Shown here: positions 1 through 53,106 of the stretch, piece by piece
Numbering within the stretch: the first letter of the stretch is position 1
Layout: every line of letters starts with the position of its first letter
Source of the DNA: Methylobacter sp.
GTDB lineage: Bacteria; Pseudomonadota; Gammaproteobacteria; Methylococcales; Methylomonadaceae
DNA length: 53,106 nucleotides
Reading direction: 5' to 3'
Assembly: GCF_004322395.1 (NCBI RefSeq)
Contig: NZ_SCTW01000070.1
Coordinates: forward strand, 1 to 53,106
Notes under the pieces: model-generated
What the model was told of the DNA's origin: nothing
The model's database searches: none
The model's input: only the letters and a program-made list of their open reading frames with translations
Made by a program: the position numbers and the translations under genes

Positions 1-3000
1 CACGAAGTCTATTTGCATGAACTGCTTTGCACTGATATTGACTGCAAGAACAATATTGCTGGTTTGCTCGCTATTACCCCACTTGGCAATCTGCTGACAA
101 GCAGTATCGAGTATCCAATTGCCAATATCCAGAATCAGCGAACTTTCTTCAGCGACGGAAATAAATTTTGCTGGAGGTACCATACCGCGGTCGGGATGTT
201 TCCAGCGTATCAATGCCTCTGCTCCGGTTTGACGCAGATCGTGGTCTAACTGTATTTGATAGTACAAAAACAGTTGCTGTTCGGTGATTGCGCGGCGTAA
301 ATCCGATTCAAGCGCGGCACGTGTTTCGACCGATTGCTGCAATTCCGGATCAAAGAACCTGACTTTATTGCGTCCGGCATTCTTGGCTTGATACATCGCG
401 ATATCGGAGTGCTTAATCAGTTCATGTACCGATATCTCATTACCGCAAAAGAGACGCACACCGATGCTGGGTGAACTGTAGTGTGTGTTGTCCTTTATGT
501 AATAAGGTGTAACTAGAGTTGCGCGTATCTTCTCGGCGACTCGAGCGACATTTTGTGAAGCATCGTTCGCCTCCGTACTGATGTTTTCGATCAGTACCAG
601 AAACTCATCTCCACCGAAACGAGCCACAGTATCCGTCTCTCGCACACAGAACTTGAGGCGATTAGTAACTTCGATCAGTAACTTATCACCAGCTTCATGT
701 CCCATCGTATCATTTAATGTTTTGAAATTGTCCAGATCGAGGAATAGCAATGCTCCGTATTGCTTGCTTCGGCCTGATGCTGAAACTGCAACACTGAGTC
801 GATCAAGAATCAACCGCCGGTTGGGAAGTCCTGTCAGTGGATCGTAAAACGCCAGATTGTAAATCTCTTCCTCAGTTTTTTTGCGTTTGGATATATCGGC
901 GAACATCGCAACATACTGGGTCGTTTCTCCATCGGCAGTTTTAACTGCGGTAATAGTCAGTTGTTTCGGATAAATATTTCCGCTTTTGTGCCTGTCCCAC
1001 ATTTCGCCATTCCAAGAACCTGTAGTCTGCAACCTTTGCCACAAATCGGCATAGAAAGTTTTTTCATGACGCCCAGACTTCAGAATGCGGGGATTCTTAC
1101 CGATCACTTCTTCTTCGCCGTATCCCGTGATGCTTTCAAATGCGCGGTTGACACGAATGATCGCGCCATCTGCGCTAGTAATCATGATAGCTTCATGGGT
1201 CTCGAATGTAGTAGCTGCGATATGCAGCGCTTCTTCGGCTTTTTTGCGTTCGGTAATGTCGCTGGCTATGCCCATAAAGCCAACGATACGTTTTTCCTCG
1301 TCGAATATCGCGGTAAGGGAAAGCAGCACAGAGATACGTTTCCCGTCCTTGCATATGTAAGTCCATTCACATTCTTCGACCGTTCCCAGTTTGGCTTTTG
1401 CGACAAACACTTCAAAACCGGGCTTAACTAGATACCCTAGTTCTTTCGATAACTTCTCCGCATGTATGACCACTTCTTTCTTATCGTGAATAATTTCAGG
1501 GGTCTGTTTGCCGATCATTTCATCTGCGCTATAGCCAAGCATCCGCTCGGCGGCCGCGTTGAAGTCTGTAATGAGCCCATCGTGATCGGTAGCGATGATG
1601 GAATAATTTGCCCCATCCAGGATGGCGTGCTGGCGAGATAACAAGCGCGAGACTTCCAGCTGTGTTTTCTGGCGCTCGGTAATGTCTCTGAAAAAAGCAA
1701 AAAACTGCTGCGATTCCGCCATGTAGTTTACGGATACTTCAACATCAATGAATGTTCCATCTTTACGCCGATGGCGTGTATTAAACAAGTCAAAGCCTTG
1801 GGCGAGCACCCTATCGATATGGACTTGCACGTCGGAGGGGTCTTCCATCGCCTCAAGATTGCTGATGTGCATCGTTTCCAGTTCTTTGATTGAGTATCCC
1901 GACATGTCCGCATAAGCTTGGTTGGCTTCCAGCAGATTACCCTCCAAATCTGCTACCCAGAAGCCGTCACGAGCCCTATCAATGACCACTTTGTGATGTT
2001 TTGATATTGCCTCTGCCTTCTTACGGGCGGAAATATCCACCGCGGTTGGCAGCAGGCCGACAATCTTACCGCTCTCATCGTGAACAGGAGAAATTTGGAA
2101 GTCGATGGGGACAATATCTTCACCCATTTTTACTACTTCCTCATAGCGGATTGTCTCCCCCTGATTGGCGGCTTCGATTGCCTTCAACAATCGAGTTCGT
2201 ACTGTTTCGTCGTAAGCCCACCACGGCCCATCGTAGAAATATTGACCGAGGACATCTTCACGCTTAATTCCGGACTGGCGTAGCGGTGCATCGTTCATTT
2301 CCTGGATTATTCCATCGGGATCCAGTAAACCAACATAGCAAAAAAGATTGTCGAGGATTCGTTTTAAATACTTGGCACTTATACGCTGGTTTTCTTCTGC
2401 TACTTTCTGTGCGGTGATATCAAGCCAATAGCCAACGAATTCATGGGATTGCCCACTACTGTTACGAATCAACACCGACTCGCCAAGCATCCAGCGGAAG
2501 CTGCCATCTTTGTGCTGAAAACGGCAATCGAATTTGTGAAAACCCGATTCCAGCAGATGCCTCATTCCTTCATGTACCATTGTCAAATCATCCGGGTGAA
2601 TACGGCTAACCCAGAACGATGAATCTTCGGTGAGCTCATTGGGTTGATAACCGAGTTGCGAAGTTACATTTTCGCTAATAAAAGTCACCCCATAATCGCC
2701 ATAGGCACGGGCGGAATAAATTACCGCAGGAGTGGAGTTGAGCAGGAATTCCAATCTCGACTTTAATGTCTGCAATTCTTCTTCAATTCGTTTGTGCGCA
2801 GTGATGTCGGTAGAAATTCCACATAAACCAATAATCTGGCCTTGATCATTGCGAATGGGTTTCTTGGCCGTCCAATAAATTCGCTCTTCTCCACTGGGCT
2901 TGAGAGCATTCCTTTCCTCTCGCTCTATCGTTTCTCCAAAGTCGATAACGCGACGATCATTAACCGTCAATTCGTTAATTTGTTCCAGATCAAAGAAATG

Positions 3001-3219
3001 ACTGTCATCTTTGCCCACAATGTTTTGATAGGAAGTGCCGAAAAGATCTTGGACCTTCTGATTCACATAGGTGTAACGTCCGGCGGTATCCTTTGTAAAA
3101 ATGTAGGAGCCGGTTTGATCGATAACCGTCTGAAGCCCATGTAATATGTCATGCAACGCGGGTAATGCGGCATCCAAACTACCCCCTGATTGGTTTTCAA
3201 CCGAGGTTTCTATTGGCAT
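1..3219 (-). CDS. Multi-PAS GGDEF-EAL signalling protein (3' end outside window)
   Basis: Open from an ATG at 3219 to the window edge (1073 codons, no stop), so the C-terminus is missing. Six PAS/PAC units end near residues 141, 268, 395, 513, 656 and 776, each closing with a D-I-(T/S)-x-(R/H/Q)-K-type linker. A GGDEF domain follows, with an intact GGDEF motif near residue 869 and an RETD inhibitory I-site five residues upstream, so it should make c-di-GMP and be product-inhibited. An EAL domain then starts (AEALIRW near residue 1001) and is cut off, so phosphodiesterase activity cannot be judged. There is no signal peptide or membrane segment, which suggests a cytoplasmic multi-input c-di-GMP enzyme. 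It is a monocistronic-looking gene. The ligands of the PAS domains cannot be read from sequence. Confidence 0.93.
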   Translation of the reverse strand, partial: MPIETSVENQSGGSLDAALPALHDILHGLQTVIDQTGSYIFTKDTAGRYTYVNQKVQDLFGTSYQNIVGKDDSHFFDLEQINELTVNDRRVIDFGETIEREERNALKPSGEERIYWTAKKPIRNDQGQIIGLCGISTDITAHKRIEEELQTLKSRLEFLLNSTPAVIYSARAYGDYGVTFISENVTSQLGYQPNELTEDSSFWVSRIHPDDLTMVHEGMRHLLESGFHKFDCRFQHKDGSFRWMLGESVLIRNSSGQSHEFVGYWLDITAQKVAEENQRISAKYLKRILDNLFCYVGLLDPDGIIQEMNDAPLRQSGIKREDVLGQYFYDGPWWAYDETVRTRLLKAIEAANQGETIRYEEVVKMGEDIVPIDFQISPVHDESGKIVGLLPTAVDISARKKAEAISKHHKVVIDRARDGFWVADLEGNLLEANQAYADMSGYSIKELETMHISNLEAMEDPSDVQVHIDRVLAQGFDLFNTRHRRKDGTFIDVEVSVNYMAESQQFFAFFRDITERQKTQLEVSRLLSRQHAILDGANYSIIATDHDGLITDFNAAAERMLGYSADEMIGKQTPEIIHDKKEVVIHAEKLSKELGYLVKPGFEVFVAKAKLGTVEECEWTYICKDGKRISVLLSLTAIFDEEKRIVGFMGIASDITERKKAEEALHIAATTFETHEAIMITSADGAIIRVNRAFESITGYGEEEVIGKNPRILKSGRHEKTFYADLWQRLQTTGSWNGEMWDRHKSGNIYPKQLTITAVKTADGETTQYVAMFADISKRKKTEEEIYNLAFYDPLTGLPNRRLILDRLSVAVSASGRSKQYGALLFLDLDNFKTLNDTMGHEAGDKLLIEVTNRLKFCVRETDTVARFGGDEFLVLIENISTEANDASQNVARVAEKIRATLVTPYYIKDNTHYSSPSIGVRLFCGNEISVHELIKHSDIAMYQAKNAGRNKVRFFDPELQQSVETRAALESDLRRAITEQQLFLYYQIQLDHDLRQTGAEALIRWKHPDRGMVPPAKFISVAEESSLILDIGNWILDTACQQIAKWGNSEQTSNIVLAVNISAKQFMQIDFV

Positions 3220-3736
3220 AGTGAAGATAGAATTATTTTGGTCATTTAATGACAAAGGTTTTTCTTTTATACGAATATGAAGCAATCGATTGATTATCAA
3301 TCTTAATAAACCACTCCGTCAATGGCTGGTTTTAGCCCAGGCTGTGTCAGAACGTAAAGCTTCCGATTATGGTGAAAACAATCAACCGATTATTGCCTGA
3401 TTATCATTAAAGAAGTGATGACAGTCATTATGAGCTCGCCATGTTATAAAGGGTAAGCGGATTAAGTGTCACCACTGGAGATTTTGTTTGCGGGGTTTTG
3501 ACTCAACCGCCGATAGCACTCGATTGCGAACTGGTGCTATCGACCCTGAGCGGTTAGTCACTGTTGACCGATACAACTATAGGGCAAGAGGGTGTAAACA
3601 AGTTTCCGGTAAAGAGCGTCTACATTGACCAGTAACCATGGCTATCTCGTTGTTTTTAAATTGAGAATAAATTTACTAAACTAGAAAATCGGGCGCCGGA
3701 TGTGGAAAAAGCTGAAAGCTCTTTTACAGGCAGCCC
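3220..3736. other. Intergenic stretch upstream of the PAS-GGDEF-EAL gene
   Basis: No convincing gene. At 3288-3302 there is a short perfect palindrome (GATTGAT-T-ATCAATC) about 70 bases before the PAS-GGDEF-EAL start, where an operator could sit. At 3504-3557 there is a long imperfect hairpin, listed separately. Otherwise I see nothing. Confidence 0.5.
3504..3557. repeat. Long imperfect inverted repeat
   Basis: The arm CGATAGCAC at 3511-3519 pairs with GTGCTATCG at 3534-3542, and AACCGC just outside pairs with GCGGTT at 3551-3556 after a small bulge. There is no T-run, so a REP-like element fits better than an intrinsic terminator. Confidence 0.5.
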
Positions 3737-3958
3737 TTAGAAGCCCCAACGGGAAGCTTCGATCACATGTTCTTGACTTTGTTCAGCTTTAAGTCGTCGT
3801 TTATATCTGTAAAATGCTCGAAGTCCCACAGAATGTAAACGCTCCCTATATTCCGGACGCTCCCGAGTTTCATAACTTTGAATTCTAATGTTGTCGTAGA
3901 GCTTAAAAGCTTGTTTGGTCAGTTCTTTTTGTGTCATGAGGTCAATTTTCCGTTTCAT
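3737..3958 (-). CDS. Small basic hypothetical protein
   Basis: A 73-residue ORF rich in Arg, Lys, Glu and Tyr (a run of ETRERPEYRERL near residues 30-41), predicted helical and soluble. It has no signal peptide and no motif I recognise. It stands alone between two non-coding stretches, and the sequence before the ATG has no clear ribosome-binding site. The composition looks like a real small protein rather than a shadow, because no gene lies on the other strand. No function is proposed. Confidence 0.4.
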   Translation of the reverse strand: MKRKIDLMTQKELTKQAFKLYDNIRIQSYETRERPEYRERLHSVGLRAFYRYKRRLKAEQSQEHVIEASRWGF

Positions 3959-4281
3959 AGTTCTTGAGCTGAGCTCAAATACGTCAAAGGGCGCACAGTA
4001 AGGTAAACGGCCAGATATTGGTATATCGTAAACTACCTAGAAATTAAGAAATTATTCCGGCGTGTTAGCTCCGCCAATCACCCGCGAAAAGTGAAGAATA
4101 TTATTTAAATATATTGCTGTGTGTTTATCGGCTGTAGTTGTTAATTAATATTGCCAAATTACAGCAAAGAAAAAAGCCCGGATATATAAGCATTCGCACC
4201 TATTCCTTTGTTATTGCAAAAACTCTAACATCCAACTCAGTTGAAAAAATGCCCGAGCGAACCCAAGACCCAGGAGTTCAC
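3959..4281. other. Intergenic, AT-rich
   Basis: No gene supported. The reading frame of the downstream hydrolase is open back to a TTG at 4138, but the segment 4138-4281 has no signal-peptide-like or conserved character and is treated as leader. Confidence 0.4.
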
Positions 4282-4695
4282 ATGGGATTAATAAAACTAA
4301 CTCAGAGGAATTACGCCATGACCAGTTTAATTCTAACGATAGCATTCTTAATCCCACTATCAGCGCAAGCAAATGAAGAAGGCTGCCTGGCCAAAATTAT
4401 TTTCGCGGAATCGCGAGGCGAGTCTATAGAAGGGGCTATTGCTGTAGGACAGGCTACGGTTAATCGGGCCAAGCGTACCGGCAAGACCATATGCAAGTTG
4501 TCCGGCGTATCGAGATTAACCCCGCCGCGCAATCTGATGGCCCATTATACGGCGTTAGCTCAATCGGTTATGCGCGGCAAAGATTCAATAGTGCAAAACT
4601 CCGATAGCTGGAACACCGGCACCAAGCCAAGCCGTTCCGGGAAAATTGTCAGGCAGATTGGCGGGCATGTTTTTTATGTAATGTCGAGGCTGTAA
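4282..4695 (+). CDS. Secreted SleB-type cell-wall hydrolase (Hydrolase_2 family)
   Basis: 137 residues from ATG 4282, chosen because AGGAG at 4272-4276 is well spaced; an ATG at 4318 is the alternative. The N-terminus is a signal peptide (hydrophobic TSLILTIAFLIPLSAQA, cleavage after AQA). The mature part opens with an AESRGES motif, then a GAIAVGQATVNRA helix, the signature of the SleB/CwlJ hydrolase family. In that family the Glu of the first motif is catalytic in cutting peptidoglycan. The usual family domain is about 110-130 residues, so this is essentially a bare catalytic domain in the periplasm. Unlike spore SleB it has no peptidoglycan-binding domain. The C-terminal HVFY resembles the usual family ending. 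It is probably involved in wall remodelling, but its exact bond specificity is unknown. Confidence 0.8.
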   Translation: MGLIKLTQRNYAMTSLILTIAFLIPLSAQANEEGCLAKIIFAESRGESIEGAIAVGQATVNRAKRTGKTICKLSGVSRLTPPRNLMAHYTALAQSVMRGKDSIVQNSDSWNTGTKPSRSGKIVRQIGGHVFYVMSRL

Positions 4696-5189
4696 AAATA
4701 ACGATAAACCTCATAGAAGCAGTAATTGCGCGCTAAAAACACTTCCCGCTCTTTTATGGGTAGCCCGGAAATAGGCATTTATAAAAAGCGTAATCCAAAC
4801 CGTGTGCATTCCAATTTTTCGAAAACATATTGCCATTTTATATTTTCATCTTCCGCTAAATTCCAATTTCATTTTGTTCGACTCGTCATCCGCTTTATTA
4901 AAAACGACTATTCTATTCAAAGAAGTATTTTTAACCTTCTTCACAGGAATAGCTTGTCGTTATCGATAGAGGCCTTGGTTACTTTTACCAAAAATCATAG
5001 CGTTACGTCCGGGCTAAATCATCAATCAACGATCAGCAGCCTGAAAGTTATTATTTTTTCAGAATGTACAGCCTTTTCAGCATGAAATTTTCGATGCTGT
5101 TTGACGGCTATACGGTTTTCAACTGCAAGCTTACGCGGATGTGCGGTATAATTACTGCATATTCCACTATTTAACACTCAATAAAGGCA
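4696..5189. other. Intergenic, AT-rich
   Basis: The open frame at 4726-5085 starts with TTG, lacks a ribosome-binding site and has a random composition rich in Ser, Phe and His, so I do not call it. No repeat or terminator was recognised. The promoter of the yciO operon should lie at the right end. Confidence 0.45.
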
Positions 5190-5837
5190 ATGGCTCAATT
5201 TTTTGAAATACACCCGGAGAGCCCGCAGCTGCGCTTGATACATCGAGCCGTAGAAATAATCCGGAAAGGTGGTGTTATCGTTTATCCGACTGATTCTTCT
5301 TATGCAATTGCCTGCCATATAGGCGATAAGCAGGCATTGGATAAAATACGCCGCATCAGACAGCTGGACGATAAACACAATTTCACCCTGGTGTGCAAAG
5401 ATCTGGCTCAAGTATCCATGTTTACCAAAATCGGCAATGATGCTTTCCGGCTGATTAAAGCGTTAACGCCGGGAGCTTTCACTTTTATTTTGGACGCTAC
5501 GCGTGAAGTGCCTCGCCGGTTGCAGCACCCCAAGAAAAAAACGGTAGGTATACGCATACCCGATCATCCCGTCGCCCAACTGCTGGTTCAGGAGTTGGGT
5601 GAACCCTTGTTTAGTTCCACGCTGATGCTGCCGGGAGAAGAAGAGGCATTGACCGATCCTTATGAGATTAGGAATAAACTTGAGCATGAGCTGGATTTAG
5701 TGATTGACGCCGGCATTATTGAGTCAGAACAAACGACTATTATCGGATTTTCCGGCAACGGTGCTGAGATAATCAGGCAGGGCAAGGGCCTTGCGCCAAT
5801 GTTAGATAGACGAGGAGCATACCGGCATGATGGATGA
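5190..5837 (+). CDS. yciO: YciO/Sua5/YrdC-family protein (putative threonylcarbamoyl-AMP synthase)
   Basis: 215 residues, close to YciO length (about 206) and longer than TsaC (about 190). The N-terminal KGGVIVYPTDSSYAIAC segment (residues 27-43) is the family's nucleotide/threonine-binding signature, followed by basic residues in KIRRIRQLDDKHNF, a PGAFTFIL strand and the GIRIPDHPVAQ loop. YrdC-domain proteins make threonylcarbamoyl-AMP for tRNA t6A. YciO paralogues have this fold, but a role in t6A synthesis is less certain. It is the first gene of a run in which the M50 protease start overlaps its end by 11 bases. AAAGG lies upstream of the ATG. Confidence 0.88.
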   Translation: MAQFFEIHPESPQLRLIHRAVEIIRKGGVIVYPTDSSYAIACHIGDKQALDKIRRIRQLDDKHNFTLVCKDLAQVSMFTKIGNDAFRLIKALTPGAFTFILDATREVPRRLQHPKKKTVGIRIPDHPVAQLLVQELGEPLFSSTLMLPGEEEALTDPYEIRNKLEHELDLVIDAGIIESEQTTIIGFSGNGAEIIRQGKGLAPMLDRRGAYRHDG

Positions 5838-6486
5838 ATTGACGCTGATGCAACGCATAGTAGTCTGGATATTGCCGGTAATTTTTGCAATTACCGTGCA
5901 TGAAGTGGCGCATGGTTGGGTTGCAAAAAAATATGGCGATAATACCGCCTCGGCATTGGGCAGATTAACCTTGAACCCGATTAAACATATCGATTTGATT
6001 GGAACCATTATTCTTCCAGGGATATTACTAATGACGGGCACGGGGTTTATTTTTGGCTGGGCAAAACCTGTACCTGTCGATCCGCGAAATTTTAAAAATC
6101 CCAGGCATGATATGGCCATAGTCGCGCTGGCCGGCCCCGTTGCCAATTTATTAATGGCTGTCGGTTGGGCATTAATCATTCGTTTAGGTATTACTATCGG
6201 TGTAAGTGCTGAAGCTATTTCGTTGCCTTTGATTTATACAGGATTTGCAGGCATCTCAATAAATCTGTCTTTGGCGTTAATTAACTTATTGCCGGTTCCG
6301 CCGCTGGACGGCAGTCGGGTTTTGACGGGCATTTTGCCCAGTTATTGGGCGTGGCAATACAATCGTTTGGAACCCTATGGTTTTTATATTTTATTAGCGC
6401 TTTTATATTTTAAAGTGTTGAATGTGCTTTTAGAATACCCCCTATTTGTCGCGCAGAAAGTGTTTTCTTCAATTGCCGGGTTGTAG
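5827..6486 (+). CDS. Site-2 protease family membrane metalloprotease (peptidase M50)
   Basis: 219 residues with about five or six hydrophobic segments. HEVAH near residues 20-24 is the zinc HExxH motif in the first membrane helix, and NLLPVPPLDGSR near residues 155-166 carries the Asp that completes the zinc site. No PDZ domain is present, so this is the short site-2 protease type often placed beside yciO and scpA, not RseP. The substrate is unknown. It overlaps yciO by 11 bases with GAGGAG just upstream and is followed 16 bases later by scpA, so the genes are probably co-transcribed. Confidence 0.9.
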   Translation: MMDELTLMQRIVVWILPVIFAITVHEVAHGWVAKKYGDNTASALGRLTLNPIKHIDLIGTIILPGILLMTGTGFIFGWAKPVPVDPRNFKNPRHDMAIVALAGPVANLLMAVGWALIIRLGITIGVSAEAISLPLIYTGFAGISINLSLALINLLPVPPLDGSRVLTGILPSYWAWQYNRLEPYGFYILLALLYFKVLNVLLEYPLFVAQKVFSSIAGL

Positions 6487-6502
6487 AACGATTAATTAGT
6501 CG

Positions 6503-7342
6503 ATGACGGCAACTATTGATATGCATCAGGATACCGCCGAGATATTGGATGAATCGCCAGCGTTAGCAATGGTTAACGGCGCGCCTTTCAATAAGCTGCC
6601 GGATGATCTTTATATTCCGCCGGATGCACTGGAAGTGCTGCTGGACACTTTTGAAGGACCGTTGGATTTATTGCTGTATTTGATCCGCAGGCAAAATCTG
6701 GATATTGTAAACATACCGATAGCCCAGATTACTCATCAATACATCGCTTACATCCAAATAATGGGTGTGCTGAATCTGGAACTAGCGGCGGAATACCTGG
6801 TAATGGCTGCCCTGTTAGCGGAAATCAAGTCCAGAATGCTGTTGCCCAGGCAGCCTGATGCCGAAGAAGACGAGGAAGACCCAAGGGCAACGCTGATCCG
6901 CCGGTTGCAGGAGTATGAGCAGATTAAAAATGCGGCTGAAGATATTGACCAGCTGCCCAGAGTCGAACGTGATATATTTGAAGTCGGCATCGATGTCTCG
7001 GCGCTTAGAAATTGTGAAAAAATCTTGCCTGATGTTCAGCTAAAAGAAATGCTGCTGGCATTTCAGGATGTGCTTAAACGAGTCGAGCAACTCAGTCACC
7101 ATCAAATAACCAAAGAGCCCTTATCTGTCCGTGAACGAATGTCAACCATTTTGGAAAACCTTAAAGGAGCGGATAATCTCCTTTTCTCTCAGCTATTTAT
7201 CCGAAAAGAAGGTCGACACGGAGTCGTTGTCTCGTTTCTGGCAATCCTCGAACTCAGCAAGGAACGACTCATCGATATTATCCAGTCAGAACCCTTTGCC
7301 GAATTACGAGTCAGAATCGCCGCCCCCGTCACCGATAGCTGA
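6503..7342 (+). CDS. scpA: Segregation and condensation protein A
   Basis: 279 residues. The FEGPLDLLLYLIRRQNLDIVNIPIAQI-type segment (written from about residue 50) is the ScpA/kleisin N-terminal signature that contacts SMC, and the C-terminal winged helix contains VVVSFLAILELSKE. ScpA bridges the SMC heads and binds ScpB to condense the chromosome during segregation. The first 40 or so residues (MTATIDMHQDTAEIL onward) are an extra N-terminal tail compared with short ScpA proteins. scpB follows directly. The gap between them contains a repeat fragment that obscures the scpB start. Confidence 0.95.
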   Translation: MTATIDMHQDTAEILDESPALAMVNGAPFNKLPDDLYIPPDALEVLLDTFEGPLDLLLYLIRRQNLDIVNIPIAQITHQYIAYIQIMGVLNLELAAEYLVMAALLAEIKSRMLLPRQPDAEEDEEDPRATLIRRLQEYEQIKNAAEDIDQLPRVERDIFEVGIDVSALRNCEKILPDVQLKEMLLAFQDVLKRVEQLSHHQITKEPLSVRERMSTILENLKGADNLLFSQLFIRKEGRHGVVVSFLAILELSKERLIDIIQSEPFAELRVRIAAPVTDS

Positions 7343-7355
7343 GCCTTCGTCATCA

Positions 7356-7380
7356 CCCCTCGACAATGCTCAGGATAAGC
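7356..7380. repeat. Fragment of the CTCGACAA...CTCAGGA repeat at the scpA/scpB junction
   Basis: CCCTCGACAATGCTCAGGAT resembles the repeat family seen more fully at 40542-40640 and 43347-43440 (TTCGACAAGGCTC / GGCTCAGGATGAACGG). It lies between the scpA stop and the likely scpB start. Confidence 0.45.
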
Positions 7381-7409
7381 CCCCCTTAACCGAACAGCGT
7401 GAAATTAAC

Positions 7410-8075
7410 GTGGAAATTAAACGTGTAGTTGAAGCAATTTTATTTGCCGCCAACCGGCCGATGACCAGTAAACAGCTGCAACAGGTTTTTCCTGAAATCG
7501 AGCAGCCGAACCTACAGGACATTGAGGATGCCCTTGAGTCAATCAAGGAGGATTACCGGTTCAGGCCGGTTGAATTAAAGCGGGTCGCCAGCGGCTACCG
7601 TTTTCAGGTCAGGCGGGAGCTGTCGCGCTGGGTATCACGGTTGTTTGAAGAAAAGCCGCCACGATATTCCCGTGCATTATTGGAGACGCTGGCCATTATT
7701 GCCTATCGCCAACCGGCAACACGCGGAGAAATTGAGGATATTCGCGGTGTTGGAGTCAGCTCAAGCATTATCCATACACTACTGGAACGCGAGTGGATTA
7801 GAGTGGTGGCGCACAAGGAAGTACCGGGCAGACCCGCTTTATACGGTACGACCAAACAGTTTTTGGACTATTTTAATATTACATCATTAGACGAGCTGCC
7901 GACATTGCAAGAGATTCAGCAGCTTGATTCAACGTTAGATGCAATGCAACAAACCATGCAGGTAAAGAGTGAAGAGCAAGAAACCACCGAACAAATCGCC
8001 GAAATCATCGAACAGCTTGACGAAGCAGCCGAGCAACTTGGCAAAATCGAGCCGACCCTCGAAGCAGCAGACTGA
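7410..8075 (+). CDS. scpB: Segregation and condensation protein B
   Basis: The conserved part starts at VEIKRVVEAILFAANRPM, the usual N-terminus of ScpB, so I choose the GTG at 7410 (221 residues). The frame is open upstream to an ATG at 7131 with a TTG near 7293, but that stretch is low-complexity (Ser/Pro rich), overlaps scpA and includes a repeat fragment. Two winged-helix domains follow, with ALLETLAIIAYRQPATRGEIEDIRGV near residues 85-110 as the hallmark. ScpB dimers bind ScpA and regulate SMC. The C-terminal 40 residues are strongly acidic and Gln-rich, and overlap the start of rluB in another frame. Confidence 0.9.
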   Translation: MEIKRVVEAILFAANRPMTSKQLQQVFPEIEQPNLQDIEDALESIKEDYRFRPVELKRVASGYRFQVRRELSRWVSRLFEEKPPRYSRALLETLAIIAYRQPATRGEIEDIRGVGVSSSIIHTLLEREWIRVVAHKEVPGRPALYGTTKQFLDYFNITSLDELPTLQEIQQLDSTLDAMQQTMQVKSEEQETTEQIAEIIEQLDEAAEQLGKIEPTLEAAD

Positions 8076-8931
8076 CAACAAAGCGGCTAAATCGCCTGCT
8101 TTGCAAACAAGGAAATTTGACGCCGATCAGTCAACCGATGGTGAACGTATCCAAAAGGTGCTGGCGCGCGGAGGCGTCGGTTCCCGGCGGGAAATTGAAC
8201 GCTGGATAGATGAGGGAAGATTAAAGATTAACGGCAAACCTGTCGGCTTAGGCGACCGATTAAAAGCCGGGGATCATTTACAAATCAATAACCGGGTTGT
8301 TCATTGGGAAAAATTTGTCGAGCAACCCACCCGAGTGCTGCTTTACCATAAACCTGTCGGTGAAGTGGTCACGCGCCGCGACCCGGAAGGGCGTCCGGTG
8401 ATATTCACGCAATTGCCGAAGCTGGCCGTCAGCCGCTGGATAGCCGTTGGCCGTCTGGATATCAATACCTCGGGATTATTATTAGTCACCAATAATGGCG
8501 AACTGGCCAATCGCTTAATGCATCCGTCAACCCAAATGGAGCGTGAATATGCTGTGCGTATTTTGGGCGAGGTTTCAGAGGCCACCTTAGCAAAGCTCAA
8601 GCAGGGTGTGGAACTGGAAGACGGCAAAGCCAAGTTTGACGATATTAAATTTTTCGGCGGTGAAGGCGCCAATAAATGGTACAACGTTACCGTTACCGAA
8701 GGCCGCAATAGACTGGTAAGACGTTTATGGGAATCTCAGGAAGTCGTCGTCAGCCGTTTAATGCGGGTGCGGTATGGGCCTGTGGTGCTGCCGGAGAGGT
8801 TGAAAACCCATTCGTTTTATGAATTGTCTGAAAAAGAACTGGAATTGCTATTTGAATTTGCAGGCATGGAAAGCGATAAACCGGTAATTAATGCCAAACC
8901 CGAGTTTAAGCAACATAAGTCAGGGAAATAG
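7969..8931 (+). CDS. rluB: 23S rRNA pseudouridine synthase RluB (uridine 2605)
   Basis: 320 residues from the GTG at 7969, preceded by AGG at good spacing. A basic low-complexity tail (residues 1-55) is followed by an S4 RNA-binding domain (ERIQKVLARGGVGSRREIERWI) and the RsuA/RluB catalytic domain with GRLDINTSGLLL, in which the Asp is the catalytic nucleophile. RluB converts U2605 of 23S rRNA to pseudouridine. RsuA-family relatives RluE and RluF are alternatives, but the scpA-scpB-rluB order supports RluB. The first 107 bases overlap scpB in a different frame. A later TTG near 8100 is a possible shorter start. Confidence 0.92.
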   Translation: MKSKKPPNKSPKSSNSLTKQPSNLAKSSRPSKQQTDNKAAKSPALQTRKFDADQSTDGERIQKVLARGGVGSRREIERWIDEGRLKINGKPVGLGDRLKAGDHLQINNRVVHWEKFVEQPTRVLLYHKPVGEVVTRRDPEGRPVIFTQLPKLAVSRWIAVGRLDINTSGLLLVTNNGELANRLMHPSTQMEREYAVRILGEVSEATLAKLKQGVELEDGKAKFDDIKFFGGEGANKWYNVTVTEGRNRLVRRLWESQEVVVSRLMRVRYGPVVLPERLKTHSFYELSEKELELLFEFAGMESDKPVINAKPEFKQHKSGK

Positions 8932-8963
8932 GCTGAATTGACCTGAAGGCACAAGAGTTCGGT

Positions 8964-8981
8964 GTACCAACAGTAGGCGCT
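8964..8981. repeat. Core of the dispersed PTVG palindromic element (copy C, intergenic)
   Basis: GTACCAACAGTAGGCGCT is identical to 18 bases of the copies at 22109-22126 (inverted) and 25664-25681. Similarity falls off on both sides, so this is a degenerate copy in the gap between two convergent genes. Confidence 0.75.
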
Positions 8982-9005
8982 CCAAGCGATCCGACTGCCG
9001 TTGAT

Positions 9006-9893
9006 TTATTTAGCGAAGACAACTTGATTTCTGCCCTTGTTTTTGGCCGTATACATGGCTTTATCTGCACGTTGGATGAAAGACTCGGTAGTATCATTGT
9101 CGCGTAAAGTGCTAACCCCAAGGCTTGCTGTGACTTTAATAGTTTCCATGCCGTAAGCTATTGTGTGATGTTGAATTGAAGAGCGAATTCGTTCTGCCAG
9201 CAATTCTGCACCATTGGCATCTGTGTCACTTAATAAAATTACGAATTCTTCGCCGCCATAGCGGAAAACAATATCACTGTCCCTTAGACTTTCTTTGATC
9301 TTTTTTGCACTAAAAGCCAGCGTGATGTCGCCGCAATCATGGCCATATTTATCGTTGATGGCTTTAAAATGATCGATATCAAAGAAAATAAGCGATAATT
9401 TTTTGGCGGTGCGATTAGCAAGGCTCATTTCCCGTTTAATGGAGTCATTAAAAGACGTCCTATTATGAGTTTGGGTGAGTGGATCCGTATAAGCCATTTT
9501 TAAGGCCTGATGAAATAAAGTTGCATTCTTCAGCGGATAAATTAAGCAACAAAGCAGCGCTTCCAGCAACTGGAGATCAGCATCGCTGAATCTATGGTTG
9601 CGCATCAGTTTTAATTCTCCCAATTGTTGTTGTTCAACTTTAAGCGCGTAATTACAAGAATGCCTTGTAAAAACGCCGCTTTTTATTTCCAATCCAAATT
9701 CCGTATTGATATAAACATAGGCGCTATGAGGGACCATGTTTGCGATTTTATTACTAAAAATCGCGATCAGCTCATTAAATTCTAAAGTTGTTTGTAACGC
9801 GCTGCTTATATCGTAATGATGGAGGTTGACTGCCTTGGTTGCTTCAAAAGTGTTATTGTTGATAATCGCTAAGTTTGCTGAATTTTCGATCAT
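9006..9893 (-). CDS. Diguanylate cyclase with N-terminal GAF-like domain
   Basis: 295 residues from ATG 9893, chosen because GGGAAG precedes it; the frame continues upstream to 9959 without a ribosome-binding site. Residues 1-125 look like a degenerate GAF domain. The GGDEF domain follows with DPLTQTHNR, FFDIDHFKAIND and an active GGEEF motif, preceded by the I-site RDSD. It should therefore make c-di-GMP and be feedback-inhibited. No membrane segment or receiver domain is present. It is convergent with rluB, and a 28-base perfect palindrome lies 75 bases before its start. Confidence 0.93.
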   Translation of the reverse strand: MIENSANLAIINNNTFEATKAVNLHHYDISSALQTTLEFNELIAIFSNKIANMVPHSAYVYINTEFGLEIKSGVFTRHSCNYALKVEQQQLGELKLMRNHRFSDADLQLLEALLCCLIYPLKNATLFHQALKMAYTDPLTQTHNRTSFNDSIKREMSLANRTAKKLSLIFFDIDHFKAINDKYGHDCGDITLAFSAKKIKESLRDSDIVFRYGGEEFVILLSDTDANGAELLAERIRSSIQHHTIAYGMETIKVTASLGVSTLRDNDTTESFIQRADKAMYTAKNKGRNQVVFAK

Positions 9894-9967
9894 GGCCGCT
9901 TCCCAATGGATTGAAACTATTACGTTACAATAGCTAATGCGAAGCCTGTGCCATTTCACTTAAAAAC

Positions 9968-9995
9968 AATATTAATCAATGCATTGATTAATATT
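9968..9995. promoter_or_regulatory. Perfect 28-base palindrome upstream of the diguanylate cyclase
   Basis: The 14-base arm AATATTAATCAATG is followed directly by its exact reverse complement with no spacer. It sits 75 bases before the start at 9893, a plausible operator position for a dimeric regulator. A T-run follows on the plus strand, but no plus-strand gene ends nearby, so a terminator is less likely. Confidence 0.5.
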
Positions 9996-10413
9996 TTTTA
10001 ATTTAAAAATACTCGATGCCATAAAATTGACACTCTAAAGCGGCAAAGGGTTGCCTATGAATGGGCTTGAGAGTTGCTCTATTGCCGTCATGTTTAATTT
10101 CAGGGAGCGGGTTAATCTGTAGATTCTTACTCAGATTCAGCTCATAAATGCAACGAACTAAATCGCCCCCCGAAAAAATGCTCCGCTCATTGAGGCTATC
10201 AATCTATTTTAATAGGATGAATGGGGCACTAAATGCCGTGTAAACGCGCATTTTAGCGCTGCTTGGATTTTCGCGCTTTACCAACGCATATAGAGAGGTG
10301 CAATCTGGGAAACTGGCCTTATAACAGCCGAATATTGAGTTAAAACTAATAAGTCCGACAAATTCTAAAGCCTGAAGTCCATTAAGAGCCTTTAAAATTA
10401 TAGCTTTTTACTT
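9996..10413. other. Intergenic, no gene seen
   Basis: No ORF or clear structure was recognised. TAAGTCCGACA near 10348 is the inverse of TGTCGGACTTA near 20168, possibly ends of a decayed mobile element, but no transposase remnant is visible. Confidence 0.4.
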
Positions 10414-12669
10414 TCAGCCAAAATTTTCGACTGTAAACAGGCATTCTTCCGCGACGCAAGGCATCGCAAAGAAATAGCCCTGACCGAATTGGCAACCTTG
10501 ATTTTTTAGATAGCCTATCTGCCCTGCATGCTCAATCCCTTCAGTGATAATTTTAATACCCATGTGTTGCGCGATTGCAATAATGGAATTAACAATCACC
10601 TTATCGTCATTCATTTCCAGAATATCTCTTATAAAAGAACGATCTATTTTTAACATATTAACCGGGAACTGCTTAAGATAAGTCAACGAGGAATAACCCG
10701 TACCAAAATCATCCAATGAAATACTAACACCAAGATGCTGCAAGCCTTTAAGCATCTTGATAGTTTGATTCATGTTTTTCATGATGACGGTTTCGGTAAT
10801 TTCCAACTCCAAATATTGAGGCTCTAAAGCGTACAAATTCAAAGCATGCTTAACCACTTCAACCAGATCATGTTGCATAAACTGTCGCGCCGATAAATTA
10901 ACCGACATTTTCAAGTTGCTTCTTCCAGCCTCATGCCATCGCTTTAACTGCTGACACGCACTATGCAGTACCCACTCGCCAATGCCGATAATCAAACCTG
11001 TCTCTTCCGCAATCGGTATAAATAGATCAGGCGGAATAAGCCCGCGTTTAGGATGTCGCCAACGAATCAAAGCTTCAAAACTCACAATTTCGGAAGTTTG
11101 CAAATTAACAATAGGTTGGTAATACAACACTAATTCCTGGTTTTCTAGCACTGAACGTAAATCATTTTCCAGGGTACTGCGTGTCAAGGCCTGTTCACGC
11201 ATGTTATCGGAATAACATTGGTAATTATTGCGCCCCTGTTCTTTGGCATGGTACATCGCTGTATCCGCATTTTTCATTAATTCGGCGACCGAGTGTCCGT
11301 CCTTAGGGAAAAAAGCGATGCCAACACTGGTCGTGGTCATAAATTTGTTGCCTGATAAATCAAACGCTTTGGATAATTCAGACAAAATCTTTTGGGCAAT
11401 TTCGGCAGTATGCAAGGTGACGGATTGCTCGTCTTCAAAGTCTGACAGCACTATCATGAATTCATCGCCCCCAAAACGCGACACGGTATCGCTTTCGCGT
11501 ACGCAATTTTGAAGGCGCTTGGCAACCCCTTGCAGCAATAAGTCCCCTATAAAATGCCCCAATGTATCGTTCAGGGTTTTAAAACGGTCAAGATCCAGAA
11601 ATAATACCGAAACCCACTGCTTATGCCGGGTAGCCCGTACAATGCTGTGCTTTAAACGCTCATTAAACAACACCCGGTTCGGCAGAGCGGTCAGCGCATC
11701 GTAATGCGCCATAATTTCAATTTGCTCCTCCGTTTGTTTACGGCGGGTAATATCCGAAAATATGCCAATAAAATGAGTTACCTTGCCAAATTGATCGTTA
11801 ATGGCATTAATGCTCAAACATTCGAGATAAAAATCACCGTTCTTGCGCCGGTTCCAAATTTCACCTTGCCAGCCTCCTTCACGGTTGATCTTATTCCACA
11901 TCTGCCGGTAAAACTCGGGGGAATGTTTATAGGATTTTAAAATAGTCGGTGATTTGCCGATCACCTCATCGGCATCGTAACCGGTGACAGCAGTGAAAGC
12001 AGGGTTGACCTTAACAATGCGCAACTGATGATCGGTAATCAAAATACCTTCATCACTGTTTTCAAACACCTTGGCGGCCAATCTCAATTCGTCTTCCAAT
12101 TGTTTATGGGAACTGATGTCAACGACATTGACTAACAGATAGGGCTCTTCGGGTGCATTTGCCTGAAGGACATGAGGCTTAACCAAACGTCCGCTGAGTT
12201 CTACCAATAAAGGAGGAAGCCTATACCTGTTTAAACGCAATTCAATGCGTTTATTTTCAGGGCGTTTAAAAAATGCCTGGTACCGAGCATTGAAAATTAT
12301 CAAGTCTTCATGATGGATAAAATGCACAAAATATTTATCGTTCTCAAATTCACCGGCATGATAATTAAGCCATTCATGAATGGTGCGATTGCTCTGCAAT
12401 ATTTGAGCTTTGCTGTTCAGGATCAAATAGCCCACAGGAGCACGATCAAAAAACTGGCTTGCGTTTCTTTGCGCGACCAGTAATTCGGCTTGGGCCATTC
12501 TGAGCTGTTCATTCTGCATTTCCAGCTCAACCTGGTGTACTGTTAACTCATGAAAAATCTTGGCATTTTCACTTTGATCGAACAGAACAATATCTTCCTC
12601 TTGCATGGCAATCAGGGATTCAGCCTTTTCTCTTAAGATATTGTAATATGAGGTATTTTTATGTCTCAT
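10414..12669 (-). CDS. PAS-PAS-GGDEF-EAL bifunctional c-di-GMP protein
   Basis: 751 residues from ATG 12669, which has a strong AGGGGAG ribosome-binding site and avoids overlap with the upstream gene. An N-terminal coiled region (FHELTVHQVELEMQNEQL) leads into two PAS domains (about 80-190 and 200-310), the second with a typical PAC end. The GGDEF domain has GGDEF and an RESD I-site. The EAL domain is complete, with FEALIRW, NLSARQF, ELEITETV, DDFGTGYSSL, LKIDRSFI and a distal EGIEH. Both catalytic domains look intact, so the output could be synthesis or hydrolysis depending on input. It lies 34 bases downstream of the CheB-CheR-PAS gene on the same strand, so they are probably one operon. 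Confidence 0.95.
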   Translation of the reverse strand: MRHKNTSYYNILREKAESLIAMQEEDIVLFDQSENAKIFHELTVHQVELEMQNEQLRMAQAELLVAQRNASQFFDRAPVGYLILNSKAQILQSNRTIHEWLNYHAGEFENDKYFVHFIHHEDLIIFNARYQAFFKRPENKRIELRLNRYRLPPLLVELSGRLVKPHVLQANAPEEPYLLVNVVDISSHKQLEDELRLAAKVFENSDEGILITDHQLRIVKVNPAFTAVTGYDADEVIGKSPTILKSYKHSPEFYRQMWNKINREGGWQGEIWNRRKNGDFYLECLSINAINDQFGKVTHFIGIFSDITRRKQTEEQIEIMAHYDALTALPNRVLFNERLKHSIVRATRHKQWVSVLFLDLDRFKTLNDTLGHFIGDLLLQGVAKRLQNCVRESDTVSRFGGDEFMIVLSDFEDEQSVTLHTAEIAQKILSELSKAFDLSGNKFMTTTSVGIAFFPKDGHSVAELMKNADTAMYHAKEQGRNNYQCYSDNMREQALTRSTLENDLRSVLENQELVLYYQPIVNLQTSEIVSFEALIRWRHPKRGLIPPDLFIPIAEETGLIIGIGEWVLHSACQQLKRWHEAGRSNLKMSVNLSARQFMQHDLVEVVKHALNLYALEPQYLELEITETVIMKNMNQTIKMLKGLQHLGVSISLDDFGTGYSSLTYLKQFPVNMLKIDRSFIRDILEMNDDKVIVNSIIAIAQHMGIKIITEGIEHAGQIGYLKNQGCQFGQGYFFAMPCVAEECLFTVENFG

Positions 12670-12703
12670 CAACTCCCCTTTAACCTCATTACGGATACGG
12701 AAC

Positions 12704-15700
12704 TTAGTCCTGATGACACTCAGTAACAACAATCATCACGACTTCACCGCTATGATTATCCAACACTGAAGCGGACAAGCGTACCGTGATTTCATGTCCA
12801 TCCTTGGTTAAGCATTGCACCTTTAAATTTTGTTGCGTTGCCTCACCGCTAACGAGTGCCTGAATTTTATCGCGAGTTAATGCCTGTTCCTGCGCCGGAA
12901 CCAGATCGGTGATGTTAATATTGATCTTCTCCTGCTCTTTCCAGCCATACAGTTTTCCCGCACGTTGATTCCAGTCCATGATATTGCCTTGAGTATCCAG
13001 TAAAATGATAGCATCTTGTTCGCCATCCATTACAATCGTCGTTAAACGTTGCATACAGCTTATACAACTATTATTTGCCGTCGATTGTCTGGAACGTATA
13101 TCTCTTTCGGTAAAAGTAATCAATTCGCGATGGTGGTTTTCAGTATATAGCACTGAAACCGTCACCCAGACAGTAAAAACAGTGCCGTTTTTTGCAATAC
13201 GCTTGGTTTCAAATTCAGGAACCGGAGTACCGTTTTTCAACTTCATCCGTATCTGTTGGTCATTGGCTATTTCGGTTTCGGGTATGAGCATCGTAAAATT
13301 CATCTGTAAGGCTTCTGCTTCAGTCCACCCATACAGCTCTTCCGCACCACGGTTCCAAGTCAGAATTTGTCCATCCAGCGTTTGCAGAGTAATTGCATCA
13401 TGCGAATAGAGCACCATAGTTGCTAAACGTCGCGTTTCTTCCTGTTCGCGCTGTTGCAATTCAAATTGGGTTTTCTTAAGCTGGTCAATATCGACAAAGG
13501 TCAAGATAACGCCTGCGTACACATTATCTGAGATGGCATAAGGCGAGATACGCAACAAAAACCAATTTCCTGCTTCTATTTGCACCTCTTTAGCAATGGT
13601 TTGATGATTGAGCATAACTGAATTAATCAGCTCGCCCAGGCTAATATCAACGATACGATGCGATAAATGACTATAGGGGCGGTCTATATCATGCGCCATG
13701 ATATGGAATATGGACTGTAATTTTGGCGTAAAGCGGCGAATATCCAGGTTTTCATCCAAAAACAGCGTAGCGATTTGAGTGCTATTAAACAGGTTGTCCA
13801 GATCATTATTGAGCAAGGTTAATTCAGTAATTTTGCCTTGATATTCGGCATTGACGGTATAAAGTTCCTCGTTAACCGATTGCAGCTCTTCATTAGTGCT
13901 TTGCAGCTCTTCATTACTGGCAAGCAATTCTTCGTTGGTTGCCTGTAATTCTTCATTGGAGGTTTCCAGCTCTTCAACCGTGGCTTGCAGGTTTTCCCGG
14001 GTAAATTGCAGTTCATGCTCCAGATCGCTGATGCGTAGTTCTGCTTCTTGGTTAACGTCAAATGTCAACGACTCCGACTCACTCAAGACATCTTTTTTAA
14101 CGGTTTCGCTGATGAAAATAGCTAATAACGGATCCTGGCCTTTTTTTCCGGGTAAACATTTAACTCGTAAACTCAAAGAACGCACATCCTGAGCTTCACG
14201 AATACGAATATTGGACAAAATAATGTCGTCACGGCTGCTTAACGCACGTTTAATAGCGGTAGCAATAGGGATGGACAGGTCTTTTTTGACGATTTTAGTA
14301 ACATCCTGCACCAGTTTACCGCTGGGATAAGCAAGATAATCCTTGGCATCGCCAAATACATGCGTAACTTCCGCGTGTTCATTAACAATCAGCGTAAAGG
14401 GCAATAAATCATCTGCCAAGCCCCTCACAAATCGGTCGAGCACCCGATCATCCGCATAATAAGCAAGATTGGAACGGTTAACGGATGCAGGTGCCGAGTT
14501 ATGAAAAGGCCCTTTGGTAAAAGGCGCAGGATCCGCAATACCCAAACCGATACCTGAATTATATTTGCCTTTGGAACGATAAATTTTCCATTTAGGCCCG
14601 ACCAGATCGAAGTAATCGACCATTTCGCCGACAGATTCGCTGGCGCCCAACATTAAAATGCCTTCCTTGACCAGGGAAAAATTGAATAACGCCAAAATCT
14701 TACGTTGCAATATGGATTGCAGATAAATCAGCACGTTACGGCAGCTTAATAAATGAATATTGGTAAAGGGCGGATCTTTAATCAGATTGTGTTGCGCAAA
14801 CACCACCATTTCCCGGATTTTCTGGCTAACCTGATAATTATCTTCACGGCGTATAAAATATTTGCTTAATAACTCAGGCGGCACATCCGCAGCAATACTG
14901 GCGGGATAAATACCATTGCTGGCTTTTTCGACAGCCTTATGATCAACGTCGGTAGCAAAGATTTTGACCCTGAAATGTTCGCCGGTATGCTCCCGGTATT
15001 CCGCCAGCAACATGGCTAATGAATAGGCTTCTTCGCCGGTCGAACATGCCGCCACCCAAAGCCTGATTTCATCGTCCTGTAAATTTTCAATAAGGTTTCC
15101 CAACCATTTATCGCGCAACTCGTCAAACGCCAACTCGTCGCGAAAAAAACAGGTGACGCCAATCAGCAGTTCCTGAAACAAGGTCGCCACTTCATTCGGA
15201 TTATTTTGCAGAAAGCGCACATATTCGCTTAAATCCTGCAACTGATTGATCGTCACCCGACGTTCGATACGGCGCAATACGGTCGTTGGCTTGTAATAGG
15301 TGAAATCAACCTTGCTCTTCTCGCGCAACATCAAAAAAATGCGTGTCAAATCGCTGTCATCGCCTTGAAACCCGCCGTTTTCAGGGGCAGACGCATAGGG
15401 GTGTTTGACAAAAGACAGCAATTGTTTGGGCATTTCATCGGGCGGTAAAATAAAATCCGCCAAGCCGGTCGCAATCGCATTTTTTGGCATACCGTCAAAC
15501 TTGGCCGTTTCATCATCCTGCACCATGACCATGCCGCCGCGCTCCTTAATCGCACGAATGCCGCGCGTACCGTCGCTGCCGGTACCGGACAGCACGACAC
15601 TGATAGCATATTCGCCCATATCTTCCGCAAGCGAACGGAAAAATATGTCGATAGGCAAATTGAGGCCTTCCGAATGATCCTGCTCTGTTAATAACAAGCG

Positions 15701-15991
15701 GCCATGAAACGAACTGAGGTTTTTGCGCGGTGGCAACAGATAGATATTGTTTTCTTTGACCAAAACGCCGTCTTCGATGCGATTGACCGGCATTTCGGTA
15801 TGTTTGGATAACAGTTCAACCATCAAACTTTTGTAATCCGGCGACAGATGCTGCACCACCACAAACGCCAACCCTGAATTAGCCGGCATTTTCTTAAAAA
15901 ATGCTTCGATTGCCTCTAACCCGCCTGCCGAAGCGCCGATACCTACGATATATTTTGCGGGCTTAGTGGAGGATTCATTCAGTTCATTCAT
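12704..15991 (-). CDS. CheB-CheR-coiled-coil-PAS fusion protein
   Basis: 1095 residues. Residues 14-195 are a CheB methylesterase domain with the triad motifs GASAGG (Ser), QHLS (His) and GTGSDG (Asp), but no receiver domain. Residues 215-480 are a CheR methyltransferase ([28 protein letters not shown]). A heptad-repeat coiled coil follows near 640-720, with repeating NEELQ-x units, then a PAS_10-type domain and two more PAS domains to the end. Such fusions add and remove methyl groups from unknown partners and are usually tied to two-component or c-di-GMP pathways. The PAS-GGDEF-EAL gene just downstream fits that link. Confidence 0.94.
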
Positions 15992-16276
15992 AAGTTTTTG
16001 AAACTGTAAATATTGATAAAAACCAAAAAATCCTATTTCTCTGGTATTGCAGCCCAGTTTAATACAATAACATAAGCAATCTAAGGTTTTTTATCAGGCA
16101 GATCCCCTTAAATCAGCCTTATTTTTATTACAAATTGTTAATCAAATACTTACAAATATTATTTTCAAAAAAATAAGAGATCATGAAGGTGCAATGCGCG
16201 TTTATTTCACTCAGATAAATTTGGCAACAATCTGATTCATAATAATTTAAGCATTTACCATTACTATCCGACAGAC

Positions 16277-16310
16277 AAAAAAAAGGCCGATGCAAATGCA
16301 CCGGCCTTTT
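16277..16310 (-). terminator. Intrinsic terminator of fba
   Basis: Reading the minus strand, AAGGCCGGTGCA pairs with TGCATCGGCCTT and is followed by a T-run of eight. It begins 15 bases past the fba stop. The rest of 15992-16325 is AT-rich leader of the CheB-CheR gene with no feature recognised. Confidence 0.85.
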
Positions 16311-16325
16311 ACTCAGCTAATCGAT

Positions 16326-17405
16326 TTATAGGCTATTAACTGCATTCAATTCCTGGAAAGCCTGTTCCAAACGAGTCACCATACCGACTTCACCGGCACG
16401 TTGCCAAACGCGCGGATCGTAGTATTTTTTGTTTGGCTTGTCGTCACCGTCAGGGTTGCCGATTTGGCCTTGCAAATAACCTTCGTTTTGTTTGTAGTAA
16501 TTCATGATGCCTTCCCAAGTTGCCCATTGGGTATCGGTATCGATGTTCATTTTGATTACGCCGTAGCTGATTGATTCTTTGATTTCTTCTGCGCTGGAGC
16601 CTGAACCGCCGTGGAATACAAAGTTCAGAGTGTTTGCCGGAACGCCGAATTTTTCAGAAACGTGTTTTTGTGAGTTAGCCAAAATGCTTGGCGTCAATTT
16701 AACGTTGCCTGGTTTATAAACGCCGTGAACGTTGCCGAATGAAGCAGCAATAGTGAAACGCGGGCTAATTTTGCTTAACTCTTCATAAGCGTAAGCCACA
16801 TCTTCCGGTTGGGTGTACAGCATTGAATGATCCATATCGCTGTTGTCGACGCCGTCTTCTTCACCGCCGGTGCAGCCTAATTCGATTTCCAAAGTCATGC
16901 CCATTTTGGACATACGCGCCAGATATTGGCCGCAAATTTCAATGTTTTCTTTCAAGCTTTCTTCAGACAAATCCAGCATGTGCGAGCTGAATAATGGCTT
17001 GCCGGTTTCTGCGAAATGCTTTTCGCCGGCATCCAGCAATCCGTCAATCCAAGGCAGCAGTTTTTTAGCCGCGTGGTCGGTATGCAGAATGACAGGTACG
17101 CCATAAGCTTCAGCCACATTGTGTACATGCTTAGCACCGGAGATAGCGCCTAAAATAGCAGGAGTTTGGCCTTCCGCTTTAAGGCCTTTACCGGCAATAA
17201 ATGCTGCACCGCCGTTAGAAAACTGGATAACGATAGCCGATTTTACTTTCGCGGCCGCTTCCAACGCTGCATTAATCGAATCAGTGTTAATGACATTTAC
17301 CGCGGGCAATGCGAAGTTGTTTGCTTTGCAAATTGCAAAGATTTTTTGTACGTCATCGCCAGTTACAACACCGGGTTTTACTACATCTGAAATTTTCTGT
17401 GACAT
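16326..17405 (-). CDS. fba: Class II fructose-bisphosphate aldolase
   Basis: 359 residues from ATG 17405, the same length as E. coli FbaA. AGGA precedes the ATG; the open frame upstream to 17483 is discarded. Zinc-ligand motifs are present: LHTDHAAKK, GNVHGVYKPGNVKL and VFHGGSGS, with the class IIA active-site stretch IKMNIDTDTQWATWEG. The enzyme cleaves fructose 1,6-bisphosphate to dihydroxyacetone phosphate and glyceraldehyde 3-phosphate, in glycolysis or gluconeogenesis and, in a methylotroph, in the RuMP cycle. It is a single gene with its own terminator. No regulatory element is obvious. Confidence 0.97.
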   Translation of the reverse strand: MSQKISDVVKPGVVTGDDVQKIFAICKANNFALPAVNVINTDSINAALEAAAKVKSAIVIQFSNGGAAFIAGKGLKAEGQTPAILGAISGAKHVHNVAEAYGVPVILHTDHAAKKLLPWIDGLLDAGEKHFAETGKPLFSSHMLDLSEESLKENIEICGQYLARMSKMGMTLEIELGCTGGEEDGVDNSDMDHSMLYTQPEDVAYAYEELSKISPRFTIAASFGNVHGVYKPGNVKLTPSILANSQKHVSEKFGVPANTLNFVFHGGSGSSAEEIKESISYGVIKMNIDTDTQWATWEGIMNYYKQNEGYLQGQIGNPDGDDKPNKKYYDPRVWQRAGEVGMVTRLEQAFQELNAVNSL

Positions 17406-17985
17406 TAAGGATTCCTGTTTCAATCTGTTACGTTGAGGATGATCAAGCCGAAAGCCATTGCGATTGCGGAAAACATCCGCCAACCCAATGCGGTCAGCCG
17501 CTTATTATAAAGTGTGTTCGTATAATAGGCTACTTGCCGATAACCCAATCCTCACACAGAGGCCTTTATTTTTGAAGTTGTTTATATAATCAGCCCGTTT
17601 AAACTTGGAATCGGCGCAACATTTCCTGAAAATTAAATTTTATTCCATTGTGCCGTAGACTTTCTTCTTGGCAAAGATTGCTTACTGTCTTTTGAACAAG
17701 AACCCCAGCGATAGCCTAAAGCCCTCGATGGTTGCCGATAAAGACTTAATGCTCACTTAACCAAAAAATCATTGGATTTGATATTTCCGAATGAGGCGGC
17801 CGGGCCGGTCGCTCTTTATGCCCGTGGGTGCTACAACGGTCAGTTCTGTGAATGAGATGATTTCACCATCTAATTAATTTTTCAGACCAGACATCCCTAT
17901 AAATTATGTCTAAAAACTTTACACTTTATTTAAAATAACAAACCCAAAATAATTAAATCATATTTATATTCAATAAGTTAAATAA
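17406..17985. other. Long AT-rich divergent intergenic region between fba and the VPEID-CTERM gene
   Basis: No gene was recognised. On the minus strand a TATAAT lies about 100 bases upstream of fba (plus-strand positions 17504-17509) but has no good -35 partner. The right half leads into the sigma-54-like promoter at 17986. Confidence 0.45.
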
Positions 17986-18002
17986 TTGGAACAACTATTG
18001 CT
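17986..18002 (+). promoter_or_regulatory. Candidate sigma-54 promoter for the VPEID-CTERM/exosortase module
   Basis: TTGGAACAACTATTGCT matches the sigma-54 consensus YTGGCACGRNNNTTGCW except at two positions and keeps the required GG-N10-GC spacing (GG at 17988-17989, GC at 18000-18001). It would give a leader of about 180 bases before the ATG at 18195. Sigma-54 control of PEP-CTERM/exosortase genes is known in some bacteria. No enhancer site was identified. Confidence 0.5.
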
Positions 18003-18194
18003 TGTAAGATAATACTGCAAATTGATGGGAAATTTTGGTTTTATAGCAGTACGCTATTATCGATGCTAAAGGAATTACAGCTTGTACTAGACTGACAGAG
18101 CTGAAATTGAGCCTAGATTGATTTGCCGTGACTATAAATAGCAGTTAATTTTTCAATATAATATTTTATTCATTTTAATCACTAAGGAATAACC

Positions 18195-18374
18195 ATGAAA
18201 ACACTCATTCAAACTACGCTTTTTTTATCGCTGGCTTTAACAAGTCTTTTTGCAAATGCACAAACAGCACCAGATAGAGTAAGTGCTCCAGAAATCGGCA
18301 TCGACAGCGCCGTATTAGGTATAGGTTTATTGACCGGCCTCGTTGCTCTGATTTCTGAACGCCGTCGTAAATAA
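18195..18374 (+). CDS. Short secreted protein with VPEID-CTERM-like sorting tail
   Basis: A 59-residue protein. AAGGA at 18184-18188 precedes the ATG. Residues 1-22 (MKTLIQTTLFLSLALTSLF then ANA) form a signal peptide. Only a few residues (QTAPDRVS) separate it from a tail made of APEIGID, a hydrophobic helix (AVLGIGLLTGLVALI) and SERRRK. That tripartite tail is the sorting-signal layout of PEP-CTERM-type proteins, and APEIGID is close to the VPEID motif that pairs with exosortase E. The dedicated exosortase E gene lies 100 bases downstream, which strongly supports the assignment. The processed product would be a peptide of fewer than 20 residues, so its role may be structural or signalling; this is unknown. 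Confidence 0.88.
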   Translation: MKTLIQTTLFLSLALTSLFANAQTAPDRVSAPEIGIDSAVLGIGLLTGLVALISERRRK

Positions 18375-18388
18375 TTTCTACCGCTTAA

Positions 18389-18420
18389 GGGAGGCGATGG
18401 TAAAAACCCATCGCCTCCCT
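18389..18420 (+). terminator. Strong hairpin between the VPEID-CTERM gene and the exosortase gene
   Basis: GGGAGGCGATGG at 18389-18400 pairs with CCATCGCCTCCC at 18408-18419. There is no tight T-run, only TCTTTTCTC 15 bases later. It may act as a leaky terminator or mRNA 3' stabiliser that sets a high target-to-enzyme ratio. Confidence 0.6.
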
Positions 18421-18474
18421 CATCGCATGCCCGTCTTTTCTCTTCGAGTTTCCACTTAAGTTTAACTCTCCAAT

Positions 18475-20127
18475 ATGCTGAAACTTGATGCCCTCCTCCA
18501 CCTGCCATCAAAAGGGTTGCTTGTTCAAAGAAGCCTCTTTCTGATCCTTTTAATAGGTGTGGAACTAACGTTGTTAACGGTGCGCTTTGATACTCAATCA
18601 TTTGAAGGCTCATCGTACCCGCTTTTAAACTTGCTAGGTTATTCCGGGGAATTTCTTAGATTTAGTATTGGCATTGCCGGCGCTTTCGTAATTTTTTCCA
18701 TATCCAGGCTTAAAATGACTTTCTCGCCATTAACGCAATCTATTCAACACTCAGCCTGGTTGAATTGGCTTTTTGCTCATGTAGCCTTGATATTCATATT
18801 TTATTGGCTGACGGTTATTTTATTCGAGAGCATTCCCAAAAGTGCGCTTATTGATACGGTGCGGGTTAATTTAGCCATTGTCGGCTGGTTGTTAACGGGT
18901 ATCTGCGCATTGGTATCGGTGTTATTTTCTATGACTTCGCCATCATGCTGGCGGCAATTTATACACCAACAACATAAGACACTGCTGGCCTCAGTTGTAG
19001 CGGGAGGGCTGATTTGGATTTTGGGTCAGGTCTCACAGCAGGCTTGGCAACCGCTTGCGAATTTAACTTTTTGGCTCTCTTTTTACTCGTTGAGAATGGT
19101 CTACCCCGAGGTTGTTTATGATGTATCTGAAAAATTATTGGGCACACCGTCTTTCCAGGTCTTAATCTCTCCGGAATGTTCGGGTTATGAAGGAATAGGC
19201 TTGATTGTGGTATTTTTAAGTATCTACATTTGGGTGACGCGTAAGGAACTGCGTTTCCCTCAGGTCTATGTTTTATTCCCTCTAGGTATTATGGCCATCT
19301 GGCTACTGAATGCGTTACGGATTGTAGTCTTGATTGCTATTGGCTCATCATTTTCCCCGGAAATCGCCGCAGGTGGATTTCATTCCAATGCAGGCTGGAT
19401 TACTTTTGTCATCATAGGCGTAGGACTGGTTTTGCTTTGCCAAAAAATGCCCTTGTTCAATAGCAAGCAAATTATACCCGACGCCTTATCACACGCAGAA
19501 ACATCATACGCAGCCCCGCTACTCGCTCCTTTTGTCATTCTGTTAGCCGCTCTGTTAATGACATCCGCTATGACAACAGGATTCGATTGGCTTTATCCGC
19601 TACGGGTTATTCTGGCTATCGTTACGCTGTGGCTGTTTCGAAAACATTACCGAGTGTATTTAAAGAACATAACCGGCACATCGATTGCCATCGGCTTTCT
19701 TGTGTTTATTATCTGGATAATGCTGGTTCCGACATCTGCCGATGCCAATCAGCAGTTTGCAACAGAACTTTTTAGCGTCTCACCCGTTCTTGCCGGTACT
19801 TGGTTATTATTTCGGTTTTTGGGTGCAACGATTACCGTCCCTATTATTGAGGAGCTTGCGTTCCGTGGCTATTTAATAGCAAAGCTGGTGAATACTCAGT
19901 TTGAATCCGTTAAACCGGGGCAATTTACTTGGCTTTCTTTTTTAGTCTCGTCTTTACTTTTCGGCCTATTGCATGGCGATTGGTTTGCCGGGACCGTGGC
20001 AGGGCTTTTTTTTGCTTTTGCACTCTACCGGCGAGGTGAGTTACTGGACTCGGTGGTTGCGCACATGACAACGAACTTATTACTTGCCGTTTATGTTATA
20101 TCGACAGGCTATTGGGCGTTATGGTAA
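18475..20127 (+). CDS. xrtE: Exosortase E/CPBP-family protease fusion (VPEID-CTERM system)
   Basis: 550 residues, polytopic membrane protein. The exosortase half carries the conserved Cys in SPECSGYEGIG (about residue 235), the Arg in LLNALRIVVLIA (about 285) and the His in GGFHSNAGW (about 302), the three catalytic residues of the family. The C-terminal half is a CPBP (Abi) intramembrane protease with EELAFRGYL (EExxxR), LFGLLHGDW and VVAHMTTN. This two-part architecture is that of exosortase E. It should cleave the short target's sorting tail and transfer or release it in the membrane, while the CPBP half may process the stump or a second site. The next gene, ubiG, is over 500 bases away and unrelated, so the module appears to be two genes. 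Confidence 0.93.
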   Translation: MLKLDALLHLPSKGLLVQRSLFLILLIGVELTLLTVRFDTQSFEGSSYPLLNLLGYSGEFLRFSIGIAGAFVIFSISRLKMTFSPLTQSIQHSAWLNWLFAHVALIFIFYWLTVILFESIPKSALIDTVRVNLAIVGWLLTGICALVSVLFSMTSPSCWRQFIHQQHKTLLASVVAGGLIWILGQVSQQAWQPLANLTFWLSFYSLRMVYPEVVYDVSEKLLGTPSFQVLISPECSGYEGIGLIVVFLSIYIWVTRKELRFPQVYVLFPLGIMAIWLLNALRIVVLIAIGSSFSPEIAAGGFHSNAGWITFVIIGVGLVLLCQKMPLFNSKQIIPDALSHAETSYAAPLLAPFVILLAALLMTSAMTTGFDWLYPLRVILAIVTLWLFRKHYRVYLKNITGTSIAIGFLVFIIWIMLVPTSADANQQFATELFSVSPVLAGTWLLFRFLGATITVPIIEELAFRGYLIAKLVNTQFESVKPGQFTWLSFLVSSLLFGLLHGDWFAGTVAGLFFAFALYRRGELLDSVVAHMTTNLLLAVYVISTGYWALW

Positions 20128-20651
20128 ACAGCAAACTAAAATGGACTATCTCATGAATCTAGGAGCCTGTCGGACTTACCAACTTTCTGTTGATCGTTCT
20201 CTTATTTTTCTTGCCCGCCGTGAAGCCCTGCGATGCTATGGGTAAAAAGCCCCGGAGCAAAGAACCGAAGACTCTCGAAAGCGCCCAAAGTTAAACCAAT
20301 GCGCATCATGCCGAGCGCCAACGGCTTCGTATAGGACTACATTTAGAATAATCCAATCAATAAGCGCTCCTCCACTTCAACAAACTGCATCAATATATAA
20401 AACTCATTCTCTGTAAGGTTCCATATATAAAAATCGGTTAACTTATCGTAAAAATAGCGATTACTTTCGTTAAGTGAAGATAACTTATCTGTCAAAGGCT
20501 AACTTCCAGTATTAAAATTTGCCACGGAAATTAAGGGATAAAAGTTCTACTGATATAATGATAGTAATCCAAGTTGTAGAAAAACAGCCCGTGGCAGAAC
20601 AACACATGACTAATAACCTAGTAATAAAGTAAACTATATAAACCTCAAATT
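20128..20651. other. Intergenic between exosortase and ubiG
   Basis: No gene seen. TGTCGGACTTA near 20168 matches an inverted copy near 10348. The stretch to about 20340 is GC-richer than its surroundings and may be remnant mobile DNA, but no transposase frame is readable. The right part is AT-rich leader of ubiG. Confidence 0.35.
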
Positions 20652-21371
20652 ATGGTTAGCACGATGACAGCAACAAACAATGTACACCCACACGAAATCC
20701 ATAAATTCGGCTCGATGGCGGAACGCTGGTGGGATACTCAGGGCGAATTCAAAACCCTGCATGATATTAACCCGCTACGTATCCAATTTATCCGGCGTTA
20801 TGCGGATATCGAAGGTTCCCGTTTCGTTGATGTCGGCTGCGGCGGCGGCATTTTAACCGAGGGCTTGGCTAAACAGGGCGCTGATGCACTGGGTATCGAC
20901 CTGAGTGAAGACCTGATCGACATCGCCGATTTGCACGGGCTTGAGTCCGGCGTTAATGCGCATTATCAAAAAATCAGCGCCGAAGACTTGGCCGAGCAAC
21001 AGCCGGAAAGCTTCGATCATGTGACCTGCATGGAAATGCTCGAACATGTACCTGATCCCGGCTCGATAATCTCCGCGTGCGCCAAAATGGTTAAACCCGG
21101 CGGCATGGTGTTTTTTTCGACGCTCAACCGTAAACCCAAAGCGTATTTGCTGGCTATTTTTGCAGCGGAGTATGTCCTGCAAATGTTGCCTAAAGGCACG
21201 CATGATTTTAAAACCTTCATCAAGCCTTCCGAGCTATGCCAGTCAGCGCGCGCGGCAGGTCTTGAATTGCAGGGTATGGTAGGGATCGAATACAACCCGT
21301 TCACCAAACACTTCAGCCTTGGCAAAGACATTGACGTCAATTACATCGCTGCTTTTAAGCGTTCCGCGTAA
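20652..21371 (+). CDS. ubiG: Ubiquinone biosynthesis O-methyltransferase UbiG
   Basis: 239 residues, the normal UbiG length. FGSMAERWWDTQGEFKTLHDINPLR is the family N-terminus (from about residue 19), VDVGCGGGILTEGLAKQGA is the SAM-binding glycine motif, and KGTHDFKTFIKPSEL is the UbiG-specific insertion. It catalyses two O-methylations in ubiquinone synthesis at the membrane surface. Two ATGs (20652 and 20664) are possible starts and neither has a clear ribosome-binding site. It is followed after 3 bases by the HAD phosphatase, then yciK and sufT, probably one transcript. Confidence 0.96.
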   Translation: MVSTMTATNNVHPHEIHKFGSMAERWWDTQGEFKTLHDINPLRIQFIRRYADIEGSRFVDVGCGGGILTEGLAKQGADALGIDLSEDLIDIADLHGLESGVNAHYQKISAEDLAEQQPESFDHVTCMEMLEHVPDPGSIISACAKMVKPGGMVFFSTLNRKPKAYLLAIFAAEYVLQMLPKGTHDFKTFIKPSELCQSARAAGLELQGMVGIEYNPFTKHFSLGKDIDVNYIAAFKRSA

Positions 21372-21374
21372 AAC

Positions 21375-22169
21375 ATGCCTGCCGATTTCAAATTATCCTG
21401 TGTATTATTCGACCTCGACGGTACTCTGGTCGATACCGCTCCGGATTTAATTTCATGCTTGAACCGGGCGCTAAACGTTCACGGCTTCGACATTGTTGCG
21501 CCTGAAATTATCAAACCGTTTATTTCGTATGGCGCTACGGCGATGATAAATGCGAGCCAGCCTTCAATTAACGACCGGTTAAAGGCGGATATTCTGGAAA
21601 CCATGCTCGCCCTCTATCAGAACAATATTGCCGAACATACGGTTTTTTTCTCCGGCATGGTCGATACGCTGGCTGCGATTGAAGCCCAAGGGCTAAAATG
21701 GGGCGTGGTCACCAATAAACGCGAACGCTTTACCAACCCGCTAATGGACGCCTTGAAGCTGACCGAACGTGCCGCCTGTATCGTCAGCGGCGATACCACC
21801 GCTAACTCTAAGCCCCATCCGGAACCGATGCTGGCAGCCTGCAAGCAGGCGGATGTCGATCCGCAGGAATGCGTTTATATTGGCGACGCGCAGCATGACA
21901 TTGTCGCCGGGAAGAATGCGCAAATGAAAACACTGGCGGCACTTTACGGCTACATTAACCCCGGCGATACGCCGGAAATGTGGGGGGCTGATGCGTTAAT
22001 CGAGTCTCCCGATCAAATTTCAACCTGGATAGCCACGGTAACTGCTCCCTGCGTTGCTTACATGGATGTAGGCAAGGGGCGTGAACAGGGAGCGGAAGCT
22101 TCGCCTAAAGCGCCTACTGTTGGTACTCTACCTCCTCCATCCATGGAGTCGTCACTGCCATGCCGCTAA
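21375..22169 (+). CDS. mupP: HAD phosphatase, probably MurNAc-6-phosphate phosphatase MupP, with a repeat-encoded C-terminus
   Basis: 264 residues. FDLDGTLVDTAPDL near the N-terminus is HAD motif I, VVTNK is motif II, Lys in SKPHPEPM is motif III, and YIGDAQHDIVAG is motif IV, so the catalytic core is complete. Proteins like this are often labelled phosphoglycolate phosphatase (gph). The ubiG-phosphatase-yciK order matches Pseudomonas, where the middle gene is mupP of the peptidoglycan-recycling bypass, so I favour MupP. The family normally ends near residue 222, here at QISTWIATV. The last 40 or so residues come from the dispersed element at 22036-22133 and have no counterpart in the family. 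The end overlaps yciK by 10 bases. Confidence 0.85.
   Translation: MPADFKLSCVLFDLDGTLVDTAPDLISCLNRALNVHGFDIVAPEIIKPFISYGATAMINASQPSINDRLKADILETMLALYQNNIAEHTVFFSGMVDTLAAIEAQGLKWGVVTNKRERFTNPLMDALKLTERAACIVSGDTTANSKPHPEPMLAACKQADVDPQECVYIGDAQHDIVAGKNAQMKTLAALYGYINPGDTPEMWGADALIESPDQISTWIATVTAPCVAYMDVGKGREQGAEASPKAPTVGTLPPPSMESSLPCR
22036..22133. repeat. Dispersed PTVG palindromic element, long copy (A), inside the phosphatase gene
   Basis: 22102-22133 is identical over 32 bases to the reverse complement of 25658-25689. The other end (22036-22052) matches 25692-25707 inverted, with one base difference in length. Together they define an element of about 100 bases with about 50 internal bases missing from the short copy. 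It is read in frame as part of the phosphatase and gives APTVGTLPP. It may extend to about 22155. Confidence 0.85.
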
Positions 22170-22888
22170 GAAATCAAGTCATCTTAATTACTGGTGCCGG
22201 TGGCGGCCTGGGCAGCACGGCTGCTTTGGCATTAGCCAAACACGGTGCGCATATTATTTTGTTGGATAAAAACATCGCTAAACTGGAAGCGGTTTACGAT
22301 GCGATTTTGACAATCAAGGCGCCCGAGCCGATCATTTATCCATTCGACCTGGCGGGCGCCAATGAAAACGAATACCAGGAATTGGCCGACAAAATTGAAC
22401 AAAAATACGGCTCCTTGCAAGGCATCTTGCACTCAGCGGTAGAGTTTAGCGCCTTTTCCCCGATCGCTACCCACAAAACAAAAGACTGGGGACATACCTT
22501 AAACGTCAACCTGAATGCGCCTTTTTTACTGTGCAGAGTTTTGTTGCCGGTATTACAAAAGAGCGATCATGCCTCCATCGTATTCACGTCCGATTCCTCG
22601 GCCAGGAAGGCTCCCGCTTTTTCAGGAGCATACGGCGTTTCCAAAATAGCAATGGAGGGTTTGGCTAACATACTGGCCGAAGAACATGAAGCTTTCGGCA
22701 AAATCCGGGTCAATACGCTGATACCGGGACCGATAGATTCTCCATTAAGAAAACGGGCCTATCCGGCCGAAGATAAAAGCAAATTTCCTGCAATGAAATC
22801 ACTGGCTCCCATTTATCTGTATTTATTCGGCTCAGAAAGCATAGGCATTACCGGTCAGGCTATCGATGCCCGAACTTTTTATCTGTAA
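22160..22888 (+). CDS. yciK: YciK-family short-chain dehydrogenase
   Basis: 242 residues, one-domain SDR. ILITGAGGGLGSTAALALA is the NAD(P) glycine motif (TGxxxGxG). The catalytic Ser lies in FTSDSSA and the YGVSK segment gives YxxxK. NTLIPGPIDSPLRKRA is close to the YciK signature. YciK proteins are conserved oxidoreductases of unknown substrate, often found after ubiG and mupP as here. It overlaps the phosphatase by 10 bases. The inserted element lies directly upstream, so its native ribosome-binding site may have been displaced; GGAG at 22145 is 12 bases away. Confidence 0.92.
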   Translation: MPLRNQVILITGAGGGLGSTAALALAKHGAHIILLDKNIAKLEAVYDAILTIKAPEPIIYPFDLAGANENEYQELADKIEQKYGSLQGILHSAVEFSAFSPIATHKTKDWGHTLNVNLNAPFLLCRVLLPVLQKSDHASIVFTSDSSARKAPAFSGAYGVSKIAMEGLANILAEEHEAFGKIRVNTLIPGPIDSPLRKRAYPAEDKSKFPAMKSLAPIYLYLFGSESIGITGQAIDARTFYL

Positions 22889-22898
22889 TTAAATCATC

Positions 22899-23447
22899 AT
22901 GACTGAAAGAGAAGACGTTGTTTTAACAAGGGATGTCAATATTGTTACTATTCCTGACGGTAACACCGGAACCTTAAGCAAGGGGCAAATAGTCACCATT
23001 TATCAGGCGCTTGGCGATAACTATACCGTAGTCACCGAACACGGCCACATGGTGCGGATTGCCGGAGCGGATGCCGATGCGTTAGGCAAAGAACCGCAGC
23101 AGTTGCATACATTGGTATCAGCGACCGATGCCGAGGCGGTTGAAAAAAACTGTTGGGAAGTGATGAAAACGATTTACGACCCCGAGATCCCTGTCAACAT
23201 TGTCGACTTGGGTCTGGTTTATCAGTGTAAAGTCACCCCGACAGAGGAAGGTTTGAATGATGTCCATATCATGATGACCTTGACCGCGCCAGGCTGTGGG
23301 ATGGGGCCGGTTATTCAAAGTGACGTGGAAAGATGCATTCGCGCACTGCCCGGCGTCGCCAGCGTTAATGTCGAAATCGTACTTGATCCGCCCTGGTCGA
23401 GGGAAATGATGTCGGAAGTGGCTCAGTTGCAATTGGGTTTATATTAA
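22899..23447 (+). CDS. sufT: Putative Fe-S cluster assembly protein SufT
   Basis: 182 residues. An N-terminal SufT-specific region (VVLTRDVNIVTIPDGNTG onward) precedes a MIP18/DUF59 domain with the motifs YDPEIPVNIVDLGLVY, MTLTAPGCGMG and DPPWSREMMSE, including the conserved Cys. SufT proteins act as accessory factors in maturation of Fe-S proteins. It begins 10 bases after yciK and ends 39 bases before the PilZ gene, in the same direction. No other suf genes are near, as is common for stand-alone sufT. Confidence 0.92.
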   Translation: MTEREDVVLTRDVNIVTIPDGNTGTLSKGQIVTIYQALGDNYTVVTEHGHMVRIAGADADALGKEPQQLHTLVSATDAEAVEKNCWEVMKTIYDPEIPVNIVDLGLVYQCKVTPTEEGLNDVHIMMTLTAPGCGMGPVIQSDVERCIRALPGVASVNVEIVLDPPWSREMMSEVAQLQLGLY

Positions 23448-23486
23448 AATCAGTTCAGAAATAACAATAATAAGAATTGAGAAAAT

Positions 23487-24137
23487 ATGATCACGTTTAA
23501 GGATATTAATCTGCAAGTTGGTGCGCGCTTGCAAATGATGTTGCACCATGGCTCCAAGCAGCTCATTTATTATACGGAACTCATCGGCTATTCAGATGGA
23601 GAGTACTTAATAATAAAGACACCTTTTGAGAACGGACTTTCCGTTCAACTGAAAGTAGACGAGCCGGTTATCCTGCGAATATTATCGGGAGTAGATGTAT
23701 TTACATTGACTTGTAGGATAAAAACCATCTTTAGAGCCCCGCACCATTATATGCATCTGAGTTTTCCGACGGATATTAAATCCATAGCGCTACGAGGCGC
23801 CGTCAGAGCCAAAGTGAATCTACCGGTACAAATCAATGGCGTAGCCGGAGCCGGGGTGATTACCGATATCAGTGTCACAGGTGCAGCGATAACTGCCGAT
23901 AAAGCACTGGGCGAGCTTAATGCAGAAGCTTTAATTTCTTTCGAGTTCCCTATAAAACCGACCAGTCAGAGTGCTCGCATAGATACCAGTGCGACGATTC
24001 GCAGCATTCAAGAGTTACCCAGCAAGAACAAAAACTCACTACCCAAGTTTTCGCATGGAATTTCGTTTCATGAGCTTGAGCTTACCAACCAAGTGATGTT
24101 GTTAAATCTTGTCTATGAATCGATGAATAGACTGTAG
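23487..24137 (+). CDS. YcgR-like flagellar brake / PilZ-domain c-di-GMP receptor
   Basis: 216 residues. The N-terminal half (about 1-100) is a YcgR_2-type beta domain and the C-terminal half a PilZ domain. The two c-di-GMP-binding motifs are present: RGAVR (RxxxR) near residue 109 and DISVTG (D/NxSxxG) near residue 132. It should bind c-di-GMP and convert it to an output on motility or surface behaviour. It is the only receptor seen in a window with at least four GGDEF proteins. It may be co-transcribed with sufT (39-base gap), although the functions are unrelated. Confidence 0.9.
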   Translation: MITFKDINLQVGARLQMMLHHGSKQLIYYTELIGYSDGEYLIIKTPFENGLSVQLKVDEPVILRILSGVDVFTLTCRIKTIFRAPHHYMHLSFPTDIKSIALRGAVRAKVNLPVQINGVAGAGVITDISVTGAAITADKALGELNAEALISFEFPIKPTSQSARIDTSATIRSIQELPSKNKNSLPKFSHGISFHELELTNQVMLLNLVYESMNRL

Positions 24138-24161
24138 TAATGCCCTTACTTAGGTAAGATT

Positions 24162-24908
24162 TTAAGGCGCAATTAACAAAGCAAACCCGGCGAAAACGCC
24201 ATAATCATCGGTTATAGTGGTCATACCTATCGTTCCGCCAAAATCCAACATCAGTTCAGGTGTCATTAAATAATTTAGAGTAGCTAAAAATTGGCTGGTC
24301 GGTTTTTGTTGTCTAGCTAAAACGCCGGAAAACTCGCCAGCGATGCCCCAGCGCTCGTCAATCGGATGCGATACGGCTATCGCCCAATTGTACCTGTATC
24401 GATCCAGATCCTCTTCCTTAAATCCCTTTCTCGTCACGCCGGCATTGACATCAATCCGCAAGTCGGAAATATCCTGGCTGACAATCAAATTGCCCAAATA
24501 ATCGGTGCGTCCTTGCCCCAGTGACTTACGCGCTGACGGCAAGACCGCCCCCGCTTCAAAACCGACAGCCAGCGTCGAGTTAATCGGATAATAATGTTTA
24601 AGCAGAACCGAGGTATTGCCAAAGCCGGAAATGGTTTCGTCCGGGCTACGGGATTTAATCCACGCTTCGCCGCCAACCAACAATCCCCATTGATCGGCAA
24701 ATGGATATTTCAGCAAAAAAGGCAGGCTATTACGCTCCTCTTCCATGCCGGGTTGATTCGATTGTACGCCGAATTCAACTTCCAGATGCTGCAATGCAGA
24801 CAATTCCGCCGGATTGGATACTGTGGGCCGGTAGGGTGTAACGGTAAGCTGTTCGGCTTGTGCAATCAAAGGTAGGGACAATATGAATAAGAGCGGGAGA
24901 AAACGCAT
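24162..24908 (-). CDS. Outer-membrane beta-barrel protein, MetA-type transporter family
   Basis: 248 residues. Signal peptide MRFLPLLFILSLPLIAQA is cut after AQA. The rest alternates short hydrophobic beta strands with loops (WGLLVGGEAW, AVGFEAGAVLPS, LRIDVNAGVTRKG, MLDFGGTIGMTT) and ends in hydrophobic residues, as expected for an outer-membrane barrel. It resembles the 'MetA pathway of phenol degradation' / transporter domain proteins common in methanotrophs and sulfur bacteria. The substrate is unknown. It is convergent with the PilZ gene and starts 210 bases before the divergent methyltransferase. Confidence 0.75.
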   Translation of the reverse strand: MRFLPLLFILSLPLIAQAEQLTVTPYRPTVSNPAELSALQHLEVEFGVQSNQPGMEEERNSLPFLLKYPFADQWGLLVGGEAWIKSRSPDETISGFGNTSVLLKHYYPINSTLAVGFEAGAVLPSARKSLGQGRTDYLGNLIVSQDISDLRIDVNAGVTRKGFKEEDLDRYRYNWAIAVSHPIDERWGIAGEFSGVLARQQKPTSQFLATLNYLMTPELMLDFGGTIGMTTITDDYGVFAGFALLIAP

Positions 24909-25118
24909 AAAAGTGGAATATGGGGTAAATTAAGTCTATCGATTTTACGCGAATAGCCGCAAAAAGACAGTTTTCCGGAGCAAGGAAAAGGAGTGTGTAG
25001 AAGTCAAAATCGGTGCGATGAATTTAGTATACTATGAAGTAATTAAGGAAAAATCCTTCTAATCCTAGAACTTCAATTAGTTGTCACTAAGGGTTAACCA
25101 AACAGTACCTAAAATAAA

Positions 25119-26102
25119 ATGTCGATGGCACACAAAAAAATTCCACGCGAATACGGTCAGCCCTGGCCCGATTATGAGCTGCTCGATGCGGGCAACGGCA
25201 AAAAGCTTGAACGCTGGGGAAAGGTCATTACCATCCGCCCTGAACTTCAAGCCAATTTTAAACCGGGATGGTCGTTTGCCCATTGGCGAGACATGGCGCA
25301 TTGGGAATTTGAAGAACAATCCTCAACCCAAGGCCGTTGGCTTAACATCAAACCGCATGCTCCCGAACAATGGATTATTTCCTACGGAAACTTAAATTTG
25401 GGTTTGAAGCTAACCAAATTCAAACATGTCGGCCTGTTTCCGGAACAACAGGCAAACTGGCGTTTTATTAAAGAACGGGTTAAAGTCGGTCAAAAAGTAT
25501 TGAATTTATTTGCCTACACCGGCGCGGCATCGCTGGTTGCCCGTAACAGTGGGGCGGAAGTGGTGCATGTGGATTCGGTTAAACAAATGATCACCTGGGC
25601 CAACGAAAACAAGGAACGTACGACTGCAAGGATGCAGAACGACTGCAAGGATGCAAGAGGTAGAGTACCAACAGTAGGCGCTTTAGGCGGTGCAGGAGCA
25701 GTTACCGAGGTAGAACAATGCATGGAGCTATTGCCGAGTAACCTTTCCGACATTAAATGGGTGCTTGAGGATGCGTTAAAATTTGCCCGGCGTGAATTGA
25801 AGCGGGGCAATAAATACGACGGCATCATCATGGATCCTCCCGCCTGGGGCCTAGGCGTCAAAGGCGAAAAATGGAAATTGGAAAATCACCTGTCCGGCTT
25901 GATAGAAGCAGCGTACGGACTGATGAATCAGGGAGCTTTTTTAATTCTTAACACCTACTCACCCAAATTAGAACCGGCAGATTTGGCAACATCTGCCGGG
26001 CAATATTTTTCTGCAAATCAACTTGAAATAAAACAACTGTGGATGCCGACAAAAACCGGTAAGGAGCTCTATTGCGGCAATTTATTGCGGGCGATCAGGT
26101 AA
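25119..26102 (+). CDS. Class I SAM-dependent methyltransferase (RlmI-like) with an in-frame repeat insertion
   Basis: 327 residues. An N-terminal beta domain (GNGKKLERWGKVITIRPE) precedes a Rossmann methyltransferase with VLNLFAYTGAASLVA as the SAM motif and IIMDPPAWG as the NPPY-type catalytic motif, as in PF10672 proteins. The target is presumably RNA but is not known. Between NENKE (about residue 168) and IKWVLEDALKFARREL (about 212) lies a stretch of roughly 35 residues with no place in the fold. It is encoded by a 16-base direct repeat plus the short copy of the dispersed element, and it keeps the frame open. The gene stands alone. Confidence 0.88.
   Translation: MSMAHKKIPREYGQPWPDYELLDAGNGKKLERWGKVITIRPELQANFKPGWSFAHWRDMAHWEFEEQSSTQGRWLNIKPHAPEQWIISYGNLNLGLKLTKFKHVGLFPEQQANWRFIKERVKVGQKVLNLFAYTGAASLVARNSGAEVVHVDSVKQMITWANENKERTTARMQNDCKDARGRVPTVGALGGAGAVTEVEQCMELLPSNLSDIKWVLEDALKFARRELKRGNKYDGIIMDPPAWGLGVKGEKWKLENHLSGLIEAAYGLMNQGAFLILNTYSPKLEPADLATSAGQYFSANQLEIKQLWMPTKTGKELYCGNLLRAIR
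25621..25707. repeat. Dispersed PTVG palindromic element, short copy (B), plus a 16-base direct repeat, inside the methyltransferase gene
   Basis: CGACTGCAAGGATGCA occurs at 25621-25636 and 25640-25655. The element follows at 25658-25707 and is an internally deleted version of the copy at 22036-22133, in inverse orientation. It is translated in frame and gives VPTVGALGG. Confidence 0.85.
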
Positions 26103-26205
26103 GGTTATTTTGGCTGTGTCTATCTGAAAAAATAAATGCACAATACTTGCGGAGGCTGTTTAATTAAAATCGGCAATCCATACTCTTAAGCAACGTGTAG
26201 CCCTA

Positions 26206-28383
26206 CTACAACACCTCCAATTGAGCATAAGCCAGTATCAACCATTTAAGACCGACTTGCTTGAAGTTGATCTGGACTCTTTCCTGCGCGCCCTCCCCTT
26301 CCATCTGCAACACTACGCCTTCACCGAATTTGGCGTGGCTGACACGCTGGCCCAGCTTGTATTTGCCTTCTATTTGCAAAGACTGCGCTTTCGGCTGCAC
26401 CGAAGTCACCGGACGCGTCACGGTGGCGCGCATTCTGACTTCCTGGATATGTTCAGGCGGTATCTCGCGCAGGAAGCGCGACGGCCTGGGGTAGCTTTCC
26501 CGGCCGTATAAACGCCTGGATTCGGCATAGGTCAGATACAAGCGCTGCATGGCGCGGGTAATGCCGACATAGCAAAGTCTGCGCTCTTCTTCCAAGCGCC
26601 CGACATCTTCAACAGACTGCTGCGATGGAAACAGGCCTTCTTCCATGCCCACTAAAAACACCTGTTTAAACTCCAATCCTTTGGCCGAGTGCAGGGTCAT
26701 CAGTTGAACGCAATCGTCGAAATCGTCGCCTTGCAGTTCGCCGGATTCCAGTGTCGCATGGGCCAGGAACATGTCCAGCTCGCTTAAGCCTTCTTCGTCT
26801 TCGATATCTCCGATTGCGGTGGCGTCAAAAAGCCGGGCCGCGTTGACCAGCTCTTCAAGGTTTTCTACTTTTTCTTCGTCTTTGTCGGTCTTGTCTTTTT
26901 TATATAATTCAATCAGTCCGCTTTTTTCTACGACCAACTTGACCTTTTCATAAAGCTCAATGCCTTCCGCCTGTACTTCAAACTGCTTAATCAATTCCAA
27001 AAAGCCGATCAGCGCGTTAGTCGCCCTGGCCGATAAGGTCCGCTGGTTGATCAGCACTATCGCCGCGCCCCATAAAGACAGGTTTTGATCACGCGCTATG
27101 TTGCGAATATCATCGATGGTTTTGGTACCGATGCCGCGAGTCGGGGTGTTGACGACCCGCTCGAATGAAGCGTCGTCGTTGCGGTTGGACATCAGCCGTA
27201 AATAAGCTAATGCATTTTTAATTTCCGCCCGTTCGAAAAATCGCAGCCCGCCATAGACCCGATACGGTGTGCCGGTGGTCATCAAGCGTTCTTCAAACTG
27301 GCGGGATTGGGCGTTGGATCGGTACAAAATGGCGACATCTTTGCGCATGCCGCCTTCATTCACCCAAGCCCTGATGCGCTCGACGACAAAATGAGCTTCA
27401 TCCTGTTCGTTGAATGCCGCGTACAGAGAAATCAACTCACCATCGCCGGCATCGGTCCACAACTCTTTGCCCATGCGGCCGTCATTGACGCTGATAACGT
27501 TGTTGGCGGCTTTCAGGATGTTGCCGGTCGAGCGGTAATTCTGCTCCAGCTTGATAACTTGATGGTTGGGATAATGTTTTTGAAAGTTGTAAATATTCTC
27601 GATTTTTGCGCCGCGCCAGCCGTAAATGGACTGATCGTCATCGCCGACCACAAAAATATTGTCCTTGCCTTCGGTCAACAGCCGCAGCCATGCATATTGT
27701 ATGGTGTTGGTATCCTGAAATTCATCGACATGAACCTGCCTGAAACGCTGCTGATAAAACTCCAGCACGTCGGGATTGTCGCGCAGCAATTCATGCGCCC
27801 GCAGCAACAACTCGGCGAAATCCACCAAGCCGGAGCGATCGCACAGTTCTTCATAGGCTTTATATATGGAGAGCATTTGCCGCTGATAAAGATCGCCGGT
27901 CTCCATCATATGCCGCGCCCTGATGCCTTCGTCTTTTTGTGCATTGATATACCACTGCGCCTGGCGCGGCGGCCACTTGTCGGCATCGAGATTCAGCGTA
28001 ACCAACAGGCGCTTGATCACCCGCAACTGGTCGGCGGAATCCATTACCTGAAAAGTTTCCGGCAACTTGGCCTGTTTGGCATGGCGTCTTAGCAACCGAT
28101 GCGCGATGCCGTGAAACGTCCCTATCCACATGGATTGCGCGGACACCTTCAGCAAATCCTCAATTCTTCCGCGCATTTCCCTGGCCGCTTTATTGGTAAA
28201 AGTGACCGCCAGAATGCTGTGTGGCGATACGCCTTCCACTTGGATCTGCCAAGCGATGCGATGCACTAAAACACGGGTCTTGCCGCTACCGGCCCCGGCC
28301 AAAACCAGCATGGCTTGGGAAGGTGCGGTAACCGCCTGACGCTGAGCATCATTGAGGGGGTCTATTATTGATGTAACATCCAT
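26206..28383 (-). CDS. uvrD: DNA helicase II (UvrD)
   Basis: 725 residues, the usual UvrD length. LAGAGSGKT (residues 28-36) is Walker A, VDEFQDT near residue 220 is the DExx box, and GDDDQSIYGWRGA, LEQNYRST, LMTLHSAKGLEF and EEERRLCYVGITRA are helicase motifs III-VI. The C-terminal GQRVSHAKFGEGVVLQMEG stretch is the UvrD Tudor-like tail that contacts RNA polymerase. It unwinds DNA 3' to 5' in nucleotide-excision and mismatch repair. It is divergent from the DUF2892 gene. No LexA box was recognised upstream. Confidence 0.97.
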   Translation of the reverse strand: MDVTSIIDPLNDAQRQAVTAPSQAMLVLAGAGSGKTRVLVHRIAWQIQVEGVSPHSILAVTFTNKAAREMRGRIEDLLKVSAQSMWIGTFHGIAHRLLRRHAKQAKLPETFQVMDSADQLRVIKRLLVTLNLDADKWPPRQAQWYINAQKDEGIRARHMMETGDLYQRQMLSIYKAYEELCDRSGLVDFAELLLRAHELLRDNPDVLEFYQQRFRQVHVDEFQDTNTIQYAWLRLLTEGKDNIFVVGDDDQSIYGWRGAKIENIYNFQKHYPNHQVIKLEQNYRSTGNILKAANNVISVNDGRMGKELWTDAGDGELISLYAAFNEQDEAHFVVERIRAWVNEGGMRKDVAILYRSNAQSRQFEERLMTTGTPYRVYGGLRFFERAEIKNALAYLRLMSNRNDDASFERVVNTPTRGIGTKTIDDIRNIARDQNLSLWGAAIVLINQRTLSARATNALIGFLELIKQFEVQAEGIELYEKVKLVVEKSGLIELYKKDKTDKDEEKVENLEELVNAARLFDATAIGDIEDEEGLSELDMFLAHATLESGELQGDDFDDCVQLMTLHSAKGLEFKQVFLVGMEEGLFPSQQSVEDVGRLEEERRLCYVGITRAMQRLYLTYAESRRLYGRESYPRPSRFLREIPPEHIQEVRMRATVTRPVTSVQPKAQSLQIEGKYKLGQRVSHAKFGEGVVLQMEGEGAQERVQINFKQVGLKWLILAYAQLEVL

Positions 28384-28519
28384 TGCCTAAAGCACCTAAC
28401 TGTTGGATTTTTCACTTGCACATTTTTTGGAGCTGTGTATATTGCATAAGGTTCAATAATGACAAACTGAACCGTTGTTTTACTAAAGATAATAATAATT
28501 ACACACAGAGGATTTTAAG

Positions 28520-28765
28520 ATGAATTTTGATTTTAAACGTATGCTTAAATTTGAACACAATGTTGGAGAGAAAGAAAAAAAATACCGTTTATATGGGGGA
28601 GCGGGCCTTCTGGTTATTTCACTTTTCGTTCCTGGCGGTGAAGTTCTTTTATTATTGGTGGGCCTGGTTCTTGTTGCAACCGGTTATTCCGGCTGGTGCC
28701 CGGTCTATTCGGGGCTGAACAAAAATACCTGCGAAACCGAGGGCGGCTCTTCTTCAGAAGGCTAA
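28520..28765 (+). CDS. DUF2892 (YgaP-like) small membrane protein
   Basis: 81 residues. A charged N-terminus (MNFDFKRMLKFEHNVGEKEKK) is followed by two hydrophobic helices (about 25-37 and 41-56) and then GWCPVYSGLNKNTCE, the Cys-containing signature of the DUF2892 / YgaP transmembrane family. No rhodanese domain is present. The function is unknown. AGAGGA upstream gives a good start. It is convergent with fxsA across a shared hairpin. Confidence 0.8.
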   Translation: MNFDFKRMLKFEHNVGEKEKKYRLYGGAGLLVISLFVPGGEVLLLLVGLVLVATGYSGWCPVYSGLNKNTCETEGGSSSEG

Positions 28766-28770
28766 GCTAC

Positions 28771-28811
28771 AAAGGCACGAGACAAAAGCCGGAATTTAGC
28801 CTTGTGCCTTT
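28771..28811. terminator. Bidirectional hairpin between convergent genes
   Basis: AAAGGCACGAG at 28771-28781 pairs with CTTGTGCCTTT at 28801-28811 with one G-T pair, giving an A-run before and a T-run after the stem. It is well placed to end both the DUF2892 gene and fxsA. Confidence 0.65.
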
Positions 28812-28828
28812 ACCTTGAACCTTTACCA

Positions 28829-29266
28829 TTACTCTTCTTTATGAAACTCGCCTTCCAACACATTATTTTCAGCCTCTTTTCTCTGCTGAAAATGCGCTCC
28901 GGCCTGAACAAGATAATGTTCAATCAGATATTGGGCGATTTTTCTGCGTAACTGCGGAATCAAGCAAGCAAAGCCAATTATATCGGTAATAAAACCCGGC
29001 GTTAACAATAATGCCCCTCCCACCAGAATAATCGGGCCTTCAATCATTTCATAAGCGGGAATCTCGCCCCGCGCCAAACTTTCCTGAAAGCGCTGAAACG
29101 TTGCAAAGCCTTGCTGCTTCAATAGCCAAGCACCCAATACCGCGGTAAACACCACTAGTAAAATGGTCGGGAATGCGCCAATAATTCCCCCCACCTGTAT
29201 CAGCAAATAAATTTCTGCAAACGGGATAATCAGAACAACCAGAAATAGTATTTGAAAAATTTTCAT
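28829..29266 (-). CDS. fxsA: FxsA family membrane protein
   Basis: 145 residues with about three membrane segments. The N-terminal FLVVLIIPFAEIYLLIQVG and the GGALLLTPGFITDIIGF motif are the FxsA signatures. FxsA (suppressor of F exclusion of phage T7) sits in the inner membrane, and its cellular role is unclear. It is divergent from cutA, as in many gammaproteobacteria where fxsA, cutA and dsbD cluster. The C-terminal tail is charged. Confidence 0.93.
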   Translation of the reverse strand: MKIFQILFLVVLIIPFAEIYLLIQVGGIIGAFPTILLVVFTAVLGAWLLKQQGFATFQRFQESLARGEIPAYEMIEGPIILVGGALLLTPGFITDIIGFACLIPQLRRKIAQYLIEHYLVQAGAHFQQRKEAENNVLEGEFHKEE

Positions 29267-29354
29267 CTTAAAGAACTCATTTTGTAATCATCGTCGTTAC
29301 AATATAAGGGCAATTCAGGTTAATTTCTAGGATAATATCTTAGCTCCCGTTTTT

Positions 29355-29693
29355 ATGACCCGTAACATGCCTGCTAACCATCAAATAATCTTCTGCACTT
29401 GCCCCGATAAAGACACGGCGGAAAAAATAGCCCGGCTGCTGGTCGAAGGCCACAAAGCCGCCTGTGTAAACATTTTGCCCGGCATCGCTTCTATTTATTC
29501 ATGGAAAGGTCAGATTGAATCGGCAAAGGAGCATCTATTGTTAATTAAAGCGCATAAAGACCACTACCAGTCCATTGAAACAACTGTGCGCGACCATCAT
29601 CCTTACGAACTGCCTGAAATAATTGCCGTCCCTGTTGAACGCGGCCTACCTGAATACCTGCATTGGATAGATTCATGCCACTCTTTAAAATAA
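29355..29693 (+). CDS. cutA: Divalent-cation tolerance protein CutA
   Basis: 112 residues, typical size. FCTCPDKDTAEKIARLLVE, AACVNILPGIASIYSWKG and HPYELPEIIAVPVERG are the CutA1 signatures. The protein is a trimeric, cytoplasmic copper-binding protein linked to metal tolerance and, through its operon, to dsbD. Its end overlaps the start of dsbD by 19 bases, so translation is probably coupled. Confidence 0.95.
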   Translation: MTRNMPANHQIIFCTCPDKDTAEKIARLLVEGHKAACVNILPGIASIYSWKGQIESAKEHLLLIKAHKDHYQSIETTVRDHHPYELPEIIAVPVERGLPEYLHWIDSCHSLK

Positions 29694-31957
29694 TTTTTCT
29701 CTGTTTCCTGTCGCTTGTTAGTCAATCGGCGTTTGCGTTAAACACTGACGAAATTCTGCCGCCCAATCAAGCTTTCAAAGTTTCTGCAAAAGCGCTTGCC
29801 GCAGATCGGATTGAAATCACCTGGGATATAGCAGAAGGCTATTATCTTTACCGCAATAAAATGCACTTTGAGTCTAAAACAGGACAAATCCGCTTAGGCG
29901 ATCCTGCTTTTCCGGCCGGGCAAACTCATCATGACGAGAACTTCGGCGATGTAATTATTTATCGCAATACCCTGAATATCCCGGTCTCCTTAACCGTCGA
30001 AAACGGCACATCTTCTTTGCAACTGTTGGTTCAATATCAGGGCTGTGCCGACAGGGGCATTTGTTATCCACCGCAGAAAACCACTTTCGATCTCAAACTG
30101 CCCGCACCTATCGCCAAAGTCGATCCGCTTAAGCAACTGATAAAAGGCACTCAAGGTTTAAAGCTTAATTTGTTTGAGGATGAACAATCCGCCAGGAGCG
30201 GATTGGTACGCGTAGCGCCCGAAGGGGAACGGGCAGGGACAGCCCGTTATGAACTGTTACAACCGGATCAAGCTTTCGAGTTTTTTGCATCGGTCAAAGA
30301 TGACCATACCCTGCATGTTAACTGGCATATTGCAGAAGGCTATTATCTTTACCGGGAAAAAGTTCAGCTTGAATTGATTAACGCCGAAGGTGTAACGCTT
30401 GGCACTTACGAAATCCCCAGAGGCGAGCCCAAACAGGATGAAGCTTTCGGACAAGTAGAAACTTTCCACGACAAGCTCGACTTCGACCTGCCGCTTATCC
30501 GTTCCGACCTATCGGCAAAAAATATTACTTTACAGGCAAAATATCAAGGTTGCGCCGATCGCGGCGTTTGCTATCCGCCTATGAGCAAAAAAATCGATCT
30601 GTCTCTACCGATAGCACAGCAGCTCATAACGGAACAATCAGCCGCGCCGGAACTTTCCGAACAGGATCAAATCGTGCGATCCCTGCACAGGGACAGCTTA
30701 TCGATAACTTTACTCAGCTTTTTCGGCTTCGGGTTATTGCTATCACTGACCCCATGCATTTTTCCGATGATTCCGATTTTGTCGGGCATTATCGTCGGTC
30801 ACGGCAACCGGATTACCACCACCCGAGCCTTTTTGCTTTCGTTAAGCTATGTGCTTGCATCGGCGCTAACTTACACGGTATTCGGCATACTCGCTGCGTT
30901 GTTCGGCAGCAATTTACAAACCGCTTTTCAGCAGCCTTGGATTATCGGCCTGTTCAGCGCCATTTTTGTAGCGCTGTCCCTGTCCATGTTCGGCTTTTAT
31001 CATCTGGAACTGCCCAAATCGTTACAAGTCAAACTGCATAATTCCAGCGAGATACACCGCGACGGCTCGCTGTTGGGCGCTGCGATCATGGGTGCATTAT
31101 CCTCCTTGATCGTCGGCCCCTGCGTCGCCGCACCATTGGCGGGCGCCCTGATTTATATCGGCCAGACCGGCGATGCGGTGTTAGGCGGCAGCGCTTTATT
31201 TGCGTTAGGCTTAGGCATGGGCGTGCCGTTGCTGTTGTTGGGCGCTTCTGCCGGAAAACTGCTGCCCAAAGCCGGAGACTGGCTTAATTCCACTAAAGCC
31301 GTATTCGGCGTAATTATGTTGGCGGTCGCAGTCTGGATGCTCAGCCGCATTTTGCCGGGCAATGTGATCATGGTGCTCTGGGCGATGCTGCTGATATTTC
31401 CAGCCATTTATCTGAGCGCCGTCGATCCGCTACCCGAAAACAGCTCAGGCTGGCGTAAATTATGGAAAGGCTTAGGCTTGATGATGCTGGCTTACGGCCT
31501 GTTATTGTTGATCGGCTTTAGCCTGGGCAACAGCAATCCATTAAAACCGCTGCAAGGACTCGGCTTAAGCACGGCTCAAGCAGCAGAACCGGGCATCAGC
31601 TTTGAACGGGTCAACTCGATAGCCGCGCTGGAAGCCCGGATCAACCAGGCCGCCGCCAATCATCAACCGGTCATGCTGGATTTTTACGCCGACTGGTGTA
31701 TCTCATGCAAGGAAATGGAAACCTATACCTTTGCGGACCCACGCGTCAAACAAGCGCTCAACGGTTATGTGCTGCTGCAAGCCGATGTGACTAATAATTC
31801 CGATGACGATAAAGCCCTGCTGGAAAAGTTTAGTTTGATCGGACCGCCGGCGATTTTGTTTTTCGGTTTGGATCATCAGGAAAAAACCGCCAACCGGGTT
31901 ATCGGTTATCAGGATGTGGAAACCTTTATTAAATCATTGCAACGAGCCAAATCATGA
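29675..31957 (+). CDS. dsbD: Thiol:disulfide interchange protein DsbD with duplicated alpha domain
   Basis: 760 residues from ATG 29675 (a TTG at 29663 is rejected because the signal peptide MPLFKIIFLCFLSLVSQSAFA starts at the ATG). Two copies of the periplasmic alpha domain follow, at about 25-145 and 185-325. Each has an AEGYYLYR motif and the redox pair in QGCADRG(I/V)CYPP. The membrane domain has its two Cys in LTPCIFPM and IVGPCVAAP, and the C-terminal thioredoxin domain has DWCISCKE. DsbD carries electrons from thioredoxin to the periplasm. The usual protein is about 570-600 residues with a single alpha domain, so the extra length is the duplication. A TlpA-like protein follows with a 4-base overlap and is a likely partner. 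Confidence 0.95.
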   Translation: MPLFKIIFLCFLSLVSQSAFALNTDEILPPNQAFKVSAKALAADRIEITWDIAEGYYLYRNKMHFESKTGQIRLGDPAFPAGQTHHDENFGDVIIYRNTLNIPVSLTVENGTSSLQLLVQYQGCADRGICYPPQKTTFDLKLPAPIAKVDPLKQLIKGTQGLKLNLFEDEQSARSGLVRVAPEGERAGTARYELLQPDQAFEFFASVKDDHTLHVNWHIAEGYYLYREKVQLELINAEGVTLGTYEIPRGEPKQDEAFGQVETFHDKLDFDLPLIRSDLSAKNITLQAKYQGCADRGVCYPPMSKKIDLSLPIAQQLITEQSAAPELSEQDQIVRSLHRDSLSITLLSFFGFGLLLSLTPCIFPMIPILSGIIVGHGNRITTTRAFLLSLSYVLASALTYTVFGILAALFGSNLQTAFQQPWIIGLFSAIFVALSLSMFGFYHLELPKSLQVKLHNSSEIHRDGSLLGAAIMGALSSLIVGPCVAAPLAGALIYIGQTGDAVLGGSALFALGLGMGVPLLLLGASAGKLLPKAGDWLNSTKAVFGVIMLAVAVWMLSRILPGNVIMVLWAMLLIFPAIYLSAVDPLPENSSGWRKLWKGLGLMMLAYGLLLLIGFSLGNSNPLKPLQGLGLSTAQAAEPGISFERVNSIAALEARINQAAANHQPVMLDFYADWCISCKEMETYTFADPRVKQALNGYVLLQADVTNNSDDDKALLEKFSLIGPPAILFFGLDHQEKTANRVIGYQDVETFIKSLQRAKS

Positions 31958-32469
31958 AACAAACAGCCCTGATTATTATTGCCGCGATTCTTGCACTGGC
32001 TTTGGGGATAACCGCCCGGCATTTTTTTCCATCGCCTGAAAACACTGCTCCGAGCGCTTTACCGGGGTTCAACCTGCCCGATCTGTCCGGTCAGCAACAC
32101 AACATTTCCGAATGGCAGGGTAAGGTATTGGTGATTAACTTCTGGGCAACCTGGTGCTCGCCGTGCCGCAAAGAAATCCCCGACTTTATTGCGTTGCAGG
32201 AGCAATATGCTAATAATGGGCTGCAATTTATCGGCATTGCTTTAGAGGACAAGGAGCCGGTCGCCAAATACAGCGCCGAAAGTAAAATTAATTATCCGAT
32301 TTTATTGGGCGGGGATAACGGCATCGCCCTGTCTCAGCAACTGGGTAACAGTGCCGGTGCGGTTCCGTTTACCCTTATCGTTAACCGGCAGGGGCAAATC
32401 GTACACAGGCATCCGGGAGAGCTGTCCAAAGAGCAGCTAATGGAGATTCTTACGCCGCTGCTGAACTAA
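31954..32469 (+). CDS. TlpA/ResA-like periplasmic thioredoxin
   Basis: 171 residues. An N-terminal membrane anchor (TALIIIAAILALALGI) is followed by an AhpC/TSA-type thioredoxin domain with the active site FWATWCSPCRKE and cis-Pro in AVPFTLIV. It should be a periplasm-facing thiol reductant, perhaps for cytochrome c maturation, reduced by DsbD. It overlaps dsbD by ATGA, so coupling is expected. The aroQ-accB-accC genes that often follow are absent. Confidence 0.92.
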   Translation: MKQTALIIIAAILALALGITARHFFPSPENTAPSALPGFNLPDLSGQQHNISEWQGKVLVINFWATWCSPCRKEIPDFIALQEQYANNGLQFIGIALEDKEPVAKYSAESKINYPILLGGDNGIALSQQLGNSAGAVPFTLIVNRQGQIVHRHPGELSKEQLMEILTPLLN

Positions 32470-32548
32470 CAACATTCTTAATCCCTTGTTCCGTTCAATG
32501 CTGCCATCTAAAATGCGCACGGCATTCCTTAATCCTAGAAAAATCAGT

Positions 32549-32733
32549 TAGCCACAGATTTACACAGATAAAGCTGAGTTGAGCAGCTTGCCTGCTCAAA
32601 CGAAACTCATGCCCTTTGGGTATACACACCGATACTACATTAAGTTATGCAAGAAGTGCGGTTCACCAAAGGGCGCTGCAAAACACTCAGGTAACCCATT
32701 ATTCACCTGTGTAAATCCGTGTCCATCCGTGGC
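32549..32733. repeat. Inverted repeat pair of the CCACAGATTTACACAG type
   Basis: TAGCCACAGATTTACACAGA at 32549-32568 is matched inversely by a CTGTGTAAATCCGTGTCCATCCGTGGCT-like arm at 32707-32733. This is a repeat family found widely between bacterial genes. The interior has no ORF I trust; the frame at 32787-32981 nearby is not called either. Confidence 0.65.
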
Positions 32734-32980
32734 TCAACCGCTCTTTTCAGATTAAACAGCTGTTTAATCGCTAAAGCACTGCCCTCGTGATTTACAACAG
32801 CGGCGCCAACTCGTTTCCCCAGTTATTTTTGCCTTTGAATAGCCTCCCGTTCGGCAGCAATTGCCGAGCGTTGCGCAATTTCCCAGCTTTTTTCCTCTGC
32901 TTTTCCGGCTATTTGTTCCGCATCTTTCATTTCAAATACCTCAATAAAATTAACATCTTGAAGCCAAAAACCGCCCAATA

Positions 32981-33048
32981 ACGATATAAACGATATATTC
33001 GCTTATAAATTCATAAACGATAAAAACGATAAAAACGATAAAAACGAT
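32981..33048. repeat. Tandem ACGAT repeat array upstream of the chemotaxis operon
   Basis: Three exact copies of AAAAACGAT lie at 33022-33030, 33031-33039 and 33040-33048, after a shorter TAAACGAT. ACGATAT also occurs at 32981 and 32990. The array ends about 115 bases before the MCP start. It is iteron-like but too short and irregular for an origin, so regulatory binding or simple slippage are alternatives. Confidence 0.6.
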
Positions 33049-33162
33049 TGATTAAATCGATACAACCGATATAATTTTTCTCAAGGTCTTCGACTGGCTT
33101 GGTTTCGCACCAACCCTCATACATAAATATTGTTAATCAAGGATCACTGAGGAAATTGCAAT

Positions 33163-34641
33163 ATGAAAAAACCGATGAAATTTTATCGAAATGAGTATTG
33201 GCTGGCTTTTCCATTGCTGGTATCCGGCACGCTTGGCGCGTTAAGTTCCGTAGTGTCCGGCCGTTTTGCAACGAGTGGTTTGGCAATGGCGGTTGGTTTG
33301 ATGATTATGACTGTCGGCTTGTGCTTCTGGAACCGTAACCGCTACCGGATGTCGCTACAAGCTATCGAACAGAATCTATCCGAAAACTTACAACAAAAAA
33401 ACGACCAAGCTATCAAAGCCTTGCAGGATGCGCACCGTGAAACTGTTTTGCAAGCTTGCGCCGATCAAGCGGAATCGGATCGAAAACATATCGAACCATT
33501 GTTGACTGATTTGGCGCAACGCTTCAGTGCATTATCGCAACGTCTCGGCGGGCAGGATCAGGAACAAACAGTACACGGCGGTTTATCCGTCGAAGCGCAA
33601 ATTGCAAATTTAGCGCAGCGTATCGACGCCTTGATAAGTCATCTCGATCAACAACTGACGAACGGCGACAAACAAGAGCAGAGCATAAATGGGCTGGATT
33701 CGCTATGCCAAAAAGTATTACCGATCTGGTCGAGTCAAGTCGAAATGGCCAGAGTGCATACCGAAGAGTCTATAACCAACTTGGCGGAACGTTTCGATGC
33801 CCTGTCGAAACGCCTCGATGCCGCCGTCATCGCGTCCCAAAATGCGGTCGGAGGCGATAACGCTTCGAATGGCGGCATCGTAGAACTGTTGCAAGACAGC
33901 CAGGCGGAGTTGGAAACCATCACCAAAGCATTGGGCGCTTCGCTGGAAGAAAAAGACAAACTGCTACGCTCAATCGAAGACCTGTCCGGCTTTACCGAGC
34001 AACTGAGCAAAATGGCCTGGGAAGTCAGCAGCATTGCCAGCCAGACTAACCTGCTGGCGCTGAACGCCGCCGTTCAGGCAGCTCGGGCCGGAGATTCCGG
34101 ACGCGGATTTTCAGTGGTTGCCGATGAAGTGCGGAAATTATCGCGCTCGTCAGGCGATGTCGGCAGGAAGATTACCGAGACAATCGAATCCGTCAACGAC
34201 GCGATTGAAGACACCTTAAAAATTTCCCGTAAATTCGCCACACAAGACAAACAGACGCTGAGCAATGCGGAGCAGATTATTGCTTCGGTGTTGAATCGCT
34301 TTAACAAAGCCGCTTCCGGATTGTCCGATTCCGAGGAACTGTTGCGTACTGAAAATAACGCGATCAACTATGAAATATCCGATGTTTTTGTCGCCTTGCA
34401 GTTTCAGGATCGGGTTAACCAGATTTTGATGCTGGTCGGCGACGATTTGAACAAGCTCGAACAGCATTTGAATAAGCTTAAAAATGAACAAGCCGAACAG
34501 GGAGCAGCGCCCCGCTCGGTCAATGTAGAACAGTGGCTGGAAGAACTGGCCATGACTTACACCATGGAAGAGCAGCTTGCAGCACACGAAGGCGCGAAAA
34601 CCGAGATCAATACCCATCAAACCAACATTACATTTTTTTGA
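33163..34641 (+). CDS. Methyl-accepting chemotaxis protein without periplasmic sensor
   Basis: 492 residues. Two hydrophobic helices near residues 12-32 and 36-56 are separated by only a few residues, so there is no periplasmic sensing domain. A long coiled coil (about 60-260) leads to a signalling hairpin with [20 protein letters not shown] and GRGFSVVADEVRKL, the MCP tip that contacts CheA and CheW. The C-terminus is unusual and carries no CheR-tethering pentapeptide. A cytoplasmic or membrane-state signal is likely. It is first in an operon with cheY, a STAS gene, cheA and a second MCP. Confidence 0.9.
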   Translation: MKKPMKFYRNEYWLAFPLLVSGTLGALSSVVSGRFATSGLAMAVGLMIMTVGLCFWNRNRYRMSLQAIEQNLSENLQQKNDQAIKALQDAHRETVLQACADQAESDRKHIEPLLTDLAQRFSALSQRLGGQDQEQTVHGGLSVEAQIANLAQRIDALISHLDQQLTNGDKQEQSINGLDSLCQKVLPIWSSQVEMARVHTEESITNLAERFDALSKRLDAAVIASQNAVGGDNASNGGIVELLQDSQAELETITKALGASLEEKDKLLRSIEDLSGFTEQLSKMAWEVSSIASQTNLLALNAAVQAARAGDSGRGFSVVADEVRKLSRSSGDVGRKITETIESVNDAIEDTLKISRKFATQDKQTLSNAEQIIASVLNRFNKAASGLSDSEELLRTENNAINYEISDVFVALQFQDRVNQILMLVGDDLNKLEQHLNKLKNEQAEQGAAPRSVNVEQWLEELAMTYTMEEQLAAHEGAKTEINTHQTNITFF

Positions 34642-34651
34642 GGAACTAGAC

Positions 34652-35020
34652 ATGGCCAAAACAATACTGTTTGTAGAAGATTCAACTTCGGTAAGAACGG
34701 TGATGAAGAGCACCCTGACCCGCGAAGGCTACGAAGTAATTGCCGCTTGCGACGGCCAGGATGCCTTGAGCAAACTGGACGGCACCAAAATACACCTGAT
34801 CATCAGCGACGTGAACATGCCCAATATGGACGGCCTGACCTTTGTTAAGGAAGCCAGACAACTGCGCGCTTACAAATTCACCCCGATCATCATGCTGACC
34901 ACCGAAACTCAGGAAGAGAAAATGAACGAAGGCAAGGCCGCAGGCGTAAAAGCCTGGATCGTTAAGCCTTTTCAGCCGGCACATCTGTTGGCGGCGGTTT
35001 CGCAGCTTATTCAGGCATAA
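34652..35020 (+). CDS. cheY: CheY-type single-domain response regulator
   Basis: 122 residues from ATG 34652, which has GAGGA seven bases upstream; the frame runs further back into the MCP gene but is not used. The receiver fold is complete: FVEDS (acidic pair), LIISDVNMPNMDG with the phospho-accepting Asp near residue 54, MLTTE (Thr) and VKPF (Lys). It has no output domain. It should be phosphorylated by the CheA of the same operon, and it starts 10 bases after the MCP gene. Confidence 0.94.
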   Translation: MAKTILFVEDSTSVRTVMKSTLTREGYEVIAACDGQDALSKLDGTKIHLIISDVNMPNMDGLTFVKEARQLRAYKFTPIIMLTTETQEEKMNEGKAAGVKAWIVKPFQPAHLLAAVSQLIQA

Positions 35021-35036
35021 CTGACGGGAGCGACTT

Positions 35037-35360
35037 ATGACGGACGTGAATAATAAAAACCAGCCAAGCGGACGCATCGTCATAGAGGATGAATTGACCA
35101 TTTATACCGCTCTGGAATTGAAAGAAAAATTGTTGACAGGTTTGTCGACGACTGAGGAGCTGGAGTTGGATCTGTCCAGGATCGGTGAAATCGATGCCGC
35201 CGGGTTGCAACTGCTGATAATGATAAAACAACAGGCGGCGGTTTTAGGCAAAGTCTTGCGCTTTACCGGCCACAGTCCGGTGGTATTGGATATTTTGGAT
35301 TTGTCCGGCCTGGCCGGATTCTTCGGCGATCCGCTGCTGATTGTCTGCAAGCCCACATAA
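35037..35360 (+). CDS. STAS-domain protein of the chemotaxis operon
   Basis: 107 residues, a single STAS domain (ELTIYTALELKEKLL ... ELDLSRIGEIDAAGLQLLI). In anti-sigma antagonists the residue after the conserved Asp is usually a phosphorylated Ser or Thr; here the motif is DAAG, so classic phosphorylation switching is unlikely. STAS proteins next to cheA and cheY are common in methanotroph and sulfur-bacterial clusters, with unclear roles. GGGAG precedes the ATG and cheA follows after 14 bases. Confidence 0.87.
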   Translation: MTDVNNKNQPSGRIVIEDELTIYTALELKEKLLTGLSTTEELELDLSRIGEIDAAGLQLLIMIKQQAAVLGKVLRFTGHSPVVLDILDLSGLAGFFGDPLLIVCKPT

Positions 35361-35374
35361 GAAGGTAACTCGAC

Positions 35375-37549
35375 ATGATTCCAGACGAATATCTACAAAC
35401 CTTTGTTGTCGAATGCAGGGAACTGCTCGAACAAATGGAAGAAGCCCTGCTCATCGTAGAACAGGCCGCGGAAGATCCTGAAATTATCAATGCGATTTTT
35501 CGGGCGGCTTACACCATTAAAGGCTCGGCCGGCATGTTCGGCATCGATCATATCGTGGTATTTACCCATGCCGCGGAAAGCGTGCTGGATAAGGTGCGTA
35601 GCGGCGACATAGCCATGAGCTCCGTATTGGCGGCTTTGTTTATCGAAGCGCACGATCATTTGAGCGTATTGGTCGAGCATGTCGCCGAAGGCAGCCAAGC
35701 TCCTGAAGAAACCGACAGCCACGGTAAAAGCCTGATAGAGCAACTGGAAGCTTGCCTGGGCGAGACCGCAACGGCTCAACCGGACAATTCGCCGCCAATA
35801 GTCCATCAGCCCAAGCTGGAGCGGGAACAGAGCGAAGCGGTCGGAACCGACCTTTGGCACATATCCTTGCGCTTTGGGCCGGAAGTATTCAGGATCGGCA
35901 TGGACCCGTTCTCGTTCGTGCGCTGCTTGTCCTCCCTGGGCAGTATCGTGGAACTGGTGACCATCATCGATGCGATTCCGGCAGCCGAAGAGATGGACCC
36001 GGAAACCTGCTATTTGGGTTTTGAAATCAGCTTCAGCAGTGAAGCCGACAAACTCGCAATCAACAACATCTTCAACTTCGTGCGTAGCGACTGCCTGATC
36101 CGCATCCTGCCTCCGCACAGTAAAGCCTCAGAATACCAACGCCTGATACAGGAATTGCCGGAACAGGAAATGCGTTTAGGCGAAATCCTGGTCAAATGCG
36201 GCACCTTAACCCCGGAAGAACTGGACAACATCCTGCGCATTCAATCGGCGCGCGGCGATGATCCGCAACGGCCGATAGGCGAAGTGCTGGTTGAACAACA
36301 GATGGTCAGTCCGCCGGTGGTCGAGGCCGCACTGGCAAAACAACAACAGGTTAAAGACAACAAAAAAAGCGAGGCCAACCTGATCCGCGTCGATGCCGAA
36401 AAACTCGACGAACTGATCAACCTGGTCGGCGAACTGATTATTGCCGGCGCCGGCACCAACATGATCGCCCGGCGCGCAGGCATGGCAGACCTGATGGAAT
36501 CCACCGCAACGCTGTCGCGGCTGGTCGAGGAAGTCCGCGATTCCGCACTGGCTCTGCGCATGGTGCAAATCGGTGCGACTTTCAACCGCTTCCAGCGCGT
36601 GGTGCGCGACGTCAGCAAAGAATTGGGCAAAGATGTCGATCTGGTCATCAGCGGCGCGGAAACCGAACTCGACAAAACCGTCGTCGAAAAAATCGGCGAC
36701 CCGTTGACGCACTTGGTGCGCAACTCCATGGATCACGGCATAGAACCTGCCGAGCTGCGTATTGCTCGCGGCAAACCGGCCAAAGGTACGCTCAAACTGA
36801 ACGCCTATCACGACGCCGGCAGCATCGTGATCGAAGTCAGTGACGACGGCGGCGGCTTGAATAAAGAAAAAATTCTGGCCAAAGCCATCGAACGCGGCCT
36901 GGTCAGCGAAGGCGCCAATCTGACCGACAAAGAAATCTACAACCTGATTTTCGAAGCCGGATTCTCCACTGCCGATGCGGTCAGCAACCTATCCGGACGC
37001 GGCGTCGGCATGGATGTGGTGAAACGCAACATCCAGGCCTTGCGCGGCACAGTGGACCTGGACAGCGTCGAAGGCCAAGGCAGCACCATCCGCATCCGCC
37101 TGCCGCTAACGCTGGCGATTATCGACGGCTTCATGGTCGGCGTCGGCAATGCCGCTTATGTGATCCCGCTGGACATGGTTGTCGAGTGTATCGAATTAAG
37201 AGCCTGGGCCAGCGACGAAGGCGATGGGCAATACCTGAACCTGCGCGGCGAAGTGTTGCCGTATCGGCGGCTGCGCGACCACTTCGATAAGGAAGGCGAC
37301 CTGGTGCAACGCGAGAATGTCGTTGTCGTGCGCTATGGCGAGCACAAGGCAGGCTTGGTCGTGGACAAACTGCTGGGCGAATTCCAGACCGTAATTAAAC
37401 CGTTAGGCAAGTTGTTTAAAGGCGAAAAGAGCCTTGGCGGCTTCACGATACTGGGTAACGGCGAAGTCGCATTGATCGTTGATGTACCCGGACTGATGGG
37501 GCAGATAGAGCGCGAAAAGAACATAAAGATGCCGGCAGTAGCCAGATAA
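35375..37549 (+). CDS. cheA: Chemotaxis histidine kinase CheA with substituted P1 phospho-acceptor
   Basis: 724 residues. The P1 (HPt) domain occupies residues 1-110, but its AAxTIKGSAGMFG motif has Tyr46 (codon TAC at 35510-35512) where the autophosphorylated His belongs. A central region holds two copies of a GE(I/V)LV-type repeat (about 265-330). P3/P4 follow with ERI-type dimer helices, HLVRNSMDHGIEP (N box), DDGGG (G1), GRGVGMDVVK (G2) and SIRIRLP-like strand, all intact for ATP binding. The P5 CheW-like domain ends the protein. With Tyr in P1 the kinase should not feed CheY in the normal way. A sequencing error or recent C-to-T mutation is possible. Confidence 0.94.
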   Translation: MIPDEYLQTFVVECRELLEQMEEALLIVEQAAEDPEIINAIFRAAYTIKGSAGMFGIDHIVVFTHAAESVLDKVRSGDIAMSSVLAALFIEAHDHLSVLVEHVAEGSQAPEETDSHGKSLIEQLEACLGETATAQPDNSPPIVHQPKLEREQSEAVGTDLWHISLRFGPEVFRIGMDPFSFVRCLSSLGSIVELVTIIDAIPAAEEMDPETCYLGFEISFSSEADKLAINNIFNFVRSDCLIRILPPHSKASEYQRLIQELPEQEMRLGEILVKCGTLTPEELDNILRIQSARGDDPQRPIGEVLVEQQMVSPPVVEAALAKQQQVKDNKKSEANLIRVDAEKLDELINLVGELIIAGAGTNMIARRAGMADLMESTATLSRLVEEVRDSALALRMVQIGATFNRFQRVVRDVSKELGKDVDLVISGAETELDKTVVEKIGDPLTHLVRNSMDHGIEPAELRIARGKPAKGTLKLNAYHDAGSIVIEVSDDGGGLNKEKILAKAIERGLVSEGANLTDKEIYNLIFEAGFSTADAVSNLSGRGVGMDVVKRNIQALRGTVDLDSVEGQGSTIRIRLPLTLAIIDGFMVGVGNAAYVIPLDMVVECIELRAWASDEGDGQYLNLRGEVLPYRRLRDHFDKEGDLVQRENVVVVRYGEHKAGLVVDKLLGEFQTVIKPLGKLFKGEKSLGGFTILGNGEVALIVDVPGLMGQIEREKNIKMPAVAR

Positions 37550-37756
37550 TGCAATCGAGTAAAGCGGCGAAGTTTCGAGACGAATGTTTATAAAGCACAG
37601 GGCATTAACAGCATTGCTGGAGAAATCCGGCAAAATTTCGTTGCGGGACATTTTGAAGCGAGGTTTTCGGCCTGGAGAGGAAACCCGCTTAGTTATTCAA
37701 ACAAGGGCACTGTGTTCATCACACACAATCCATAGCTCAGAGAAAGAGTAAAGACT

Positions 37757-40435
37757 ATGAAAAACAATCAACCTGTAACGCAAAACGAAGTTCACTTCTC
37801 CGAACACGATAAGCTGGTTTCCACGACCAATCTCAAAGGTATTATCACCAGCGTCAGTCCGGCATTTGTCAAAATAAGCGGCTTTACCGAACAAGAGCTG
37901 GTAGGCCAAAGCCACAATGTCGTCCGCCATCCGGATATGCCGCCGCAAGCTTTCGAATCGTTATGGCGCACGGCCAAGTCCGGCCATACCTGGAACGGCC
38001 GCGTCAAAAACCGCTGCAAAAACGGCGATTATTATTGGGTGGACGCGCATGTGTCGCCGATTTTCAATGCCGGCCAGATCATCGGCTACCGCTCGCTGCG
38101 CTTCAAGCCGTCTCGTGCCCAGGTCGAGGAAGCGGGCAAGCTGTATGCCGACCTGAATGCCGGGCGCATCGCTAACCCGTTCAAGCCCGGCAAAATCAAA
38201 GCGTTTTTAAGCGATATTAAATTATGGCAAAAACTGATGGTCTTGGCGCTGCTGGCGGTGACGATGTTTGTGATACCGAGTTGCCTGCTGGTTATGCGCG
38301 CCAACGAAGAAATCGCGTTTTCCGCCCGCGAAAAACTGGGCGTCGAGTATGAGCGGGACATCATCAAACTGGTGCAACTCGTTCAACAGCACCGCGGACT
38401 GTCTAACATGGTGCTTTCCGGCGACCAGAGCAGCACCGGCGAATGGGAAAGCAAACGAGCTGAAGCCAACGGCCAAGCCAAAGCAATCGACGCCGTCGAC
38501 AACCGCTTGTCTGAGCTGGGTTTGACCGAGCCTTGGCGGGCCGTGCGTCGTGATTGGGAACAGCTGGAAGCGGCAGTTACCCAAATGGAGCCGCAAACCA
38601 GTCTTGCCGGCCACAATGCGCTGATCGAGAAAATCTTTGTCTTTAACCGGAAGCTCAGCGATGTGTCCAATTTGGCTTTAGACCCGGAAGTCGATACCTA
38701 TTACATGATGACAATTGCGCTAAATCAGCTGCCGGACATGACCGAATTGCTGGGGCAATTGCGGGCGAAAGGCGCCGGCATCCTGGCAAAAAAAGCGATC
38801 AGTCCCGAAGAAAAAGCAACTCTTTCGCAAATGGCGGAAGCACTGAGAAAAAGGCAGGTTCTGGTTGACGAAAGCGCGGCAAAAATATCGGGCGCCGATC
38901 AATCGTTACGCGCGGATATGCAGCAAATGACCGATGACGTTAATGAAGTCGTTCATTTGGTTGAAGACAACATTATCAAACCGGCGAAACCGGACTTCTC
39001 CAGCAAGGAATATTTCGACGCGCTCACCGCCACCATCGACCGGCGCTTTGTGGCTTGCAACAGCTTGATCGATGCACTGAACAAGGCGTTGGATGCCCGC
39101 ATTCAACGCATCGATACGGTCAAAAACTCGATGCTGGCCGTGGTGCTGGGTTTGTTTACCGTGTTTTTAGTGCTGAGCTGGTTCATTGGCCGCGGCATTT
39201 TGCACCCAGTTTCGGCGATTGTCGAAGCGATGAGTAAACTCGGCCGCGGAGAAATGCCAGTGCGCGACGAAAACAATTACGGTTTTGAGTTTAACCAGCT
39301 CAAGGAAAGCGTGAATTTAGTGGTCTTGGCGGTGCAGGCTTTGATCGCCGACTCGATCATCCTGTCCCAAGCCGCTATCGAAGGCAAGCTGGCTAGCCGC
39401 GCCGACGCCGATAAGCATTTGGGCGATTACCGCAAGATCGTCGAAGGCTTTAACGCGACGCTGGATAGCATTGTGCTGCCGCTAAACGAAGCAATCGAGG
39501 TGCTGAACCGGGTCGAACAGGGCGATTTGACCCAGACCGTCAGCGGCGCCTACCAAGGGCAGATGAAAGAGTTCAAGGACACCGTGAATAATACCGTCGA
39601 TAAACTGGCGCAAACGATCAGCGAAGTCATTAGCGCCGCAGGACAGCTTGGCAATGCCTCCGAACAGGTCAGTGTCACTGCGCAATCTTTGGCGCAAACC
39701 AGCAGCGAACAGGCAGCTAGCGTCGAAGAGACCAGCGCTTCGGTCGAGCAAATGTCGACGTCGATCAACCGGAATACTGAAAACGCCCAAATCACCGATG
39801 GCATGGCGGCCCAGGCCAGCAACGAAGCGGAACAAGGCGGCGAAGCTGTCAAACAGACCGTCGGCGCAATGAAAAGCATCGCCAATAAAATCGGCATCAT
39901 CGATGACATTGCCTACCAAACCAATTTGCTGGCGCTGAATGCGGCAATCGAAGCCGCCCGTGCCGGCGAACACGGCAAAGGGTTTGCGGTGGTCGCGGCC
40001 GAAGTGCGTAAACTGGCCGAACGCAGTCAAATCGCCGCGCAGGAAATCGGCGAACTGGCCGGAAGCAGCGTTGAAATGGCGGAAAGCGCCGGCAAGCTGC
40101 TCGATACCATCGTGCCGTCGATCAAGAAAACGTCGGGCTTGGTGCAGGAAATCGCCTCCGCTTCCGAAGAGCAATTGGCCGGCGTGGGGCAAATCAATAG
40201 CACCATGAATCATCTGAACAAGATCACCCAACAGAACGCCAGCTCGGCCGAAGAGTTGGCCGCGACCTCGGAAGAAATGAGCGGACAGGCGGCGCAGTTA
40301 CAGGAGTTGATGGCGTTCTTCACCATCGGTGAAATTGGTGGTGCGCTTCCTGCAGCCGCCAATTCCAAGGCTAAAATCAGCCCTTTAAAAACGACGGGGG
40401 TAAAACATGCCTATAACGAAGCCGAGTTTGTGTAA
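37757..40435 (+). CDS. PAS-containing methyl-accepting chemotaxis protein (Aer-like N-terminus, NIT-like periplasmic domain)
   Basis: 892 residues. The N-terminal PAS domain (about 20-115: [39 protein letters not shown]) is of the Aer type that can bind FAD. A membrane helix near 158-180 is followed by a periplasmic region of about 270 residues with [14 protein letters not shown], resembling NIT nitrate/nitrite-sensing domains, then a second helix (about 452-474), HAMP and the MCP hairpin ([37 protein letters not shown]). It therefore has two sensory inputs, cytoplasmic and periplasmic. There is no xWxxF tail for CheR. It lies 207 bases after cheA and probably belongs to the same operon. Confidence 0.92.
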
Positions 40436-40458
40436 ATTTTGAAATGGCACGATTCGTA

Positions 40459-40478
40459 GGGCGACCCGACGGTCGCCC
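40459..40478. repeat. Perfect GC-rich hairpin after the PAS-MCP gene
   Basis: GGGCGACC-CGAC-GGTCGCCC, 24 bases after the stop. There is no T-run, so it is a weak terminator candidate or a REP-like element. Confidence 0.6.
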
Positions 40479-40541
40479 GAAGCCTTGCTATACATTGACC
40501 GCTTCTTTCGCTATTAATACACCTAAGGAAACGCTGATTTA

Positions 40542-40640
40542 ATCCTTCGACAAGGCTCTCCTGAGCGTAGCCGAAGGGCTCAGGATGAACGGTAAGTTTT
40601 TGATTTCGTTCGTGGTGAGCCTGTCGAACCATGAGCGAAA
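40542..40640. repeat. Cluster of TTCGACAAGGCTC / GGCTCAGGATGAACGG repeats
   Basis: CCTTCGACAAGGCTC and CCGAAGGGCTCAGGATGAAC (40545-40590) are followed by TTCGTTCGTGGTGAGCCTGT and CGAACCATGAGCG. The arms are mutually inverse. The same family occurs at 43347-43440 and in fragment at 7356-7380. Confidence 0.7.
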
Positions 40641-40660
40641 TCGATTCATTCAGCACTTTC

Positions 40661-41218
40661 CTAAGCAGCATAAACATCAGCCGAATCGCCGGGATACATC
40701 AAAGATTCGATCTGCGAAGACGTCAGGATTTTTTCGGCGTTTCTCCATCCCGGCTGCCAATAAAGGGAAAAACGATGCACGGGAATGCCCATCAGCTTGC
40801 CTAATAAATGATAGGCCGTATTGCTGTTGATAGCGGCGATACCAACAATGCCGAAAGGCGTGTAAGCCACGTCAAGGCTATTCAGATAAGGCAGGGCTTT
40901 AACCGCATTGTCCCATCGCGCTAAAACCTCCTTCGGGCTTCCGGAGAACATCGGCTTCGATTGTTGACCGGCTTTAATGAAGTTCAAATTACGAGCCGGA
41001 TTTAAACCGAATGAGATCGCGCGGAGTCCGAAATGGTAGAATTTCAGCTTATCGCCAATAATTCCGATCGGTTTAATAATGTTGCCGACGCTCGTTGCCA
41101 GCCCATGCAATTGGCCCAAAACCTGGCCTTTTTCGTCCCTTAACACCCAAAAATTATGTGCGGCAATACCGACAATGTCGTAGGCTCGCGCTTCAATCGT
41201 ATATTTAGTTTCTGACAT
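40661..41218 (-). CDS. Conserved hypothetical protein
   Basis: 185 residues, soluble, no signal peptide. Visible features are an N-terminal IVGIAAHNFWVLRDEKGQVLG strand-turn-strand segment, several aromatic residues and a YTPFGIVGIAAINSNTAYHL stretch near 119-138. The first segment resembles small hypothetical proteins seen in methanotroph and betaproteobacterial genomes, but I cannot name a family. It stands alone between a chemotaxis operon and a diguanylate cyclase. The ATG has only an A-rich sequence upstream. No function is proposed. Confidence 0.7.
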   Translation of the reverse strand: MSETKYTIEARAYDIVGIAAHNFWVLRDEKGQVLGQLHGLATSVGNIIKPIGIIGDKLKFYHFGLRAISFGLNPARNLNFIKAGQQSKPMFSGSPKEVLARWDNAVKALPYLNSLDVAYTPFGIVGIAAINSNTAYHLLGKLMGIPVHRFSLYWQPGWRNAEKILTSSQIESLMYPGDSADVYAA

Positions 41219-41483
41219 TTTTGGTTATGGAATAAACAATCAGGTTGAAGTGAAGCATTAACTTAAAACCAATGGCTAGGCAATGAAGTTTTAGCGGGAT
41301 GGTCATTTTAAACCGATTTTTATTATTAAAAGGCTCTAAATGAGCTTTGGACCTGTTCAAAGCCGGACCGGGCATGTAAGTTAAGCGCGGCTGGGGTAAT
41401 GCCGTCACCCCGACCCGGTCTTGACTGTGTAACATCAGTTATAATCATGGATAAAATCAAATTGCATACCCTATGGATCAATA

Positions 41484-42797
41484 ATGCATTCACTCAGATT
41501 TAAATTTTCATTGGCGCTTATTATCACCAGTATGAGTGCTGTCATCGTTGTCGGCATTATCGCACAGTGGCGGGTATCGACAAGATTCGATCAAATGGCG
41601 ATGGAGCGCGCTTTTGAAAATTTTCAAGCGGATGTTACAGCCTATATTGCCTCTTACGGGTCTTGGAATGAGGCACAACAGGTCGAACGATTTGACCGGT
41701 TTGTCAGACGTAGGCGCATGCCAACAGGCAGACCTCCAGATGAGCCATTCTTTTCCGGGCCGGAAAATCGGATAGATCCTGCCGGGCGGAGATTAAAACC
41801 GCCGATGCCGCATGAACCTGAGTGGGCTCCGCCGTTCCTGTTCATATTGCTCGATCCGCAGGGCAAAGTGTTACTGGGTGGCGGAAAATATGAATATGGA
41901 GAATTTGTGCCGGAGTCGGCCCGTTTGGGAGTGACTCCGATTATGCTGGAAAATCAAGTACTGGCATTGGCGATTCCACAGAGCAAGCCCAATTTATCGG
42001 CGATAGACCGGAATTATCTGGCGATAATCAGGGAAGCCCTGATATATGCATTTGTCATTGCCGGCACATTGGCGATTTTTCTCGGCTTTCTGTTCAGTAA
42101 ACGCTTAAGTAAATCGCTTCATGAATTGACAATGGCTATCAGAGCCATGAACCAAGGGGAACTCCGCCAAACAGTGGCAGTGCGTGGCAAGGATGAAACA
42201 GCTATTCTTGCTGAAGCATTTAATCGTATGAGCGCCGATCTTGCCCATGCTTATGAGAAACTGGAGGAGTCCAACTGCACCATTAGTGAGCAGGCCTTAC
42301 TTTTAAAAGAACTGAGCATCCGCGACGAATTGACTCAACTTTATAATCGCCGCTATTTTAATGAACAGGCGAATAAGCTTTTTAACCAAATGAAACGCTA
42401 TAAGCACCCGTTGAGTTTTATGATTGGCGATATCGATTATTTCAAGCAGGTAAATGACAAGTTTTCTCACGCCATCGGCGATGAAGTGTTAAAAGCAGTC
42501 TCCGGTATATTGAAAGAGAGTACACGCGAAAGCGATATTGTTGCCCGCTATGGTGGAGAAGAATTTGTCGTTATTTTTCCTGAAACGCCGTTGATACGAG
42601 CAGTGGAACAGTGCGAAAAGCTACGCAAAAAGATTGAAAATTTCCCTTGGCCGGCCATACATCCTGAACTTCAGGTTACCATGAGCATGGGCTTGAATGA
42701 CGATCTTAGCTTTACCGGCTTCGAACAGATGCTGGCAGCTGCCGATAAAAATCTGTTTCAAGCAAAAGCCGATGGCAGAAACCGGGTTTGTTATTGA
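41484..42797 (+). CDS. Membrane-bound diguanylate cyclase with HAMP domain
   Basis: 437 residues. Membrane helices near 7-27 and 185-205 enclose a periplasmic sensor of about 155 residues that is Pro- and Arg-rich (RMPTGRPPDEPFF, GRRLKPPMPHEPEWAPP). HAMP follows (about 205-258), then a GGDEF domain with RDELTQLYNRRYF, IGDIDYFKQVND, an active GGEEF and an RESD I-site. It should turn a periplasmic signal into c-di-GMP. The sensor does not match a domain I know. It is monocistronic. Confidence 0.93.
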   Translation: MHSLRFKFSLALIITSMSAVIVVGIIAQWRVSTRFDQMAMERAFENFQADVTAYIASYGSWNEAQQVERFDRFVRRRRMPTGRPPDEPFFSGPENRIDPAGRRLKPPMPHEPEWAPPFLFILLDPQGKVLLGGGKYEYGEFVPESARLGVTPIMLENQVLALAIPQSKPNLSAIDRNYLAIIREALIYAFVIAGTLAIFLGFLFSKRLSKSLHELTMAIRAMNQGELRQTVAVRGKDETAILAEAFNRMSADLAHAYEKLEESNCTISEQALLLKELSIRDELTQLYNRRYFNEQANKLFNQMKRYKHPLSFMIGDIDYFKQVNDKFSHAIGDEVLKAVSGILKESTRESDIVARYGGEEFVVIFPETPLIRAVEQCEKLRKKIENFPWPAIHPELQVTMSMGLNDDLSFTGFEQMLAAADKNLFQAKADGRNRVCY

Positions 42798-42979
42798 TTT
42801 TTGGTGGATTTGGAGAGCTTCCGCAAGGGGATAAATAAATCTAACCGTGTATTCTCAAAACCAAGGAGGGCAGAAGCGACATTCAAAGGTAGGGTGCGCA
42901 ATGCTTTTTCTGCCCACCATTTAGAGGCAATAGCTTTAATTCCGCTACCGGACTAGCCATCAACTTCCGTTATCTTTCA

Positions 42980-43261
42980 TCAGTGAAAAATCTCAGCACA
43001 GACGGTTAACGGTAAAAATAAAGAATCCAAAGCGAAACTTAAGGATATATCCAGTAATGGATAACTGGGCGGGGCCACATCAAACTTCCTAAGGACAACC
43101 TCGTTTTGGGTTAATGCTGCCCAATCAAGCCGGGTTCCACTATAAATAAACACGCGTTCAGGTAAAGGAAGCTCGGTAACATCTAAAGTGCTAAAAGTAG
43201 CGCAACCGGATTGGCTTATGATGCAAATACCCAAAAATACAATGTGATTGGTGCTTATCAC
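42980..43261 (-). CDS. YceK/YidQ-family lipoprotein
   Basis: 93 residues from a GTG at 43261. A short hydrophobic signal ends in ISQSGC, a lipobox-like site, so the mature protein begins at the Cys and is lipid-anchored. The C-terminal PLLDISLSFALDSLFLPLTV resembles the conserved end of the YceK/YidQ family (DUF1375). The signal is short, and the GTG start has no clear ribosome-binding site, so the true start could be different. The family function is unknown. Confidence 0.65.
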   Translation of the reverse strand: MISTNHIVFLGICIISQSGCATFSTLDVTELPLPERVFIYSGTRLDWAALTQNEVVLRKFDVAPPSYPLLDISLSFALDSLFLPLTVCAEIFH

Positions 43262-43346
43262 GCAATTACCGAGCTGAAAATCTTCCGTTTATCGATTAAG
43301 GATTTGGTCATTAATAACTTCCCGGCATGGAGCAGGTAAAATTTTT

Positions 43347-43440
43347 CCGTTCGCCCTGAGCTTGTCGAAGGGTGAGCGGAAAAATTTGAGCTCCACCGCG
43401 TCAAGCCGATCATGCTTCGACCAAGCTCAGCACGAACGGT
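43347..43440. repeat. Inverted pair of the TTCG-CTGAGCTTG-CGAA repeat
   Basis: CCGTTCGCCCTGAGCTTGTC at 43347 and its near inverse CGACCAAGCTCAGCACGAAC ending at 43439 face each other about 50 bases apart. This is the fuller copy of the family at 40542-40640. No ORF lies inside. Confidence 0.7.
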
Positions 43441-43501
43441 TTAATGGTCAAAAATAGTGATTCAGGGAAGTTATTTTTAACCAAATCCTAAGTTGATCTT
43501 A

Positions 43502-43987
43502 TTAATGCTCAGATAATCCCGCACTACCGTGTTCTTTAATTTGCGCGTCAATCCAGGCATGCAGCGCATTGAGCAATTGCGGGTCTTCAGTTGAGAAAAC
43601 GATTTGGCCGCCATTGTTCAATGCTTTGTATTGATACTTAATTTCACCGGCTTTGGCGGCTTTCATCTGCGCCAAGCCGGGCATATTAGCACCGTGAAAT
43701 CTTTCCGTGGATGAGAAATCCCCTTTTCCATATTCCTCGGCCGTTTGACGCAAATACTGTTGCATCCGTTTTATTTGCTGGCTGTCGTTGTCAGACTTGG
43801 CAATGATCTGCATGATGCCGCCATTGGCCGTTTTGACAAAACCTTCCAACGCCCGGTCGACTGCATAAGGCAATAATTGATGAGCGTCGGTATTCTTAGC
43901 GGCATGCTTTCCGGCATCGGATTCTTGCGCTTCTGCCGCAGCAAAGAACAAAACAAGCAAATAGGCAAGCAAAGCAGTTTTTTTCAT
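43502..43987 (-). CDS. Periplasmic conserved hypothetical protein
   Basis: 161 residues from ATG 43987, which has GGAG seven bases upstream; the open frame beyond is dropped. A signal peptide (KKTALLAYLLVLFFAAAEAQ) is cut near AEAQ. The mature part has GFVKTANGGIMQIIAK, an MQQYLRQTAEEYGKGDFSSTERFHGANMPGL stretch and a final HAWIDAQIKEHG. Proteins with this pattern are common in proteobacteria and are sometimes wrongly named aspartate carbamoyltransferase. I see no basis for an enzyme activity. It stands alone. Confidence 0.78.
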   Translation of the reverse strand: MKKTALLAYLLVLFFAAAEAQESDAGKHAAKNTDAHQLLPYAVDRALEGFVKTANGGIMQIIAKSDNDSQQIKRMQQYLRQTAEEYGKGDFSSTERFHGANMPGLAQMKAAKAGEIKYQYKALNNGGQIVFSTEDPQLLNALHAWIDAQIKEHGSAGLSEH

Positions 43988-44146
43988 AATGATTCTCCTC
44001 GTCGATGGACAAAATTGTTTATGTGGCACCAAGCATACATGCAACTGCCAATTGATGGCGGCTAAATTGTGTTGGCAAGTTTGGACTGTTAGCGACGATA
44101 TTGGCCGATACCGTCAACCTTGTCACTATCACTTTGCTTAAATAGC

Positions 44147-44179
44147 ACGTCATACCGGCATGGACTGCCGGAATGACGT
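44147..44179. repeat. REP-like palindrome
   Basis: ACGTCATACCGGCA-TGGAC-TGCCGGAATGACGT, 14-base arms with one mismatch. It lies in the 43988-44327 gap, where I see no gene. Confidence 0.7.
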
Positions 44180-44327
44180 ATTGGATATTTTCGTTAAACT
44201 GATAAGTGTTAAGACCGTCAACAGCAGCGCGAAACTTGGTGGAATCGAAGATAATGACGAAGCATGACCCAGGCGCCTTTTTCGGGCATCATGACAGCCT
44301 TATCGTAAAAGCGACGGTGGTAAAATC

Positions 44328-45158
44328 ATGTTTCCTCCTGTAAATCTTGCCAGTATTCAAAATTCCGAATCGTTAGTTTATCTAGTCACAGGCGCAACCG
44401 GCGCGATCGGCAAGGTGATCGCCCGGCAACTGGCCGCGAACCCGAACGCTGAAGTCGTACTGGTTTGCCGAAATTCGGCAAAAGCCGAACAAACGGCAAC
44501 GGACATTGTTGCGGCAACCGGCAACCCAAAGGTTCGTTTCGAGCTTGCCGACTTGAGCAGGCTGAAAGAGATACAAAACTTGGCCGAGCGTTGGACCGGC
44601 CCGTTGCATGCACTGATCAATAATGCCGCTTGCGCTCCGCTCGCTCGGCAGGAAACGCCCGAAGGCATCGAAATGCAGTTTGCCACCAATGTATTGAGCT
44701 ATTTTTGGCTCATTGAGGCTTTCAGCGATATTTTAAAAGCCTCGGCGCCTGCGCGTATCGTCAATGTCGCCAGCTATTGGGCGGGAGGGCTGAATTTGAA
44801 CGATTTGGAATTCAGCCGCCGGCGCTACGATAACGACAGCGCCTACCGCCAATCGAAACAAGCCAACCGGATGCTGACCGCCGCCTTCTCGGAAAAACTG
44901 CAACCGTTTGGCATCTCCGTCAATGCTTGCCATCCCGGCGATGTTAATTCGAAGTTGAGCAATGATTTGGGCTTCGGCGGCCACGAAACACCCGATCAGG
45001 GCGCCGAAACACCGGTCTGGTTGGCCACGCATCCTATCGGCATGGAAACGACCGGGCGTTATTACGAGCGCAAACATGAAGTGGATTGCGGTTACATCCG
45101 GGATAGGCAGGCTGCCGATACCCTGTATCGAACTTGCTTGGATTATAACGGTCGCTGA
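44328..45158 (+). CDS. Short-chain dehydrogenase/reductase (retinol-dehydrogenase-like)
   Basis: 276 residues. VTGATGAIGKVIARQLA is the NAD(P) motif, LINNA is the NNA motif, the catalytic Ser lies in VNVASYW, and YRQSKQANRM supplies YxxxK. A CHPGDVNSKL segment after the active site resembles the long-chain retinol/WW-oxidoreductase-like group of SDRs. The substrate is unknown. GC content is higher than that of its neighbours, but the codon pattern looks native. It stands alone, upstream of a repeat and a toxin-antitoxin pair. Confidence 0.88.
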   Translation: MFPPVNLASIQNSESLVYLVTGATGAIGKVIARQLAANPNAEVVLVCRNSAKAEQTATDIVAATGNPKVRFELADLSRLKEIQNLAERWTGPLHALINNAACAPLARQETPEGIEMQFATNVLSYFWLIEAFSDILKASAPARIVNVASYWAGGLNLNDLEFSRRRYDNDSAYRQSKQANRMLTAAFSEKLQPFGISVNACHPGDVNSKLSNDLGFGGHETPDQGAETPVWLATHPIGMETTGRYYERKHEVDCGYIRDRQAADTLYRTCLDYNGR

Positions 45159-45204
45159 ATTTGGATTTTGTCTTTTGTTGACTCGTTGTGGACTTAGGTC
45201 GGCA

Positions 45205-45294
45205 GTCATAGCCCGTACGTAGCGTAGCGGAATACGGGAAGAGCTGTGCCACGAAGCCCTGGATTTCGCTACACTTCATCCAGGCTACGCGCTA
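45205..45294. repeat. Direct repeat copy 1 flanking the toxin-antitoxin block
   Basis: It shares TAGCCCGTA, TAGCGGAATACGGGA, CTGTGCCACGA and CTTCATCCAGGCTACG with 46946-47035 in the same orientation. Each copy is itself a loose inverted repeat (GTAGCCCG / CAGGCTAC). Confidence 0.75.
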
Positions 45295-45373
45295 TATGAG
45301 TGAACATAACAAAAAATCATCACAAACCATCCTTGTTATCATATAATCTTACTTCCTTACTTTGGAGGTTAAC

Positions 45374-45595
45374 ATGCTAGCGAAATTAACCAGTAAAAAC
45401 CAACTGACATTGCCGAAATCGGTCGTACAGTCGGTAGGCCAGACGGAATATTACGACGTAACCGTGGAATCGGGGCGAATCGTCCTGACGCCGGTTCGAA
45501 TCCAGCAGGCGGATGCGGTTCGGGCCAAGTTGGAAGCGTTGGGAATCGACGAGCAAGATGTGAAGGACGCGATTGCCTGGGCAAGGCGCGAATGA
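45374..45595 (+). CDS. AbrB/SpoVT-type antitoxin
   Basis: 73 residues from ATG 45374 with GGAGG six bases upstream. LTSKNQLTLPKSVVQSVG is the swapped-hairpin AbrB fold DNA-binding signature, and the C-terminal helix (VRAKLEALGIDEQDVKDAIAWAR) should wrap the toxin. It overlaps the PIN toxin gene by ATGA, the classic antitoxin-toxin layout. It probably represses its own promoter; no operator was identified. Confidence 0.88.
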   Translation: MLAKLTSKNQLTLPKSVVQSVGQTEYYDVTVESGRIVLTPVRIQQADAVRAKLEALGIDEQDVKDAIAWARRE

Positions 45596-46023
45596 GCCGA
45601 CGGGTTGTGCTGGATAGCAATTGCGTAATTTCAGCGCTGCTGTTCTCCCAGCAAAAAATGGCCTGGCTACGGCACAGTTGGCAAAACGGACAAATAACGC
45701 CGTTGGCAAGCAAAGACACGGTAACAGAGCTGATTCGCGTATTGGCTTATCCCAAATTCAAGCTCACTAAAGCGGAACAGGATATATTGCTTGCGGACTT
45801 CCTGCCTTATGCGGAGACGGTCGTAATCGAGCAGGTCCCTAACGGCCTGCCGCAAATTCGCGATCAAGCGGATCAAAAGTTTTTAATTCTTGCCGTCGCA
45901 GGCCGAGCGGAAGCGTTAATAACCGGCGATGCCGATATTCTTGAGATTAAACCCGATTTTGACACGCCACCGATTATGACGTTGGCGGAGTTTAAGGATT
46001 GGTTGGAGCCGACGGAAATTTAG
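45592..46023 (+). CDS. PIN-domain toxin (COG1569-type)
   Basis: 143 residues. VVLDSNCVISALL carries the first catalytic Asp, TELIRVLAYPKFKLT a conserved Glu region, and ALITGDADILEI the C-terminal acidic cluster (GD-x-D). These acidic residues bind the metal for RNA cleavage in PIN toxins. It overlaps the AbrB antitoxin by 4 bases. Its RNA target is unknown. Confidence 0.9.
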   Translation: MSRRVVLDSNCVISALLFSQQKMAWLRHSWQNGQITPLASKDTVTELIRVLAYPKFKLTKAEQDILLADFLPYAETVVIEQVPNGLPQIRDQADQKFLILAVAGRAEALITGDADILEIKPDFDTPPIMTLAEFKDWLEPTEI

Positions 46024-46086
46024 ACAAACGTTTTCGTCATATTTCATAGTTACCACGCGGAACACTGCTGCGATACCCTTCTAGAT

Positions 46087-46198
46087 GTAGGCCGGAATAA
46101 GCTCGCCCGGCGACAACCAGGGTGGGCGTTTCCGGCAATCGGAACGCCGGAAACGCCCGTCCTGCGCTTAAAGCGCGGACAGGCTTATTCCGGCCTAC
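46087..46198. repeat. MITE-like nested inverted repeat
   Basis: Outer 16-base perfect arms GTAGGCCGGAATAAGC (46087-46102) and GCTTATTCCGGCCTAC (46183-46198) enclose inner 13-base perfect arms GGGCGTTTCCGGC (46124-46136) and GCCGGAAACGCCC (46146-46158). There is no ORF. It separates the two toxin-antitoxin pairs. Confidence 0.85.
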
Positions 46199-46230
46199 GT
46201 CCCGCCAATTCATGCGTTCGTTTAAAGTTT

Positions 46231-46545
46231 TCAGAAACCCGTGAACAAAAAATTAAGCGCAGCAACAATCTCTTGACGCCGGTCTTTTAGCGAACCCACT
46301 TTATCACCTATTGCCCGGATTGGAATACCGGCCAATTCCGCGGTAGACATAAACACAGCGGTATCTTTAATTGTGAAACCAGGATTAATATGCTTGATCG
46401 CTTTACCCATAGCGGAAGCAGCTACCAGCGGTACAACTACGCGCGTCGAAAGCGTATCAAGCAAATCCGCCTGTACATCGAGCAGATAAGGAATGGCTTG
46501 ATTAGTCTCTTCATTGGGATTTTCAAAAACGTCGAACTGAGCCAT
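46231..46545 (-). CDS. ccdB: CcdB-family toxin
   Basis: 104 residues from ATG 46545, which overlaps the ccdA stop (TGATG). The N-terminal AQFDVFENPNE, the internal LLDVQADLLDTLSTRVVVPL and the C-terminal EIVAALNFLFTGF match CcdB, where the last helix poisons DNA gyrase. The terminal Gly-Phe resembles the Gly-Ile end of the F-plasmid toxin, so it is plausibly active. It is paired with ccdA. Confidence 0.92.
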   Translation of the reverse strand: MAQFDVFENPNEETNQAIPYLLDVQADLLDTLSTRVVVPLVAASAMGKAIKHINPGFTIKDTAVFMSTAELAGIPIRAIGDKVGSLKDRRQEIVAALNFLFTGF

Positions 46546-46793
46546 CAAAACCTCCGCAAACCGTCGCTGAATGCACCAGCCGTTTCAATGCGCCGGTTAT
46601 AGTCTTCAATCGCTTCACAGTTTTGTTCGCGCCATTCTCGGCGTTTTTCCTCCAGCAACATCTCGATAAGGCTTTGTTCCAGAGCCTTGGAAAGATTGAT
46701 GTGATGGTTTTTGGCTTGTTGCAGCAAATCGCTGTTGATGCTCAGGTTTGTGGACTTTTTCGGAGCCTGGGCGTCGTAAAAATTCTCTTGCAT
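46545..46793 (-). CDS. ccdA: CcdA-family antitoxin
   Basis: 82 residues from ATG 46793 with GGAGA close upstream; the frame runs further to 46826 but is not used. KKSTNLSINSDLLQQAKNHHIN is a ribbon-helix-helix DNA-binding domain. The C-terminal half (REWREQNCEAIEDYNRRIETAGAFSD) is the CcdB-binding arm, in which WREQN-AI-YN is the usual CcdA pattern. It should repress its own operon and neutralise CcdB. Confidence 0.92.
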   Translation of the reverse strand: MQENFYDAQAPKKSTNLSINSDLLQQAKNHHINLSKALEQSLIEMLLEEKRREWREQNCEAIEDYNRRIETAGAFSDGLRRF

Positions 46794-46945
46794 GATGGTC
46801 TCCAGATGCGCATTTTTGATGCGCATATAGTGATTGCTTAAATGGGCATTGGCAAGAGGTTTTAAGGCGCTTTTTTGAAATTACTCGTATGCTTGAAGAC
46901 CACGCATACGGGATTACGCAAGTTCTATCTGGGGTAGCCGCTCAA

Positions 46946-47035
46946 GTCGTAGCCCGTATGCAGCATAGCGGAATACGGGATGAACTGTGCCACGAGGCCC
47001 CGGATTCCGCTATGCTTCATCCAGGCTACGTGCTA
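46946..47035. repeat. Direct repeat copy 2 flanking the toxin-antitoxin block
   Basis: GTAGCCCGTATGCAGCATAG ... CTTCATCCAGGCTACG, same orientation as copy 1 at 45205-45294. The remainder of the 46794-47105 gap holds no gene. Confidence 0.75.
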
Positions 47036-47039
47036 GGAA

Positions 47040-47110
47040 GCCCAACGCACGGAGCTTTAGAGTGTTGGGCTTCGTGCTTGTAGACCGCGCCTCTCATCGG
47101 AACGGTTAGC
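47040..47110 (-). repeat. Possible degenerate attC site after the nuclease-like cassette gene
   Basis: On the minus strand AGCTAAC overlaps the stop codon and GTTGGGC lies 64 bases on, the positions of the R'' and R' boxes of an attC site. The inner arms do not pair well, and GCCCAAC/GTTGGGC also forms a simple inverted repeat, so a REP-like element is an alternative. Confidence 0.3.
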
Positions 47111-48317
47111 TACAATCGGCACCTGTATTCTCAGGAGCCGGTCTGCTGCGAATATGTATAGACCCACAACGGAAAAACGATTTGCACCTCTCTATTAGGT
47201 TGTAATCAAATAGCTCAGCCTCTCCTCTACAAATCTTAAGCAGCATTATTAATTCTTGAAGATCGAAAACGTGAAAATAGTCACCGGTTTCTAGAATGGC
47301 GTTTTTAAGTTGTTGTTCTATTTCTGACCAATCTCCTTCATGGGCCAGTTCTATAAGGAGAACTATGCAATGAAAAGGCTTGTCAGTAACTATTTTTATA
47401 TCATCGCCAGACTGCGAGATTATTTTTTCTCCCCGTTTTACTGCCTTTGACGCGCCGACGAGCTGGGTAATGGCTTTCTTTGTCTGTTTCTTAACAGAGC
47501 TGGTTCTTCGCTCACGACTTCGATCTGAGCCTACGTTAAAAACAGAAAGATCTTTTGCCTCAAACAGGAAGGATCCGTATTTATAGAAAGTAAGTACGTC
47601 TGTTAGCTCTCGTGTTTTATTCCCTATTCTGACGCATGGGGAGTGATGCAAGCCAAATGGGAACACTGATTCCATTGCAGCCCAGACTGATTTTTCAAGG
47701 GTTGCCCCTTCATCAGGCTCGCTGATAATTACTTCTTTGGATTCATAATTTCCAATGAATGAATTATTGCTTGAGGTCCAAGATCCATATTCAACTGCAA
47801 TCTCAATGGTTTCTATCTTACTTGCAGAAGAATATCGCTGGGTAGAGTCAATAGAGAAACAGAAATCATCTAAAGCCAATGAGGTTTGCGGTGTAAAATC
47901 ACCACAGTAGCGCTCTTCGATAGGATTAATTAAGGCATATGCGCCTTTGGCCAATTCCTCAGAAATTGAAATATTTGACCATGCAACGCAAATATCAAGT
48001 TCGTTAAACAAAAACAGAGGAGAACTTCTTTCAAGAAGGAACCTTTTTAGAGCATTGTGTTCTTCAATATGACGCTGAATATTGCATGTAAAAACTGGAG
48101 CGTCGGATATATCATAAATTCTAGCTCCGCAGCATAAGTAATTAGATTTAACGCCAAACGCAAATCCTATGCTGCAACCAGATATTAATGATTTTAGGGT
48201 ACTGGTTGGTGCCTTGATAAGTACAGCAATTTCTTCACCATAATTTGCTGGAACAAACCAAATTCCAGCCACTTCGGATCGAATTTCGCTATAGATGCGC
48301 TTCTCAGGTATATGCAT
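47106..48317 (-). CDS. Integron-cassette-like gene, hypothetical protein with PD-(D/E)XK-like motif
   Basis: 403 residues from ATG 48317. The start lies 3 bases after the attC box, as in gene cassettes, and has no ribosome-binding site. No family was recognised. Near residues 240-254 the segment TDVLTFYKYGSFLFEAK has an Asp and a Glu-x-Lys at the spacing of PD-(D/E)XK nucleases, followed by a basic KKQTKKAITQLVGASKAVKRG helix. The first 220 residues are rich in Ser, Ile and Cys with no signal peptide. The gene is more AT-rich than its neighbours, consistent with transfer. A nuclease or nuclease-fold accessory protein is a guess only. Confidence 0.7.
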   Translation of the reverse strand: MHIPEKRIYSEIRSEVAGIWFVPANYGEEIAVLIKAPTSTLKSLISGCSIGFAFGVKSNYLCCGARIYDISDAPVFTCNIQRHIEEHNALKRFLLERSSPLFLFNELDICVAWSNISISEELAKGAYALINPIEERYCGDFTPQTSLALDDFCFSIDSTQRYSSASKIETIEIAVEYGSWTSSNNSFIGNYESKEVIISEPDEGATLEKSVWAAMESVFPFGLHHSPCVRIGNKTRELTDVLTFYKYGSFLFEAKDLSVFNVGSDRSRERRTSSVKKQTKKAITQLVGASKAVKRGEKIISQSGDDIKIVTDKPFHCIVLLIELAHEGDWSEIEQQLKNAILETGDYFHVFDLQELIMLLKICRGEAELFDYNLIERCKSFFRCGSIHIRSRPAPENTGADCS

Positions 48318-48320
48318 AAA

Positions 48321-48410
48321 GGCTAACGTAAAGCTAACCGGGCGCGGCACGGAAAGCTGAAAAAATAAAACCGCATTATAACCGCGCTCCGGTTGAGCGC
48401 CATGTTAGGC
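48321..48410 (-). repeat. Integron-type attC recombination site
   Basis: Read on the minus strand: R'' GCCTAAC (48410-48404), L'' GCTCAACCGG, an inner stem GCGCGG ... CCGCGC, L' CCGGTTAGC, and R' GTTAGCC (48327-48321). The L arms are complementary apart from an extrahelical base, as in true attC sites. R' deviates from GTTRRRY at one position. Total length is 90 bases. It begins 24 bases after the stop of the upstream cassette gene and ends 3 bases before the next start. Confidence 0.75.
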
Positions 48411-48434
48411 GCAATGGACGTAATACATGTACTG

Positions 48435-48629
48435 TTACTTGCCAAATTTTTCTTCGACACGCCTTACCCCTTCAAGAATTTTCTCAGCAAATGCACGCGC
48501 CTCGGCAGTGTTGAACTCGACGGGATCTTGGTACTGCATAGCAATAACCTTGATAAATAAGAGCCCCTCTTCCTCAGATACATCACAATCGATGAACTCT
48601 TCGTATGGTGGAACATTCGGTTCGGACAT
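48435..48629 (-). CDS. Integron-cassette-like gene, small acidic hypothetical protein
   Basis: 64 residues from ATG 48629, which follows a GTTAGGC box by 6 bases with AGG upstream. The sequence (MSEPNVPPYEEF onward, then a helix rich in Glu, Ala and Arg) has no family I recognise. It is acidic, soluble and lacks a signal peptide. The frame is open upstream to an ATG at 48698, but that start crosses the cassette boundary and lies in very AT-rich DNA. It is followed by the attC site. Confidence 0.6.
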   Translation of the reverse strand: MSEPNVPPYEEFIDCDVSEEEGLLFIKVIAMQYQDPVEFNTAEARAFAEKILEGVRRVEEKFGK

Positions 48630-48635
48630 GCGCAA

Positions 48636-48642
48636 GCCTAAC
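48636..48642 (-). other. Cassette boundary box GTTAGGC
   Basis: On the minus strand GTTAGGC matches GTTRRRY exactly and is followed by TTGCGC then the ATG of the small gene. No partner R'' or stem is visible on its other side (48643-48760), so it is not a full attC. It may be an attI-like or secondary insertion site. Confidence 0.5.
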
Positions 48643-48894
48643 GTAATATATACAACATCAAATATCTCATAAAAAATATCATATCGTATATTTTTCATGA
48701 TTTTATTTAATTAAAGTCCGCTGGATTTCATTCAGAATGAAACAAGTAAAACTAATTTGACTGCCTGCACTCACCTTTATAATAGCAGTCATTATTTGGC
48801 GCGAATCCAATCCGGCTAAGCATGGCATGGCCGGCCATACCGCACCAAACACCAAAACTCCCAATTCGCAATTTTTATAAGAGGTTTAATCACG

Positions 48895-51800
48895 ATGTCC
48901 CGCTGGCAATTTTGGATCGATAGAGGCGGCACTTTTACCGATATTGTGGCGCGCACGCCGGACGGGCGAATCGTCTCGCGCAAGCTGCTGTCGGACGACC
49001 CGGAGCATTACCAGGACGCGGCTTTGCACGGCATACGCGGCATTTTGCAAGTGCCCGGCGGCGAGCCGCTGGATGGGGCTATCGACAGCGTCAAAATGGG
49101 CACGACGGTCGGCACCAATGCGTTGCTGGAGCGCAAAGGCGAGCCGGTAGCGTTGGTGATCAATCGCGGTTTCAAAGACTGCTTGCGCATCGGCTACCAG
49201 AACCGGCCGGATATTTTCGCGCTGGATATTCGCCGGCCTGAGCAGTTGTACCAGACCGTCGTCGAAATCGACGCCCGGATCGGCGCTGGCGGCGAGGTTT
49301 TGCAAGAACTCGATACCGAACAGGCCGAGCGCGAATTGCAGGCGCTACACGATCAGGGCATACGGGCGTTGGCAATCGTAATGATGCATGCCTGGCGTTA
49401 TCCGCAGCACGAACGGGCTTTGGCCGACATCGCCGGGCGCATCGGCTTCAAACAAATCTCGCTATCGCACCAGGTCAGCCCTCTGCCGAAAATCGTCGGC
49501 CGCGGCGATACCACGGTGGTCGATGCTTATCTGTCGCCGGTATTGCGCCGTTATGTCGAGCAGGTCGAACAGGGTTTGAGCGGGCAAGACGGCGATGTCC
49601 GGCTGTTGTTCATGCAATCCAACGGCGGGCTGGTGCGGGCGAATGCTTTTCAAGGCAAGGACAGCATTCTGTCCGGCCCTGCCGGCGGCATGGTCGGTGC
49701 GGTCGCCGTTGCGCATCGTGCCGGGCTGCAAAAAATCATCGCGTTCGACATGGGCGGTACCTCGACCGATGTTGCGCATTACGCCGGCGAGTTGGAACGG
49801 ACTTTCGACACCGAGGTGGCCGGCGTACGCATCCGCACGCCGATGATGGCTATCCATACCGTCGCGGCCGGCGGCGGCTCGATTCTGCATTTCGATGGAT
49901 TGCGTTACCGGGTCGGCCCGGATTCGGCCGGCGCCAATCCCGGACCGGCTTGTTACCGACGCGGCGGGCCGTTGACGGTGACCGACGCCAATTTGCTGCT
50001 CGGCAAACTGCCGAATTTTCCGGCGCTGTTCGGCCCCGACGGCAATCTGCCGCCCGATGCCGAGCGCGTCCGGCAATTGTTTAACGAATTGGCCGAGCGC
50101 ATCCGGGCCGCGACCGGCGACTTGCGCACGCCGGAACAGGTGGCCGAAGGCTTTTTGGCGATTGCGGTCGAAAACATGGCCGAGGCAATCAAGAAAATCT
50201 CGGTGCAAAAAGGCTACCACCTCGGCGCATACGCGTTGTGCTGCTACGGTTCTGCCGGCGCGCAACATGCCTGCCTGCTGGCCGACCGCCTGGGCATGCA
50301 AACCGTGCTGTTGCATCCGTTGGCTGGCGTGCTGTCGGCTTACGGCATGGGGCTGGCCGATTTCCGGGTATTGAAGCATCAGGCATTGGAACAACTTTGG
50401 GATCAGGTCAGTTTCGATGAGTTAAACCGGCGCTTTGTCGAACTGGAACAACAAGCCTGCTCGGCCCTGCGCGAGCAAGGCTTGCCCGAACAATCGATGA
50501 CCAGCCAATGGCGCTTGGCCTTGCGCTATCAGGGCACCGATACCGCATTGACGGTCGATTTTGCCGAGCCGGCCGACATTATCAGCCGTTTTGAAAGTAA
50601 GTACCGCCAGCAGTTCGGCTTTTGCTATCAAAACCGGCCGTTGTTGATTGCCGCGCTGCAAGTCGAAGGCATCGCCAGCGAGCCGCAACCGGCCGATGCG
50701 TTTGAACCGAACGCCGAAAATCGTAGCGGCCAAGCGCAAAGCGTCACTCGTGTTTTCAGCCAAGATGCTTGGCACGACGCGCCGGTGTATGACCGCGAAC
50801 AACTGATGTTTGGGCAAACCATTGCCGGCCCCGCCATCGTGCTTGAACCGATTTCGACCATCGTCATCGAGCCCGGCTGGCAAGGAACCTTTCAAGCCCG
50901 CGGCGATTTGCTGCTGACCCGGCATGCCGGGACTGGCGCGCAAACCTTTAATACCCAGGCCGATCCGGTAATGTTGGAAATTTTCAACAAGCGTTTCATG
51001 TCGGTCGCCGAGCAAATGGGCTTCGTGCTGCAAAACACTGCGCATTCGGTCAACATCAAGGAGCGCCTGGATTTTTCCTGCGCACTATTCGACGCGGCCA
51101 GCAATTTGATCGCCAACGCGCCGCATATCCCGGTGCATATCGGTTCGATGGGCGAGAGCGTCAAAGCATTGCTGCAACGGCATGGTGACGGTTTCCGGCC
51201 CGGCGACGCCTATTTGTTGAACTCGCCCTATGCCGGCGGTACGCATCTGCCCGACATTACCGTCGTTACGCCGGTGTTTGGCGATGACAGTCAATTGCTG
51301 TTTTTCGTTGCCTCGCGCGGCCACCACGCCGACATCGGCGGCATTTCGCCCGGCTCGATGCCGGCCGGCAGCCGCCATATCGACGATGAAGGCGTGATCA
51401 GCGCAGGCCTGAAAATTCTGGCCCAGGGGCAATTGCAGGAAGCCGCGATCCGCGACTGGCTGAACAGCAACCGCCATCCGGCCCGCAATCCGGAACAGAA
51501 CCTGGCCGACCTGCAAGCGCAAATCGCCGCCAACCAAAAAGGCTCCCAGGAATTGTTGGCGATGATAGCCGCTTATTCGCTGCCGGTGGTGCAGGCCTAT
51601 ATGCAGCATGTGCAGGATCATGCCGAAGCCTGCGTGAAGGTGATGTTGCAACGGCTGGACGGCGGCAGCTTTGAGTACGAATTGGATCAGGGCCAGAAAA
51701 TCGCGGTGGCCGTGGCTATCGACCGCGATGCACACCGCGCCCGGATCGACTTCAGCGGCACCTCGCCGCAATTGGCCGACAACTTCAACGCCCCGGCGGC

Positions 51801-52485
51801 GGTTTGCAAGGCCGCGGTGCTGTACGTGTTCCGCACACTGCTGCAAGACGACATCCCGCTGAATGCAGGCTGCCTGAAACCGCTGGATATTATTATCCCG
51901 GAAGGCTGTTTGTTGAATCCGCAGTATCCGGCAGCGGTGGTCGCCGGCAATGTCGAAACCTCCCAATACATCGTCGATGCGCTGTACGGCGCTTTGGGCG
52001 TACTGGCCGGCTCGCAGGGAACGATGAACAATTTTACGTTCGGCAATGAGCGTTACCAGTATTACGAAACCATTTGCGGCGGCGCGGGGGCCGGCAACGG
52101 CTTCGATGGCGCTAGCGGCATTCACACGCACATGACCAACTCGCGGATCACCGATCCTGAAATTCTGGAGCAGCGCTTTCCGGTAGTATTGCAGGAATTC
52201 TCGATTCGCCGCGGCAGTGGCGGCAGTGGGTGTTATCGCGGTGGCGATGGCGTGATCAGACGCATCGCATTTCGTGAAGCGATGAGCGCCGGCATCCTGT
52301 CCAGCCATCGGCTGAAACCGCCGTTCGGCATACAGGGCGGTTCGCCGGGAGCGCTCGGCGTCAATCGCTTAATCAGAGCGGATGGGCGCGTCGAGTCATT
52401 GCCCGGTTGCGTAGAAATTCGGGTCGATCCGGGCGATACGATTATCATCGAAACGCCTGGCGGCGGCGGTTACGGCCGGAATTGA
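48895..52485 (+). CDS. 5-oxoprolinase (ATP-hydrolysing), HyuA-HyuB fusion
   Basis: 1196 residues, within the range of single-chain 5-oxoprolinases (about 1200-1290). The N-terminal half is hydantoinase A-like ([60 protein letters not shown]) and the C-terminal half, from about residue 690, hydantoinase B-like ([38 protein letters not shown]). The enzyme opens 5-oxoproline to glutamate with ATP, as in glutathione turnover. It is GC-rich, unlike the AT-rich cassette genes before it, and its codon use looks native. It is a single gene with an AAGAGG ribosome-binding site. Confidence 0.95.
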
Positions 52486-52756
52486 GTGCGTTTGGCTGTA
52501 CCATCTGGATCATTGGGCGCTTTTAAATTAGAAAAGTCGCGCCTTAATTCCAATTGTGTCAAATCAATTCCATACTTGACCGTTTAGACATTGTGCAGCC
52601 CATCTATCAAGGTTATGCCGATGAGCCGCCTACCTTATCAGGGTAATTGCGCTATACGAAAAATTAACACCGTTAGTTCTCTCTCCCTCCGAGAGCATAA
52701 CTATCTACACAAGTGCCAGCCCCTTCTCCCTCATGAACAAATCCGCCGGGAATTAA

Positions 52757-52785
52757 ACCTACGAGGTTTTAAAAACCTCGCAGGT
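52757..52785. repeat. Palindromic ACCTACGAGG repeat
   Basis: ACCTACGAGGTTTT is followed by AAAAACCTCGCAGGT, a near-perfect palindrome with 13-base arms. The stretch 52486-52756 contains nothing I recognise; it may include the end of the oxoprolinase transcript. Confidence 0.75.
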
Positions 52786-52879
52786 CTTCAACGGCCCCAG
52801 CGTCGCCTAAAGCAATTCTCGGTTATTTAAGATCACTCCCATTGTTAAATTCTATCTATTGAGTAGTAGGAACTTGTAG

Positions 52880-53106
52880 CGGCACGGATTGGGTCCCGTT
52901 TGCCGCGCCGAGCACCGGAGCTTTCGCCGGGAAATTGCCCGCAGGGGCGCGGCAAGGAGGCCGCGCGTTGTCAGAGGGCCAAGGATGGCCCTTCTGGCAA
53001 CCCCCGGTGAAAGTGAGGAGCGCAGGATTTGAGCGGCAACGGGCCGCCTTTTCTTTGGATACTTTCTTTTGGCGGCGCAAAAGAAAGTATCTCGCCTTCG
53101 GGGGCG
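52880..53106. repeat. GC-rich repeat region ending in a 14-base inverted repeat
   Basis: GATACTTTCTTTTG (53058-53071) and CAAAAGAAAGTATC (53078-53091) are perfect arms around GCGGCG. Sequence like this, with GGGCCGCCTTTTCTTTGG before it, is widespread between proteobacterial genes. The 74-residue minus-strand frame 52856-53080 lies on it and is not called as a gene. Confidence 0.7.

Follow-up and report, generated by a model that had tools for sequence, protein, structure and literature searches.

What does a fused sorting enzyme of 550 residues make from a neighbouring protein of only 59? The question is raised by a two-gene locus in Methylobacter sp., on a stretch of 53,106 nucleotides analysed here at its full length (the window). 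The target gene (18195..18374, + strand, stop codon included) has AAGGA 5' of its ATG, and is recognised by its reading frame, by the match of its tail and by purifying selection on that tail. Its product begins with a putative signal peptide, MKTLIQTTLFLSLALTSLFANA (18195..18260, +), which a home-made AxA heuristic cuts after residue 22, between ANA22 and QT. By the same heuristic cut there follow eight residues, QTAPDRVS (18261..18284, +), and then the VPEID-type sorting tail APEIGIDSAVLGIGLLTGLVALISERRRK (18285..18371, +), identified by profile match, by an HMM built without this tail and by alignment with 16 other tails. The composition proposed in the earlier note, a signal peptide, some eight residues and an APEIGID-helix-ERRRK tail, is thus found in the frame at this position, with a putative signal peptide and a heuristic cut, and the very short product it foresaw would correspond to the short mature segment. 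All signal-peptide calls below come from this AxA rule rather than from SignalP and contain visible errors, so counts of peptides are rough: cuts appear by eye to be misplaced in G573, in one G921 target and in the fourth G1031 target, and the targets of G083, G090, G940 and G1114 look signal-bearing yet are uncalled. A 13-pair RNA hairpin (18388..18420, +), recognised from the folding energy of the gap, separates the target gene from xrtE (18475..20127, +).

The xrtE product is an exosortase E with a fused CPBP intramembrane protease. It scores 230.6 bits on TIGR04162, above the curated cut-off of 150, and Pfam recognises both an exosortase domain and an Rce1-like CPBP domain (PF02517, 60.1 bits). 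The exosortase active site (19177..19383, +), comprising Cys235 (19177-19179), Arg282 (19318-19320) and His303 (19381-19383), is invariant in all 60 aligned XrtE. The CPBP active site (19849..20076, +), in which Glu459, Glu460, Arg464, His500, His530 and Asn534 show the EExxxR, His and HxxxN pattern, is invariant in 59/59 whole proteins; the 60th, from G1201, is represented by two partial matches side by side and seems to be split. The catalytic residues that had been read from this one gene therefore recur throughout its relatives, and the invariance of both active sites in whole XrtE indicates that both halves of the enzyme are kept. The PDB holds no sequence relative at E 0.01, and a structure predicted from a three-sequence alignment (P0002, L002, L003) had a mean pLDDT of 36.7 and a pTM of 0.21 and was left unused.

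The PE motif, hydrophobic helix and basic C-terminus of the target are homologous to the tails beside other XrtE, as judged by an HMM from 18 other tails, which recovers the window tail among the frames of its own locus with E=1e-11 (36.5 bits). The established VPEID-CTERM model, TIGR04161, leaves the window target unmatched up to E 1 (hmmscan), misses it when matching 49/68 targets at E 0.01, and finds nothing in the window's own genome at E 10; Pfam likewise has no match to the 59-residue protein up to E 1. When the whole 4.59-Mb genome is searched with profile A1, built from 17 tails of which the window tail is one, that tail scores 1.6e-13 and the runner-up, E 0.044, has internal stops. 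The window tail is the sole convincing tail of its kind in the genome, which settles the search for further tails that the earlier note had called for. Codon comparison points the same way as the profiles: pN is below pS in all 15 hand-chosen pairs of tails (pooled, 0.11 vs 0.48), including the two that involve the window (0.23 vs 0.75 and 0.25 vs 0.57), and the tail is evidently under purifying selection, evolving like coding sequence. Tails beside XrtE keep the PE-helix-basic arrangement, as had been anticipated, with only the start Met and the tail P-E invariant across 68 targets. The segment between cut and tail is unconserved even within the window's clade, where it reads QTAPDRVS, AVA and AIA, and differs again in the 57-residue target of G142.

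The presence of XrtE is patchy. It passes the cut-off in 16/151 genomes of the window's family (20 at E 0.001), in 3/12 of the window's genus among those listed, in 1/369 of a class-wide sample (the window's own genome), in 4/398 of a phylum-wide sample and in 42/394 of a second family, f223, which we take to be Rhodobacteraceae; scoring in the class-wide, phylum-wide and f223 scans was limited to three candidates per genome, and the 22 XrtE of a smaller f223 scan recur among the 42. Sixty loci were compared: 17 from the window's family (16 genomes and the MAG L002), 42 from f223, and G610. At 56/60 the fetched stretch includes a tail frame, within 600 bp of xrtE at 55 and at 914 bp in G1031, upholding the adjacency expected in relatives; the HMM behind this count contains 18 of the tails counted. 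As to the remainder, G142 and G080 carry tails on other contigs of the same genomes, the G928 locus has none within the 16 kb searched, and G1036, with none in the fetched stretch, has xrtE at a contig end. Profile A1, run on 26 genomes, matches 17/17 that have XrtE (E 2.2e-12 or better) and 0/9 that lack it (below E 0.3). The 17 include G099, where a contig end truncates the enzyme match and its score falls under the cut-off, and since most of their tails built the profile, the independent part of the result is chiefly G099 (four matches), G142 and the nine misses.

Distances between XrtE sequences and between their tails are correlated, with a Mantel r of 0.94 for 15 loci of the window's family, 0.61 for 39 f223 loci and 0.78 for all 55, and 0/5000 permutations reach the observed r; shared descent alone would account for much of this. 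The window XrtE and its tail are both nearest those of G093 and G078, members of another genus (enzyme identity 49%), and not those of the genus mates G083 and G110 (40-41% for the enzyme), which suggests that enzyme and target moved together.

Small targets are common among these loci. We retained 67 of 68 target frames, leaving out a multi-unit frame in G1102, and 54/67 are of 150 residues or fewer; for the 43 of these 54 in which a signal peptide is called, the stretch from cut to tail has a median of 16 residues and a range of 3 to 72. Targets close to the minimum occur in G078 (54 residues), G610 (53), G1015 (59), G1063 (59) and G093 (55, or 67 from the outermost start), with just three residues between cut and tail in G078 and G093. 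An IQ-TREE phylogeny of 59 XrtE groups G000, G093, G142 and G078 (96/94) as the window's clade, and all four genomes have a target of 54-59 residues, that of G142 being on a different contig from xrtE; this suggests a small size kept by the lineage. Near each xrtE of the sister group, G133 and L002 (98/96), lie four targets of about 200-370 residues, and G133 has four more elsewhere in its genome, so that size is a property of the target and not of the enzyme. G1031 has five targets, about 190-240 residues by the start rule, one of them in a frame open for 539, and G099 has four small ones of 64-81 residues on contigs C33, C44, C52 and C95 (L105-L108). The earlier picture of one enzyme devoted to one tiny substrate thus describes the window genome, with its single convincing target, but does not extend to exosortase E generally, as G133, L002, G1031 and G099 have several.

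Other arrangements were seen among these targets. The G099 target at L106 sits, by eye, between two transposase-like genes. Three small targets lie in a row near one xrtE in G921 (L184:8791-9758, - strand); the AxA rule calls a signal peptide in just one of them, apparently in error. In G1102 (L165:3059-3787, -) one stop-free frame holds three VPEID units and apparently several signal peptides, and could be read as a mini-target polyprotein or as adjacent genes that have fused. An exported-looking family of about 250-310 residues carries the XrtE tail at L002 4404-6391, L003 12785-14621, L005 634-1401 and L102 2293-3231; the members tested are unmatched by Pfam (two) and NCBIfam (two).

The short segments have a distinctive composition in f223. 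Among its 40 small targets exactly two cysteines precede the tail in 12, one in 2 and more in none, compared with shuffled means of 4.2 targets with two and 11.9 with one; 0/10,000 shuffles reach 12 two-cysteine targets, and 0/5,000 fall as low as 2 with one. At least two tryptophans are present in 18/40, and two cysteines also in 2/4 small targets of G099; the window peptide has neither Cys nor Trp. The G1246 target, for which no signal peptide is called, begins directly with MNWWNWWTYSGSSGGHHGTTTS-VPEID, and some f223 targets lacking a called signal peptide (G1246 and two of the three in G921) open with short peptides containing Trp or Cys. Their resemblance to the peptides left elsewhere after removal of the signal peptide points to a short outer peptide as the common product.

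Expression may be weighted towards the target. The gap at 18372-18474 folds with -30.8 kcal/mol (z -5.28), its hairpin has no T tract directly after it, and Rfam gives no match at gathering threshold over 17000-21000. A hairpin (z below -2.2) follows the target at 15/26 same-strand loci vs 10/43 control gaps (Fisher p 0.0044). The control gaps were drawn solely from the window, its family and G610 and are at least 40 bases long, a length that two of the 26 gaps do not reach, and the gap of G126 was too short for the test. The hairpin is perhaps an attenuator or a 3'-end stabiliser, and there is modest evidence, from folding, that it fits the making of much target and little enzyme.

A role at the cell surface is suggested by XrtE loci that lie beside polysaccharide-export genes or a gene for an Ig-domain surface protein. 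A Wza-like export protein gene is near the pair in 9/17 loci of the window's family (the one such protein run on Pfam matches PF02563). In eight of these nine a second gene encodes what is by eye an outer-membrane barrel, the single one tested being unmatched by Pfam, and the ninth locus, L086, encodes a Wzc-like kinase together with a barrel that Pfam assigns to PF10082. In 11/42 f223 loci (L187:4611-6836, L144, L173, L140, L170, L137, L171, L141, L139, L142 and L169) the product of a gene near the target has a common C-terminus, mostly ...QPFI...FD..DCxC. All 11 proteins contain the Ig-like Big_9 domain by Pfam, at least three SdrD_B and at least three a thioester domain, the latter counts being lower bounds as several frames end at the edge of the fetched stretch, and none has a VPEID tail at its C-terminus. 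At the ten of these 11 loci where the two were compared, gene and target are on the same strand (10/10), 61-127 bp apart in eight and overlapping in two solely because frames were measured from the first codon; in G1114 they share one strand and xrtE is on the opposite one. A pairing of cysteine loops in the targets with the C-terminal DCxC of these neighbours was considered and dropped, since 5/11 adjacent targets have no Cys before the tail.

The window pair itself has neither a polysaccharide-export gene nor an Ig-domain surface-protein gene alongside; its flanks resemble housekeeping genes (aldolase fba and ubiG, named by eye) and not surface genes. Among genus mates, 20 genomes with 21 ubiG loci in all, xrtE is absent from the 1.5 kb before ubiG, and at 15/21 an aldolase gene lies next to ubiG with its orientation reversed relative to the window, so that at 16274-20581 the pair occupies a rearranged aldolase/ubiG junction. 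Gain of the pair at that junction would be consistent with this. An IS remnant behind xrtE (20128-20345) was also considered and is unsupported by copy number, the sequence occurring once in the genome and its start once in the window.

We judge it reasonably probable that the locus is a dedicated sorting pair, in which XrtE processes the 59-residue pre-protein to a short, surface-anchored peptide. The signal peptide would direct export of the pre-protein, and the APEIGID-helix-ERRRK tail would keep it in the inner membrane, presumably N-out/C-in. The exosortase half, through Cys235, Arg282 and His303, would cut at or near PE and link the new C-terminus to an acceptor amine, and the CPBP half would make a second cut, either to complete processing in the manner of myxosortase or to remove the freed helix; that this cut may be obligatory is suggested by the invariant CPBP active site. 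The product would be a peptide of some 8-12 residues anchored at the cell surface, with a part in surface or matrix organisation. To our knowledge the acceptor and chemistry of bacterial exosortases are not settled; by analogy with archaeosortase ArtA the acceptor would most plausibly be an aminolipid or a surface glycan. For ArtA a Cys thioester followed by transfer to archaetidylethanolamine is proposed, and termed speculative, in the available text of PMC7157517. In a cyanobacterium, motility, the formation of biofilm and the attachment of motile filaments to their polysaccharide all depend on an exosortase (PMC12188702, text available in part), and of the four mutations in a rough-biofilm suppressor mutant of Methylomonas LW13 one lies within an exosortase gene and another close to one (PMC5874918, likewise); it is from these papers, and that on myxosortase, that we propose an anchored short peptide with a surface or matrix role. 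Anchored peptides this short could work through their number and not through their sequence, which would fit the unconserved segment.

Other readings of the small gene were weighed against this sorting pair. The idea that a larger target has decayed to leave this gene seems very improbable and was rejected: the large targets of the sister clade G133/L002 speak for it, but targets of 54-59 residues occur in all four genomes of the window's clade, the tail is under selection, the enzyme is intact, and similarly minimal targets stand beside the distant XrtE of G610 (53 residues) and G1015 (59). Tiny targets being common and clade-wide, their size is unlikely to reflect decay. We also think it quite unlikely that the protein is a resident two-helix membrane miniprotein with an uncut signal peptide, a partner, chaperone or regulator of XrtE. 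The three residues left in G078 and G093 would indeed amount to almost no product, and the invariance of the start Met and P-E alone suits such a protein, yet like tails end proteins of 200-370 residues with called signal peptides in the sister loci, tails occur also on contigs other than that of xrtE, and some targets have no called signal peptide, so that a two-helix form would not be general.

Nor do we expect, on present evidence, a free short peptide released by XrtE and its CPBP half as an extracellular, pheromone-like signal, which we rate as distinctly improbable. Very short, variable peptides and the excess of two cysteines in f223 (12/40) are what such signals might look like, but the window peptide has neither Cys nor Trp, the peptides of small targets with a called signal peptide range from 3 to 72 residues, and no receptor- or regulator-like cluster is among those common to at least three loci near xrtE (by eye, with a few Pfam runs). 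A wider proposal, unlikely in our estimation, is that XrtE pairs are makers of ribosomal lipopeptides, in which a hypervariable mini-peptide is joined C-terminally to a membrane lipid or surface glycan. The peptides might then run from 3 to about 70 residues and be plain, two-cysteine looped or Trp-rich, the sortase-like enzyme joining them and the fused CPBP half finishing the cut; if this were true, the window would hold a near-minimal case of roughly ten residues.

As a dedicated sorting pair, a natural substrate of 59 residues with a single adjacent enzyme would be near the smallest possible test system. Its expected product, a peptide of about ten residues with an attached group, would be directly readable by mass spectrometry, and the pair would offer a way to ask why two enzymes that elsewhere are of sorting type, an exosortase and a CPBP protease, are fused with both active sites kept.

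Among known systems, MrtX and MrtJ, as far as we know, lack an exosortase half. Myxosortase MrtX is likewise a CPBP protease and cleaves the tripartite tail at the C-terminus of its targets, and MrtJ / JDVT-CTERM has a comparable two-gene neighbourhood of enzyme and target, whereas the invariant Cys of MYXO-CTERM is absent from the window target (PMC11980579, in the text available). In rhombosortase / GlyGly-CTERM, single-target genomes also tend to have enzyme and target adjacent, but miniature targets are not described in the available text of PMC3237569, and the enzyme is a rhomboid-type protease unrelated to exosortase. Exosortase A / PEP-CTERM shares the tripartite tail; XrtE differs in its fused CPBP protease and in having one or few targets. 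Two further loci with an exosortase domain are present in the window genome, as are four matches to PEP-CTERM. Exosortases are linked to exopolysaccharide and biofilm in the parts available of PMC1569441 and PMC12188702. In the open-licence literature, as far as its text was available, nothing was found on the biochemistry of XrtE or on the VPEID-CTERM system, PMC3048395 concerning another subject. The closest relative is exosortase E / VPEID-CTERM (TIGR04162 and TIGR04161), with which the window locus shares an enzyme over the cut-off, the exosortase-CPBP fusion and an adjacent PEI-helix-basic target, and from which it differs in a tail that reads APEIGID instead of VPEID and is unmatched by TIGR04161. 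The pair is real, well paired and typical of a known system for which we found no characterisation in that literature, and is a good minimal model of it rather than a new kind.
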